NCBI GenBank assembly: GCA_018673215.1
Contig: JABHDE010000037.1
Location: 1 to 64,000 of the forward strand
From: Formosa sp.
GTDB lineage: Bacteria; Bacteroidota; Bacteroidia; Flavobacteriales; Flavobacteriaceae
Reading direction: 5' to 3'
DNA: 64,000 bases
Both the position numbers and the translations under genes were made by a program. The notes below the pieces were generated by a model that was not told where the DNA came from, searched no databases, and was given only the letters and a program-made list of their open reading frames with translations. The number at the start of each line of letters is the position of its first letter. Within the stretch, counting starts at the first letter, position 1. Positions 1 through 64,000 of the stretch are shown piece after piece.

Positions 1-1930
1 CAAAATCGATAGTGATCCGTGCTTTATTTGGCGATTTACCGCCTTCTTGTCCTCTAGAGGGGTCAGACGTGCCTTCTCCAACTTGTCCAATAACAGAAGT
101 TACCAGAAAGTTTTTGCCATTAACCTCATATTTTTTCAAATAATCTTCTATATCTTTTTCGATTTCCATAGAAATAAGATTCGTTTCCTCAATGTCCGTT
201 CCAATGGGGTATTCTATAAAAACAAAGACTTGTTTGGCATCTGTATTTGGGAAAAACAATATTTTCGGAGGAAATGTGTACATTAGTAATGCCGCAAGAA
301 CCAATAACCCAAATGTTCCAATAACAATACTTGCAGGCTTTTTACCTTTGAGTGCATAACTTAAAAAGCGTTCATACAGGTTTTCTAACTTTGAAATAAA
401 AGTGGCTTTAGACTCTTTTTTAGGCACCACTTTCATATATACAGAAATTAACATCGGATTGATGATCAGGGCAACGAACAGTGATGAGCTCAATACAATA
501 ATTAAGGTAATTGGAAGCCATTTCATAAATTCACCCATAATGCCTTCCCATAAAATCAAAGGTAAAAATGCGGCTAAGGTTGTGGCGGTCGATGCAATAA
601 TTGGCATCGCTACTTCGCCAACACCAAGTTTAGCAGCTTTAATTCTTGGGTAGCCTTCGTCCATCAATCGATAGACATTTTCGACCACCACAATACCGTT
701 ATCCACCAACATTCCAAGAGCAATCACTAAAGAAAACAATACCATTGTATTAAGGGTGACCCCCATAAAACTCAATATGGAAAACGATAAAAACATCGAT
801 AGTGGAATGGCAATTCCAACAAACAAAGCATTTCTGAAACCCAAAAAGAAGTAGAGCACCGCAACCACTAGAATCACTCCTAAAATAATGCTGTTCTCAA
901 GATCGGAAACCATAGTGCGTGTGTCGTTGGACTGATCGTTTGTTTTAGAAATAATTAAATTTTGTGGGAAGACGTTTGTAGCAGCTTCTTCTAAAATTTC
1001 ATCAATTTTTTCGGAGGCTTCAAGAAGGTTCTGCCCCCCTCGTTTCTTAACATCCAGCATTACTACGGGCTGCATATATTCGCGAGCAAAACTCTCTTTT
1101 TCTTGTTCTTTAAAATTGACCTCGGCAATGTCTCTTAGATACACGATATTGCCTTTTTCTTGTTTAATGATAATATCTCTAACGGCTAAAGGATCATTAA
1201 ATTCCCCTAAGATTCGAACGGTTCTTCTGATGCCATTTTCTAAAATATCACCTCCAGAAACACTCATATTTTCAAAAGAAACAGCGTTTTCAATATCGTT
1301 GAAACTAATTTTTGAAGCTTCCATTTTGTATAAATCGACTGCAATTTCAAGTTCCTTTTCTTGAACCCCCCGAATGTCAACACTTGAGATTTCACTAAGC
1401 TCTTCTATTTCATCTTCTAAATATTCCGCATATTCTTTAAGTTGATCCATCGAAAATTCGCCGGACAAGTTAATATTCATAATTGGAATTCGCTCGCTAA
1501 AATTCATTTCTGAAACACTCGGCTCAGAGGGTAAATCTTTAGGGAAATCCGGGTCAGCCATCGCAACATCGACTTTGTCTTTCACTTTTTGAAGGGCTTC
1601 TGCTGGCGTAAAATCAAAACTAAATTCCACTACAATACTAGAGTACCCCTGAATGGAATTAGACGTGATTTTATCTACCCCTGTAATTGAATTTATTTCT
1701 TTTTCCAACCGTTTGGTAATGAGTTTTTCAACGTCTTTTTCAGAGTTCCCAGGGTAGGGAGTGGCAACATAGATTTGTGGAATAATAATTTCTGGAAAAT
1801 TTTCACGCGCCATTCCCATATACGAAAGTAATCCACTCAATACAATGATAAAAGTAATAACAGAAACGGTCATGCGATTTGATATCGCCCATGAAGAAAG
1901 TTTAAATTCTTTTATTTTTTTTGTGCTCAT
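1..1930 (-). CDS. RND efflux transporter permease, AcrB/MexB-like (partial, N-terminal part, runs off window start)
   Basis: Minus-strand reading frame open from the cat at 1928-1930 to the window edge; translation begins MSTKKIKEFKLSSWAISNRMTVSV.., typical of RND permeases; followed by MFP and TolC genes on the same strand. Confidence 0.9.
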   Translation of the reverse strand, partial: MSTKKIKEFKLSSWAISNRMTVSVITFIIVLSGLLSYMGMARENFPEIIIPQIYVATPYPGNSEKDVEKLITKRLEKEINSITGVDKITSNSIQGYSSIVVEFSFDFTPAEALQKVKDKVDVAMADPDFPKDLPSEPSVSEMNFSERIPIMNINLSGEFSMDQLKEYAEYLEDEIEELSEISSVDIRGVQEKELEIAVDLYKMEASKISFNDIENAVSFENMSVSGGDILENGIRRTVRILGEFNDPLAVRDIIIKQEKGNIVYLRDIAEVNFKEQEKESFAREYMQPVVMLDVKKRGGQNLLEASEKIDEILEEAATNVFPQNLIISKTNDQSNDTRTMVSDLENSIILGVILVVAVLYFFLGFRNALFVGIAIPLSMFLSFSILSFMGVTLNTMVLFSLVIALGMLVDNGIVVVENVYRLMDEGYPRIKAAKLGVGEVAMPIIASTATTLAAFLPLILWEGIMGEFMKWLPITLIIVLSSSLFVALIINPMLISVYMKVVPKKESKATFISKLENLYERFLSYALKGKKPASIVIGTFGLLVLAALLMYTFPPKILFFPNTDAKQVFVFIEYPIGTDIEETNLISMEIEKDIEDYLKKYEVNGKNFLVTSVIGQVGEGTSDPSRGQEGGKSPNKARITIDF

Positions 1931-1933
1931 AGT

Positions 1934-3094
1934 TTATTGTTGTACAAGAGTTACATCTTCGTTATTATTGACAAGTCGTGCGCCTTTGTCTACTAAAATA
2001 GAATTAGAAACAAGTCCGTCAGAGATGTACGATTGGTTGTCGTAATTCATTGCTTCTTTCACATACGTCTTTACAACTTTGTAGTTGTTTTCTTTTGGTT
2101 CAAGGGTGTAAACAAAGGTTTTATTATCTCGATCCTTTTGGACAAGACGGGACGGGACTACAATACCGTTCGCTTTAAAGTCATTTATTTTAAGGTTCGC
2201 TAGCAAATTCGCTTTTAACTCATTGTTAGAGTTTTTTAGATCTATGCGCGTTTTAAAACTTCGATTGTTGGGGTTGATAAAATTACCAACTTGAGATATT
2301 TTTGCTTTGGTGTTTAGATCTATTGAACTAAAACTCAAGAGTACTTCTGTTCCTTTTTTGATTGATTTTAAATAGGTCTCAGTAACGTCACTTTCGACGT
2401 AAACAGTATTTAAATTCACCAACCTTAAGAAGGGTGTTTGTGGAGAAGTGAGTTCTCCAATTTTGGCAAAAACTTGATCTATATTTCCTGAAAATGGAGC
2501 TATTATTTTCATTTTTCTTGCTTGTGCTCTCAAACTTTTTAAATTGTTTTCTAAACTTTCCTTTTGGGCTTTTGCTTGCAGGTACTGAATTTCACTTCCA
2601 ATGTTCTGATCCCAAAGTCTAGCTTGACGCTCAAAAGTTGTGGTTGCCAAAGATAGTTGGGTTTTTAATTGTAAAACAGAATTATCAATAACATCACTAT
2701 CCAACGTCGCCAGGATTTGTCCTTTTGTAACATTTTGCCCTTCTTTAACTAAGATCGCTGTGACCGTGCCTCCTATTTCAGCACGAAGATCGATGCTTTG
2801 ATCGGCCTTTACAGTTCCCTGTACTTCTATGTAATGATTAAAATCTTTGATCTCTGCATTAAGTGACGTCACCGTCATTATTTTTTTTAGAGTATCTAAT
2901 TCAGAAATAGCCTTTTCAACATCTTTTAGTTCTGTACCTATTCGGCTCATTTGCTTTATGAGTGCTGCCTTTTTTGTTTTCAGTTCGGTCAGGGATTGAG
3001 ATTCTTTGTCCGAAGTATTACAGGAAAGTATAAGGGATAAAATCAATAGTAAAAGTGTATTTTTCATAAGGGTAGTATTAAGATGGAATTTCAT
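1934..3094 (-). CDS. RND efflux periplasmic adaptor (HlyD/MFP family), lipoprotein
   Basis: 386 aa; lipobox-like LILSCN; biotinyl-lipoyl-like segment (DLRAEIGGTVTAILVKEGQNVTKGQILATLD). Confidence 0.93.
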   Translation of the reverse strand: MKFHLNTTLMKNTLLLLILSLILSCNTSDKESQSLTELKTKKAALIKQMSRIGTELKDVEKAISELDTLKKIMTVTSLNAEIKDFNHYIEVQGTVKADQSIDLRAEIGGTVTAILVKEGQNVTKGQILATLDSDVIDNSVLQLKTQLSLATTTFERQARLWDQNIGSEIQYLQAKAQKESLENNLKSLRAQARKMKIIAPFSGNIDQVFAKIGELTSPQTPFLRLVNLNTVYVESDVTETYLKSIKKGTEVLLSFSSIDLNTKAKISQVGNFINPNNRSFKTRIDLKNSNNELKANLLANLKINDFKANGIVVPSRLVQKDRDNKTFVYTLEPKENNYKVVKTYVKEAMNYDNQSYISDGLVSNSILVDKGARLVNNNEDVTLVQQ

Positions 3095-3097
3095 TGT

Positions 3098-4438
3098 CTA
3101 ATTTTTAAGAGGGGGGTTGATAAGTACTTCTAAATCAATTCTTTTTATGAGAATATTCAGCATAGACTGTAAATAGTCTTGTTGTGCAGTGTATAATTGA
3201 CGTTGTGCTTGTGAAAGATCGAAACTTGTAGTCAGTCCTTCAAAAAATTTAACTTCATTTTTTTGTGCAATCTGCCCTGAAAGTTCAAGGGCCTCTTTTT
3301 TAATGTCAAGATCTTCAACGGCAAATTCGTAGTCACTTTTTGCACGAGCTATTTCTAATTTAATCTTTTCTGAAGTTTCCTTTAAAAGGGACTTAGATTT
3401 CTCTAAATTGAGGCGGGCTTTTTTGGTAGATGCGCTGCGTCCAAGAGAGCTAAAAATGGGGATGTCCATTGAGACACCAAACAGAGAAGATCCAAACCAA
3501 TCTTGAGAACTATCTAAAAAATCGAATTGATTATTATTTCCAGAATAACTGCCGTTTAAGAATGCATTAATACGAGGTAATGCTTTACTTTTTTCTAATT
3601 TCAACAGGAGTTCTTTCCCTTTTAAATCATTGAACGCAATTTTATAATCCACTACGTTTTCTACTTCAAGAATCGATTCTAAGGGCGTAAGAGAGGTGTA
3701 CATTGCGATCAGTTGATCCAAGCCATTTGTAAGTTCTACAGCAGTATCTAAATCCAATCCAAGGGTGTTATTAAACATTTGATATGCAATTTTTTTTAAG
3801 CGTTTTACATAACTTTGATTGCTTTTTAAACTAGCCAAGGTGAGTTGTAATTGCTGCACACTTTCTTGTTCGACCAAACCATTTTCGTAAACTTTTGTAA
3901 GATCTCTAACATTGTTTTCTAACAAGCTAATATTTGAATTTACAATCTTTAGGTTTTCTTCAGCAAGCAATACGTTTCCATAGGTGTAAGCGACCATTTT
4001 ACGAAGTTCAATTTCTGTTTTTTCTTTCGCATTTTCTGAAATCTCAAGGTATACTTTAGCTGCCTGTAAGCCTACCAAATACGACCCATCAAATATTTTC
4101 TGAGAAATCGTAACCGTTCCATTCATTGTTTGTTTTGTTCCAAAAGTAATTTCAGAAAACTGACCTGGACTTCCTCCAAAGAATTCTGCAGGGATCAACG
4201 ATATTTGTTGTTTCAACCAGTTGTTATAGGTGATTCCTGCTTTAATTTGAGGCAATCCAGTGGATGTTGTTTCCCATTTTTGGAGTTTGGAAATTTCTAC
4301 ATCACGGGCGGCATTTTTGCTCAAAGAATTATTTTGAAGCGCAAAATCAACGGCTTCTTTTAATGAAAATCGCGACATCTCTTGTTGAGAAAATACCGAT
4401 GTAGTTATTAGTAAAAAGAGTATAAATTTAGGAAGCAT
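3098..4438 (-). CDS. TolC family outer membrane efflux protein
   Basis: 446 aa; signal peptide, OEP repeat architecture, operonic with MFP/RND. Confidence 0.92.
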   Translation of the reverse strand: MLPKFILFLLITTSVFSQQEMSRFSLKEAVDFALQNNSLSKNAARDVEISKLQKWETTSTGLPQIKAGITYNNWLKQQISLIPAEFFGGSPGQFSEITFGTKQTMNGTVTISQKIFDGSYLVGLQAAKVYLEISENAKEKTEIELRKMVAYTYGNVLLAEENLKIVNSNISLLENNVRDLTKVYENGLVEQESVQQLQLTLASLKSNQSYVKRLKKIAYQMFNNTLGLDLDTAVELTNGLDQLIAMYTSLTPLESILEVENVVDYKIAFNDLKGKELLLKLEKSKALPRINAFLNGSYSGNNNQFDFLDSSQDWFGSSLFGVSMDIPIFSSLGRSASTKKARLNLEKSKSLLKETSEKIKLEIARAKSDYEFAVEDLDIKKEALELSGQIAQKNEVKFFEGLTTSFDLSQAQRQLYTAQQDYLQSMLNILIKRIDLEVLINPPLKN

Positions 4439-5045
4439 TTGGCGTAAGATTTGATTGTATATAATTATTCAGCAGATTTAATCCTGATTTGGTAACAATG
4501 GCTCGTAAATGGTATTCGAGGTAACTTTCAAAAAGATAGTTTTTATCAAAAAGTTGTTCTGGGAAAACACTAATATCCCGAATAGCAGTCATCCCATTAA
4601 AATACAACCTCGATATAAAATTAATATCAATATCAGGTCTAAACAATCCAGTATCCATTCCCATTTTTAGACTGTTCTCAACAGATGAGTGCATCTTTTC
4701 AAATTGTTTAATTTTTAGACGCTCAAAAATTTGAGGGTAATATTTTTTAAGTTGATACTGTGGTGAAACACGTTCATTTTTGAAGTAATTCATCACAAAC
4801 ATTTTGATGTCATACAGTTCTTCAATAGGGTTGATTGAGGCTGCATTAATTCTGTCAATTCCATCAGAAATATGATCTAGAATAGAAAAAGTAACCACCT
4901 CTACAAGCTCTGTTTTGTTAGCAAAATGGGCGTAAATTGTCTTTTTCGAAATTCCCATAGCATTTGCAATGTCATCCATTGTGACGCTTTTGAATCCGAA
5001 GGATAAAAATAACTCTTCTGCTTTTGATATAATGTTTTCTCTCAT
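4428..5045 (-). CDS. TetR/AcrR family transcriptional regulator
   Basis: N-terminal HTH ISKAEELFLSFGFKSVTMDDIANAMGISKKTIYAHFANKTELV; start set at the internal ATG (5043-5045) instead of 5084; overlaps tolC start by 11 nt. Confidence 0.9.
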   Translation of the reverse strand: MRENIISKAEELFLSFGFKSVTMDDIANAMGISKKTIYAHFANKTELVEVVTFSILDHISDGIDRINAASINPIEELYDIKMFVMNYFKNERVSPQYQLKKYYPQIFERLKIKQFEKMHSSVENSLKMGMDTGLFRPDIDINFISRLYFNGMTAIRDISVFPEQLFDKNYLFESYLEYHLRAIVTKSGLNLLNNYIQSNLTPNAS

Positions 5046-5131
5046 AATTGTCTGCAAACCTACAACAGGAAACTTAAAAAACAATTTAAGTTTCCAAAGT
5101 TTTACAAAGATTTAACATTTATTAGTTTCTC

Positions 5132-5166
5132 TTTGTAACTTAGTTTTAGGAATTCACTTATTTTTG
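5132..5166 (+). promoter_or_regulatory. Bacteroidota-type promoter (TTTG-N23-TATTTTTG) for the polyprenyl synthetase
   Basis: TTTG 5132-5135 and TATTTTTG 5159-5166 directly before ATG at 5171. Confidence 0.5.
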
Positions 5167-5170
5167 TCTT

Positions 5171-6145
5171 ATGAAAGCCATTGAAACATACCAAAAACAA
5201 TTTTTAGCATATTTAGAAAATTACAAATCGGTCCGAGAGCCTAAAAACCTTTACCAACCCATTGAGTATATTCTAAATTTAGGCGGAAAGCGTTTACGCC
5301 CTGTTTTGACCCTTATGACAGCAGAGTGCTTTGAAGGGAATGTTAATAATGCCCTAGACGCTGCCTTGGCAGTAGAGGTTTTTCATAACTTCTCACTCAT
5401 TCATGATGATATTATGGACGCTGCTCCGCTGCGTCGTGGTCATCAAACTGTGCACGAAAAGTGGGATTTAAATACCGGAATTTTATCGGGGGATGCAATG
5501 CTTATTATGGCTTATCAACTTTTTGAAAACTATCCACCAGACGTTTTTCAAAAGCTAGCCATACTTTTTAGTAAAACCGCTTTAGAAGTTTGTGAGGGCC
5601 AACAATATGACATTGATTTTGAAACGCGTGATACTGTTTCAATTTCAGAGTATCTTAAAATGATTGAATACAAAACAGCAGTATTAGTTGGCGCTGCGAT
5701 GAAAATGGGCGCTATTATTGCCAACGCATCAGTAGAGGACCAAGACAGAAGTTATGAATTTGGAAAAAATTTAGGAATTGCTTTTCAATTACAAGACGAT
5801 TACTTAGATGTTTTTGGCGATCCAGATACATTTGGAAAACAAGTTGGGGGCGATATTATAGAAAATAAAAAAACCTTCTTATACTTAAAGGCTTTAGAAT
5901 TTTCATCAGAATCGGACCAACAAAAATTGAAAGACTTGTTCAGCACAGAAGATACCGACTCAAAAAATAAAGTAGAGGTTGTTAAGCAGATCTTTAATGC
6001 TTCAGGATCCTCTGAGGCGACTAAAAAGGCGATTACCTACTATACCAAAACAGCCTTTGAGGTTTTAAAAACCATGAATATTTCAGAAAAAAAGAAACAA
6101 ACTCTTTCAAACTTTGGAACGCAACTTATGACTCGAGACGTTTAA
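5171..6145 (+). CDS. Polyprenyl synthetase family protein
   Basis: GGKRLRP, first Asp-rich motif LIHDDIMD and second motif FQLQDDYLDVFGD. Confidence 0.95.
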   Translation: MKAIETYQKQFLAYLENYKSVREPKNLYQPIEYILNLGGKRLRPVLTLMTAECFEGNVNNALDAALAVEVFHNFSLIHDDIMDAAPLRRGHQTVHEKWDLNTGILSGDAMLIMAYQLFENYPPDVFQKLAILFSKTALEVCEGQQYDIDFETRDTVSISEYLKMIEYKTAVLVGAAMKMGAIIANASVEDQDRSYEFGKNLGIAFQLQDDYLDVFGDPDTFGKQVGGDIIENKKTFLYLKALEFSSESDQQKLKDLFSTEDTDSKNKVEVVKQIFNASGSSEATKKAITYYTKTAFEVLKTMNISEKKKQTLSNFGTQLMTRDV

Positions 6146-6201
6146 AATCGTTGCTTTTGTTCGATAATATTTAATATCTTCATATTTATATCATTTTCAT
6201 A

Positions 6202-6230
6202 TTTGATATCCCTGAAAAATCGTATTTTTG
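6202..6230 (+). promoter_or_regulatory. Bacteroidota-type promoter (TTTG-N17-TATTTTTG) for sucAB
   Basis: TTTG 6202-6205, TATTTTTG 6223-6230, ATG at 6270. Confidence 0.45.
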
Positions 6231-6269
6231 ACCTATATTTTTCTAAAGAAAAAATAGAATAACAAATTC

Positions 6270-9038
6270 ATGGATAAGTATTCTTTTTTAAACGCCGCCC
6301 ATACCGCCTATTTTGCGGATTTATACGAACAATATCAACAAGATCCTGATAGTGTGGAACCCAGCTGGAAAGCTTTTTTTCAAGGCTATGATTTTGGAAG
6401 CGATAACTACGGAGTTTCAGGTGAAATTGTAGAAGGTGTAGACACTCAAATTCCCGAGCATGTCCAAAAAGAATTCCAAGTTGTTAAACTTATCGATGAT
6501 TACCGTACTCGTGGACATTTATTTACCAAAACGAACCCTGTCAGAGATCGCAGAAAATACACACCTTCTTTAGAGTTAAGCAATTTTGGACTGTCGTCCG
6601 CAGACTTAGATACCGTTTTTAATGCAGGTGATATTATTGGGATTGGGCCTCAAAGCTTGCGTGAGATTCAAAAGCATCTGGAAGCTATTTATTGCGATGC
6701 AATCGGCGTAGAATACATGTACATCCGAAGACCAAATGAGCGTCAATGGATTCAAGATAAACTTAACAATAATGATAATCACGGTAATTTCACGCCGAAT
6801 CAAAAAAAACACATCCTCAAAAAACTAAACGAAGCGGTTTCGTTTGAAACCTTTTTGCATACAAAGTATGTGGGTCAAAAACGGTTTTCTCTGGAAGGAA
6901 ACGAATCTTTAATTCCTGCCGTGGATGCGCTTATCGAAAAAGCGGCTGCCTATGGGGTCAAAGAATTTGTCATGGGCATGGCCCACCGAGGTCGTTTGAG
7001 TACATTGACCAATATTTTTGGCAAATCGGCCAGTGATATTTTTAGTGAATTTGACGGTAAAGATTATGAAGAAGAAGTTTTTGATGGCGATGTGAAATAC
7101 CACCTTGGTTGGACAAGTGATCGATTGACAGATAATGGCAATCGAATCAACTTAAGTATTGCACCCAACCCTTCTCACTTAGAAACCGTAGGGGCAGTTG
7201 TTGAAGGAATCACAAGAGCCAAACAAGACAAGCTCAACCCTGAAGATGCCAGCAAAGTGTTGCCTATTGTGGTACACGGAGATGCTGCTATCGCAGGTCA
7301 AGGACTTGTTTATGAAGTCGTTCAAATGGCACAGTTAGATGGCTATAAAACCAATGGAACCATTCATATCGTGGTCAATAACCAAATTGGATTTACCACA
7401 AATTATCTCGATGCACGTTCCTCTACCTATTGTACAGATGTTGCAAAAGTGACCCTGTCTCCGGTATTACATGTCAATGCTGATGATGCCGAAGCTGTAG
7501 TGCACTCGATTTTATTTGCCTTAGATTTTAGAATGCAGTTTAAGCGGGATGTATTTATTGATTTATTAGGCTATCGAAAATATGGTCATAACGAAGGAGA
7601 TGAACCGCGTTTTACACAACCGAAGCTCTATAAAGCCATTGCAAGTCATAACAACCCGCGCAATATTTATGCACAAAAATTAATGGATGAAGGCATTATT
7701 GATTCCAATTATGTTTCAAAGCTTGAGCAAGATTATAAAGCTTCTTTAGAAACGGAATTAGTTACCTCCCGAAAAGAAGATAAAACCGTTATTACCCCAT
7801 TTATGCAAGAGGCTTGGAGTAAATTTCCTAGAGCCAATTCTCATAAAATGAATGTATCAATAGATACCACATACCCTAAAGAAAAACTTGTTACACTCGC
7901 AAAAGTTATATCCTCACTCCCAGAAGACAAGAAGTTTATACGCAAAATTTCACGTTTGATTGAAGCTCGAAAACAAATGTTTGAGGATGATAAACTCGAT
8001 TGGTCTATGGCCGAACATTTGGCCTATGGTTCGCTTTTAGAAGAAGGTTTTAATGTGCGTATTTCTGGACAGGATGTCGAGCGGGGGACGTTCTCACACC
8101 GACATGCCGTAGTAAAAGTTGAAGACAGTGAAGAAGAAGTGATTCTACTCAAAAATATAAGTCCAAACCAAGGACAATTTAATATTTATAACTCTTTGTT
8201 ATCCGAATATGGAGTTGTTGGATTTGACTATGGCTATGCCATGGCAAGCCCAAACACCCTTACTATCTGGGAAGCTCAATTTGGGGATTTCAGTAATGGC
8301 GCCCAAATTATGATTGACCAATACATATCATGTGGAGAAGATAAATGGAAAACACCCAACGGAATTGTAATGTTATTACCGCATGGCTATGAAGGTCAAG
8401 GAGCAGAACATTCCTCAGGACGAATGGAACGTTATCTGCAACTCTGCGCAAAAGACAATATGTTTATTGCCGATTGTACCACACCAGCTAATATGTACCA
8501 TTTATTGAGACGCCAACTCAAAGCTGATTTCAGAAAGCCATTAATTGTATTTACACCTAAAAGTTTATTGCGTCACCCAAAAGTAGTGTCTACGGTTGAT
8601 GAATTTGCTAATGGAAGTTTCCAAATGCTAATTGATGATGCCTCAGCACAAGCAGAAACCATTAAAACCTTGGTTTTTGTAACCGGTAAATTCTATTATG
8701 ATTTATTAGAAGTGCAAGAAAACTTAGGCAGAACCGATGTTGCTCTGGTTCGAATTGAACAACTATTTCCACTTCCAGAAGACGAAATAGAGGCAGTGAT
8801 TTCAAAATATAAAAATACAGAGGACATTGTTTGGGCACAAGAAGAACCAAGAAATATGGGGGCTTACGCCCACATCTTAATGCATATCGACGCTGCTAAG
8901 CATTGGCGTGTGGCTTCAAGACGAAGCTACAGTGCACCCGCGGCTGGAAGTGCCACACGCTCCAAAAAACGACACAAAGAAGTCATAGACTTTGTTTTTG
9001 ATAAAACAAAAGACAACCAAAGAAAAAAACTAAAATAA
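6270..9038 (+). CDS. sucA: 2-oxoglutarate dehydrogenase E1 component
   Basis: 922 aa; conserved E1o segments ([55 protein letters not shown]). Confidence 0.97.
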
Positions 9039-9045
9039 ACACACA

Positions 9046-10257
9046 ATGATTTTAGAAATGAAAGTGCCCTCACCAGGCGAATCCATCACAGAAGTAGAAA
9101 TTGCAGAATGGTTAGTTCAAGAAGGGGATTATGTAGAAAAAGACCAAGCTATTGCGGAGGTTGATAGCGATAAAGCAACCTTAGAGTTGCCAGCAGAAGC
9201 GAGTGGAACCGTCACCTTTAAAGCGGAAGTAGGCGATGCTGTTGAGGTAGGAGCTGTGGTGTGTTTGATTGACACCAGTGCTGCTAAACCAGAAGTGGGC
9301 GATGCACCTAAAGCGACTGTTGCCACACCAGAAGTTGTTTCAACGCCAAAAGTTGAAGCCGTAGCAAATACATCTTATGCCACAGGATCTGCAAGCCCTG
9401 CAGCTAAAAAAATACTGTCTGAAAAAGGCATTGAAGCCAACGCAATTACAGGCACCGGAAAAGATGGACGCATCACAAAAGAAGATGCTGTTAAGGCCGT
9501 TCCATCAATGGGACAACAAATAAACGTAGAAGGACGTGGTGTGTCACGTTCTAAACTTTCTATGTTACGTCGAAAAGTAGCAGAACGTTTGGTGACTGCC
9601 AAAAACGAAACGGCTATGTTAACGACGTTTAACGAAGTTGATATGTCTCCAATTTTCGAATTGAGAAAACAATACAAAGAAACCTTTAAAGAAAAGCACG
9701 ATGTTGGACTTGGGTTTATGAGTTTCTTTACGCTCGCCGTGGTGCGTGCCTTAAAATTATTCCCTTCGGTCAATTCTATGATCGATGGAAAAGAAATGAT
9801 TTCATACGATTTTTGTGATATCAGTATTGCTGTTTCTGGTCCTAAAGGACTCATGGTTCCTGTGATTCGCAATGCAGAAGACTTATCGTTCCGTGGCGTA
9901 GAAGCAGAGGTGAAACGTTTGGCCATTCGGGCTCGTGATGGGCAAATCACCGTCGATGAAATGACAGGTGGAACCTTTACCATTTCTAATGGAGGGGTTT
10001 TTGGAAGCATGCTTTCAACACCAATTATCAACCCACCACAAAGTGCCATTCTTGGAATGCATAATATTGTCGAACGTCCAGTCGCCATTGATGGGAAGGT
10101 AGAAATTCGTCCGATTATGTACGTTGCCTTGTCTTATGACCATAGAATCATTGATGGTAGAGAATCGGTTGGGTTCCTAGTCGCGGTGAAAGAAGCGCTC
10201 GAAAATCCACAAGAATTTTTGATGAATGAAGATGTTAAAAAGGCGTTAGAGCTTTAA
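9046..10257 (+). CDS. sucB: 2-oxoglutarate dehydrogenase E2, dihydrolipoyllysine-residue succinyltransferase
   Basis: Lipoyl domain ([13 protein letters not shown]), E3-binding segment, catalytic [13 protein letters not shown]. Confidence 0.97.
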
Positions 10258-10310
10258 AGTTAGTAAGTACGAGCAAAAGATGCTGCTCTAACGGGGAGGC
10301 ACTTTATTCT

Positions 10311-11201
10311 TTATCTCAATCCATTTATATCATACTGTGACACAAAGTTCCAAACGATTTCAGATGCGTTCTGGCCTTGATATGTTGTGCTAAACCAAAC
10401 ATGCTCTCCTCCAATGTATTTATAATGCTCAACAGAAACGGAACTATCTCCCTGATCATAAACATAATATTCAATTGACATCCCTCCACTATTGTCAGTG
10501 CTTACAGTTGGGACTGTAATCGTATTATTGAAATTAATCCAATGGTCTAAAGTACTTTGTGTAGAGCTCCAATCACTGTTCCCGTTATAGGGGAGAACAA
10601 CGTCAGAGGTTCCATGAAGATGTACTATTGGTATGGGACGACTTGTTTGACCTATACAATCTAACATTACTCCAGAAACAGATGCTACTGCAGCAACTAA
10701 ATTACTTTTATAATTTGCAAGCCCATATGCCATCATACCACCATTTGAATATCCAGCACCATAAATTCTCTCCATATCAATATTATATTGAGATGAAATT
10801 TCATTAATAATAGATTCAACAAATCCTAAATCATCCGCATTACTCTTATTGTCCCCTCCCGTTGGACAAGCATTCCAGTGAGAAGAACCTTCTAAACAAC
10901 TTCCTTGCGGGTAAACTAAAATAAAAGTGTCAGATTCCGCAACAGCACGCATGTCAGCATCATTCATGAATTCGCTTGCATTGCCCCCAAAACCATGGAA
11001 ATTAAATAATACTGGAACTGGAGATGCACTGTCATAAGAGTTGGGTACATACAAAACATATTCTCTATTTATGCCATCATGAACAATTGATTGGGGATTA
11101 TTATTTGTATAACAGGACTCTGAATGTTCTTTGACATCATCTTTTTTACAACTGCTAAGAATTGATAGTAAAATAGTAAATAGTAAAATAGATTTTTTCA
11201 T
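10311..11201 (-). CDS. PHB depolymerase/LpqC-family esterase, lipoprotein
   Basis: Lipobox LLSILSSCKK; NFHGFGG, nucleophile elbow GYSNGGMMAY, HLHGTSD, C-terminal GGEHVW. Confidence 0.85.
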   Translation of the reverse strand: MKKSILLFTILLSILSSCKKDDVKEHSESCYTNNNPQSIVHDGINREYVLYVPNSYDSASPVPVLFNFHGFGGNASEFMNDADMRAVAESDTFILVYPQGSCLEGSSHWNACPTGGDNKSNADDLGFVESIINEISSQYNIDMERIYGAGYSNGGMMAYGLANYKSNLVAAVASVSGVMLDCIGQTSRPIPIVHLHGTSDVVLPYNGNSDWSSTQSTLDHWINFNNTITVPTVSTDNSGGMSIEYYVYDQGDSSVSVEHYKYIGGEHVWFSTTYQGQNASEIVWNFVSQYDINGLR

Positions 11202-11256
11202 TGTACAGTATCTTTAATTTTTTTAAACGCCTATTTCTTTTAGTTATTGTGTATAA

Positions 11257-11288
11257 CCCCCTGCTGGTGCAAGCATCTTGCTTGTGCC
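11257..11288 (-). repeat. REP-like hairpin element, copy 1
   Basis: Minus strand ggcacaagcaagatgcttgcaccagcaggggg; stem caagca/tgcttg with loop aga; aligns over its full length with the copy at 11362-11392. Confidence 0.7.
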
Positions 11289-11361
11289 GAAAACAATCTA
11301 ATACTATTCATATACTCGTATTATATATTTTCTATTCATTTTTTTTCTTCTTACTCTTGCT

Positions 11362-11392
11362 GTCACGAGCGGGACACTCGCGCTAGCGGGGA
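11362..11392 (+). repeat. REP-like hairpin element, copy 2 (inverted relative to copy 1)
   Basis: gtcacgagcgggacactcgcgctagcgggga; stem cgagcg/cactcg with compensatory A-T to G-C changes relative to copy 1. Confidence 0.7.
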
Positions 11393-11458
11393 TTTTAATT
11401 TCTAATTTTTCAAAGTTCATTTTTCTTCTTTTTCCTTTTTTAGCGTTCTGATAATGAA

Positions 11459-11590
11459 GCACAACGGTCTCGGCTATGAGTAGTTGCGTGGTTTTGCGAT
11501 TAACTTTGCGAGTACGCACCAAGTTGGAAATTCCTGCGGATTTTCAGAAGTAGGCGAGAACAAGCAATTACTTATAGCCATTGTTGTAGG
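11459..11590 (-). repeat. attC-like imperfect palindrome downstream of the small ORF 11612-12094
   Basis: Left arm gcacaacggtctcggctatgagtagttgcgtg and right arm caagcaattacttatagccattgttgtagg are imperfect reverse complements, about 130 bp overall. Confidence 0.6.
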
Positions 11591-11611
11591 TTTTTTTTTT
11601 AGAATTTTGAT

Positions 11612-12094
11612 TCAATATATTTTTTTCAGTTTCCCTTTTTTCTGCTGTTTTATAAGTTTTTCCATATCCGAATTCTTTCCGAGCTCCGATTTGTTTTGTT
11701 TATAAAATTTAATCGCATTTTCAGCTCCAGCAACAGCACATTCCACTTTATTTTTCGAGTAGTCATTTTCAAGACTATACTTAGTCCATCCACTCATAAA
11801 TGACATTAAGCAATCCGCACAATCTAAAGGCACAATTCCAGAAACCAATTCTATTGAAACAGTTGGACTTCCGCTCATCCATTTCATTAAAAAAGCATTG
11901 ACTTCTTTTCGCTTACTTGAATTTTCCGAAATAGGTGTTTTTAATAACCATTCAGTGGAATTCAGAACTAATTGTTCAGTTTTCTTGTAGTCTTCAGCAT
12001 TTTCGAGTTTTAAATCATTCGGGATTTGAACTTCTTGGGCGAATAAACTTGTGCTTATAAACAATAAGCAAATTAATGTCTTAATTTTATTCAT
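11612..12094 (-). CDS. Hypothetical secreted protein (candidate cassette-borne gene)
   Basis: 160 aa with signal peptide MNKIKTLICLLFISTSLFAQ; flanked by inverted GTTGTAGGT/ACCTACAAC sites. Confidence 0.8.
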   Translation of the reverse strand: MNKIKTLICLLFISTSLFAQEVQIPNDLKLENAEDYKKTEQLVLNSTEWLLKTPISENSSKRKEVNAFLMKWMSGSPTVSIELVSGIVPLDCADCLMSFMSGWTKYSLENDYSKNKVECAVAGAENAIKFYKQNKSELGKNSDMEKLIKQQKKGKLKKIY

Positions 12095-12170
12095 AGTTTT
12101 TATTTTAAATTACCTACAACTAATGTATATAAACCACTAGAGGTGTTTATTTCCTTTATATTTTTGTTTG

Positions 12171-12213
12171 GAGTGGTTCAATACATCCCAAATTGGGGTG
12201 TATTGTGCCACTC
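12171..12213. repeat. 43-bp near-perfect palindrome (21-bp arms, 1-nt loop)
   Basis: gagtggttcaatacatcccaa-a-ttggggtgtattgtgccactc; arms differ at 3 positions. Confidence 0.7.
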
Positions 12214-12368
12214 TAGTTCCCCAAGTGTTTCTAAAATTCAAATAAAATAATTGCTTACAACTGGTTGAGTTGGGTATTGAAGATTCAGATCTGGGGATTT
12301 AAATCACTGATAAACTTATAAAAAAAAAGTATTAAGTTCCAAAAAGATAAAAACTTTACCGTTTCAAC

Positions 12369-15209
12369 TTAATGCGCTTCGAGCCAATTGACACCCTTAT
12401 CCATTTCCACATCCAAAGGAACACTTAATGAATAGGCGTTCTCCATTTCTTCTTTGATTAAGGTTTTCATGGTTTCCAACTCAGGCTTGTAAACATCAAA
12501 AACCAGTTCATCATGCACCTGAAGAAGCATTTTGGTTTTAAAGCCACCGTCTTCCAGCTTGTTATGGATGTTAATCATTGCAATTTTAATGATATCTGCG
12601 GCGCTTCCTTGGATGGGAGCATTCACCGCATTGCGTTCCGCAGCTCCTCTGACAATCGCATTTCGAGAGTTGATGTCTTTGAGGTAACGACGGCGGTTAG
12701 AAACCGTTGTCACATAGCCATGATCTCTTGCAAAATCAACCTGTGAACTCATATATTTCCGAAGTTTTGGATAGGTTTCATAATAGGTTTCAATCAGCTC
12801 TTTGGCCTCGGTTCGGCTTAAATCGGTTTGGTTGCTCAGACCAAAAGCGGACACCCCATAAATAATTCCAAAGTTGACTGTTTTGGCATTTCCACGCTGT
12901 TCTCTCGTCACTTCTTCCAACGGCACATTAAATACTTTTGCCGCAGTCGAGGCATGAATGTCTTCACCGTTTTTAAAGGCCTCAATCATGGTTTCTTCTT
13001 CGCTCATGGCTGCAATAACCCGCAATTCAATTTGAGAATAATCCGCCGCCAAAAGGATGTACTCCTCATTTCGTGGAATAAATGCTTTTCGCACTTGACG
13101 CCCGCGTTCGGTTCGGATCGGAATGTTTTGAAGGTTGGGGTTGTTACTACTCAAACGCCCTGTGGCAGCCACCGTTTGCATGTACTCGGTATGGATATGT
13201 CCAGTACTCTCTAACACTTGTTCGGGCAGTGCATCTACATAGGTGCTTTTCAGTTTGGCAAGTCCTCTGTAATCCAATACTTTTTGAATGATGTCATGGT
13301 CTTTTGCCAAATAAGACAACACATCTTCTGCCGTACTGTACTGACCTGTTTTTGTTTTCTTTGGTTTATCGACCAACTTCATTTTTTCAAACAAAATCAC
13401 CCCCAATTGTTTGGGCGAGGCAATATTAAAGGTCTCTCCAGCAGCTTCAAATATTTCTGTTTGGAGTCTCTCAATATCATTGTTTAAGTCTTCCGAAAGT
13501 GAGTTTAAAAATTCTGTATCGAGTTTGATCCCTTCTAATTCCATCGAGGCTAAAACCTTCACCAATGGGATTTCTATCTCATTAAATAATTTTAAAGTAT
13601 CGGCATCGGTCAATTCTTTTTTGAAATGACTTGCCAATTGATAGGTAATGTCTGCATCTTCCACCGCATATTCGGTGAGTTTTTCAAGGGACACATCGCG
13701 CATTGAAAGTTGATTCTTTCCTTTTTTTCCAATAAGTTCTGTAATAGAAATTGGACTGTAATTCAAGTAAGTTTCTGCCAACACCTCCATATTGTGACGC
13801 ATATCAGGGTTGATTAAATAATGCGCAATCATGGTATCAAACAAAGTTCCTTTGACCTCGATATTATATTTATGCAATACTTTTAAGTCATACTTCAAAT
13901 TTTGCCCAATTTTCTCAATATGAGTGGCTTCAAAAAAGGGTCTAAATAATTCGATTAATTTTTGGGCTTCCTCAAAAGATTCTGGAAACGGAATGTAAAA
14001 TCCTTTATGTGCTTCCCAAGAAAAAGCTATACCAACAAGTTCTGCTTTCAACGGATTGAGTCCTGTAGTTTCGGTATCAAAACAGACCGAAGTTTGGTTC
14101 ATTAACTGCTTAATTAAGAGTTTTAACCCTAAATCACCTGAAACACTTTGGTAAAAGTGGGGAACCGAATTCGCGGTTTCTCTTCCGTAGTTTTGTGTCG
14201 CCACAGCCGCTGAAGGTTCATCTCCTCCAAACAACGAAAATTGTCCAGCTCCTGCTTCGGTTGTTGGACTCGCAGCGGGTTTTGGAGCAGAATCCTCTGT
14301 CGCTGAAGGGGTGCTTTCAGGGGGATTTACAGCAAATGTTTTATTAAAATTATCGATCAATCTCCTGAACTCCAAGTCTTGAAAAAGGACATTCACTTTT
14401 TCGGTATCGGGGGCAGAGAGTTCAAAACTTTTGGCATCAAATTCTACAGGAACATCCAACAGAATAGTGGCCAGTTTTTTTGAAAGGAGTCCAAGCTCGG
14501 CGTTGGCTTCAATCTTTTCTTTCATTTTCCCTTTGAGTTCATGGGTGTTTGCCAATAAATTTTCCATGCTGCCATATTGTGCAAGTAGTTTTTTGGCAGT
14601 TTTATCGCCCACGCCAGGAAGCCCGGGAATGTTATCAGAAGCATCGCCTTTCATCCCTAAAAAGTCAATCACTTGAAGTGGGTCTTCAATCTCAAATTTT
14701 GCTTTAATTTCTTCGACACCCCAAGTTTCATAGCCGCCTCCAAACACAGGGCGGTACATAAAAATATTCTCACTGACCAGTTGTGCAAAATCTTTATCGG
14801 GGGTGACCATAAAGGTTTTATAGCCTTCTTTTTCGGCTTTTTTAGCTAGGGTTCCAATAATATCATCTGCCTCAAATCCTTCTTTGACAATTATAGGAAT
14901 ATGCATCGCCTCCAAAATTTCATAGATATAAGGAATGGCTACTTTAATTCCTTCGGGGGTTGCATCCCTGTTGGCTTTATATTCTTTAAAAATTTCAACA
15001 CGGTCTTTACTGCCGCCTTTGTCAAAACAAACGGCCAAATGATCCGGACGTTCTCTTTTTATAACATCTAATAATGAGTTGGTAAACCCAAGAATGGCAG
15101 AAGTATCTAGCCCTTTAGAGTTGATTCGAGGGTTTTTGATAAACGCATAATAACCTCTAAAAATGAGAGCATAAGCATCGAGAAGAAATAAGCGTTTTTG
15201 TTCGGCCAT
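12369..15209 (-). CDS. polA: DNA polymerase I
   Basis: 946 aa; 5' nuclease domain, 3'-5' exo motif FDTETTGL, family A motifs ADYSQIELRV and VNFGIIYGVSAFGL, VHDELVF. Confidence 0.98.
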   Translation of the reverse strand: MAEQKRLFLLDAYALIFRGYYAFIKNPRINSKGLDTSAILGFTNSLLDVIKRERPDHLAVCFDKGGSKDRVEIFKEYKANRDATPEGIKVAIPYIYEILEAMHIPIIVKEGFEADDIIGTLAKKAEKEGYKTFMVTPDKDFAQLVSENIFMYRPVFGGGYETWGVEEIKAKFEIEDPLQVIDFLGMKGDASDNIPGLPGVGDKTAKKLLAQYGSMENLLANTHELKGKMKEKIEANAELGLLSKKLATILLDVPVEFDAKSFELSAPDTEKVNVLFQDLEFRRLIDNFNKTFAVNPPESTPSATEDSAPKPAASPTTEAGAGQFSLFGGDEPSAAVATQNYGRETANSVPHFYQSVSGDLGLKLLIKQLMNQTSVCFDTETTGLNPLKAELVGIAFSWEAHKGFYIPFPESFEEAQKLIELFRPFFEATHIEKIGQNLKYDLKVLHKYNIEVKGTLFDTMIAHYLINPDMRHNMEVLAETYLNYSPISITELIGKKGKNQLSMRDVSLEKLTEYAVEDADITYQLASHFKKELTDADTLKLFNEIEIPLVKVLASMELEGIKLDTEFLNSLSEDLNNDIERLQTEIFEAAGETFNIASPKQLGVILFEKMKLVDKPKKTKTGQYSTAEDVLSYLAKDHDIIQKVLDYRGLAKLKSTYVDALPEQVLESTGHIHTEYMQTVAATGRLSSNNPNLQNIPIRTERGRQVRKAFIPRNEEYILLAADYSQIELRVIAAMSEEETMIEAFKNGEDIHASTAAKVFNVPLEEVTREQRGNAKTVNFGIIYGVSAFGLSNQTDLSRTEAKELIETYYETYPKLRKYMSSQVDFARDHGYVTTVSNRRRYLKDINSRNAIVRGAAERNAVNAPIQGSAADIIKIAMINIHNKLEDGGFKTKMLLQVHDELVFDVYKPELETMKTLIKEEMENAYSLSVPLDVEMDKGVNWLEAH

Positions 15210-15219
15210 CGAAGTTGTT

Positions 15220-16227
15220 TTAAGCGTCTTTATTAAAATATTCTGATTGTATTGTTTCGTTTTTTCCTTGTTGGAACTTGGTCATACTAAACCATTGGTG
15301 GATTGAAAATGAGCCTGTTTGTCCTTTTTTATTAATGGCTATATACCCAACTTGAAAATTTTTGTAATTGCTATTGGGTTTATCAACGATTCGTCGAATA
15401 GCAATTTCACATGCTTCTTGAGGTGATTTTCCTTGTCGCATTAATTCTACGACTAAAAAACTTCCGACGGTTTTTACGACTTCTTCGCCCAACCCTGTGG
15501 CGACGGCGGCTCCAATTTCATTATCAACAAACAGTCCTGATCCAATAATAGGAGAATCGCCAACCCGTCCGTTTAGTTTATACGCCAATCCACTTGTAGT
15601 GCAAGCACCCGAAAGGTTTCCATCTTTATCGATCGCCAACATTCCAATGGTGTCGTGATTTTCTATATTAATAATGGGACTGTATTCACTTTTAACTTTC
15701 CAAGCTTCCCAACTTTTTTTGGAACCTTCAGTGAGTAAATTTTCTTTTTTGAATCCCTTTTGAAGTGCAAATTTTTCAGCACCACTTCCTGCGAGCATGA
15801 CGTGTGGGGTGTCCTCCATCACTTTTCGAGCGACGGAAACAGCATGAGTGATGTTTTGTAAAAATACAACCGCCCCACAGTCACCATTTTGGTTCATGAT
15901 ACAGGCATCGAGAGTTACATTTCCGTCTCGGTCGGGGAGTCCTCCTTTACCAACAGACTGCCCTTTTTCATTGGCTTCCTCGACTCGACAGCCATGCTCA
16001 ACGGCGTCAAGGGCTGAACCTCCATTTTGTAAAATCTCCCACGCTTTTGCAGTGGCATTTTTTACATCCCAAGTGGCAATGACGAGTGGAAGTGAAGCCA
16101 TTTCCAAAGTGCCAACAACTTCAGAAGATGAGGTTTCAGCACAGCTGGTTAAATGACTTCCAAGTGCTAATCCTACCCCTGAAAGAGACGCGTTTTTTAA
16201 AAATTTTCTTCTTTTCATTTTATTCAT
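15220..16227 (-). CDS. N(4)-(beta-N-acetylglucosaminyl)-L-asparaginase / isoaspartyl peptidase family (Ntn hydrolase)
   Basis: Cleavage/nucleophile segment [25 protein letters not shown]-terminal [26 protein letters not shown] export signal with lipobox. Confidence 0.9.
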
Positions 16228-17893
16228 TCAACGAAACTCCTTGTTTTTTCAAGACACTTTTTGTTTTGAACGCATAAAATAATAGGTAAACAAAACAGGC
16301 AACAGCAATCCAATACGAAGATTGAATACTAAAAATATCTGCTAGTTTTCCTTGTAATGGTGGAATAATAGCTCCACCCAAAATCATCATGATTAAAAAA
16401 GCAGACCCTTGTGAGGTATATTTTCCCAATCCAGAAATACTTAATGAGAAAATACATGGCCACATGATAGAACAAAACAAGCCTCCTGAAAGCAATGCAT
16501 ACAAGGCTAGTTGCCCCGAAGCAAAAATTCCGATGAGTACTCCAATAACGCCTAAAGTACTAAAGATTTTTAAGGTAGTAATCGGGTTGTCTTTTGCGAT
16601 AAAAAAGCCTCCAATTTGGATGGCAACACATATACTAAATAATAAAATTTCATTTAATGAATAGCTGCCAAAGTTAACCAGTAGAATTACCCCAAACGCG
16701 ACATAAGGCACTAGGATGAGCAACCATTTTTTAAGTCCTTTACTCGGGTTAAACACAGAGATAGCACCTACCCAGCGTCCAATCATCATACCGCCCCAAT
16801 ATAAGGAGATGAAGGGAGCAATTTCAGCATCGTTCATGACTTTCAAGCCTAATGGATTAAGGTTATTAATTTTGTCTGCAACAAACTTTAAGAGTTCTCC
16901 TAAATTAGATTGAATGGTTACTTCGACTCCTACATAGGTGAAGATGGCGAGCATTCCTAAAATCAATTGTGGGTATTTCATAGCACCCCAACCTTCTGGT
17001 GATTTTGAGGCACGAGTATTGGCGAAAAATACACTTATAACAACTGCAAATAATGCAATTAAAAGTAAATAAAGACGTTTGTTTTCGAGGGCTTCCGTTG
17101 TAACTTCTCCTCCAGTATAGGTGTTAAAAATCAATCCAAAACAAGCAAAAATTACAACTGTTAATGCAATCAACATGTTTTTTGCTTTGTTGGCAGGTTC
17201 AAACACTTCATTTGTTTTTGTGTTTGGCAATTTTTTAGAAAAATGGAATAGGGCGGCGGCAGCTAAAAACAAGGCACCAACGCCTATGTAAAGCATCTGA
17301 ACAGTTGTTAGTTTTATCTCGTTATTTAGAATCATTTGGTTCAGCTCATCTCCAGATAATGGGGTGGATCCAAAAATGATAAATGCTATAACGATGGGTC
17401 CAATGGTCGTCCCAAAAGAGTTGACACCTCCAGCAAGGTTCAATCGATGCGAGCCTGTTTCTGGATCGCCGAGCGCAATTGCAAATGGGTTCGCTGCCGT
17501 TTGTTGAAGTGAAAACCCAAGACCTACAATAAACAGAGCTAATAATACCAAATAAAACACAGAAGTATCTCCTTGTTGCGATCCATCTACAAAGGGATAC
17601 ATTAACAAGGCACCAAGTGCAGAAATTAAGAGACCATAGACGATGCCATTTTTGTAGCCCCAGTTATTGAGAATGTCTTTTTTTACAGCACTCGAAATGA
17701 TAAATAATATGAGGGCCCCTAAGTAATATGCGCCATAGAATGCAAAATCTACTAGCTGCGATTGAAATTGATCAATACTGAAATAGGTTTTACAAAAAGG
17801 GATAAAGACTCCGTTAGAAGCTGCTATAAACCCCCAGAAAAAGAAGACGGTGACTAATGTTGTTAATGCTGAATTGTTGTTTTTTGTACTCAT
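16220..17893 (-). CDS. MFS sugar transporter, FucP/NagP-like
   Basis: 557 aa; [16 protein letters not shown].. and [38 protein letters not shown], typical of the FHS family. Confidence 0.88.
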
Positions 17894-17904
17894 TTTATGT
17901 GTGG

Positions 17905-20880
17905 TTAGTTAATTGTGATCTCATCTGCAAAAAGCCAGCTTTTACCATCATGTTGAAATCCTAAATGCCAACTAGGTAAATCACCCTTTGTTTTTCCAAT
18001 TATTTTAATATATCGGTATTGGTTGTTTGTTTTAAATTCAATTGTTTTAATTTCAACTTCATCGCTTGGTTTCGGTGAGTCTAGTTGGATGGAATCAATG
18101 CGCTTAAATTCAACACCATCTTTGGAACCATAACAAACCACTTTCGTAGGATGAAAAATCCAGGAGCGTTGATCTTTTAAAAAATTAATTTGTACCAAAT
18201 TTATTGATTTTTGACGTCCTAAGTCAACAATTGCAACTAAATCTTCATTAAAATAACCCTGCCATGTTCCTGTTCTAAAATCAGAAGTTCCTAAAATACC
18301 ATCTATCAGGGCGTCATTTCCACCTGCATTGTATTGATTGGCAAAATTAGTTTCGAGTTTTATACTAAGAGTGGGATCAATTTTAAAGAAATTGGTACTA
18401 ATAACACTGCTTTTGACCGTATCTTTTTGGGCATAAACATGCAGGGTTGATGCTTCCGTGATCTCTAGAGGTTGTTTGTACGTTTGATAATTGGAATCAT
18501 CAATCTTGAAATAGATTGTGGCTTTTGGGTCCACATTCCCAAGACTTACCGTAGTTTTTATTTTAAAAGCAATGTCTCCCTTTGCTATAAAAGGAGCTGG
18601 TACAATCAAAAAATCGTCGATGGATGTACTGGGTTCTGCCCCTTTTTTAGTACCCCATTGAGAGGGTTTATCTGTCATAAAAAACTCTAAATCTCCCCCA
18701 TTTATGATTTCTGAATGGTAAATAAATGAGCGTTCAAGCGGAGTTCCATTTAATTTTACAGACGCAACATAGCGGTTAGAATCACTCAAGTTGTTGGCCC
18801 TTATAGAAAATGTGTTTTGATTTTCGAGATGAATGCTTGCGGATTTAAATAGGGGTTTTCCAATGATATAGGTGTTGGAAGCAGGAGTCACAGGATAGAA
18901 CCCTAAGGAACTAAACACATACCAAGCACTCATTTGTCCACAGTCTTCATTTCCCGAAATCCCATCAGGAGAATTGCTGTATAGGGTCGTTAAAATTTCA
19001 TGAACCTTCTCTTGAGTTTTATAGGGCTTATTGACAAAATTATATAGATAAGCCATGTGATGACTTGGCTCATTTCCGTGAGCATATTGTCCAATTAAGC
19101 CAGTGATGTCAACTTGCTCTCTTCCTGTGGTTTCAAGCTTTGCTGAAAACAAAGTGTCTAAGTTTGTTTCAAATTGAGCTTTGGATCCGATTAAATTGAT
19201 GTAGCCACTCAAGTCATGAGGCACATAGTTACTGTATTGCCAAGCATTGGCTTCGGTATAATTAAAATTTACTTCATAAGGGTTAAAAGGTTTAAACCAA
19301 GTGTTTCTAAAGCGCCCTCTCATAAATTGTGTATGAGGGTCAAATACGTTCTTATAATTTTGAGCACGTTGAATGTAGGTTTTATAAACTTCTGAAATAC
19401 CGAGTTCATTTGCCATTTGTGCTAATGCCCAATCGTCATAGGCATATTCTAAGGTCTTTGACACAGATTCACTTTCGTTTTCCATAGAAATATATCCGAG
19501 CGATTTATAATCTGCCAGTCCTAGTTTGTTCTGTTGCGCACTGTGTTGCATTGCTTTTAATGCCTTGTGAGCGTCGTAATCTCTAATGCCTTTCATAAAC
19601 GCATCAGCGATCACAGAAACAGCATGGTAACCAATCATACATCCAGTGTAATTAGCAGATAAATCCCAAATTGGCAAGATGCCGCCTTCATCAAATTTAG
19701 CTAAAAAGGTATTTATGAAATCATTTGTTTTGTCAATTTCAATGAGAGTATATAAGGGGTGTGTTGCTCTGTAGGTATCCCATAACGAAAAGACGGTATG
19801 GTATTCAAATGCTTTTGATTGATGAATTTTTTGGTCCATCCCACGATAGCGGCCATCCACATCTTGATACAGGTTTGGGGCAATCATGGTGTGGTAAAGC
19901 GATGTATAAAAATTTGTTTTGTAGTCGCTGTTTTTAGAGGTTACGGAGATTTTATTGAGTTTAGAATTCCATTCATTTTGCGCCTCGTTTTTAAGTTTTT
20001 CAAAATCGAAATCCGAAATTTCTTCGTTTAAGTTTTGTTTGGCACCAGTTTCATTTACTGCACTAATACCAATTTTTACAAGGACAGGGGTATTTGTTGG
20101 GTTATCAAATTCAATAGCAGCTTTTTTACTTTCAAATTTGTAATTTTTTGCACCAATAGCTTTGTCCGATAGTTCGTAGGAAATTGTTTTTATAGGGTGC
20201 GAAAACTGTATATAGTAATAGAGTTGCTGGTTTTCAGCCCAAGCTTTGGAATGTCGATACCCGCTCAAAGAATAAGCATCAATTTGATGAATTTTATGAT
20301 CTAGCAATAGGTCCCGATGTGCTAAATCTAGAATCAAAAATTGATTTTCTGAGGATGCATATTGATATTTATGCATGCCACTCCGTTTGGAAACGGTAAG
20401 TTCTACATCAACATTAATACGGTCTAAAGCAACTTTGTAAAACCCCGGTTCTGCAATTTCATTCTCGTGAGAAAAGTGAGCTTTATACCCTTCCTTGCCG
20501 TCGCTTCCATTATTAAAAATCACTTTATTGGAAGGCATTAATAAAATATCGCCATAATCGGAAACGCCAGTACCACTTAGATGGGTGTGAGAAAACCCAT
20601 AAATATAAGAGTCACTGTAATGATAGCCAGAGCACCCATCCCAACCCTCCAATCGTGTATCTGGGCTCAATTGCATCATCCCAAAAGGGCGTGTTGCGCC
20701 TGGAAATGCATGCCCATGCCCCCCAGTTCCGATAAATGGATTTACAAAAGATAAGAGATTTAAAGGCTCTTTCTGTGAATCTCTAGAAGAATTTGTGCAA
20801 TTAAAGACACTTAAAAGGGTTAAAAAACAGTAAAATTTATAGCTCATAATTTGATTTAGAAATATACTAAAAATTTTCAT
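17905..20880 (-). CDS. GH92 family alpha-mannosidase with C-terminal accessory domains
   Basis: [66 protein letters not shown]; lipobox; C-terminal chitobiase-like and F5/8C-like segments. Confidence 0.95.
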
Positions 20881-20935
20881 ATCTAAAAGGATCGTTAAAT
20901 TAAAATATTAACTCAAATATCATACGCTTTTGTTT

Positions 20936-20943
20936 TACTTTTG
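20936..20943 (+). promoter_or_regulatory. -7 element TACTTTTG upstream of the metallophosphoesterase
   Basis: Matches TANNTTTG; 20 bp before the ATG. Confidence 0.4.
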
Positions 20944-20962
20944 CTGCTGACTCTTACTAAAT

Positions 20963-22195
20963 ATGATTCGATTAATAATTTTTATTTTACTTGTTTTAGC
21001 ATTGGATTTTTATGCCCTTCAAAGTTTTAGAAGTGTGGTTAGAAATCCATGGATTACTTACGGATATGTGATTGTTTCTCTGATTGTACTTGGAAATATT
21101 GTTTATCAGGGAGTGACGTTTGACCGAGGTTCAGGGGTTAATTCTGGATTTTATTTATCTTTTGCGTTATTTGTATTGGTTTATGTTCCCAAATTAGTGC
21201 TTTTGGTTTTTATGTTTGGCGAAGATGTATTTCGTGTATTTGAAGCAGGAGTTAATTATTTCGTATCGAAATCAGATGAAAGTTCGGCTCTTTTTCGATC
21301 TCGACGAAAATTCATCGGGCAACTTGCCCTCGGCATTGCAGCCATTCCTTTTCTTTCTATACTTTATGGAATTACAAAAGGAAAATATAACTTTAAAGTT
21401 TTAAAATACACATTAGAATTTGAAGATTTACCAGCGGGCTTTGACGGCTATCAAATCACTCAAATAAGTGATATTCATAGTGGAAGTTTTGATAATAAAG
21501 ATAAAATCGAATATGCGGTCAATCTTGTCAATGAACAACTTTCCGATGTGATTATGTTTACGGGTGATATGGTAAACAGCCAGTCCAAAGAAATGCGCCC
21601 ATGGAAGTCAACTTTCTCAAAACTAAAAGCAAAAGACGGTGTTTTCTCAATTTTAGGAAATCACGATTATGGCGATTATATGCGTTGGCCTTCCGATGAA
21701 GCCAAATCTGAAAACTTCCAAGAATTGCTTGACATCCAAAAAGATATGGGTTTTGATTTGTTAAGGAATGAAAGTCGATTTATTGAAAAAGATGGCGAGC
21801 GTTTGGCAATTATAGGAGTTGAAAATTGGGGGAAAGGATTTAAGCAAAAAGGCGATTTATCCTTAGCTTCATCTAAAGTGGAGCCAAACGATTTTAAAAT
21901 TCTTTTAAGTCATGACCCTTCACATTGGCAATACGAAGTTATTAAAGATCCCAAGCATTACCATTTGACTTTAAGTGGTCACACTCATGGGATGCAGTTT
22001 GGAATTGAGATTCCGGGGATCCTAAAATGGAGTCCTATTAAATGGCGCTATAAATACTGGGCAGGCATCTACCAAAAGGCCGGTCAGTACATAAATGTGA
22101 ACCGTGGATTTGGCTTTTTAGCCTTCCCAGGACGGGTTGGGATTTGGCCTGAAATTTCCGTTATAACGCTAAAAAAACGGACAAATAACACTTAA
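20963..22195 (+). CDS. Membrane-anchored metallophosphoesterase (calcineurin-like)
   Basis: N-terminal TM helices; motifs QISDIHSG, FTGDMVN, LGNHDYG, SGHTHGMQFG. Confidence 0.93.
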   Translation: MIRLIIFILLVLALDFYALQSFRSVVRNPWITYGYVIVSLIVLGNIVYQGVTFDRGSGVNSGFYLSFALFVLVYVPKLVLLVFMFGEDVFRVFEAGVNYFVSKSDESSALFRSRRKFIGQLALGIAAIPFLSILYGITKGKYNFKVLKYTLEFEDLPAGFDGYQITQISDIHSGSFDNKDKIEYAVNLVNEQLSDVIMFTGDMVNSQSKEMRPWKSTFSKLKAKDGVFSILGNHDYGDYMRWPSDEAKSENFQELLDIQKDMGFDLLRNESRFIEKDGERLAIIGVENWGKGFKQKGDLSLASSKVEPNDFKILLSHDPSHWQYEVIKDPKHYHLTLSGHTHGMQFGIEIPGILKWSPIKWRYKYWAGIYQKAGQYINVNRGFGFLAFPGRVGIWPEISVITLKKRTNNT

Positions 22196-22303
22196 ATCCT
22201 AGAAAATGTTATATTTACCCCAAAATTATACCTATATTTATACAAGATGTGGGTATGAATAAGTATCATTATCATTGAAGTTTGATACATAAAACACCAT
22301 GAT

Positions 22304-22600
22304 ATGTCAAAATTTGGAGAGTTAATTGATGTTGAAATCCCAGTATTGTTCGAGTTCTTCACAGAATGGAGTGACGAATCTGAAGCAATGCACGATGTTC
22401 TTAGAGATGTTGCTGCTGCGATGGGAGATAAAGCTCGAGTCATAAAAATTGACGTTGAAAAAAACCAAGACCTTGCAGAAGCACTTCGTATCAAAGGTTT
22501 ACCAACCTTAATTATATATAAATCAGGCGATATGAAATGGCGTCAGAGTGGTGAGCTCGATGCCAATACAATTATCGGAAGGATTCAAGAGTACGTGTAA
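22304..22600 (+). CDS. Thioredoxin-fold protein lacking CxxC
   Basis: 98 aa with thioredoxin architecture (VLFEFFTEW...IKIDVEKNQDLAEALRIKGLPTLIIYKSG); active site reads WSDES. Confidence 0.9.
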   Translation: MSKFGELIDVEIPVLFEFFTEWSDESEAMHDVLRDVAAAMGDKARVIKIDVEKNQDLAEALRIKGLPTLIIYKSGDMKWRQSGELDANTIIGRIQEYV

Positions 22601-22624
22601 ATTTTATAATTTCTCATTCACTCC

Positions 22625-25600
22625 CTAAAGACCGTTCAACACATCCTCTTCTATCTGAGTCGGTTCTTCTTCTAATTCGCCGGTAAACAATCTAAGATAG
22701 CTGTTAAATTTTTCCATTTCCGCCTTTATAAACGTCTCGGTTTCATAGAGTGTTGTTATATCTACCAAGCTTCTATAGCGTTCTATATCAGTATAAATTG
22801 TTTGAATGTATTGGGACTGGTTGTATTCTGACAAAGAGCTGTAATACGTCAAGCTTTCTTGATATTTCTGAGACACATCTAAGTATAATTTTCGAGCCTT
22901 TTCGGATGCTTTTAGTTCATAATAAGCACCAATATAAGGATCTAACAATGTATAAAATCCAAAGAGATCTACGGGCATTTTTGCCATCGCTAAATCTGCA
23001 ATCTCCTCTGCTTTTTCCAACTCCCCTTCTTGAATTAAAGCTTCAATCAGTCGCGCTAAGTTTCCGCGATAGGTCAAGCTGTTTTTTCGAGTTTCTATAT
23101 CATGGTACATTGTTGGGTCGCCGTTGTTTCCCCAATCCCAATTCGTCACCATGTCGTACATTTTATCCGTATCAATCCGCCCCATATCAAAAGGATTGTT
23201 TTCTGCTACAGGAGTTTTTATAGGGACTAACTTATAAACCAACCCGTCGAGTTGTAGATAGTCTTTCATCCAAATATAATCATCGTCACCAAAAGCACCA
23301 CCACTAAAATAGATAGGACGCTCCCAATTATTGTTGGCTATAATATCCAACATCAATAATCGATTTTTATAAATTGCAGAATTTTTGATTTTAATGTCAA
23401 TATAAGGAACAATGGAAGCGGAATCTTTAGCTTTCACAATTCCATTTCTTAGAACGGATTCTTTATCCACTGAGATTCTCACATGTTCAGTTGGGAAGAA
23501 ATTAGCGTTCAAATCTTGTCTGCGTTGTCCACTGGTATCATAGCCTTGTTGGTCTAGGATGTTTTTATATTTTGTACGTGGATCGTCATTTGTGATAAAT
23601 CCTAAAAACTGATCAATACCCAAAGTGTCTTCAGTCACAACCTCTTTGATAATATAATCTCGTGTCCCCCATTTGTATTGATTGTGAGTCAAACTGGACG
23701 GAATAGGGTCGCTATCATACGCCTTTCGTTTCATTTGATCAATGTACCAATCTACATTTAGCAAACTTGTACAAACAACACGTACATCGCGGCGGATACC
23801 TTCAATTTCTTGAGCATACCAAAGAGGAAAGGTGTCGTTGTCCCCAATGGTAAAAATAATGGCATTCGGATCACAAGATTCTAGGTATTGTACAGCCATA
23901 GCGTGGGCCGTTTCTCGTCCTGAGCGGTCGTGGTCGTCCCAGTTTTGACTGATCAAAATTCCAGGAACTGCAACCAAACAGACCAAGCTTACTAGAGGCG
24001 CTAATAAACTTGTTTTTGAATAAACCCTTAGTTTTTCATAAATCGAAAAAACTCCAAATCCGATCCAAAGTGCAAATACATAAAAGGATCCTACCAGCGA
24101 ATAATCGCGTTCTCTTGGTTCAAACGGCCGTACATTGGTGTAAACTTGTATGGCAATTCCGGTGAATAAGAAAAATATTAGCATGGTCCAAAAGAGTTTT
24201 TTGTCTCTGTTAAAAAGAAAAAACAGACCGATAAGCCCTAATAAAAAAGGTAAAAAGAAGTAGGTGTTTCGAGCCTTATTATTTAAAACATCACTTGGAA
24301 GGTTGTCTTGTGAAATGCCCAAAAGGTAGGAGTCTACCGTATTAATTCCGCTGATCCAATTGCCGTGAAGGTCAAGACGGCCCTGAACGTCGTCTTGACG
24401 TCCTGTGAAATTCCACATAAAATAACGCCAATACATATATCCAATTTGATAATCAAAAAGGTAATGGATGTTTTGAAGTAATGAAGGTTTTTCAATGTCG
24501 ATATAACGTCCATATTTTTTCAGGAAGTTATGATAACCTTCATAATCGACCTCTCCTTTAGCAACCGAATCCTTAAAGCTATTGACCAAAGAGCGTAACT
24601 CGTTTTGCATTTTATATTCGGACTTGACGGAGAACTTTAAAAACCCAGAATACATCATATAATTTTCGGCATGCTCGTCACTCCACATTCTTGGTAAAAA
24701 AGAAGCGTGTTCTGAATTGTAGTTCTGCAAACCGTCTTTATAGTCGTTTACAATGATATATTTTTTAGCGACTTCATCTTTTTCATATTTTGGTTTGTCA
24801 TCAATATAAGGCTGATTTTCGTCCAAACCCACATATTGATTTGTAAACTGCGGGCCATAAAATAAATGTGTTTTTGGGTACTGCTCCAAATTGTAATAGG
24901 CGAGGAGTTCTCTGGCACTTGAAGGGTTGTTTTCATTGACCGTAACATTCGCATTCGCTCGAATAGGGAGCATCAACCACGATGAAAACCCAATGACTAT
25001 AAATGTGATGCATAGGAGTCCTGTGTTGAGGTGGATATAGCCTTTTTTTCGAGTGTAGTTGAGTCCCCAAAAAATGAATCCAACCAATAGGATAAACGCA
25101 ATGATTGAGCCCGAATTAAATGGCAATCCAACAGAGTTAACAAAAAAGATTTCTAAAGCACTAAAGTACCTAAGGATGTTGGGTGCTAAGAGTTTAAACA
25201 CAAACAAAAGCACGGCAATACCAGCCAAATTTGCTAGAATAAAATTTAGTGCAGTAACTTTCTTATAATTCTTAAAGTAATAAATAAGACCAATAGCAGG
25301 AATGGTTAAGAGTCCCATGAAGTGAACGCCGAAAGAAAGGCCAACCACAAAAGAAATCAGAACCAACCATTTGTTGCCTCTTGGTGTTGACATGTCATTC
25401 CCCCATCGCAGTCCTAAATAAAATAAAACAGCCATGATGAGTGTTGCCATCGCATAGACTTCTGTTTCAACGGCATTGAACCAAAAAGAGTCTGTAAAAG
25501 CAAAGGCTAAACTCCCTACAAATGCAGCCCCTAAAATAGCCATATTTTGCCCCTTTGAAGATTTATTATTATTCTTAGTGACTTGCTTTATTAGTAATAC

Positions 25601-25897
25601 AATCGACCAAAACATGAATAAAATGGTGAATGCACTGGCGGTGGCACTCATCATATTAATCATCAGTCCAATTTGTGTAGGATCAGTGGCAAAAATTGAA
25701 AAGAAGGCTCCCATCATTTGAAAGAATGGTGCTCCTGGGGGGTGTCCTACTTGCAACTTGGAAGAAGTTAAGATGTATTCACCCGCATCCCAAAAACTTA
25801 CTGTGGGTTCAACCGTGAGACTGTAAGTTATGAATGCTATTAAAAACGCAAGCCATCCTAAGATGAGGTTCCATTTTTTAAAATTAAAATCCGCCAT
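22625..25897 (-). CDS. DUF2723 family multi-pass protein (protein O-mannosyltransferase-like) with C-terminal TPR-like helices
   Basis: 1090 aa; SFWDAGEYILTSSKLQVGHPPGAPFFQMMGAFF, typical of DUF2723. Confidence 0.9.
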   Translation of the reverse strand: MADFNFKKWNLILGWLAFLIAFITYSLTVEPTVSFWDAGEYILTSSKLQVGHPPGAPFFQMMGAFFSIFATDPTQIGLMINMMSATASAFTILFMFWSIVLLIKQVTKNNNKSSKGQNMAILGAAFVGSLAFAFTDSFWFNAVETEVYAMATLIMAVLFYLGLRWGNDMSTPRGNKWLVLISFVVGLSFGVHFMGLLTIPAIGLIYYFKNYKKVTALNFILANLAGIAVLLFVFKLLAPNILRYFSALEIFFVNSVGLPFNSGSIIAFILLVGFIFWGLNYTRKKGYIHLNTGLLCITFIVIGFSSWLMLPIRANANVTVNENNPSSARELLAYYNLEQYPKTHLFYGPQFTNQYVGLDENQPYIDDKPKYEKDEVAKKYIIVNDYKDGLQNYNSEHASFLPRMWSDEHAENYMMYSGFLKFSVKSEYKMQNELRSLVNSFKDSVAKGEVDYEGYHNFLKKYGRYIDIEKPSLLQNIHYLFDYQIGYMYWRYFMWNFTGRQDDVQGRLDLHGNWISGINTVDSYLLGISQDNLPSDVLNNKARNTYFFLPFLLGLIGLFFLFNRDKKLFWTMLIFFLFTGIAIQVYTNVRPFEPRERDYSLVGSFYVFALWIGFGVFSIYEKLRVYSKTSLLAPLVSLVCLVAVPGILISQNWDDHDRSGRETAHAMAVQYLESCDPNAIIFTIGDNDTFPLWYAQEIEGIRRDVRVVCTSLLNVDWYIDQMKRKAYDSDPIPSSLTHNQYKWGTRDYIIKEVVTEDTLGIDQFLGFITNDDPRTKYKNILDQQGYDTSGQRRQDLNANFFPTEHVRISVDKESVLRNGIVKAKDSASIVPYIDIKIKNSAIYKNRLLMLDIIANNNWERPIYFSGGAFGDDDYIWMKDYLQLDGLVYKLVPIKTPVAENNPFDMGRIDTDKMYDMVTNWDWGNNGDPTMYHDIETRKNSLTYRGNLARLIEALIQEGELEKAEEIADLAMAKMPVDLFGFYTLLDPYIGAYYELKASEKARKLYLDVSQKYQESLTYYSSLSEYNQSQYIQTIYTDIERYRSLVDITTLYETETFIKAEMEKFNSYLRLFTGELEEEPTQIEEDVLNGL

Positions 25898-26002
25898 GCT
25901 GTAAATTTGTAGTTTAAAGCGAATTTAATAATAAATACCCAAGGGTTAAAAACTTTTAAGTAAACCTTAATATTTTTTAGGTAAAACGGATAAAATACTT
26001 TT

Positions 26003-26386
26003 TCAGAAAAGCACTTCACGTAGATACCTTCCTGGCATTAAAGTAAATAAACCGGCGAGTATCAGTCCTATCCAATACAGCAATTTCATAGAACTTTTGT
26101 GTCGTTTGATATTTCCTTTTTTTACAGCAATTAAACTTCGGGGAACGGTCCAAATGGTGAGAAAACTCAATAAGTGAATCCATCCAAAATGATTTAGAAA
26201 TGTAGGGCCTACATAGGCTTTTAAAAATAAGGAGACAATTGAAGAGAAAAAAATAAGAGCCATATATATAGAGCCTATCTTTTTGTGTAAAACACTTCCT
26301 TTCCCCGAAATAACTATGAGATAAAACCCTAAAGGAAGGCAGGGTGCAATGGTGTACAAATGCACATCTCTTATAAATTCATACAT
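26003..26386 (-). CDS. Small DUF2306-like membrane protein
   Basis: 127 aa, about 4 TM helices, with a VLHKKIGSIYMALI segment. Confidence 0.65.
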   Translation of the reverse strand: MYEFIRDVHLYTIAPCLPLGFYLIVISGKGSVLHKKIGSIYMALIFFSSIVSLFLKAYVGPTFLNHFGWIHLLSFLTIWTVPRSLIAVKKGNIKRHKSSMKLLYWIGLILAGLFTLMPGRYLREVLF

Positions 26387-26388
26387 CC

Positions 26389-26679
26389 TTAAAGTTTTAA
26401 GTTTTGATAGTTTTTCAAATTCGAAAAATGGTCCTCAAACGCTTTAGTGCCTGCTTTTGTAATGGAGCAAGTTGTTTTTGGATAGTTGTTTTCAAAACTT
26501 TTGTGGATAGAGATATAGCCACTTTCTTTTAATTTTTTCAGCTGAACACTCAGATTACCTTGCGTGGTTTCTGTGATTTGTTTCAAATAATTAAAATCAC
26601 AGTTTTCTGCTTTTGTCAAAACAGCCACTATCATAAGCCTTGTTGGGTTTACCAATAATTTATCAAGGGGACTAAACAT
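26389..26679 (-). CDS. Winged-helix transcriptional regulator (MarR/ArsR-like)
   Basis: MFSPLDKLLVNPTRLMIVAVLTKAENCDFNYLKQITETTQGNLSVQLKKLKESGYI; start taken at the internal Met, overlapping the upstream ORF end. Confidence 0.82.
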   Translation of the reverse strand: MFSPLDKLLVNPTRLMIVAVLTKAENCDFNYLKQITETTQGNLSVQLKKLKESGYISIHKSFENNYPKTTCSITKAGTKAFEDHFSNLKNYQNLKL

Positions 26680-27241
26680 TTGATTTGTTGTATAAGAGCG
26701 CCAGCCCTGGTATGAAAAGTCCAAAAAATGCAGCAATTCCATTTACTAAGAGCGAATTTACTTCTGGATTATAGACCAGTAGGACGCTGCAAGCAATGAC
26801 AGCGATGCCTCCAAAAGAGATCGGTTTGAAGCGAATTAATAGCCCTGTTATTAGAAGTATAATTCCTAGTAAAAACAAAATGGAGTGCACTGGATTTTGA
26901 TTATTTAGGATGGAAATAACGATTAATAGGATCCATGCCAAATTAAAAACACCCCAAATAATTTTAAGCGCACGTCCAATGTGAGTTTCATAGCCTGTTT
27001 TTTTTCGTTTTTTGATGTTGTAAATAACTGTCAGAACCATTCCAATCAGTGGGACAGAAATCCAATAAATTAATGAAGAATAGGTTGTTTTCTGTATGAA
27101 TTCTGGAAATCCGTAATGAATCAGACTCATTACAGCGATCAGTGAGCCCCAGAAAATAAAGTTGGGAGCTGCAGATTTTAAATTTTCTTTTGTTTTATTA
27201 ATGGTGTCATTAATAAGTTGAATTTGTTCTTGTGGTTTCAT
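26672..27241 (-). CDS. Hypothetical membrane protein
   Basis: 189 aa, multiple TM helices; operonic with the winged-helix regulator. Confidence 0.75.
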   Translation of the reverse strand: MKPQEQIQLINDTINKTKENLKSAAPNFIFWGSLIAVMSLIHYGFPEFIQKTTYSSLIYWISVPLIGMVLTVIYNIKKRKKTGYETHIGRALKIIWGVFNLAWILLIVISILNNQNPVHSILFLLGIILLITGLLIRFKPISFGGIAVIACSVLLVYNPEVNSLLVNGIAAFFGLFIPGLALLYNKSNV

Positions 27242-27321
27242 AGTTTTAAGATTTGTGATTACAAATATAAACTAGTTTATATTATAAACAAAAAAATCAA
27301 CAATAAATAAATTTAAAAATG

Positions 27322-27352
27322 TTTGTGCAAACAAAAGTTTATTATAAATTTG
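27322..27352 (+). promoter_or_regulatory. Bacteroidota-type promoter TTTG-N19-TAAATTTG for tRNA-Gln (and possibly rimP-nusA-infB)
   Basis: TTTG 27322-27325 and TAAATTTG 27345-27352, 18 bp before the tRNA. Confidence 0.6.
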
Positions 27353-27369
27353 CACCCTCATTATGAGAT

Positions 27370-27442
27370 TGGCCCATGGTGTAACTGGCAACACGTTGGT
27401 TTTTGGTACCAAAGAGTCTAGGTTCGAGCCCTAGTGGGCCAA
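27370..27442 (+). tRNA. tRNA-Gln (anticodon TTG)
   Basis: Cloverleaf: acceptor tggccca/tgggcca, anticodon arm ttggt-ttttggt-accaa, T-loop ggttcgagcc; CCA not encoded. Confidence 0.95.
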
Positions 27443-27519
27443 CTAAAACAAGAATAAACTCTTGTTAAATTCAATTTTTATGTTGTATATTTGCCGCATA
27501 GAACGATAAATGAAAAAGC

Positions 27520-27545
27520 GAGGGGACATAAAGTCCCCTCTTTTT
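27520..27545 (+). terminator. Terminator/attenuator-like hairpin directly upstream of rimP
   Basis: gaggggac-ataaa-gtcccctc followed by ttttt; perfect 8-bp stem, 12 nt before the rimP ATG from the stem base. Confidence 0.75.
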
Positions 27546-27552
27546 ATACCAG

Positions 27553-28017
27553 ATGTTTAGAGAAATAGTAAAAGAATTATTAGAGGATTGCCTTTCACAA
27601 AGACAAGATTTGTTTTTGATTGATTTTGAAATCTTAGAAGGTAATAAAATTAGAATCGTTATAGACGGCGACAAGGGAGTTCTTGTTGAAGACTGTATGT
27701 TTGTCAGTCGCAGCATCGAACACAATATTGACAGGGAAGAACACGATTTTGCATTGGAAGTATCATCGTCTGGAGCAACCACTCCATTGACACATCCACG
27801 TCAATTTCAAAAACATATCGGCAGAACATTAGAAGTGAGAGCTACAGAAAATCAAAAAATTGAAGCCGTTCTGACTGCCGCCAACAAAGAAGATATTGTA
27901 CTTGAATGGAAAGCGAGAGAACTAAAGCCAATCGGGAAAGGAAAGGTCACAGTTCAGAAAAAAGCAACCCTTCTGTACACAGATATAAGTGAAGCAAAAG
28001 TGAAAATATTATTTTAA
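27553..28017 (+). CDS. rimP: Ribosome maturation factor RimP
   Basis: 154 aa; VEDCMFVSRSIEHNID, LEVSSSGATTPLTHPRQFQKHIGR; followed by nusA. Confidence 0.95.
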   Translation: MFREIVKELLEDCLSQRQDLFLIDFEILEGNKIRIVIDGDKGVLVEDCMFVSRSIEHNIDREEHDFALEVSSSGATTPLTHPRQFQKHIGRTLEVRATENQKIEAVLTAANKEDIVLEWKARELKPIGKGKVTVQKKATLLYTDISEAKVKILF

Positions 28018-28032
28018 TACAAGACTAAAATT

Positions 28033-29265
28033 ATGGAAAATTTAGCATTAATTGATTCGTTTTCAGAGTTTAAAGATGAAAAGCTAATTGATAGAGTTAC
28101 CTTGATGTCAATCTTAGAAGATGTGTTTAGAAATACACTGAAAAAGAAGTTTGGAGATGATGATAATTTTGATATCATCATCAACCCAGATAAAGGAGAT
28201 TTAGAAATATGGAGAAATAGAGTTGTAGTGGCAGATGGTGAGGTCGAAGAAGAAAATCAAGAAATCTCTTTAACAGATGCTCGAAAAATTGAGCCAGATT
28301 TTGAAGTGGGCGAAGATGTATCTGAAGAAGTTAAGTTGATTGATTTAGGACGTCGTTCTATTTTAGCATTGCGTCAGAATTTGATTTCTAAAATTCATGA
28401 GCACGACAACACAAATATCTACAAGCACTTTAAAGATTTAGTAGGTGAAATATATACAGCTGAGGTTCATCACATTCGTCATCGTGCCGTTATTTTATTA
28501 GATGATGAAGGCAACGAATTGATTCTTCCTAAGGACAAACAAATTCCTTCAGATTTTTTCAGAAAAGGTGAAAATGTTCGAGGAATCATTGAAAGTGTAG
28601 ATTTAAAAGGCAACAAACCTTCTATTGTACTTTCAAGAACAGCACCTGTTTTTCTTGAAAAACTATTTGAACAAGAAATTCCTGAAGTTTTTGATGGACT
28701 AATATCCGTTAAAAATGTTGTAAGAATACCTGGCGAAAAAGCAAAAGTAGCAGTAGATTCTTATGACGACCGTATTGATCCTGTAGGCGCATGTGTTGGA
28801 ATGAAAGGATCTAGAATTCACGGAATTGTTCGTGAACTTGGAAATGAAAACATTGATGTCATCAATTACACAACCAACTTACAACTCTATATCACTAGAG
28901 CGTTGAGTCCTGCGAGAGTGACATCGATAAAAATTAATGAAGAAACCAAACGTGCTGAGGTGATTTTAAAGCCTGAAGAAGTGAGTAAAGCAATAGGTAG
29001 AGGAGGGCACAACATCCGCTTAGCTGGCCGCTTGACTGGATATGAAATAGATGTATTTAGAGAAGGTGTAGAAGAAGATGTAGAGCTTTCAGAATTCTCA
29101 GATGAAATCGAAGCATGGATTATCGCGGAATTTGCAAAAGCAGGTTTAGACACCGCAAAAAGCATCCTAGAACAAGAGATTGACGACCTTGTAAAGCGTA
29201 CAGATTTAGAGTTAGAAACCATCGAAGATGTGGTTCGTATTTTAAAGGAAGAATTTGAAGATTAA
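28033..29265 (+). CDS. nusA: Transcription termination/antitermination protein NusA
   Basis: S1 domain, KH domains (GACVGMKGSRIHGIVRELGNENIDVI; AIGRGGHNIRLAGRLTGY). Confidence 0.97.
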   Translation: MENLALIDSFSEFKDEKLIDRVTLMSILEDVFRNTLKKKFGDDDNFDIIINPDKGDLEIWRNRVVVADGEVEEENQEISLTDARKIEPDFEVGEDVSEEVKLIDLGRRSILALRQNLISKIHEHDNTNIYKHFKDLVGEIYTAEVHHIRHRAVILLDDEGNELILPKDKQIPSDFFRKGENVRGIIESVDLKGNKPSIVLSRTAPVFLEKLFEQEIPEVFDGLISVKNVVRIPGEKAKVAVDSYDDRIDPVGACVGMKGSRIHGIVRELGNENIDVINYTTNLQLYITRALSPARVTSIKINEETKRAEVILKPEEVSKAIGRGGHNIRLAGRLTGYEIDVFREGVEEDVELSEFSDEIEAWIIAEFAKAGLDTAKSILEQEIDDLVKRTDLELETIEDVVRILKEEFED

Positions 29266-29352
29266 AATTTTAATTATATTGGTACCCTGTAAGACCGGTT
29301 TACCACACTATTACGCGTAACAAATACTGTAAAAAAACATCAAAGGCAATTT

Positions 29353-32133
29353 ATGGCTGAAATTATTAGATTAAATAAAGTGTTAAGGGAATTGAATATT
29401 TCTCTCGATCGAGCGGTCGATTTTTTGGAAACAAAAAATGTTGAAATAGAAAAACGCCCTACAACCAAAATCACTTCCGAAGTTTACGACCTTCTTGCAG
29501 GAGAGTTTCAAACGGATGCAAGTAAAAAAGTTGCCTCCAAAGAAGTTGGTGAAGCCAAGCAAAAAGAAAAAGAAGCCCTAAGAGTTCAGCGTGAACAAGA
29601 AATAGAGATCAAACTTCAAAAAGCTGAAGCCGCCAAAACAGTTTTTAAAGCAAAACAGGTACTCCAAGGTCCAAAAAAAGTTGGTAAGATCGATTTAGAC
29701 GGGTCTAAGAAAGTGTCTCCACAAGAGCCTGAAAAGGTGGCGCCAGTTGCCACACCAAAGGCTGCCCCTAAAGTAGAGTCAACTTCAAAAGTTGAGCCTG
29801 CTCCAAAAGAAAAAACAACACCAAAAGTAGAGGATACTCCAAAAGTAGAAACTGCACCAAAAGCAACATCCGATCCTTTGCCGGTTCAAGAGAAGAAAGA
29901 AACATCGGTTTCAAAACCAGAGCCAACTTCTTCGGTAGCTTCAGCAGAGACCGATACGGAAGACATTGCACCAGAGGATCAAAAAGTTGAAACAACCAAT
30001 TATCAAAAGCTTTCAGGTCCAAAATCTACAGGACAAACCATAGATTTATCACAATTTAATAAGCCTAAAAAAGCGAAGCCAGCAACTCCTGCAGCTGGAG
30101 CCAATTCTGCCGATGCTCGTAAAAAACGTCGTAGAATCAGTAAGGTTGGAAGCAATCCTTCACAACCAAGAGGAAACTTCAGAAATCGACCACCCGCAAG
30201 AACTCAAGCTCCAAAAGTAGAGCCAACGGCCGAAGAAGTACAAAAGCAAGTAAGAGAAACCCTCGAAAAATTACAAGGGAAATCAAATAAAGGCAAAAAA
30301 GGGGCTAAGTACAGAAAAGATAAAAGAGATCAGCACCGTCAACAAACTGAAAAAGATCAAGAACAACAAGAATTAGAAAAAAAAGTCCTGAAAGTTACAG
30401 AATTTGTAACCGCAAGTGAAGTCGCTACAATGATGGATGTTTCGGTGACTCAAATTATTTCTGCATGTATGTCTCTTGGAATGATGGTGACTATGAATCA
30501 GCGTTTAGATGCTGAAACTCTGACTATTGTTGCTGAAGAATTTGGATATACAGTTGAATTTGTAACTGCAGATATAGACGAAGCGATCGAAGTTGTAGAG
30601 GATACAGCCGAAGATTTAGAAACACGTGCTCCAATCGTAACAGTCATGGGACATGTAGATCACGGTAAAACATCTTTATTAGATTACATTCGTAAAGAAA
30701 ATGTAATTGCAGGAGAATCTGGAGGCATCACCCAACATATTGGAGCTTACGGAGTCACCCTTGAATCAGGACAAAAAATAGCCTTTTTAGATACACCAGG
30801 TCACGAAGCCTTTACGGCGATGCGTGCACGTGGGGCTCAGGTAACAGATATAGCAATTATTGTAATTGCTGCAGATGATGATATCATGCCTCAAACCAAA
30901 GAGGCCATTGCCCATGCACAAGCAGCGGCCGTACCCATCATATTCGCAATAAATAAAATAGATAGACCTGCGGCGAATCCTGAGAAAATTAAGGAAGCTT
31001 TGGCCAATATGAATTTATTAGTTGAAGACTGGGGTGGGAAAATCCAATCGCACGATGTTTCTGCATTAAAAGGAGATGGTGTCAAAGAATTACTTGAAAA
31101 AGTATTACTGGAAGCGGAAATATTAGAGCTGGAAGCAAACCCAAACAAACCCGCTCTAGGAACGGTTGTCGAAGCCTTTTTAGATAAAGGTCGTGGGTAC
31201 GTTTCTACCATCTTAGTTCAAGCTGGAACCCTAAAAATTGGCGATTATGTCTTAGCAGGTAAAAATAGTGGAAAAGTAAGAGCGATGCATGACGAGCGAG
31301 GAAACGATGTACTTGAGGCAGGTCCTTCAACTCCTATTTCAATTCTAGGATTGGATGGTGCACCTCAAGCTGGGGATAAATTTACCGTATTTAAAGATGA
31401 GCGGGAAGCCAAGCAAATTGCAGCGAAACGCACACAACTCCAACGCGAACAATCGGTTAGAACACAACGTCATATTACGTTAGATGAAATTGGAAGACGA
31501 ATTGCATTAGGAGACTTTAAGGAGCTTAACATTATCTTAAAAGGAGATGTTGACGGGTCTGTTGAAGCCTTGACAGATTCATTCCAGAAATTATCTACTG
31601 AAGAAATTCAGGTGAATATCATCCATAAAGGAGTAGGTGCCATCACAGAAAGTGACGTGTTACTTGCAACGGCATCTGACGCGATTATTATCGGATTTAA
31701 TGTGCGTCCAATGGGGAACGCCAGACAAATTGCAGATAAGGAAGAAATTGACATCCGAACGTATTCTATAATCTACGATGCGATTAACGATCTTAAGGAT
31801 GCGATGGAAGGCATGTTGTCGCCAGAATTTAAAGAAGAAATCACTGGAACGGCTGAAATTAGAGAAACCTTTAAAATCTCTAAAATTGGAACTATTGCAG
31901 GATGTATGGTCACAAATGGCAAGATATATAGAAACGCTGGGGTTCGATTAATTAGAGAAGGTGTAGTAGTGTTTACAGGTGAGCTAAGCTCTTTAAAACG
32001 TTTCAAAGACGATGCTAAAGAAGTTGCGAAAGGATACGACTGTGGAATGCAAGTGAAAAACTACAATGACATCCGCGAAGGGGATATTCTTGAAGCATTC
32101 CGTGAGGTAGAAGTTAAAAAGACACTTAAATAG
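29353..32133 (+). CDS. infB: Translation initiation factor IF-2
   Basis: G-domain [44 protein letters not shown]. Confidence 0.98.
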
Positions 32134-32161
32134 AACTATTTAATTTATAGATACAGGAAGT

Positions 32162-32198
32162 AAAAAACTGTGTGTTTAATGAACATGCAGTTTTTTTT
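32162..32198 (+). terminator. Rho-independent terminator after infB
   Basis: aaaaactg...cagttttt stem followed by a T-tract. Confidence 0.6.
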
Positions 32199-32291
32199 AT
32201 TTCAATTACTCAATAGGCTGTATTTTGTTGTTCTATTAAAATTAACAGAGAGTAAATTATTTAATGAAGATAGCATTCAGAATGTCTCTTT

Positions 32292-32663
32292 TCAAGGTTT
32301 TTTAGGCTTGAGAGGGAATGCATTTGGATACTTCTTTTTTATAACACGCAGTTCACGGTCTGCGTGTAATTGTGTTTTAAACTTACCCACCCAAATTTTA
32401 TAGTTTGGAGTTTCGTATCTCATTTCTACAACTTCCTCAGGAAAATCTGTTTTAAAACTTACTAAGGCTTCTTCGGCTCCAATACGGTTTCCACTATAAA
32501 CTTGTATTTTTATAAATCCTTGGTCTTTATTCAGTTCTTTTTTGAGGGCTAATACGCGGTCAATTTCTAAACTCTTCTGAATGCTCACCACACCCTCTTG
32601 AGCCAAAACTTCGCCCGAAAATAAGACACTCACAACGATTAATTTCCAATTAAATAAATTCAT
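32292..32663 (-). CDS. SPOR domain-containing protein
   Basis: Signal peptide; FIKIQVYSGNRIGAEEAL...YKIWVGKFKTQLHADRELRVIKKKYPNAF. Confidence 0.85.
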   Translation of the reverse strand: MNLFNWKLIVVSVLFSGEVLAQEGVVSIQKSLEIDRVLALKKELNKDQGFIKIQVYSGNRIGAEEALVSFKTDFPEEVVEMRYETPNYKIWVGKFKTQLHADRELRVIKKKYPNAFPLKPKKP

Positions 32664-32786
32664 AGTATGCTATTGCTTTTACAAATGTAACCAATATAAT
32701 TAAATGTTTAAAAAAACACTTATTTAGAACGTTTATAAATTAGAAATTTACCCATATCGAACATTTTAAAAATGGACATTATATGT

Positions 32787-32794
32787 TACTTTTG
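32787..32794 (+). promoter_or_regulatory. -7 element TACTTTTG upstream of the act-cox operon
   Basis: TANNTTTG match about 36 bp upstream of the actA ORF. Confidence 0.4.
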
Positions 32795-32829
32795 CCAAAG
32801 ATTTTTATAAACGAATATTAGCTATTTGC

Positions 32830-34164
32830 ATGATGAAATCGTACCAAAGCTTAGAAATGACTTCTATCAATACTATGAAACAGGGATTTAACTTTTACAC
32901 GCTTTCGAAAATGCTATTTTCTGGGCTTTTATTTTTCTCAATTACATTCACTTCATTATTCGCACAAGACGGAGATCCTGCCAAAGGGAAATCTTTATTC
33001 AACGCCAATTGTGCTGCTTGCCATCAATTAGATAAGAAAATGACGGGGCCTGCGCTTAGATATGTTGAAACACGACTCAGTGAAGATGAAGGTTTAGACA
33101 GAACTTGGCTCAACGCCTGGATTCGCAACAGTTCGGCCTTGATTAAGTCAGGCGATGCGTATGCCAATAAAATTTATGCCGAATACAACGGATCTGCGAT
33201 GACCGCATTTCCTCAGTTATCAGATCAGGATTTATCCGATATTTTAGCTTATACAGCTCAAGATAAAGCGGTTCCAGTTGCAGCAGTAGCAACGACAGTT
33301 CAGGGAGGAGCAACAGAAGCTGGTGTTTCTCAGGAACTTGTTTTGGCGGCCCTTGCCATTCTTTTTGGATTGTTAGCTTTAGGCTTATTTTTAGTCAATA
33401 AAACATTACGTCGTTTTGCGACCGCTAATAATGTGGAGATTGCAGAAGCCGTAAAACGTAAATCACTTTGGAAAGCGTTTATTCAAAACCAATTTTTAAT
33501 GTTGGTCGTAGCGATCTTCTTTTTGTTGTCAAGTGCCTATTTTGTGTATGGCTACTTTATGCAAGTGGGTGTAGACCAAGGATACCAACCAATTCAACCG
33601 ATACACTATTCTCATAAAATTCACGCAGGTGACAATGGGATCGATTGTAAATACTGTCATTCTTCTGCACGTGTAAGTAAGCACTCTGGAATTCCAGCGC
33701 TGAACGTATGTATGAACTGTCATAAATCAATCTATGAGGTGTCGCCAGAAACAGCAACCGAAGAATACTCTAAAGAATTTTATGATGGAGAAATCAAAAA
33801 ATTATACGATGCTGTAGGTTGGGACGATACCGAACAAAAATATACAGGAAACACAAAGCCGGTCAAATGGGTGCGTATTCATAATCTTCCTGATTTTGCT
33901 TATTTCAATCACTCACAACACGTTACGGTGGCAGGATTGGAATGTCAAACATGTCATGGACCTGTAGAAGAAATGGAAATTATGTATCAGTTCTCTCCAT
34001 TAACAATGGGATGGTGTATCAATTGCCACAGAGAAACAAATGTAAAAGTTCAGGATAACGACTATTATGATAAAATTCACGAAGCGCTCACCAAGAAATA
34101 CGGAGTCGAGCAATTGACTGCAGCCCAAATGGGTGGTTTGGAATGTGGAAAATGTCATTATTAG
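32830..34164 (+). CDS. actA: Alternative complex III subunit ActA: fused monoheme + pentaheme cytochrome c
   Basis: Six CxxCH motifs (CAACH; CKYCH, CMNCH, CQTCH, CINCH, CGKCH) and TM helices. Confidence 0.92.
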   Translation: MMKSYQSLEMTSINTMKQGFNFYTLSKMLFSGLLFFSITFTSLFAQDGDPAKGKSLFNANCAACHQLDKKMTGPALRYVETRLSEDEGLDRTWLNAWIRNSSALIKSGDAYANKIYAEYNGSAMTAFPQLSDQDLSDILAYTAQDKAVPVAAVATTVQGGATEAGVSQELVLAALAILFGLLALGLFLVNKTLRRFATANNVEIAEAVKRKSLWKAFIQNQFLMLVVAIFFLLSSAYFVYGYFMQVGVDQGYQPIQPIHYSHKIHAGDNGIDCKYCHSSARVSKHSGIPALNVCMNCHKSIYEVSPETATEEYSKEFYDGEIKKLYDAVGWDDTEQKYTGNTKPVKWVRIHNLPDFAYFNHSQHVTVAGLECQTCHGPVEEMEIMYQFSPLTMGWCINCHRETNVKVQDNDYYDKIHEALTKKYGVEQLTAAQMGGLECGKCHY

Positions 34165-34201
34165 AAATTAAATAAAACGATCAACAAGTAACATTAGATA
34201 T

Positions 34202-37200
34202 ATGTCATCAAATAAGAAATACTGGAAAAGTGTTGAGGAGCTAAATCCGAGTCATAGCTCCGCTGTTGAGACGCTTAAACAAAAGGAATTTACACAAGAA
34301 ATCCCAGTAGATGAATTTTTAGGCGATAAAGAAAACTTGGAATCTTCTAGCACAACGCGTCGTGATTTCTTAAAGTATGTAGGGTTTAGCACAGCTGCAG
34401 CATCTTTATCAGCTTGTGAAGGACCAGTGATCAAATCGATTCCTTATGTAGTTCAGCCAGAACAAATCATTCCGGGTGTTGCGAATTATTATGCAACAGC
34501 CATTGCAAATGGATATGATTTTGCAAGTGTTTTAATTAAAACAAGAGAAGGGCGTCCTATTAAGGTTGAGTCTAACAGTCTCGCAAAAGCAAACGGAGGC
34601 ATCAACGCTAGAGTGCAAGCTTCTGTATTAGATCTATATGATAACCAAAGAGTTGTTGGCCCACAAAAAGAGGGGCAAGAAACGAGCTGGGGAGAGTTGA
34701 CAGCAGAAGTTGCTCAAAAATTAGAAGCATTAAAAGGGTCAGATAAATCAATTGTGTTATTGACACAAACCTTTGCAAGTCCATCGACTTCAAAATTGAT
34801 AGCTGATTTTAAACAAAAATATGGGAATGTAAGTCACGTCGTTTACGATGCGATTTCAGAATCGGCTGCGGCAGATGCTTTCCAAAACAAATATGGTTCA
34901 AGAGGATTGGCCAACTACGATTTTTCAAAAGCACAAACCATTGTATCTATAGGCGCCGACTTTTTAGGCGACTGGCAAGGGGGTGGTTTTGATGCTGCTT
35001 ATGCACAAGGACGTGTTCCTAAAAACGGAAAAATGTCCCGTCATATTCAGTTTGAAGCAAACATGAGTTTATCAGGAGCAAATGCTGACAAACGAGTGGC
35101 AATCAAACCATCACAACAAAAGGTAGCACTTGCGAAACTTTACGGAAAATTATTTGGAACAGCTGTTGGAGGGGATCTTCCAGCACATTTAGAAACAGCT
35201 GTAAATAACGCAGCTTCTGAATTGCTCAAAGCAGGTTCAAATGCAGTTGTACTTTCAGGGATTCAAGATGTCAATGCACAAAACATTGTGTTGGCCATCA
35301 ACGAAAAACTTAACAGTAAAGCCTTTGACCCTAACAATCCAATCTTAACCCGTCAAGGGAATGATAAAGCGGTTGCTCAATTAGTAACAGATATGAATGC
35401 TGGCACTGTAGGTGCTGTAATCATGGCTGGTGTGAACCCAGCATACACCCTTCCAAATGCAGATGCATTTATTGAAGGATTAAAACAAACAGAATTATCA
35501 GTAGCGTTCAGCATGAAAAATGATGAAACAGCTTCCGTGTCACAATATGTTGCTGCCACTTCTCATTATTTAGAATCGTGGGGCGATTTAGAAACTAAAA
35601 AAGGACATTACGGGCTCATGCAGCCAACGATTCGTCCTTTGTTTGATACCAAACAATTTCAAGACCTATTATTAGAATTGTTGGGGACTTCAGATTCTTA
35701 CCATGATTTTATAAAATCGTATTGGAAAAGTAATATATTAAAAGGAGCGTCATGGAATGATAGCCTACACGATGGTGTGTATGTTTCATCAACCTCTGCA
35801 ACGGTTGTAGCTGCAGTTGCTTGTGATGGATCTTCAATTTTAGGATTAGGAGCTGCAGTCAATGCACTTGCATCAACCGTTAGTTCTGGAATGGAGTTGA
35901 CGCTTTATCCTAAAACAGGAATGGGAGATGGTCAACAGGCCAATAACCCATGGTTACAAGAATTTCCAGATCCATTGACTAGAACGACTTGGGATAACTA
36001 TTTAACAATGTCCGAATTTGATGCTAAGGAATTAGGGTTCTTTTTGGAAACCAGTACTTTTTTCAGCGAAAACAGTCACGATGCTGATGGTGGATTAAAC
36101 GGAAAATATGCAAACGTTACTGTAGATGGCGTCTCTGTAAAAGTTCCTGTCATTATTCAACCAGGACAAGCAAGAGGGACGGTAGGAATGTCCTTTGGAT
36201 ATGGTCGTACAGAAGGTCTTAAAGCAGAAATGCAAACGGGTGTCAATGCGTATCCTTTATACAACGATTTTAACTCTGTTCAAACTGCCACTGTAGAGTT
36301 GACGGATGGCAAGCATGAATTTGCTTGTGTTCAGTTGCACAATACACTAATGGGTAGAGGCGATATCATCAAAGAAACAACTTTAGAGATATTTAATACA
36401 GAATCTGCAGCGGATTGGAACCCAATGACCATGGTGTCATTGAACCATGAAGAAACACCAGTGGACTCACCAGATGTAGATTTATGGGATGAATTTGACC
36501 GTTCGATTGGGCATCATTTCAACCTGTCAATTGACTTAAATTCTTGTACAGGATGTGGAGCTTGTGTGATTGCATGTCATGCAGAAAACAACGTTCCAGT
36601 TGTAGGAAAAGAAGAAATTCGTAGAAGTCGCGATATGCACTGGCTACGTATCGATAGATATTATTCTTCAGACGAAACCTTTGAAGGTGATAACACTACC
36701 AAAGACGATATAAAAGGTTTAGGAAGTTCATTAAGTACTTTTGGAGAGATGGAAATTCCATCTGAAAATCCACAAGTTGCTTTTCAGCCTATCATGTGTC
36801 AGCATTGTAACCATGCGCCATGTGAAACGGTTTGTCCAGTAGCAGCCTCATCTCATGGTCGTCAAGGTCAGAACCACATGGCTTATAACAGATGTGTTGG
36901 AACGCGTTATTGCGCAAACAACTGTCCTTATAAAGTACGTCGATTCAACTGGTTCTTATATAATGAGAATGACGAATTTGATTACCACATGAATAACGAT
37001 TTAGGTCGTATGGTGATCAATCCAGATGTGACAGTACGTTCTAGAGGGGTAATGGAAAAATGTTCGATGTGTATTCAAATGACACAGAAAACAATTTTGG
37101 ATGCGAAACGCGACGGAAGAGAAGTCAATCCAGATGAGTTCAAGACCGCTTGTTCGTCTGCATGTGACTCAGGTGCTATTGCGTTTGGAGATATAAATAA

Positions 37201-37321
37201 TAAGAAAAGTGTAATTACCGAACTTAAAGATGATGAGCGTGCTTATCATTTATTAGACCATGTTGGTACAAAACCAAACGTTGTCTATCAAGTAAAAGTA
37301 AGAAACACAAACGAAGCATAA
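34202..37321 (+). CDS. actB: Alternative complex III subunit ActB, TAT-variant molybdopterin oxidoreductase-like iron-sulfur protein
   Basis: Twin-Arg TTRRDFLKYVGFSTAAASLSAC; Fe-S clusters CTGCGACVIACHAENN, CQHCNHAPCETVCPV, CANNCPY. Confidence 0.93.
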   Translation: MSSNKKYWKSVEELNPSHSSAVETLKQKEFTQEIPVDEFLGDKENLESSSTTRRDFLKYVGFSTAAASLSACEGPVIKSIPYVVQPEQIIPGVANYYATAIANGYDFASVLIKTREGRPIKVESNSLAKANGGINARVQASVLDLYDNQRVVGPQKEGQETSWGELTAEVAQKLEALKGSDKSIVLLTQTFASPSTSKLIADFKQKYGNVSHVVYDAISESAAADAFQNKYGSRGLANYDFSKAQTIVSIGADFLGDWQGGGFDAAYAQGRVPKNGKMSRHIQFEANMSLSGANADKRVAIKPSQQKVALAKLYGKLFGTAVGGDLPAHLETAVNNAASELLKAGSNAVVLSGIQDVNAQNIVLAINEKLNSKAFDPNNPILTRQGNDKAVAQLVTDMNAGTVGAVIMAGVNPAYTLPNADAFIEGLKQTELSVAFSMKNDETASVSQYVAATSHYLESWGDLETKKGHYGLMQPTIRPLFDTKQFQDLLLELLGTSDSYHDFIKSYWKSNILKGASWNDSLHDGVYVSSTSATVVAAVACDGSSILGLGAAVNALASTVSSGMELTLYPKTGMGDGQQANNPWLQEFPDPLTRTTWDNYLTMSEFDAKELGFFLETSTFFSENSHDADGGLNGKYANVTVDGVSVKVPVIIQPGQARGTVGMSFGYGRTEGLKAEMQTGVNAYPLYNDFNSVQTATVELTDGKHEFACVQLHNTLMGRGDIIKETTLEIFNTESAADWNPMTMVSLNHEETPVDSPDVDLWDEFDRSIGHHFNLSIDLNSCTGCGACVIACHAENNVPVVGKEEIRRSRDMHWLRIDRYYSSDETFEGDNTTKDDIKGLGSSLSTFGEMEIPSENPQVAFQPIMCQHCNHAPCETVCPVAASSHGRQGQNHMAYNRCVGTRYCANNCPYKVRRFNWFLYNENDEFDYHMNNDLGRMVINPDVTVRSRGVMEKCSMCIQMTQKTILDAKRDGREVNPDEFKTACSSACDSGAIAFGDINNKKSVITELKDDERAYHLLDHVGTKPNVVYQVKVRNTNEA

Positions 37322-37347
37322 ATAATAAGAAATAATATAAAAGGATT

Positions 37348-38814
37348 ATGGCGTCTCATTACGAAGCACCTATCAGAAGACCATTAGTTACAGGGGAAAA
37401 ATCATATCATGATGTGACCTTGGACGTTGTTGCACCTGTTGAAGGGAAAGCAAACAAACTATGGTGGGTAGTATTTTCTATTGCACTTGCAGCTTTTAGC
37501 TGGGGAATAGGGTGTATGATTTATACCGTCTCTACGGGGATCGGTACTTGGGGTCTCAACAAAACCGTTGGTTGGGCTTGGGACATTACGAACTTCGTTT
37601 GGTGGGTTGGTATTGGACATGCAGGAACCCTCATTTCAGCAGTACTTTTATTATTCAGACAAAAATGGCGTATGGCGATCAACCGTTCTGCGGAAGCCAT
37701 GACTATTTTCTCTGTAATTCAAGCAGGATTGTTCCCAATCATTCACATGGGTCGTCCATGGTTAGCATACTGGGTATTGCCAATTCCAAATCAATTCGGG
37801 TCCTTATGGGTTAACTTTAATTCGCCTTTATTGTGGGATGTATTTGCAATCTCTACATACTTATCTGTATCACTTGTATTTTGGTGGACAGGATTATTGC
37901 CAGATTTTGCAATGATTAGAGATCGTGCCGTAAGACCTTTCCAAAAGAAAATCTACTCCTTATTAAGTTTTGGATGGAGTGGACGTGCAAAAGATTGGCA
38001 ACGTTTCGAAGAAGTATCATTGGTACTTGCAGGACTTGCAACTCCTTTGGTATTATCGGTACACACGATTGTATCTTTTGATTTCGCAACCTCTGTAATT
38101 CCGGGATGGCATACAACGATTTTTCCACCCTACTTTGTAGCCGGTGCAATTTTCTCTGGATTTGCCATGGTAAATACCTTACTAATTATCATGCGTAAAG
38201 TATGTAGTCTTGAAGATTATATCACTGTTCAACACATCGAATTGATGAATATCGTGATCATGATTACGGGATCTATTGTTGGAGTTGCTTATATCACAGA
38301 ATTATTTATCGCTTGGTATTCAGGAGTTGAATACGAACAATATGCATTCTTAAACAGAGCAACAGGTCCTTATGCTTGGGCCTACTGGGCAATGATGTCA
38401 TGTAATGTATTTTCACCACAATTTATGTGGTTCAAAAGACTCAGAACAAGTATTATGTTCTCATTCTTTATATCCATTGTTGTAAATATTGGAATGTGGT
38501 TTGAGCGTTTTGTGATTATTGTAACCTCTCTTCACAGAGATTACTTACCATCTTCATGGACAATGTTCTCACCAACGTTTGTAGATATCGGAATATTCAT
38601 AGGAACCATTGGATTCTTCTTTGTATTGTTCCTACTGTATGCTCGAACGTTCCCAGTGATTGCACAAGCTGAAGTCAAAACAATATTAAAGTCGTCTGGA
38701 CAACGTTATAAAAATATTAGAGAAGCAGGTGGAAGCTTGGTAGGAACCGGTTCAGATGACCGAACAGCCCCTAAGTCAAAACCAGTAAAAACACCTAAAA
38801 AGAAAAAAGAGTAG
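37348..38814 (+). CDS. actC: Alternative complex III subunit ActC (NrfD/PsrC-like membrane subunit)
   Basis: 488 aa, about 10 TM helices, position after actB. Confidence 0.93.
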   Translation: MASHYEAPIRRPLVTGEKSYHDVTLDVVAPVEGKANKLWWVVFSIALAAFSWGIGCMIYTVSTGIGTWGLNKTVGWAWDITNFVWWVGIGHAGTLISAVLLLFRQKWRMAINRSAEAMTIFSVIQAGLFPIIHMGRPWLAYWVLPIPNQFGSLWVNFNSPLLWDVFAISTYLSVSLVFWWTGLLPDFAMIRDRAVRPFQKKIYSLLSFGWSGRAKDWQRFEEVSLVLAGLATPLVLSVHTIVSFDFATSVIPGWHTTIFPPYFVAGAIFSGFAMVNTLLIIMRKVCSLEDYITVQHIELMNIVIMITGSIVGVAYITELFIAWYSGVEYEQYAFLNRATGPYAWAYWAMMSCNVFSPQFMWFKRLRTSIMFSFFISIVVNIGMWFERFVIIVTSLHRDYLPSSWTMFSPTFVDIGIFIGTIGFFFVLFLLYARTFPVIAQAEVKTILKSSGQRYKNIREAGGSLVGTGSDDRTAPKSKPVKTPKKKKE

Positions 38815-38817
38815 CCT

Positions 38818-39351
38818 ATGGGATCTTCTAAAGTTATTCACGCACTATATACAGATGATGATGTCTTGTTAGCAGCCGTTAAAACTGTTAAGAACGAGAA
38901 GCATCATATCGAAGAGATATTTACGCCTTTTCCAGTCCATGGACTCGACAAAGCAATGGGATTAGAACCCACTCGAATTGCCATCGCCGCCTTTATGTAT
39001 GGCTGTGTTGGTTTGATTGTGGCGACCGTTATGATGAATTACATCATGATCGAAGACTGGCCTCAAAATATTGGTGGAAAACCAAGTTTTAGCTATATCG
39101 AAAACATGCCTGCATTTGTGCCAATTATGTTTGAGTTAACCGTCTTTTTTGCGGCGCACTTAATGGTGATTACATTTTATTTAAGAAGTAGAATGTGGCC
39201 ATTTAAAAATGCAGAAAATCCGGATCCAAGAACAACCGATGACCATTTTTTAATGGAAATCCCTGTTCATGATAATGAAAAAGAATTAAAAACCTTGCTG
39301 ACCAAAACAGGCGCAGTAGAGGTTCATATCGTCGAAAAAGAAGCACATTAG
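38818..39351 (+). CDS. actD: Alternative complex III subunit ActD (DUF3341)
   Basis: HIEEIFTPFPVHGLDKAMGLEPTRIAIAAFMYG. Confidence 0.92.
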   Translation: MGSSKVIHALYTDDDVLLAAVKTVKNEKHHIEEIFTPFPVHGLDKAMGLEPTRIAIAAFMYGCVGLIVATVMMNYIMIEDWPQNIGGKPSFSYIENMPAFVPIMFELTVFFAAHLMVITFYLRSRMWPFKNAENPDPRTTDDHFLMEIPVHDNEKELKTLLTKTGAVEVHIVEKEAH

Positions 39352-39355
39352 TATT

Positions 39356-39907
39356 ATGAAAAGTGTATCAAAAATAATCGTCTTAGCATTGGTTTTTATC
39401 ACTGTTTTTTCATGTCAAAATGATAACAGTCCAAACTACCAATACTTTCCAAACATGTACGCACCAATAGGTTATGAAGCTTATGGTGAATACGATGTTT
39501 TTCCAAATTCACAAGAGGCCCTATTACCTGTTGAAGGAACGATCTCTAGAGGTCATTCTTTGTATGAATATGAAAACACAAACGAAGGCTACGCAGCAGC
39601 ACTTTCAGATTTAAAATCTCCAATAGCATCTGCGGAATTAGACGCCAAAAGAGGAAAAGAGCTGTATGAAATCTATTGTGGAATTTGTCATGGGAACAAA
39701 GGGGCTGGACTCGGAAAGCTCGTTAAAAGAGAAAAAATTCTTGGGGTACCAAGTTATGCAGATAGAGATATTACCGAAGGAAGTATTTACCACGTTATAT
39801 ATTACGGTAAAAACTCCATGGGATCCTATGCAAATTTATTGAATGAGGAAGAACGTTGGCAAGTGACTGCTTACGTTGAAACTCTTAGAGCAGAATTAAA
39901 AAAATAA
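39356..39907 (+). CDS. actE: Alternative complex III subunit ActE, monoheme cytochrome c lipoprotein
   Basis: Lipobox VFSCQN; heme motif CGICH. Confidence 0.92.
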   Translation: MKSVSKIIVLALVFITVFSCQNDNSPNYQYFPNMYAPIGYEAYGEYDVFPNSQEALLPVEGTISRGHSLYEYENTNEGYAAALSDLKSPIASAELDAKRGKELYEIYCGICHGNKGAGLGKLVKREKILGVPSYADRDITEGSIYHVIYYGKNSMGSYANLLNEEERWQVTAYVETLRAELKK

Positions 39908-39931
39908 GAAAAGTAAAACATTTATATCAAC

Positions 39932-41320
39932 ATGTACACGTTTTCAAAAAGACTTAAAATTGTTTCCCTCGCACTGTTCGTTATTGGCGCAATAGGATGG
40001 GGTACAAGCTATGTAGCAACACACGGACTCACCCTTGATGATGTAAAAGTACTCCTAGCAGAAGAAAATTCTCACCATGGAGCAGATGCTTCTCATGGCG
40101 AAGCAACGCATCATGACGTTCAAACAGACGCCGAGGCGCATGCAGCCATGATGCATTCCACACACGATTCTGAAAGCCATACGGAAGAATCACATGGATC
40201 TGAAGCACACAGCGACGATGCGCATGCAGAACATGTGTTGCACCAAATGCACAACAGACCTTATGCCGCTTTGTATATAGCAGCTTTCTTCTTTTTTATG
40301 ATTTCTTTAGGGGTTCTTGCCTTTTATGGGATTCAATATGCAGCTCAAGCTGGATGGTCACCCGTATTATTTAGAGTGATGGAAGCTATCACTTATTACG
40401 TTTTACCTGGTGGGTTAATCGTTTTAGGAATTGCATTGTGGGCAGGAGATCACATCTTTATTTGGATGGATCCAGAAGTCGTGGCACATGACGAACTTAT
40501 TCAAGCAAAATCAGGTTGGTTAGATAAAACTTGGTTTGCTATTAGAGGTTTGATCTTTATCACAGGATGGAGTTTGTACCGTTATTTTTCTCGTAAATTT
40601 TCACTTGCTCAAGATCAGGCGGATGTGAATGACAATAGCAATTTTAAAAAGAATTTTAGAATCTCGGCAGCATTTTTAGTATTTTATATCTACACAGAAT
40701 CAATCATGTCTTGGGACTGGATTATGAGTGTGGATCCACACTGGTTCAGTACTCTATTTGGATGGTATGTATTTGCTAGTATGTTTGTGAGTGGTATTAC
40801 TGTGATTGCCTTAATTACAATCTATTTAAAATCTAAAGGATTGATGGAATTTGTAAACGACAGTCACCTTCACGATTTAGCAAAATTTATGTTCGCTATT
40901 AGTGTGTTTTGGACTTATTTATGGTTCTCTCAATTCATGCTTATTTGGTATGCGAATATCCCTGAAGAAGTAACGTATTTTGTAACTCGTATAGAAGACT
41001 ATAACTTGCCGTTCTTTGGGATGATTATTCTAAACTTTATTTTCCCATTCCTAGTCCTCATGAATAGCGATTACAAACGTGTGCCATGGTTTATAGTTAT
41101 GGCGGGTATTATAATTTTATTCGGACACTATATTGATGTTTTCAATATGATTATGCCGGCAACAGTAGGAGATCGATGGTTTATCGGCGTTCCTGAAATT
41201 AGTGCTGTACTATTGTTTTTAGGATTGTTCTTATTCATTGTTTTTTATGCGCTTTCAAAAGCACCATTATTAGCAAAAGGAAATCCTTTTATCAAAGAAA
41301 GTGAACACTTTCATTATTAA
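39932..41320 (+). CDS. actF: Alternative complex III subunit ActF
   Basis: 462 aa multi-pass, SIMSWDWIMSVDPHWFSTLFGWYVF; position in act operon. Confidence 0.92.
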   Translation: MYTFSKRLKIVSLALFVIGAIGWGTSYVATHGLTLDDVKVLLAEENSHHGADASHGEATHHDVQTDAEAHAAMMHSTHDSESHTEESHGSEAHSDDAHAEHVLHQMHNRPYAALYIAAFFFFMISLGVLAFYGIQYAAQAGWSPVLFRVMEAITYYVLPGGLIVLGIALWAGDHIFIWMDPEVVAHDELIQAKSGWLDKTWFAIRGLIFITGWSLYRYFSRKFSLAQDQADVNDNSNFKKNFRISAAFLVFYIYTESIMSWDWIMSVDPHWFSTLFGWYVFASMFVSGITVIALITIYLKSKGLMEFVNDSHLHDLAKFMFAISVFWTYLWFSQFMLIWYANIPEEVTYFVTRIEDYNLPFFGMIILNFIFPFLVLMNSDYKRVPWFIVMAGIIILFGHYIDVFNMIMPATVGDRWFIGVPEISAVLLFLGLFLFIVFYALSKAPLLAKGNPFIKESEHFHY

Positions 41321-41348
41321 TTAAAATTTAAAAAGACAACATATAACG

Positions 41349-42419
41349 ATGACTGGCTTATTAACAATCTTAATTTTATTAGGGATCACTATTGCAATTT
41401 GGCAAATGGTCAAAATCTTTGATTTAGCACAAGTAAATAAAGATATATCTCAAGTAGCGAACGATGGAGACAACAAAGTTCAAGGATACCTAATGTTAGC
41501 CTTTTTAGGCTTTATATATGGAATTACAATTGTGTCGTTTGCACTTTGGGGGGATCTACCATTAACCTCCAACTCTGCTTCCGAACATGGACCTGAAATT
41601 GATCGTTTAATGATCATTTCTATGGTGGTGATTTTTATTGTACAAACAATCACACAATTTTTACTTCACTACTTCGCCTTTAAATACAAAGGCGAAAAAG
41701 GACGTAAAGCATTATTTTATGCAGACAATGACAAGCTAGAATTTATTTGGACGGTGATTCCTGTAATCGTATTAGCAGGACTCATCATGTATGGCTTGTT
41801 CACATGGACAGACATCATGACTATTGATGAAGACGAAGACCCAATTGTTGTAGAACTGTATGCGCAACAATTTAACTGGAAAGCGCGCTATGCTGGAGAA
41901 GACAACGTTTTAGGGAAAGCCAATGTGAGACTTATCAATCTTGACAATGCCAATATTTTAGGTCTAGACGAATCAGATCCAAATGCACAAGATGATATAA
42001 TAACCACTGAATTACACCTCCCAGTAGGAGTTCCAGTATTATTTAAAATGCGTTCTCAAGACGTTTTACACTCAGCTTATATGCCTCACTTTAGAGCACA
42101 AATGAACTGTGTGCCTGGGATGATTACTCAATTTGCATTCACGCCAACAGTGACTACAGAAGAAATGCGATTGAACCCAGACATTTACGAAAAAGTAAGA
42201 AACATCAATAAAATCAGAGTGAATAAAAGTAAAAAACTACAAGCTAAGGGCGAAGAACCATTAGATAGCTATGAGTTTGACTACCTATTACTTTGTAATA
42301 AAATATGTGGAAAGTCGCACTACAACATGCAAATGAAAATTATTGTAGAGTCGGAAGAAGACTACAAGGCATGGTTACAAGAACAAAAATTATTCAAGAA
42401 CTCTTTAGTTCAAAATTAA
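41349..42419 (+). CDS. coxB: Cytochrome c oxidase subunit II (CuA)
   Basis: CuA ligands CNKICGKSHYNMQM; RSQDVLHSAYMPHFRAQMNCVPG. Confidence 0.95.
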   Translation: MTGLLTILILLGITIAIWQMVKIFDLAQVNKDISQVANDGDNKVQGYLMLAFLGFIYGITIVSFALWGDLPLTSNSASEHGPEIDRLMIISMVVIFIVQTITQFLLHYFAFKYKGEKGRKALFYADNDKLEFIWTVIPVIVLAGLIMYGLFTWTDIMTIDEDEDPIVVELYAQQFNWKARYAGEDNVLGKANVRLINLDNANILGLDESDPNAQDDIITTELHLPVGVPVLFKMRSQDVLHSAYMPHFRAQMNCVPGMITQFAFTPTVTTEEMRLNPDIYEKVRNINKIRVNKSKKLQAKGEEPLDSYEFDYLLLCNKICGKSHYNMQMKIIVESEEDYKAWLQEQKLFKNSLVQN

Positions 42420-42446
42420 AAATTAAAGAAATAACAATATAAGATT

Positions 42447-44240
42447 ATGTCAGCACAGGTAGATACTCACGCACACCAAGACGATCATGGACATCATCCC
42501 AAAGAAACTTTTATAACAAAGTACATCTTTTGTCAGGATCACAAGATGATTGCTAAGCAGTATTTAATTACTGGAGTAATCATGGGAGTGATTGGGATTT
42601 TAATGTCTCTTTTGATGCGTATGCAAATCGCATGGCCAACACAACCAAACCCAATCTTTGAAACCCTTTTAGGCAAGTGGGCACCAGGCGGTGTGATGGA
42701 TGCAGATATCTATTTAGCCTTGGTCACCATTCACGGAACCATCATGGTATTCTTTGTATTGACGGCTGGTTTGAGTGGAACCTTTAGTAACTTATTAATT
42801 CCCTTGCAAATTGGTGCAAGAGATATGGCCTCTGGATTCCTTAACATGGTCTCTTATTGGTTATTCTTTTTGTCAAGTGTTATAATGGTTGCCTCTTTCT
42901 TTGTAGAAGCAGGGCCAGCAGCAGCTGGATGGACGATTTATCCTCCGTTGAGCGCATTGCCATTAGCACAAGGAGGTTCTGGAGCAGGAATGACTCTATG
43001 GTTAGTATCAATGGCAATCTTTATCGCCTCCTCTTTATTAGGATCTTTAAATTATATCGTAACCGTTTTAAACCTTAGAACAAAAGGGATGTCAATGACA
43101 AGATTGCCATTGACAATATGGGCATTTTTTATCACAGCTGTGATTGGAGTCGTGTCTTTCCCAGTCCTATTATCTGCTGCATTGTTATTAATTATGGACC
43201 GTAGTTTTGGAACTTCATTCTTTTTATCAGATATATTTATTCAAGGTGAAGTATTGCATTACCAAGGTGGATCTCCAGTATTATTCGAACACTTGTTCTG
43301 GTTCTTAGGTCACCCAGAAGTATACATTGTATTACTTCCTGCCTTAGGAATTACATCTGAAGTCATCGCAACAAACTCACGGAAACCTATTTTTGGCTAC
43401 CGAGCGATGGTCGCTTCTATTTTGGCGATTGCTTTCTTGTCAACGATTGTATGGGGACACCATATGTTTATCTCAGGAATGAATCCATTTTTAGGATCTG
43501 TATTTACATTTACAACCTTATTAATTGCCATACCATCGGCAGTCAAAGCATTTAACTATATCACCACACTGTGGAAAGGGAATCTACAATTGAATCCAGC
43601 CATGCTATTTTCAATTGGTTTGGTATCGACTTTTATTACAGGTGGATTGACGGGGATTATTCTCGGAGATAGTGCTTTAGATATCAATGTTCACGACACT
43701 TATTTTGTAGTAGCACACTTCCATTTAGTAATGGGGATATCAGCGCTCTACGGATTGTTTGCAGGAGTTTACCATTGGTTCCCAAAAATGTTTGGTCGTA
43801 TGATGAATAAAAACTTAGGATACATTCACTTCTGGGTGACGGCGATTTGTGCTTATGGCGTATTTTTCCCAATGCACTTTATTGGAATGGCAGGACTGCC
43901 AAGACGTTATTACACCAACAGTAACTTCCCATTATTTGATGATACTTCAAACGTTCAAATACTAATTACCGTATTTGCACTTGTCGGAGGATTGTTTCAA
44001 TTGGTATTCTTATGGAACTTCTTTCATAGCATGTTCTATGGTAAAAAAGCAGAACAAAATCCTTGGAGGTCTAACACATTAGAGTGGACAACACCAGTAG
44101 AACATATGCATGGAAACTGGCCAGGAGAAATTCCTCATGTACACCGTTGGGCTTATGACTACAGCAAACCGGGTCACGATGAAGATTTTGTACAACAACA
44201 CGTCCCTTTAAAAGAAGGAGAAGAAGAACTACAACATTAG
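42447..44240 (+). CDS. coxA: Cytochrome c oxidase subunit I
   Basis: FWFLGHPEVYIVLLPALG, WGHHMF, HDTYFVVAHFHLVM. Confidence 0.97.
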   Translation: MSAQVDTHAHQDDHGHHPKETFITKYIFCQDHKMIAKQYLITGVIMGVIGILMSLLMRMQIAWPTQPNPIFETLLGKWAPGGVMDADIYLALVTIHGTIMVFFVLTAGLSGTFSNLLIPLQIGARDMASGFLNMVSYWLFFLSSVIMVASFFVEAGPAAAGWTIYPPLSALPLAQGGSGAGMTLWLVSMAIFIASSLLGSLNYIVTVLNLRTKGMSMTRLPLTIWAFFITAVIGVVSFPVLLSAALLLIMDRSFGTSFFLSDIFIQGEVLHYQGGSPVLFEHLFWFLGHPEVYIVLLPALGITSEVIATNSRKPIFGYRAMVASILAIAFLSTIVWGHHMFISGMNPFLGSVFTFTTLLIAIPSAVKAFNYITTLWKGNLQLNPAMLFSIGLVSTFITGGLTGIILGDSALDINVHDTYFVVAHFHLVMGISALYGLFAGVYHWFPKMFGRMMNKNLGYIHFWVTAICAYGVFFPMHFIGMAGLPRRYYTNSNFPLFDDTSNVQILITVFALVGGLFQLVFLWNFFHSMFYGKKAEQNPWRSNTLEWTTPVEHMHGNWPGEIPHVHRWAYDYSKPGHDEDFVQQHVPLKEGEEELQH

Positions 44241-44266
44241 ATTGTTATAACTAAATAGTATATTTA

Positions 44267-44297
44267 AAAGCCTTTCTTAATACAAGAAAGGCTTTTT
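44267..44297 (+). terminator. Rho-independent terminator after coxA
   Basis: Perfect 12-bp stem aaagcctttctt-aatac-aagaaaggcttt then tt; the T-tract continues from the stem. Confidence 0.8.
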
Positions 44298-44300
44298 CTT

Positions 44301-44308
44301 TATATTTG
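44301..44308 (+). promoter_or_regulatory. -7 element TATATTTG, 5 nt before the ruvB ATG
   Basis: Exact TANNTTTG match between the coxA terminator and the ruvB start. Confidence 0.5.
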
Positions 44309-44313
44309 TTTAT

Positions 44314-45336
44314 ATGAATGAAAATCTGGATCCAACCGACGACCATTTCTCAGCAGAAGAGCACGATATTGAAAAGGTATTAAGACCCCTTTCATTCGAT
44401 GATTTTGCAGGTCAAGACCAAGTTCTTGAAAACCTACAAATTTTTGTAAAAGCGGCAGTCGAGCGCGACGAAGCTTTGGACCACACCCTGTTCCATGGCC
44501 CTCCAGGCCTTGGAAAAACCACCCTTGCGCACATATTAGCCAATGAACTTGGCGTCGGCATTAAAGTCACTTCAGGTCCTGTATTGGATAAGCCTGGAGA
44601 CCTAGCAGGATTACTCACTAACCTGGAAGATAGAGATGTATTATTCATTGACGAAATTCACCGTCTGAGCCCAATTGTCGAAGAATACTTATACTCCGCT
44701 ATGGAGGATTATAAAATTGATATTATGATTGAATCGGGCCCTAATGCCCGTACGGTTCAAATCAACCTAAATCCTTTTACGTTAATAGGAGCAACAACCA
44801 GGTCTGGACTGTTAACCGCCCCCATGCGTGCCCGTTTTGGAATCAGCAGTCGCTTACAATATTACTCCACCGAGCTACTCTCAACGATACTTCAAAGGAG
44901 TGCAGAAATTTTAAAAGTACCCATCAGTGTTGAGGCATCTATAGAGATTGCAGGACGAAGCCGTGGAACGCCTCGGATTGCCAATGCATTATTACGCCGT
45001 GTAAGAGATTTTGCACAAATTAAAGGCAACGGAAAAATAGACATTGACATAGCCAAATTCGGACTCAAAGCCCTCAATGTAGATGCTCATGGACTCGATG
45101 AAATGGACAATAAAATTTTGACCACTATAATTGATAAATTCAAAGGAGGCCCTGTTGGTGTCACCACCATTGCAACTGCAGTGAGTGAAAGTCCAGAAAC
45201 CATCGAAGAAGTTTACGAACCTTTTCTCATACAACAAGGATTTATCATGCGAACCCCAAGAGGTCGTGAAGTCACCGATCTTGCCTATAAACACTTAGGA
45301 CGTATCAAAGGCGATATTCAAGGGGGACTTTTTTAG
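44314..45336 (+). CDS. ruvB: Holliday junction branch migration DNA helicase RuvB
   Basis: [67 protein letters not shown]. Confidence 0.98.
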
Positions 45337-45351
45337 GTTATTTTATAATAA

Positions 45352-45390
45352 TGTCAGGCTGAGCCTACCGATAAGGTAGGTCAAGTGAGA
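45352..45390. repeat. REP-like intergenic element upstream of queG
   Basis: tgtcaggctgagcctaccgataaggtaggtcaagtgaga with perfect inner hairpin cctacc-gataa-ggtagg. Confidence 0.5.
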
Positions 45391-45397
45391 TATCCAG

Positions 45398-46324
45398 ATG
45401 AATTTAAAAAACCATTATACAAGCTTAATAAAAGCCGAGGCCAAACGTCTGGGGTTTTTATCTTGTGGTATGAGCAAGGCGGGTTTTTTAGAAGAAGAAG
45501 CACCCCGTTTAGAGTCTTGGCTCAAAAAAAATAGCCATGGCAAAATGCAGTACATGGAAAACCATTTTGATAAACGTCTGGATCCAACATTACTAGTAGA
45601 AGACTCCAAAAGCGTGGTTTCACTCATTTATAATTATTTTCCTGAAGAAACCCAACACGATCCTGAAGCACCAAAAATCAGTAAATATGCCTATGGTAGA
45701 GATTATCACTTTGTGATAAAAGACAAACTCAAACACCTTTTAGAATTTATTAAAGAAGAAATAGGCGAAGTTCACGGACGTGCATTTGTAGATTCTGCCC
45801 CCATTTTAGAAAAAGCATGGGCGAAGAAATCAGGACTTGGTTGGATAGGAAAACACAGTAATTTATTAACGCAACAAGTGGGGTCCTTCTATTTCATTGC
45901 AGAGCTGATTATTGATTTGGAGTTAGAGTACGACACCCCTGTAACCGACCACTGTGGCACCTGCACAGCCTGTATAGATGCTTGTCCAACCGAAGCCATT
46001 ACTTCAGAATATGGTGTGGATGGGAGCAAGTGTATTTCCTATTTTACCATAGAACTCAAAGAGCAAATTCCTTCTGAAATGAAAGGGCAGTTTGATAATT
46101 GGATGTTTGGATGTGATGTCTGTCAAGATGTATGTCCGTGGAACCGATTTTCAAAAGCGCACTCTGAGCCCTTGTTCAACCCAAAACCAGAATTGTTGTC
46201 CATGACCAAACAGGATTGGGAGGAAATTACACAAGATACCTTCAGTAAGGTGTTTCAACATTCAGCTGTGAAACGCACTAAGTTTTCAGGGTTAAAAAGA
46301 AATATTAAGTTTTTAAAGAGATAG
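45398..46324 (+). CDS. queG: Epoxyqueuosine reductase QueG
   Basis: Two 4Fe-4S motifs [16 protein letters not shown] and [15 protein letters not shown]. Confidence 0.95.
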
Positions 46325-47348
46325 TTTTAGTAGATTCTCTTTTAATTAAATTCGTTTTTAGTTCTATAATTTTTGGGATAATTATTTTTTCTTTTTTGAC
46401 AGCTTTTAATTCTTTATATAATTGTTTAAAAGCTCTCTTTCCTATTTTAAAACCAGGTTGATCAATGGTCGTTAAAGAGGGCGTTATTGCAGATGACATA
46501 AACCAATTACTAAAGCCCACAATCGATATATCTTCAGGGATTTTAACCTTTCGTTTTCTAAATTCTGTTATTGCTCCTATAGCAACCATATCTGTATTGA
46601 TAAAAATACCGTCAACATCCTTATGCTCTTTTAGAAGACGCGCGGCATTAATTTTTCCTTCTTCAAAACTTTTGTCTCCACATTGGCATATATAAACTAA
46701 AGATGGATCGTAAGAGAGTCCGTTATCTATCAGTGCTTTTTTATATCCTAAAAATCTATCAATAGAGTTTTGAGGTAATAAGGGGCCTCTAAAATGAGCA
46801 ATTCTTTTACATCCAGTATCTATTAAATGTTGTGTAGCAATGTATGCTGCTTTTCTATCATCAATTATAATTTTCGAACATTTAACTATTTTCGCGATTT
46901 TATCAAACATGACTAGCGGTTTGTTTTGATCAATTACATCCGTTAAATGCTTGAAATCGGCTGTCTCATTGGCGATGGATATAAGTATTCCATCAACACG
47001 CTTGTCAATTAGAAGGTTAATTTGTTTTTTTTCCAACTCATAAGATTCGTTAGATTGAAGTATAATGACTAAATATCCTTTTTTTTCTGCCTGACTTATA
47101 ATTCCTTTAATTACGTTCGAGAAAAAGTGATGTACTATTTCTGGAATAATGATTCCAATTGTTTTTGACTCTTTTGTTCTTAGGTTAACAGCAAAAGAAT
47201 TAGGTTTATAATTAAGGGTTTTGGCTAACTCTTTAACCATAGCCTTTGTTTTTTTACTCACATCGGGGTAATCTTTTAATGCTTTAGAAACTGTAGGGAT
47301 AGAAATCCCTAAAGTTTCAGCTATCTGTCTTAATGTTGTTGGAGTCAT
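46305..47348 (-). CDS. LacI family transcriptional regulator
   Basis: [37 protein letters not shown] plus periplasmic-binding-like effector domain. Confidence 0.95.
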
Positions 47349-47360
47349 AGTTGTTTTCTA

Positions 47361-47591
47361 GAATCGGTTTCTACACCCCGATTTCACCACCAATGGTTGC
47401 CAGACAACATCAAATTTGAAACCTCCTTTGATGATACCATAACTTTTCAATCACTCAAAAAACTAGGCTATGCTATTGATCAAACGAATTCACCGATTAT
47501 AGGAAAAGTAGATGCCATTTTGGTATTGTCTGACGGCAAATTAGAAGGAGGCGCAGACCCAAGAGGTGACGATACGGCTGTTGGGTTTTAG
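47361..47591 (+). pseudogene. 3' remnant of gamma-glutamyltransferase
   Basis: In-frame ESVSTPRFHHQWLPDNIKFETSFDDTITFQSLKKLGYAIDQTNSPIIGKVDAILVLSDGKLEGGADPRGDDTAVGF then stop; matches the GGT small-subunit C-terminus (PRFHHQWLPD ... DPR..G.A.GF); the rest of the gene is absent. Confidence 0.85.
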
Positions 47592-47688
47592 TCTATAATC
47601 CACATGGTTTCTTTACGTAAAATTCGATTCTTCTTATCAAATTCCATAAAAGAATCGCTCTAAAATTTCATTATTAAATTGAACGGTC

Positions 47689-47696
47689 TAACTTTG
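47689..47696 (+). promoter_or_regulatory. -7 element TAACTTTG upstream of maeB
   Basis: TANNTTTG match 17 bp before the ATG. Confidence 0.4.
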
Positions 47697-47713
47697 CACA
47701 TCAAACCACCAAG

Positions 47714-49996
47714 ATGTCAAAATTAAGTAAACACGATTTAGAAGCTCTCGCTTATCACGAAAAACCGTTCCCTGGAAAAATTCAAGTAGTTCCTACCAAA
47801 AAATATGCAAGCCAAAGAGATTTGGCGTTGGCCTATTCTCCGGGAGTCGCAGCGCCTTGTTTGGCAATCGAAAAAAATCCTTCTGACGCCTATAAATATA
47901 CAGCCAAGGGAAACTTAGTGGCAGTGATTACCAACGGAACCGCTGTTTTGGGTTTGGGAAACATTGGTGCTGAAGCCTCTAAACCAGTCATGGAAGGAAA
48001 AGGACTGCTCTTTAAAATATTTGCAGATATCGATGTATTTGATATCGAAGTCAATAAAGAAAATGTAGAAGAATTTATTCAAACCGTAAAAAATATAGCG
48101 CCTACTTTTGGAGGGATTAATTTAGAAGATATCAAAGCACCTGAAGCCTTTGAAATTGAAAAACGTTTGAAAGAAGAACTTGATATTCCTGTGATGCACG
48201 ACGATCAGCACGGTACGGCAATCATTTCTGCCGCCGCCTTATTGAACGCTTTAGAACTTGCAGAAAAAAACATTCAAGATGTTAAGATTGTGGTCAGTGG
48301 TGCGGGTGCCGCTGCGATTTCTTGTACGCGATTGTACCAATCCTTTGGTGCGAAACGCGAAAACATTGTCATGCTCGACAGTAAAGGGGTGATTAGAAAT
48401 GATCGTGATAATTTAACCTCTCAAAAAGCGGAGTTTGCAACCGACCGTAAAATCGATACGCTAGATGAAGCAATGAAATCTGCGGATGTTTTTATTGGTC
48501 TTTCCACATCTGATATTGTGAGTCCAGAGATGCTCATCACAATGGCAAAAAACCCAATTGTATTTGCAATGGCAAATCCCGATCCAGAAATAAAATACCA
48601 TCTCGCAGTCAAAACTCGAGATGATATTATCATGGCTACGGGACGAAGTGACACGCCTAATCAAGTCAATAATGTACTTGGTTTTCCTTTTATATTTAGA
48701 GGCGCCTTAGATGTGAGAGCAACTTCCATTAATGAGGAAATGAAAAAAGCGGCGGTTATTGCCTTAGCTGAATTAGCAAAAGAACCTGTTCCAGAACAAG
48801 TAAATATTGCTTATGGAGAAACACGATTGACTTTTGGTAAAGACTATATTATCCCAAAACCATTTGACCCCCGCCTGATTGCAGCCATTCCACCAGCAGT
48901 GGCAAAAGCAGCGATCAAGAGCGGTGTGGCTTTAGCTCCGATCAGCGATTGGCAGCACTATGAAGACTCCCTTTTGGAGCGTATGGGCTCCGACAATAAA
49001 ATTGTAAGACTGTTATTTAATAGAGCAAAACTAAACCCAAAACGTGTTGTTTTTGCGGAAGCCGATCAATTAAGTGTTCTTAAAGCAGCTCAAATTGTTT
49101 TAGAGGAAGGAATCGCTACTCCAATTTTGTTAGGAAGACGAGATGAAATTGAACGTCTAATGCAAGAACTTGAATTTGATGATGAAGTCCTTATTATCGA
49201 TCCTAAAGCCGATGAAAGCAGTCTTCAAAAAAACAAATACGCAGAGACTTATTGGAAACAACAACAGAGAAAAGGGGTCACTCTTTTAGCAGCTCAAAAA
49301 TTAATGCGCGAACGTAATTATTTTGCAGCGATGATGGTCAATGAAGGCGATGCTGATGCTCTTATTTCGGGTTATTCTAGTAATTATGGCTCGGTGGTAA
49401 AACCCATGCTAAATCTAATTGGCTTGGCGCCAGGATCTACAAGAATAGCGACCACCAATGTGATGATTACGCAAAGAGGACCTATGTTTTTAAGTGATAC
49501 AGCCATCAATATAAATCCATCAGCAGATGATTTAATAAAAATTGCACAGATGACTTCTGGTGTAGTTAAAATGTTTGGAATAGAACCTGTGATGGCAATG
49601 ATATCTTACTCTAACTTTGGGTCATCAAAAGACAAAACAGCTACCAAAGTTAAAGAAGCGGTGTCGTATTTGCATCGAAGACATCCTGATTTGTTAGTGG
49701 ATGGTGAATTGCAAACAGATTTTGCTTTGAACAGTAAAATGTTAAAAGAGAACTTCCCTTTTTCTAGACTCGCCAGTAAAAAAGTTAATACTCTTATTTT
49801 TCCAAATTTAGAGGCTGCAAACATCACATATAAATTGTTGAAAGAGCTCAACAAAGCAGAATCGATTGGGCCGATCATGATGGGATTACGTAAACCAGTA
49901 CATATTTTACAATTAGGGGCAAGTGTTGATGAAATTGTAAATATGACCGCCGTTGCAGTCGTGGATGCACAACTAAAAGGAAAAGCAATAATTTAA
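47714..49996 (+). CDS. maeB: NADP-dependent malic enzyme with C-terminal phosphotransacetylase-like domain
   Basis: 760 aa; YSPGVAAPCLAI, NGTAVLGLGNIG, MHDDQHGTAI; C-terminal Pta-like VFAEAD...GYSSNYGSVVKPML. Confidence 0.95.
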   Translation: MSKLSKHDLEALAYHEKPFPGKIQVVPTKKYASQRDLALAYSPGVAAPCLAIEKNPSDAYKYTAKGNLVAVITNGTAVLGLGNIGAEASKPVMEGKGLLFKIFADIDVFDIEVNKENVEEFIQTVKNIAPTFGGINLEDIKAPEAFEIEKRLKEELDIPVMHDDQHGTAIISAAALLNALELAEKNIQDVKIVVSGAGAAAISCTRLYQSFGAKRENIVMLDSKGVIRNDRDNLTSQKAEFATDRKIDTLDEAMKSADVFIGLSTSDIVSPEMLITMAKNPIVFAMANPDPEIKYHLAVKTRDDIIMATGRSDTPNQVNNVLGFPFIFRGALDVRATSINEEMKKAAVIALAELAKEPVPEQVNIAYGETRLTFGKDYIIPKPFDPRLIAAIPPAVAKAAIKSGVALAPISDWQHYEDSLLERMGSDNKIVRLLFNRAKLNPKRVVFAEADQLSVLKAAQIVLEEGIATPILLGRRDEIERLMQELEFDDEVLIIDPKADESSLQKNKYAETYWKQQQRKGVTLLAAQKLMRERNYFAAMMVNEGDADALISGYSSNYGSVVKPMLNLIGLAPGSTRIATTNVMITQRGPMFLSDTAININPSADDLIKIAQMTSGVVKMFGIEPVMAMISYSNFGSSKDKTATKVKEAVSYLHRRHPDLLVDGELQTDFALNSKMLKENFPFSRLASKKVNTLIFPNLEAANITYKLLKELNKAESIGPIMMGLRKPVHILQLGASVDEIVNMTAVAVVDAQLKGKAII

Positions 49997-50074
49997 AACC
50001 CCAAATCACTTTCTTTTTTCTTCTTAAAATATTGTATTAATTTAGTACATTTGAAGTTCAAAGGAAGTGAAGAT

Positions 50075-50656
50075 ATGATTACACACATTCAAGGTAAATT
50101 AGTTGAGAAAACACCCACACATGTCATTATAGATTGCAATGGGATAGGGTATTTTGTTAATATTTCACTTCATACATTTTCTCAAATCCCAGATCTTGAG
50201 GCGATTAAAGTCTATACATACCTCCAGGTGAAAGAAGATTCTCATACACTGTATGGTTTTATCAGCTCGGCAGAACGCGAAATTTTCAGACTGTTAATTT
50301 CTGTGAGTGGAATAGGGGCTAATACAGCCCGCACTATGCTTTCCTCACTCACACCCAAACAAATTAGAGAAGGTATTGCCGTTGGAGATGTTGCTTTGAT
50401 ACAATCGGTGAAAGGTATTGGTCTCAAAACAGCTCAAAGAGTCATCATAGAATTAAAAGATAAAGTTCTTAAAATTTATGATATTGATGAAACTTCCTTG
50501 ACTCCAAACAATACAAACAAAGACGAAGCGTTATCTGCTTTAGAAGTTTTGGGCTTTATGAAAAAACAATCCGAACGTGTTGTCGAGAAAGTAGTATCAT
50601 CTACACCAGACGCCAGCGTCGAGTTTATTATCAAGGAAGCGCTTAAAAACCTATAA
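50075..50656 (+). CDS. ruvA: Holliday junction branch migration protein RuvA
   Basis: MITHIQGKLVEKTPTHVIIDCNGIGYFVNIS, GIGANTARTMLSSL, KGIGLKTAQRVIIELKDK; start moved to the internal ATG. Confidence 0.95.
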   Translation: MITHIQGKLVEKTPTHVIIDCNGIGYFVNISLHTFSQIPDLEAIKVYTYLQVKEDSHTLYGFISSAEREIFRLLISVSGIGANTARTMLSSLTPKQIREGIAVGDVALIQSVKGIGLKTAQRVIIELKDKVLKIYDIDETSLTPNNTNKDEALSALEVLGFMKKQSERVVEKVVSSTPDASVEFIIKEALKNL

Positions 50657-50661
50657 CACAT

Positions 50662-53600
50662 TTGAAAACCACTAACAATAAATTATATTTTAAAAGACTC
50701 TTTTTAGGAGTTCTGTTTTTGAGTTTTAGCTCAGTTGTGTTGGCGCAAGATCCTGCGACCGTGAGAGATTCAACCTCTACCACATTTTCATTTGGAAAAC
50801 TAGAGACCCCAAATCCAGCGAGTATCGAAAGTAAATATACTTACGACCCCCTCACAGATCGTTATTTTTACACCTCAACTGTTGGCGATTTTGATATTAA
50901 TTATCCTGTCATTTTAACCCCAAAAGAATTTCAAGACCTTGTGGTCAAAGAAAGTTTGAAAGCCTATTACAAAGAAAAACTAGATGCGCTCGACGGAAAA
51001 AAAGAAGGTTCTGAAGAAGCGAAGAAAAATCTAATTCCAGATTTATATGTTAACTCTAAATTTTTTGAAACCATATTTGGGAGCAATGTCATTTCGGTAG
51101 TCCCTCAAGGATCTGTTGAAATGGATCTTGGAGTGATGTATACCAAACAAGAAAACCCAGCATTTTCTCCAAGAAATCAGAGTAATTTCACCTTTGATTT
51201 TGATCAACGAATCAGTTTAAGTTTGACAGGTAAAGTAGGGACGCGATTAATAGTCAATGCTAATTATGACACTCAGTCCACATTTGATTTTCAGAACTTA
51301 TTTAAAATTGAATATACGCCACTTAACAATCCAGAAGAACTGCTTGACGATAGAGGTAGGGAATTAGTTGGTCAAGGAAAACAACTGCTAAATAAAGGAA
51401 ATGAACTGCTCTCTAACCCTGAAGGGAGAGCAAAAGGCCTTGCCCAAAAAGAATTAAACAAGCTCAACTCTGATAATGAAGATTCCATTTTACAAAAACT
51501 CGAATTAGGAAATGTTAGCATGCCTCTCAACAGTTCTCTAATTACGGGAGCCCAAAGTTTGTTTGGTGTTAAAACGGAATTACAGTTTGGAAAAACCAGA
51601 GTCACAGCCGTATTCTCTGAGCAACAATCTGAAACACGTTCGGTCACGGCGCAAGGCGGAGGGACTTTAGAAGACTTTGAGTTTTTTGGTTTAGATTATG
51701 ACGAAAACAGACACTTTTTCCTAGCTCAGTACTTTAGAGAAAAATATGATGAAGCCCTCTTAAATTATCCATTTATAAATACACAAGTTCAAATTAAAAG
51801 GGTAGAGGTTTGGGTAACTAACAGAACAAATCAAATTCAAAACGTCCGAAATATTGTAGCGCTTCAAGATTTGGGAGAATCTTCAGTACTTGGGTTAGCA
51901 GCTGTTCCAGCAGGATTTGTCAATGTAGCACCAGGCACAAATCCTAATAATGAAAACAATGATTTTGACCCTACCAATATAGGCAACGCAGGTTCTCAGT
52001 TAACGAATTCAATTCGGGATATTGCCACCGTGCAATCCGGATTTCTATTGCCTGGCATCAATGAAGGATTTGATTACGGTAAGCTTGAAAATGCGCGAAA
52101 ATTGACGGAAGGCAATGAATTTACTTTGGATACACAATTAGGATATATTTCCTTAAGTCAACGCCTTCAAAACGATGAGGTCCTTGCCGTTGCGTATCAA
52201 TACACGATTGGGGATAAAGTGTATCAAGTTGGGGAGTTTGCAAACGACGGACTCGCTGCAACCGATGTTGTAGAGGATCAAAGCACTGGCATCACAACCG
52301 TCACCAATCAAAGTTTAGTCCTCAAAATGCTAAAGAGTGCGGTCACAAACGTCAATCTTCCTATATGGGACCTAATGATGAAAAACATCTATAATACAGG
52401 GGCTTACCAATTGGCTCAAGATGATTTTAGATTAAATATCTTCTATAACGAAACTTCAGCACTGAACTTTATTACCCCAGTAAGTGGTACATCATTTCCT
52501 GCGCCTACAGCCAATGCTGATCCTATTGAAGAAACACCCTTAATCCGATTATTTAATTTCGATCGATTAAATTTTAATAACGATCCACAAAATAAAGGAG
52601 ATGGATTCTTTGATTTTGTTCCAGGGATAACCGTCATACCTCAAAACGGAAAAATTATATTCACCAAAGTAGAGCCTTTTGGAAGTTTTCTATTTGAAAC
52701 ACTTAGATTAACTGGCTCTGAAAACTACGAGGGTGATGAATCTATTCCAGGGACTTACAACCCAAATCAAACCAAATACGTATATAAATCTCTCTACAAA
52801 AACACCAAAACAGCGGCCTTACAAGACAGCGATAAGAACAAATTTTTGATGCGTGGACGCTACAAGTCCTCTGGGAGTTCAGGAATCCCGATTGGCGCTT
52901 TTAATGTGCCAAGAGGTTCTGTGAAAGTCACTGCCGGCGGACGTGTCCTTGTAGAAGGTGTAGACTATACGGTGAATTATCAGATTGGAACCGTCCAAAT
53001 TTTGGACCCATCCTTGCAGGCTTCCAATACTCCAATTCAGGTATCGGTTGAAAACAATGCTGTTTTTGGGCAACAAACAAAACGCTTCACAGGAATTAAT
53101 GTCGAACACCAATTCAACGAAAACTTTGTATTGGGTGCTACGGTCTTAAATTTAAATGAACGCCCCATTACACAAAAAGCAAATTATGGAAGCGAATCTA
53201 TTAACAACACTATTTTTGGATTTAATGGTAATTACTCTACCGAAGTTCCATTTCTCACACGACTGGCCAATAAATTACCAAATATTGATACAGATGTTGA
53301 ATCTAATCTATCCTTGCGAGGCGAGTTTGCATATTTAAAACCAGGGGCTCCCAAAGGCACAGATTTTGACAGTGAAGTAACCTCTTATGTCGATGATTTT
53401 GAAGGCTCCCAAAACGGTATTAGTTTACTCAGCCCACAGTCGTGGTTTTTATCGAGTCGACCTAAAGAACTTGGACGTGTGTACAACGAAGGACCTGAAG
53501 ATGATCTAGGCTATCAGAATGGATTTGATAGAGCCCATTTAAATTGGTATTCAGTCGACCCCATTTTTTACAGCAATCAACGTCCAGGAAGCATAACAGA

Positions 53601-56600
53601 CGATGATGTTTCTGATTTGTATGCAAGACGTATTTTTATTGATGAACTGTTTCCACAAATTGACATTGTCACTGGACAATACACCGTGATCAATTCTTTA
53701 GATTTAGTATATAATCCTCAAGAAAGAGGCCCTTATAATTACCAATCGGACGCAGTTGATGGTATTTTAAATACACCCCAAAACAGTTGGGCAGGGATCA
53801 CTAGACAACTCACTTCCACTGATTTTGAACAATCAAATGTAGAGTATATTGAGTTTTGGATGATGGATCCGTTTTTGGATAACCCCTCTAACACAGGTGG
53901 GAAATTGGTATTCAACTTAGGAAATATTTCTGAAGATGTAATAAAAGATGGAAAAAAACAGTACGAAAATGGACTCCCAGAGGACGGGAACATAAGTTTT
54001 TTACCTCCTACAACTTGGGGAACTGTTACTCCACAAAACCAATCTTTAATTTATGCGTTTTCAACTCAAGGAGATGAACGGAATAATCAGGATGTTGGTT
54101 TGGATGGCTTTGATGATTTTGAGGAAAGCAATACGTCTGATGCACGGTTTGCTCCCTTTTCGTCTCTTGATGACCCAGCCAATGATAATTATAAGTATTA
54201 TCTAAATACCGAAGGGGATATATTTGAGCGTTACAAAAGGTACAATGGACTCGAAGGAAATTCACCAGATGCAGTTTCAGATACCAATCGGGGTTCTACA
54301 ACCCTTCCAGACGTAGAAGACATCAATAGGGATAATACGATGAATACTATTGACAGTTATTACGAATATGAAATAGAGATATCTTCCTCAGAATTAAACA
54401 ATCCGTCCAACTCCTATATAGTGGACAGAAAGTCTGTTTCAAATATTACCTTACCAAATGGGTCTTCTTCAGGAACAATTAATTGGTATCAGTTTCGAAT
54501 ACCAGTTTCAGAATATACAAATGAAATCGGAGGCATTTCAGATTTTCGATCCATTCGTTTTGCACGGATGTACCTTAAAGAATTTACTGAATCGACAGTA
54601 CTTCGATTCGGAACCTTAGATTTAGTTCGAAGCGATTGGCGTCGTTATCAATTGTCATTGGATGACGATTCTAACGAGGCAACACAAACAGAGGGTACTG
54701 ACTTTAGTGTTGGGATTGTAGGGATTCAAGAAAATGATGGGGGTTATGTATCTCCACCTGGGGTTGAACGCGAACAATTAAACAACAATAACAGTATTAT
54801 ACGTCAGAACGAACAATCCTTAGTGGTCGATGTTTGTGAGCTTGAATCTGAAGATGCCAGAGGGGTTTTTAAAAATATTAATGTGGACATGCGTCAGTAT
54901 AAAAAGCTGAAAATGTTTATTCATGCTGAGGATGGTGAAACCAATAGTTTTGAACAAGGGACTTTAGTGGGATTCATAAGATTGGGAAATGATTTCACTC
55001 AAAATTACTACCAAATAGAACTTCCTCTTAGAAAATCATCTGGTGCTTCGGGTGCTGCTGCAAATGAGGTTTGGCCTGAGTATAACGAGATAAATATACC
55101 ATTAGAATTTCTCGAACAAATAAAAGCTTTGGGAATCAGTCAAGGAACCTTAAGCAACGAAGATCCAACATTTTATAATGTGATTGATGGAGAATTACAA
55201 GAAAATCCGATTGGGGAATTTGAGCCTTTCTCATTAAATTTCAGTTCTAATTTAAATGAGACGCCTGTTGAGCAACGCATCGCAATTAAAGGAAATCCAA
55301 ATTTTGGAGATATTAGAACCTTGATGGTGGGGGTCAAAAATATTGGTGCAAATGCACAATGTGCAGAAGTGTGGTTCAATGAGTTGCGCCTCGCCGACAT
55401 GGACAACGAAGGCGGATGGGCAGCGATTATGAGTGTGGATACCAATATCGCTGATTTCATGAACATCAATGCCACGGCCAAAAGAAGTACTACTGGATTT
55501 GGAAGTTTAGAACAAGGACCAAATGAACGAAGTCGTGAAGATTTAAAGCAATACGATGTGGTTACCAACATGAACCTTGGGCAGTTGTTGCCAAAGAAAT
55601 GGGGCTTAGAAATTCCTTTTAATTACGGACAAAGCGAAGAGCTTATCACCCCTGAGTATGACCAACAATACAAAGATTTAAAATTACAAAGTCGTCTAGA
55701 CGCTGCCACATCTTCAGAAGAACGCGAACGTATCAAAACTCAATCTGAAGACTATACAAAACGTCAAAGCATCAATTTTATTGGGGTTCGGAAACAACGT
55801 ACTGGTGATACCAAACCTAGAGTGTACGACGTGGAAAATCTAACGATGAACTATTCTTTTAATCAAATAAAACACCGTGATTTTGAGATTGAAAATTCTT
55901 TAGATCAAAACGCCAGAGTAGGTGCTAACTATAACTACAGTTTTAATCCAATAAAAATAGAGCCCTTTAAGAAAAACGATTCCCTGTTTATGAATAAATA
56001 TTGGAAGCTGATAAAAGATTTTAATTTAAATTTATTGCCTTCCAGTCTTTCGGTGAGCTCTGATTATGTGAGACAATATAACAGTCAAAAATTTAGAGAT
56101 GCTGGCCTAGGAGCTGAAAATATCAAGGTTGATGAATTAATTAGAAGAAATTACACCTTTGATTTTCAATACACGATCAATTACAATCTTACAGATGGTT
56201 TGCGATTGAACTTTACGTCCTCAACCAATAACATTGTAAGAAATTACTTTATTGACAACGAATTAAATGGCGATCAAGACCCTGAACTTGGGATTTGGGA
56301 CCGCTTCTTTGATTTTGGTGATCCAAACAGACATACCCAACAATTAGGAATCAATTATGAATTGCCGTTAAATAAATTTCCTGCACTGAGTTTTGTAACC
56401 TCTAATTATTCTTACACTGGAGATTTTCAATGGAACAAAGGATCTGATTTATTGGTAGGCGATGCCGATACTACTTTAGGGAATTCAATTTCGAACGCCA
56501 ATCAACACAATCTAAACACCTCTTTTGACATGCGCAAACTGTATCGTTATTTAGGGATAAAAAAATCATCCCGAAGAGGTAGAACTTCCAAATCAAAAAG

Positions 56601-58017
56601 TAAAACACCAAACTCAAGAGCGTCCTCCAGATCAAAGAAATTCAACTTGAAAGATTTTGGTATTGGATTGTTAACCAGTGTCAATCGAATGCAGGTAAAT
56701 TACTCAGAAGGAAACAGTTCCTTTTTGCCGGGCTATCTTCCAACTCCTGGATTTTTAGGAACTCTTAGACCTACAGCGGGATATACTTTTGGAAGCCAAC
56801 GAGATATCCGCCGGATTTCTGCCGAAAATGGCTGGCTTACAACCTTCGATCAATTCAATCAGCAGTACACAGAAACCCACACTCAAAACATAGACTTCAA
56901 TATTAATATGGAGCCAATTTCTGATCTAAAAATTGATTTAAATGGGGGTAAAACCTATGCAACTAATTTCACTGAAAGTTTTAACGCCGTTGGCAACACC
57001 TATAATTCTTTAATCCAAAACACCTTTGGAAATTTCAATATATCAACCATATTAATCAAAACTGCTTTCAGTCAAAGCGACGAAAATAAATCAGTTCCAT
57101 TTGAAGAATTTAAAAGCAACCGATTGGTGATTGCCAACCGTTTGGCTCAAAATTTTTATGGAGCCAGTGGATTTACTACAGATGCAGAAGGTTACCCTAA
57201 AGGATTTGGAAAAAACAGTCAAGCAGTGTTATTACCAGCATTCTTGGCGGCCTACTCTGGTAAAAAATCAAATAAAATCAGTTTGAACGCTTTTAGAGAT
57301 ATTCCACTTCCTAATTGGACCTTAAAGTATACGGGATTCATGAAAAACAAATGGTTCAAAAAGCACTTTAGAAGATTTTCTTTAACCCACGGTTATAATG
57401 CATCTTACACCATCAATCAGTTCAGAACAAATCTTGATTACAATGCAGCAGATCCAACCCTAGACTATGAATCGCAAAACCCTAACACAAAAGATCAATC
57501 TGACAATTACAAAGCAGAAACTTTGTACAGTAACATCAATTTGGTCGAACAGTTCAGTCCTTTGGTAAAGCTCGATTTTGAAATGAAAAATTCAATCAAA
57601 GTTTCTGCTGAAATTAAAAAAGACCGTAGTTTATCTTTGAGTTTTGACAACAACCTACTCACTGAAATTCACGGAAACGAATATATTTTTGGGCTGGGGT
57701 ATCGAATTAAAAACTTAAAAATACGATCGAAATTAGCAGGTCCAAGAAGAATCATTAAAAGTGATTTGAATATGAAAGCCGATATTTCAATGAGAAATAA
57801 CAAAACAATTATTCGGTATTTAGATTTAGACAACAACCAAGTGAGTGCAGGACAAACGATTTGGAGTATGCGTTATGCTGCAGACTATGCGTTCAGTAAA
57901 AATCTAACAGCCATATTTTATTTTGACTATGCGTTCTCAGAATATGCAATTTCAACAGCATTTCCTCAAACGACCATTCGTTCAGGATTTACATTACGTT
58001 ATAACTTTGGAAATTAA
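50662..58017 (+). CDS. sprA: T9SS outer membrane translocon SprA (Sov)
   Basis: 2451 aa with signal peptide; SprA-type composition (SYVDDFEGSQNGISLLSPQSWFLSS; C-terminal FPQTTIRSGFTLRYNFGN); located between ruvA and gcvH. TTG start. Confidence 0.95.
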   Translation: MKTTNNKLYFKRLFLGVLFLSFSSVVLAQDPATVRDSTSTTFSFGKLETPNPASIESKYTYDPLTDRYFYTSTVGDFDINYPVILTPKEFQDLVVKESLKAYYKEKLDALDGKKEGSEEAKKNLIPDLYVNSKFFETIFGSNVISVVPQGSVEMDLGVMYTKQENPAFSPRNQSNFTFDFDQRISLSLTGKVGTRLIVNANYDTQSTFDFQNLFKIEYTPLNNPEELLDDRGRELVGQGKQLLNKGNELLSNPEGRAKGLAQKELNKLNSDNEDSILQKLELGNVSMPLNSSLITGAQSLFGVKTELQFGKTRVTAVFSEQQSETRSVTAQGGGTLEDFEFFGLDYDENRHFFLAQYFREKYDEALLNYPFINTQVQIKRVEVWVTNRTNQIQNVRNIVALQDLGESSVLGLAAVPAGFVNVAPGTNPNNENNDFDPTNIGNAGSQLTNSIRDIATVQSGFLLPGINEGFDYGKLENARKLTEGNEFTLDTQLGYISLSQRLQNDEVLAVAYQYTIGDKVYQVGEFANDGLAATDVVEDQSTGITTVTNQSLVLKMLKSAVTNVNLPIWDLMMKNIYNTGAYQLAQDDFRLNIFYNETSALNFITPVSGTSFPAPTANADPIEETPLIRLFNFDRLNFNNDPQNKGDGFFDFVPGITVIPQNGKIIFTKVEPFGSFLFETLRLTGSENYEGDESIPGTYNPNQTKYVYKSLYKNTKTAALQDSDKNKFLMRGRYKSSGSSGIPIGAFNVPRGSVKVTAGGRVLVEGVDYTVNYQIGTVQILDPSLQASNTPIQVSVENNAVFGQQTKRFTGINVEHQFNENFVLGATVLNLNERPITQKANYGSESINNTIFGFNGNYSTEVPFLTRLANKLPNIDTDVESNLSLRGEFAYLKPGAPKGTDFDSEVTSYVDDFEGSQNGISLLSPQSWFLSSRPKELGRVYNEGPEDDLGYQNGFDRAHLNWYSVDPIFYSNQRPGSITDDDVSDLYARRIFIDELFPQIDIVTGQYTVINSLDLVYNPQERGPYNYQSDAVDGILNTPQNSWAGITRQLTSTDFEQSNVEYIEFWMMDPFLDNPSNTGGKLVFNLGNISEDVIKDGKKQYENGLPEDGNISFLPPTTWGTVTPQNQSLIYAFSTQGDERNNQDVGLDGFDDFEESNTSDARFAPFSSLDDPANDNYKYYLNTEGDIFERYKRYNGLEGNSPDAVSDTNRGSTTLPDVEDINRDNTMNTIDSYYEYEIEISSSELNNPSNSYIVDRKSVSNITLPNGSSSGTINWYQFRIPVSEYTNEIGGISDFRSIRFARMYLKEFTESTVLRFGTLDLVRSDWRRYQLSLDDDSNEATQTEGTDFSVGIVGIQENDGGYVSPPGVEREQLNNNNSIIRQNEQSLVVDVCELESEDARGVFKNINVDMRQYKKLKMFIHAEDGETNSFEQGTLVGFIRLGNDFTQNYYQIELPLRKSSGASGAAANEVWPEYNEINIPLEFLEQIKALGISQGTLSNEDPTFYNVIDGELQENPIGEFEPFSLNFSSNLNETPVEQRIAIKGNPNFGDIRTLMVGVKNIGANAQCAEVWFNELRLADMDNEGGWAAIMSVDTNIADFMNINATAKRSTTGFGSLEQGPNERSREDLKQYDVVTNMNLGQLLPKKWGLEIPFNYGQSEELITPEYDQQYKDLKLQSRLDAATSSEERERIKTQSEDYTKRQSINFIGVRKQRTGDTKPRVYDVENLTMNYSFNQIKHRDFEIENSLDQNARVGANYNYSFNPIKIEPFKKNDSLFMNKYWKLIKDFNLNLLPSSLSVSSDYVRQYNSQKFRDAGLGAENIKVDELIRRNYTFDFQYTINYNLTDGLRLNFTSSTNNIVRNYFIDNELNGDQDPELGIWDRFFDFGDPNRHTQQLGINYELPLNKFPALSFVTSNYSYTGDFQWNKGSDLLVGDADTTLGNSISNANQHNLNTSFDMRKLYRYLGIKKSSRRGRTSKSKSKTPNSRASSRSKKFNLKDFGIGLLTSVNRMQVNYSEGNSSFLPGYLPTPGFLGTLRPTAGYTFGSQRDIRRISAENGWLTTFDQFNQQYTETHTQNIDFNINMEPISDLKIDLNGGKTYATNFTESFNAVGNTYNSLIQNTFGNFNISTILIKTAFSQSDENKSVPFEEFKSNRLVIANRLAQNFYGASGFTTDAEGYPKGFGKNSQAVLLPAFLAAYSGKKSNKISLNAFRDIPLPNWTLKYTGFMKNKWFKKHFRRFSLTHGYNASYTINQFRTNLDYNAADPTLDYESQNPNTKDQSDNYKAETLYSNINLVEQFSPLVKLDFEMKNSIKVSAEIKKDRSLSLSFDNNLLTEIHGNEYIFGLGYRIKNLKIRSKLAGPRRIIKSDLNMKADISMRNNKTIIRYLDLDNNQVSAGQTIWSMRYAADYAFSKNLTAIFYFDYAFSEYAISTAFPQTTIRSGFTLRYNFGN

Positions 58018-58044
58018 TATAAACTACATTAATATTATATAATT

Positions 58045-58425
58045 ATGAATGTTCCTTCAGATTTAAAATACACTAAAGATCACGAGTGGGTAAAAATTGA
58101 CGGCGATATAGCAACCGTTGGAATTACTGATTTCGCACAAGGTGAATTAGGTGATATTGTATACGTAGAAGTTGACACTTTAGAGGAAGTTTTAGAAGCA
58201 GATGCTGTTTTTGGAACTGTAGAAGCAGTCAAAACCGTATCAGATTTGTTTTTGCCCGTTGCAGGAGAAATCGTAGAATTTAACGAATCCTTAGAAGAAG
58301 AGCCAGAAAAAGTAAACGATGACCCCTATGGTTCAGGTTGGATGATCAAAATTAAGGTTGAAAGTACTGAAGATTTGGAAACTCTTTTGAGTGCAGATGA
58401 ATACAAGGCAATTATTGGTGCTTAA
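58045..58425 (+). CDS. gcvH: Glycine cleavage system H protein
   Basis: KYTKDHEWVKIDGDIATVGITDFAQGELGDIVYVEV, lipoyl site VFGTVEAVKTVSDLF. Confidence 0.97.
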   Translation: MNVPSDLKYTKDHEWVKIDGDIATVGITDFAQGELGDIVYVEVDTLEEVLEADAVFGTVEAVKTVSDLFLPVAGEIVEFNESLEEEPEKVNDDPYGSGWMIKIKVESTEDLETLLSADEYKAIIGA

Positions 58426-58789
58426 AAACTACTTAATACATAGTGTTGCTGTAGTCTATACTATCTCAATCGTTATTTTGAGTTTAACAAACCTTACAGA
58501 AGTGCCAAAACTCAACACAGGTTTTGATGATAAAATAGCACATTTTGTTTTGTATGCTGCTCTCTGTTTTTTTTGGTTTATGAGTTTTCACATTTTGAAA
58601 ATAAAATCAAGTTTAGGATTGGCCTCTTTAGTGTCTATACTATTTGGGGCAGTCATCGAAGTCTTACAAGGAATTCTCTCTGTTTATAGAACTGCCGATG
58701 TTTTTGATCTTGCAGCAAATTGCCTAGGAATTTTTGTAATGGCCCTTATTATTAATGCAAAAAAAGAACTAATCGTTAAAAAACTTTAA
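58391..58789 (+). CDS. VanZ family membrane protein
   Basis: DDKIAHFVLYAALCFFWF...GAVIEVLQGILSVYRTADVFDLAANCLG; true start uncertain (ATG 58397 or later TTG/GTG). Confidence 0.82.
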   Translation: MQMNTRQLLVLKNYLIHSVAVVYTISIVILSLTNLTEVPKLNTGFDDKIAHFVLYAALCFFWFMSFHILKIKSSLGLASLVSILFGAVIEVLQGILSVYRTADVFDLAANCLGIFVMALIINAKKELIVKKL

Positions 58790-58848
58790 ACCTTTGTGTA
58801 TTTATTAATTTTTTAACTAATTTAACACTCGCAAAAAATAACACTAAA

Positions 58849-59565
58849 ATGGAATTAAAGAAAAACTCAAACGCAGATGTCAGTAAGAATGCATCACTGT
58901 ATTTCGCAGTTGGTTTAGCACTTATGTTGTTTTTAACATACAGTGCCATTAACCATAAAACATACGACAAATCATCAATTGATATTGGAAAATTAGATTT
59001 AGATGCTGAACTCGATGAAGAAATTCCTTTGATAGATCAACTCACACCACCACCCCCACCGCCACCGCCACCAGCGGCTCCAGAGGTCATTGAAATTGTC
59101 GAAGACGAAGAAGAGATTGAGGAAACGGTTATTGAATCTACAGAAACAGATCAAGATGAAGAGATTGAAGTTGAGGAAATTGAAGTTGAAGAGATCTACG
59201 AAGACGTTGAGGTTCCTTTCTCAGTGATCGAAAATGTACCTGAATATCCTGGATGTGAAAAAGGTTCCAACGCTGAAAAACGTAAATGTATGTCAGCTAA
59301 AATCGCAAAATTTGTACAACGTAAATTTAATACAGATTTGGCAGGTGACTTAGGGTTATCTGGAAGACAGCGTATTAGTGTGATTTTCAAAATAGATAAA
59401 AAAGGAAATGTAACAGGAGTGCGTTCTAGAGCACCCCACCCAAGGTTAGAAAAAGAAGCAGCACGTGTGATTAATATGTTGCCAAAAATGAAACCAGGAC
59501 GTCAACGTGGAAAAGCAGTGGTCGTTCCTTATTCTTTACCTATTACCTTTCAAGTTCAAGATTAA
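58849..59565 (+). CDS. tonB: Energy transducer TonB, copy 1 (intact)
   Basis: N-terminal TM, Pro-rich stretch TPPPPPPPPPAAPE, acidic linker, TonB C-terminal domain. Confidence 0.92.
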   Translation: MELKKNSNADVSKNASLYFAVGLALMLFLTYSAINHKTYDKSSIDIGKLDLDAELDEEIPLIDQLTPPPPPPPPPAAPEVIEIVEDEEEIEETVIESTETDQDEEIEVEEIEVEEIYEDVEVPFSVIENVPEYPGCEKGSNAEKRKCMSAKIAKFVQRKFNTDLAGDLGLSGRQRISVIFKIDKKGNVTGVRSRAPHPRLEKEAARVINMLPKMKPGRQRGKAVVVPYSLPITFQVQD

Positions 59566-59592
59566 GTTTTTTTCAATCGTATGAAATTATAT

Positions 59593-59617
59593 AAATCCCG
59601 CCTCGGTGGGATTTTTT
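59593..59617 (+). terminator. Rho-independent terminator after tonB copy 1
   Basis: aatcccgcc-tc-ggtgggatt followed by ttttt. Confidence 0.75.
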
Positions 59618-59665
59618 GGTATATTTATTGTGGTATATTTATTTTAACCCTTAAATCTTACCATC

Positions 59666-60415
59666 ATGAAGTCTCCCCCAGATGAATTCCAACAACGCTT
59701 GCCAAAGAAAAACTCAAAAGCAAATGTCGCTCGAAATAGTTTTATCTATTTTGCACTCGGTTTAGTTTTGATGCTTGTCATTTCCTATGAATCTATTAAT
59801 TATAAGTCGTATGACAAATCTAATATTGATATAGGGTCTCTAAATCTAGAAGAAGAAAACGAAGAAGAAATTCCAATTATTGATCTTAAGTTACCCCCAC
59901 CACCCCCGCCACCGCCTGCAGTTGCAACTTAGGTTATTGAAATTGTTGAGGATGAAGTAGAAGTGGAAGAAACCGTTATTGAATCGACGGAAACAGACCA
60001 AGATGATGAAATTGCCGAAGTTGAAGAGATTGAAGTTGAAGAGGTATATGAAGATGTTGAGGTGCCGTTTTCAGTCATCGAAAATGTGCCCGAATATCCT
60101 GGTTGTGAAAAAGGATCAAATGCCCAGAAACGTAAATGTATGTCTGATAAAATCGCCAAATTCGTTCAAAAAAAGTTCAATACAGATTTAGTAGGTGATT
60201 TAGGGTTGTCTGGAAAACAACGGATCAGTGTTGTTTTTAAAATTGACAAAAATGGAAATGTAACAGGAGTGTGTTCCAGAGCACCCCATCCACGATTGGA
60301 AAAAGAGGCAGCACGAGTGATTAATTTGTTGCCAAAAATGAAACCAGGGCGCCAACGTGGAAGAGCAGTAGTAGTTCCTTACTCGTTGCCCATTACTTTT
60401 TTAGTCCAAGAGTGA
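59666..60415 (+). pseudogene. TonB copy 2, tandem duplicate interrupted by an in-frame TAG at 59930-59932
   Basis: Frame continues after TAG as VIEIVEDEVEVEETVIESTE..., collinear with copy 1 (PEVIEIVEDEEEIEETVIESTE); C-terminal 117 aa differ from copy 1 at 12 positions by eye. Confidence 0.85.
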
Positions 60416-60436
60416 TACAGACACTCCCTAAAATTT

Positions 60437-60463
60437 AAAATCCCGCATTTGCGGGATTTTTTT
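60437..60463 (+). terminator. Rho-independent terminator after tonB copy 2
   Basis: Perfect 10-bp stem aaaatcccgc-attt-gcgggatttt plus T-tract. Confidence 0.8.
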
Positions 60464-60520
60464 GATTTATTTAATACTAACGCAACTTCCAAATGCAAAA
60501 CTCTGTACTGACGGGGTTTG

Positions 60521-61009
60521 TTAAGAATTTTTCAAGTACAGATAGCGTTTTTCATAATCAATAACAGCTAGTCCTTTTTTAAGAATGTCTGCTCCAATAA
60601 TGCCATCAACTGGGAGAGTCTTTACAGACTCTAACGCATCATTTACAAAACTTAAATCTATGAGGGCGATTGGAAAACGAGTTTTTTTCCATCCACCAAT
60701 TGAAAGGGTATTATTTTTGGAGAGAAGTGTATCAATTTTATCAGGTCCAGCACCACTAGCCTTAACGACCGAGGACTGGGTTTTGAGTTTAAATTTTTCT
60801 TCGTGTTTTAGCCCAATAAAGGTTGTGGAGGCACCAGTATCTAAAATGAACAGTCCTTTGATGCCATTAACTTTACCTATAATCTTAAAATGATTGGATG
60901 CAATAGGGTGCATCTTTATCTTAAAATAAGACTTATTTAATAAAAATTCAGATAAGGATGTAGTTGTGGTTTTCAAAGCAAAATAATTTTTTACAAAGAT
61001 ACTATTCAA
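60521..61009 (-). CDS. Retropepsin-like aspartyl protease family protein
   Basis: Catalytic-type GLFILDTGASTTFIG and DGIIGADIL. Confidence 0.8.
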   Translation of the reverse strand: MNSIFVKNYFALKTTTTSLSEFLLNKSYFKIKMHPIASNHFKIIGKVNGIKGLFILDTGASTTFIGLKHEEKFKLKTQSSVVKASGAGPDKIDTLLSKNNTLSIGGWKKTRFPIALIDLSFVNDALESVKTLPVDGIIGADILKKGLAVIDYEKRYLYLKNS

Positions 61010-61014
61010 AATCT

Positions 61015-61022
61015 TACTTTTG
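61015..61022 (+). promoter_or_regulatory. -7 element TACTTTTG, 4 nt before the tatD ATG
   Basis: Exact TANNTTTG match; ATG at 61027. Confidence 0.45.
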
Positions 61023-61026
61023 CACT

Positions 61027-61794
61027 ATGATAATCACAGATACTCACACCCACCTGTATAGCGAAGCATTTGATGACGACCGCTCGGAAGTTATAGAGCG
61101 TGCTTTGGAAGCAGGCGTAACCCGATTTTTTATTCCTGCAATCGATTCTTCCTACACAGAGGCTATGTATGCGCTCCAAAAAAGCTATCCAAAACAAATG
61201 TTTTTGATGATGGGGGTTCATCCAACGCATGTTAAAGAAAATTATCTAGAAGAATTGTCACATGTTAAAGAACAATTGGAAACTCGAAAATTTGTGGCCA
61301 TTGGAGAAATCGGTATAGATCTGTTCTGGGATCAAAGTATGTTACAGAAACAACAGGTTATGTTTAGAGCTCAAATTCAATTAGCCAAACAATATAAGTT
61401 GCCAATTGTCATTCATTGTCGGGAGGCTTTTGATGAAGTTTTTGAAATTCTTGAGGAGGAAAAAGGGGCCGATTTATTTGGAATCTTTCATTGTTTTACG
61501 GGAACCTTTGAACAAGCACAGCGAGCAATTTCTTTTAATATGAAACTTGGTATTGGCGGTGTAGTAACTTTTAAAAACGGGAAAATTGATCAATTTTTAA
61601 ACCAAATCGATTTAAAGCATATTGTTTTAGAAACAGATGCGCCCTACTTGTCGCCTGTGCCTTACAGAGGAAAACGGAACGAAAGTAGTTATATTTTGAA
61701 TGTTTTAGAAAAATTATCAGATATTTATGGAGTGTCAAAAGACTATATTGCAGAAATTACGACTGAGAACTCAAAATCTGTTTTTAAATTATAA
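61027..61794 (+). CDS. tatD: TatD family hydrolase (DNase)
   Basis: MIITDTHTHLYSEAFDDDR, GVHPTHV, GEIGIDLFWD, PIVIHCREAFDEV, ETDAPYLSPVPYRGKRN; start at internal ATG. Confidence 0.94.
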   Translation: MIITDTHTHLYSEAFDDDRSEVIERALEAGVTRFFIPAIDSSYTEAMYALQKSYPKQMFLMMGVHPTHVKENYLEELSHVKEQLETRKFVAIGEIGIDLFWDQSMLQKQQVMFRAQIQLAKQYKLPIVIHCREAFDEVFEILEEEKGADLFGIFHCFTGTFEQAQRAISFNMKLGIGGVVTFKNGKIDQFLNQIDLKHIVLETDAPYLSPVPYRGKRNESSYILNVLEKLSDIYGVSKDYIAEITTENSKSVFKL

Positions 61795-61800
61795 AATCAA

Positions 61801-62823
61801 ATGAAACCTCAAATACTATTAATATATACAGGTGGCACCATTGGAATGATTAAAGATCCAATTACCGCCACTTTACAGGCATTTGATTTTGCTTCTCTTA
61901 TAGAAAAAATTCCTGAACTGAATTTACTGGACTGTGACATACATACCGTTTCTTTTGAAACCCCAATAGATTCGTCCAATATGAATCCTTCTCATTGGAC
62001 CACAATAGCTTCAATCATTGAAGAAAATTACCAAACTCATGATGGGTTTGTTGTACTTCATGGAAGTGATACCATGAGTTACACTGCTTCAGCCCTTAGC
62101 TTTATGTTCGAAAATCTTGCTAAACCTGTCATCCTCACAGGGTCTCAGCTCCCTATTGGTGATTTGCGAACGGATGCCAAAGAAAACCTAATTACTTCCA
62201 TTCAGATTGCAGCTCTGCAAAACAACAACACACCAGTGATAAAGGAAGTCGGACTGTATTTTGAGTATAAACTGTACAGAGGGAATCGCACTACCAAAAT
62301 TAATGCCGAACATTTTCAGGCCTTTGCGTCTTTAAATTTTCCAGCCCTTATGACTTCTGGAGTACATTTAAAGGTTAATCACGATCTATTGCACAAAAAT
62401 TATTCACAAGCTCAAATGGTGGTTCATAAAACAATGGATACAAACATTGTTCTGCTCACACTATTTCCGGGTATTACACCAATTGTTTTGAAATCTATTT
62501 TAGAAATCCAAGGACTCAAAGCAGTTGTGATTGAAACTTATGGTAGTGGCAATGCCACTACCGAAGACTGGTTTTTAGAGGCCATTGAAAAGGCTTTGTC
62601 CAAAGGAGTCTATGTTGTAAATGTCACTCAATGTGCAGGGGGGAGTGTATACATGAATCAATATCAAACTGGAAAACTTCTAGAAAAGTTAGGTGTGATC
62701 TCTGGAAAAGACATGACTACAGAGTCTGCGATCACAAAATTAATGTTTATGTTGGGTCTTGATACCCCAAAAAATATGTTTAAAACAGTTTTTGAAACAA
62801 GTCTTCGTGGAGAAATATCCTAA
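61801..62823 (+). CDS. ansA: Type I asparaginase
   Basis: ILLIYTGGTIGMIKDP, GFVVLHGSDTMSYTASALSFM, ILTGSQLPIGDLRTDAKENL. Confidence 0.94.
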   Translation: MKPQILLIYTGGTIGMIKDPITATLQAFDFASLIEKIPELNLLDCDIHTVSFETPIDSSNMNPSHWTTIASIIEENYQTHDGFVVLHGSDTMSYTASALSFMFENLAKPVILTGSQLPIGDLRTDAKENLITSIQIAALQNNNTPVIKEVGLYFEYKLYRGNRTTKINAEHFQAFASLNFPALMTSGVHLKVNHDLLHKNYSQAQMVVHKTMDTNIVLLTLFPGITPIVLKSILEIQGLKAVVIETYGSGNATTEDWFLEAIEKALSKGVYVVNVTQCAGGSVYMNQYQTGKLLEKLGVISGKDMTTESAITKLMFMLGLDTPKNMFKTVFETSLRGEIS

Positions 62824-62890
62824 ATTAGGTCTTAAAAATTTCACCAATCAAACTATTTTTTCTTTATTTGGGCTGCTTAAAAAGCAAATT

Positions 62891-62975
62891 AGAGAGGTGG
62901 CCGAGTGGCTTAAGGCGCACGCTTGGAAAGCGTGTATACGGCAACGTATCGAGGGTTCGAATCCCTTCCTCTCTG
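62891..62975 (+). tRNA. tRNA-Ser (anticodon GGA)
   Basis: Class II cloverleaf: acceptor agagagg/cctctct, anticodon arm cacgc-ttggaaa-gcgtg, long variable arm, T-arm gagggttcgaatccctt. Confidence 0.95.
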
Positions 62976-63168
62976 CAAACTCCTCTGTATTAGTGACTTA
63001 GGTTTTTTGGTTTATGAAAAATAGCTTTTCTTTTGAAATTAGTATTAAGATTTTTAACCAAAAACTTATTGAGTTTTGTCATTTTTATTTTGGTAATTAC
63101 ATTTTTTTTATACCTTTAACATCTTGTAAAAACATTAATATTTTAACAAAAATCAACAACATAGAACA

Positions 63169-63954
63169 ATGAAAAGATTAATTCCAATTCTGGCTATTGC
63201 ATTTGTAATGGCATTCGGGTCTGTAAGTGCAACTTCATACACGAACATTAACATGAACTCTTTTGTAACTACAATTGTAAGCCCAGTTCAGGACGACGCT
63301 GCTTCAGCTGATGCAGAAGAATCTATCGGGTTTCACCAAGAACTAAAAAACAGATTTATTGAAGGGGGGCCAGGATTTATGGGCATCGTTTTGTTATGTC
63401 TTATTTTAGGACTTGCAATTGCAATTGAAAGAATTATTTTCTTAAACCTTTCAACTACCAATTCAAAAAAATTAATCGATGAAGTAGAAGGTGCATTAGC
63501 TTCAGGAGGTTTAAATGCCGCTAAGGAAGTTTGTAGAAATACAAAAGGCCCAATTGCATCTATTTTTTATCAAGGATTAGATCGTGCTAACGAAGATTTA
63601 GACTCTGCCGAAAAAGCAGTCGTTGCTTATGGAGGTGTTCAAATGGGACAGTTAGAAAAAAATGTATCTTGGATTTCTTTATTTATCGCTTTAGCACCAA
63701 TGTTAGGATTCATGGGAACTGTAATCGGAATGATTCAAGCCTTTGATAAAATTGAAGAAGCAGGAGACATGCAGCCATCACTTGTTGCTGGTGGTATTAA
63801 AGTAGCACTTTTAACAACCGTTTTTGGACTGGTTGTTGCAATTATACTACAAGTCTTTTATAACTATATCATTGCTAAAATAGACAGCATCGTAAACGAC
63901 ATGGAAGATTCCTCTATATCTTTAATGGATATATTGGTAAAAAATAAAAAATAA
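63169..63954 (+). CDS. exbB: MotA/TolQ/ExbB proton channel family protein
   Basis: IALAPMLGFMGTVIGMIQAFDKIEEAGDMQPSLVAGGIKVALLTTVFGLVVAI. Confidence 0.94.
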   Translation: MKRLIPILAIAFVMAFGSVSATSYTNINMNSFVTTIVSPVQDDAASADAEESIGFHQELKNRFIEGGPGFMGIVLLCLILGLAIAIERIIFLNLSTTNSKKLIDEVEGALASGGLNAAKEVCRNTKGPIASIFYQGLDRANEDLDSAEKAVVAYGGVQMGQLEKNVSWISLFIALAPMLGFMGTVIGMIQAFDKIEEAGDMQPSLVAGGIKVALLTTVFGLVVAIILQVFYNYIIAKIDSIVNDMEDSSISLMDILVKNKK

Positions 63955-63982
63955 TAACACCTCAATACTAAATTAGATAATT

Positions 63983-64000
63983 ATGGATTTACAAAAATTA
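63983..64000 (+). CDS. Start of next ORF in the exb operon (truncated by window end)
   Basis: ATGGATTTACAAAAATTA; only 6 codons visible. Confidence 0.4.

Follow-up and report, generated by a model that had tools for sequence, protein, structure and literature searches.

The window analysed here is a 64,000-nucleotide stretch of Formosa sp. DNA (contig JABHDE010000037.1), which carries, next to polA and on the minus strand, a compact unit made up of a leader hairpin, an attI-like site, a short core site, one open reading frame and a long imperfect palindrome. An earlier note on this DNA had interpreted the segment as an integron-like gene cassette with a core GTTGTAGGT, an ORF, an inverse core ACCTACAAC and a palindrome ending in GTTGTGC, and each of these elements was recovered in place on the minus strand. 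The features are as follows:

12369-15209: polA, the upstream neighbour of the cassette
12213-12171, minus strand: leader hairpin upstream of the attI-like site (predicted stem; the leader is repeated)
12121..12150, minus strand: attI-like site, consisting of dyad ATAAACACCTCTAGTGGTTTAT (12150-12129) and spacer ATACATTA before the crossover GTT
12120-12112, minus strand: cassette start or core site GTTGTAGGT, the exact reverse complement of the inverse core at 11591-11583
12094-11612, minus strand: cassette ORF of 160 aa with a signal-peptide-like N terminus
11591-11583, minus strand: inverse core (R'') ACCTACAAC, from sequence inspection
11459..11591, minus strand: attC-like site ending in GTTGTGC (11465-11459), supported by a covariance-model match and stem covariation
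11579-11564 with 11487-11472, minus strand: 16-bp attC-like stem arms, GGCTATAAGTAATTGC with GCAACTACTCATAGCC
Between these elements of the attC-like site, minus strand: left spacer AAT (3 nt) and right spacer GAGACC (6 nt)
11392..11465, minus strand: second, truncated cassette start GTTGTGCTTCATTATC..., fitting the cassette-start consensus GTTRN5(A/C)ATT

The attC-like palindrome is imperfect and 133 nt long. On the written strand, 14 of the 16 stem positions are paired and the remaining two are A.C; on the opposite strand both become T.G wobbles, leaving a continuous 16-bp stem. The attI-like dyad has one centre mismatch relative to other copies, and the second cassette, which begins at 11465, is interrupted near 11391 by a CCCCGCTAGCGCGAG repeat. 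This CCCCGCTAGCGCGAG...CCCGCTCGTG repeat (window 11381-11391 onward; L104, L114) borders the cassette locus in three species, including those of genomes G001 and G009. The 160-aa protein matched no Pfam family, and homologues of its ORF were present in only 6 of 101 family genomes, its own genome counted. The proportions of the cassette are similar to those of cassettes in arrays.

Considered by itself, the window palindrome is modest (z = -1.5; 14 of 200 shuffles fold equally well), and a single 9-nt match between start and inverse core could have arisen by chance, given that about 4% of shuffled pairs reach 9 nt. Against a covariance model of the site family, the window site scores 100.3 bits (cmsearch, R1 11456-11592, E 3e-20), with the provisos that it was itself among the 30 training sequences and that the E-values of the model are rough. 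It is therefore the family evidence, namely the model score and the near relatives in arrays whose cores covary cassette by cassette, that places this site far above chance.

Site family and cassette arrays

A DNA search with the window palindrome gave matches in 24 of 57 genomes, in many copies that were clustered and on a single strand; no convincing Rfam match was found for the site or the arrays. A simple scan by arm alignment detected little or nothing and was replaced by a spacer-aware scan and the covariance model, built from 30 sites. The spacer-aware scan of 12 regions revealed head-to-tail palindromes bounded by N5YAAC on the left and GTTRN5 on the right, the left spacer being short and the right one long, and the covariance model identified sites in 142 of 151 genomes of the family Flavobacteriaceae and in 84 of 197 genomes sampled over the phylum. 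These site counts are related by descent and do not represent independent events.

Analysis of the stems indicated strong covariation (95.7% of cells paired, 77 double changes, none of 500 shuffles as high), a result that is partly by construction because the first site finder demanded complementarity of the arms. The sites meet the integron criterion of a palindromic attC whose structure is kept by compensatory change. Two nearly fixed A.C stem positions (30/30 and 26/30 sites) become T.G wobbles on the bottom strand. This strand folds more stably in 222 of 240 sites and is favoured in 228 cases versus 8 when the arms are folded alone. As the bottom strand is the substrate in canonical integrons (PMC3053210), this bias constitutes a shared signature; use of the bottom strand in the Bacteroidota system is inferred from it.

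The cassettes themselves follow a consistent rule. Among 222 consecutive cassettes from 20 arrays with model-defined sites, the start was the exact reverse complement of the cassette's own inverse core over at least 8 nt in 193, compared with 5 for the site's own right end and 9-10 after shuffling. A separate set of arrays with 157 consecutive cassettes gave 111 matches of at least 9 nt, versus 8 for the own right end and 6 when shuffled. Positions 4 to 9 match the own start at frequencies of 0.91-0.96 and the own end at only 0.27-0.67, position 4 already covarying with the start (0.96 versus 0.67), and this argues for an exchange before position 4, within or beside GTT. Position 11 of the match is a fixed mismatch (0.04). 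The earlier note had remarked on the deviation of the window core from GTTRRRY. This deviation is real, but it is not an oddity of one copy: cores fitting GTTRRRY number 17/222 and 9/157, which is not above chance given GTTR, and the core rule of the system is GTTRN5-6.

Cassettes have a median length of 706 bp and a forward ORF is present in 197 of 217; over all cassettes, the ORF has a median coverage of 92% of the length, starts 31 bp past GTT and has its stop 15 nt short of where the inverse core ends. This organization meets the integron criterion of an array of mostly single-gene, co-oriented cassettes. The 130 cassette proteins vary widely in kind and include some defence and immunity families. 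Two arrays (L165 in G184 and L173 in G146) contain, in several of their cassettes, a repeated stretch of about 1310 bp that starts a short way past the core (GTT...ATTATGACCC); this is probably an insertion sequence and possibly an element targeting cassette starts. In another array (L158 in G135, 2689-7520), a two-cassette unit is duplicated in tandem.

The arrays are linked to a tyrosine recombinase gene. When the 20 kb downstream and the 20 kb upstream of this integrase gene were compared in 20 genomes, the covariance model placed all of 256 sites downstream, on the same strand as the integrase, and none upstream. The 55 sites at loci drawn from another collection, of named genomes and one plasmid, likewise all shared the strand of the integrase. 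These loci span Flavobacteriaceae, Cyclobacteriaceae, Bacteroidales, Chitinophaga, Lewinella and a Cytophagales plasmid. A profile built from seven array-adjacent proteins separates these integrases from the XerC/D background (E ~1e-46 to 1e-58) and, by our own count of the results table, 108 of 151 family genomes have a protein that matches it with E below 1e-70. There are also genomes, for example G057, G093, G103 and G123, with many sites and no integrase of this type found, resembling the integrase-less attC clusters of canonical integrons.

Dispersed attI-like leaders and cassette turnover

In 18 of 20 genomes, the first cassette start (8-9 nt match) occurs shortly past the integrase. An inverted repeat of 16-28 bp stands 3-9 nt before GTTR at 13 of 19 candidate points versus 2% of control segments; its sequence varies between genomes, and the layout of dyad, spacer and GTTR follows the integrase in most arrays. 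The integron criterion of an attI beside the integrase, where the first cassette joins, is met. The attI-like site of the window has 96% identity over 49 nt to the sequence directly past the integrase gene in G001 (L110). In the genus of the window, the leader ending in this site is dispersed, with two full places in the window genome and up to 17 hits in one sister-species genome. In G009, a complete sister genome, 9 of 14 leaders have a same-strand site at most 3 kb downstream, where 0.14 would be expected. The hairpin of the leader (window 12171-12213; copies in L104-L123) is conserved upstream of attI and could act as a terminator or promoter element, or could mark a mobile unit by which attI sites are spread.

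Comparison of orthologous loci revealed different cassettes in corresponding places. The window locus in G009 has the same polA and downstream flank with a different cassette, and the cassette at a second locus differs likewise between G001 and G009. In these pairs, and in those of one more locus family, the sequences are 80-95% identical as far as GTT and no more similar than random beyond it, the window pair being less clean before GTT (0.75). A cassette encoding an AbiE toxin-antitoxin lies behind attC in G009 and behind attI in G008, with homology starting at the core; the attC of this cassette has been lost in both. G184 contains an exact, non-tandem repeat of 2391 bp that comprises a whole cassette plus attC and ends at GTT. 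The window locus of G001 is a counter-case, as cassette and attI have been lost together by an imprecise indel, and a cassette-precise empty site was sought there and not found because the indel removes attI too.

All of the tests that the earlier note had proposed for its integron-like reading were positive: the sites flank ORFs, the start of a cassette varies together with its inverse core, relatives have a diverged tyrosine recombinase at the head of arrays, and the cassettes at orthologous loci are different, with GTT as the point where homology ends. Comparative sequence evidence makes it very probable that the window feature is a cassette with a single gene, belonging to an integron-like system found in Bacteroidota.

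The earlier note had also suggested mobilization in trans. This is plausible for the window cassette, which sits on a dispersed attI-like leader, but has not been shown, as searching the MAG to which the window belongs gave no integrase of this type, the best profile match (3e-53) being at XerC/D level. This MAG is 91% complete with 7.8% contamination, so absence of the integrase is not proven. The window copy may instead be a fossil, that is, a real cassette of the system that can no longer be moved in this genome, and we consider the chances of this to be slightly under even. Such a state is consistent with the missing integrase, the truncation of the next cassette, the centre mismatch in the attI dyad and the integrase reading frame of G001, which is broken by stops. 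Retention of both the continuous bottom-strand stem and the 9-nt match between start and inverse core speaks against decay, as does the different cassette found at the same locus in a sister species with an integrase of this type, which indicates past activity of the locus within the genus.

The recombinase and the nature of the system

The catalytic R, K, HxLRH, H and Y positions of the array-adjacent integrases are conserved in a 28-sequence alignment. The arrays could potentially be explained as a chromosomal integron of the ordinary kind, with canonical attC sites and an IntI that is genuine though divergent, as the architecture, the GTT crossover region and the bottom-strand folding bias are the same, IntI4 (2a3v) is among the best structural matches of the integrase, and the proteins reach 186-219 bits against the integron-integrase model TIGR02249. 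These scores are, however, under the 265-bit cut-off for all ten proteins scanned, and the additional domain of IntI is absent: the distance from K to HxLRH is 64-65 aa versus 105-106 in IntI, and residues 179-247 of IntI4 (69 aa) align opposite only 26 aa of the integrase. A quick tree places the integrases outside both IntI and XerC/D, with the XerC/D proteins of the same genomes in a separate clade (support 99). Given also the rarity of cores fitting GTTRRRY, a true IntI is most unlikely. Repeats dispersed in the manner of MITE or REP elements, or terminators standing after genes by chance without any cassette recombination, could explain palindromes close behind stop codons and the REP-like repeats at the window locus but not the covariation of start and inverse core, the placement of sites exclusively downstream of one integrase family or the breaks in homology at GTT, and can scarcely be entertained.

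Two other assignments of recombinases were examined. Membership of XerC/XerD with dif was rejected on the basis of the tree, in which the integrases do not group with these proteins, and a second recombinase type in G028 and G023 (L063, L078) was set aside as it branches apart from the array-adjacent integrases. One locus (G018:C13; L052, L053, L062) has some 85-nt attC-like sites of a different sequence type and a 272-aa integrase that lacks the N-terminal domain and is divergent from its array.

This extra N-terminal domain of about 80 aa has weak similarity to the HARP domain of SMARCAL1 by three concordant routes: Pfam (E 0.001, below cut-off, in 2 of 10 proteins), a PDB profile search (E 0.0024) and a Foldseek fold search (probability 0.82, E 0.08). 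HARP domains are described as mediating annealing helicase activity (cited in PMC9243424), and handling of folded single strands by the HARP-like domain is no more than an attractive guess. A contig of an Undinarchaeales MAG (L225) encodes an integrase whose N-terminal domain is similar; this could reflect transfer, a binning error or a wider range.

The system is integron-like in its apparent working, yet it is not a canonical integron, because the IntI additional domain is missing, the integrases lie outside IntI and XerC/D, and the core is different. All of the evidence is comparative; no recombination has been observed, and activity and site-specific recombination by the integrase are inferred from sequence only. 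Within these limits, the data support a foldable attC-like site on the cassettes, arrays that start at a dyad-symmetric attI-like site just past the integrase, swapped segments that begin within GTT and a bottom strand predicted to give the better hairpin. In the mechanism we propose, cassettes would be recombined at GTTR by a relative of XerA and IntI, a tyrosine recombinase that has no IntI additional domain but carries a HARP-like domain at its N terminus. The enzyme may recognize the folded bottom strand by structure, through the asymmetry of the spacers and the two fixed wobble pairs, and cut within GTT. Cassettes would be excised as circles, in which R'' and R' are then fully complementary, and be inserted at attI or attC. 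In the window's genus, dispersal of the attI-like leader around the chromosome would lead to single cassettes at many loci, the window being one such solo-cassette locus on a dispersed attI copy beside polA.

We lean towards the view, without strong confidence, that this is a second integron class not nested in the IntI integrons, in which a HARP-domain recombinase replaced the IntI additional domain in recognizing folded single-stranded ends, spread as the main cassette platform of Bacteroidota and serves dispersed attI copies in trans in some lineages. No published description of the system was found in the open-access literature, a search that left out preprints and most subscription journals. 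Bacteroidota are regarded as almost devoid of integrons, and the IntegronFinder 2.0 survey reported one complete integron in Bacteroidetes proper, in Salinibacter (PMC9024848). If our interpretation is true, most Flavobacteriaceae hold a large unrecognized cassette system of small genes, mostly of unknown function and including some defence genes, which would be a second case for studying integron evolution and raises the question of how attC sites folded from a single strand can be read by a recombinase that has no IntI additional domain. Sites, integrases and dispersed attI copies alike are concrete enough for testing.

Among known systems, the HARP domain of SMARCAL1 (4o66, PF07443) offers a match to the N-terminal domain that is weak, though sequence and fold agree on it; in SMARCAL1 it is part of an annealing helicase, and a recombinase would be a new context for it. 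XerCD pdif modules are likewise mobile gene modules moved by a tyrosine recombinase, but they have 28-bp dif flanks rather than one folded attC per gene and, to our knowledge, no dedicated integrase. In both sequence and fold, the catalytic part is overall best matched by XerA / NF040815 (5hxy, 4a8e), which is without the N-terminal domain of the Bacteroidota integrase; XerA acts on double-stranded dif-like sites, and we know of no cassette arrays associated with it. Integrons, such as the Vibrio superintegron and that of Treponema denticola, share with the Bacteroidota system co-oriented arrays of single-gene cassettes, imperfect palindromic attC sites with asymmetric spacers, a cassette start complementary to its own inverse core, exchange within GTT, a bottom-strand folding bias and an integrase beside attI. 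The Bacteroidota system differs from them in an integrase that carries an extra N-terminal domain but not the IntI additional domain, in a core of GTTRN5-6 rather than GTTRRRY with complementarity over 9-10 nt, in an attI composed of a 16-28 bp dyad and a spacer, in an integrase gene that is co-directional with the array in nearly all cases, and in the dispersal of attI-like leaders in one genus.
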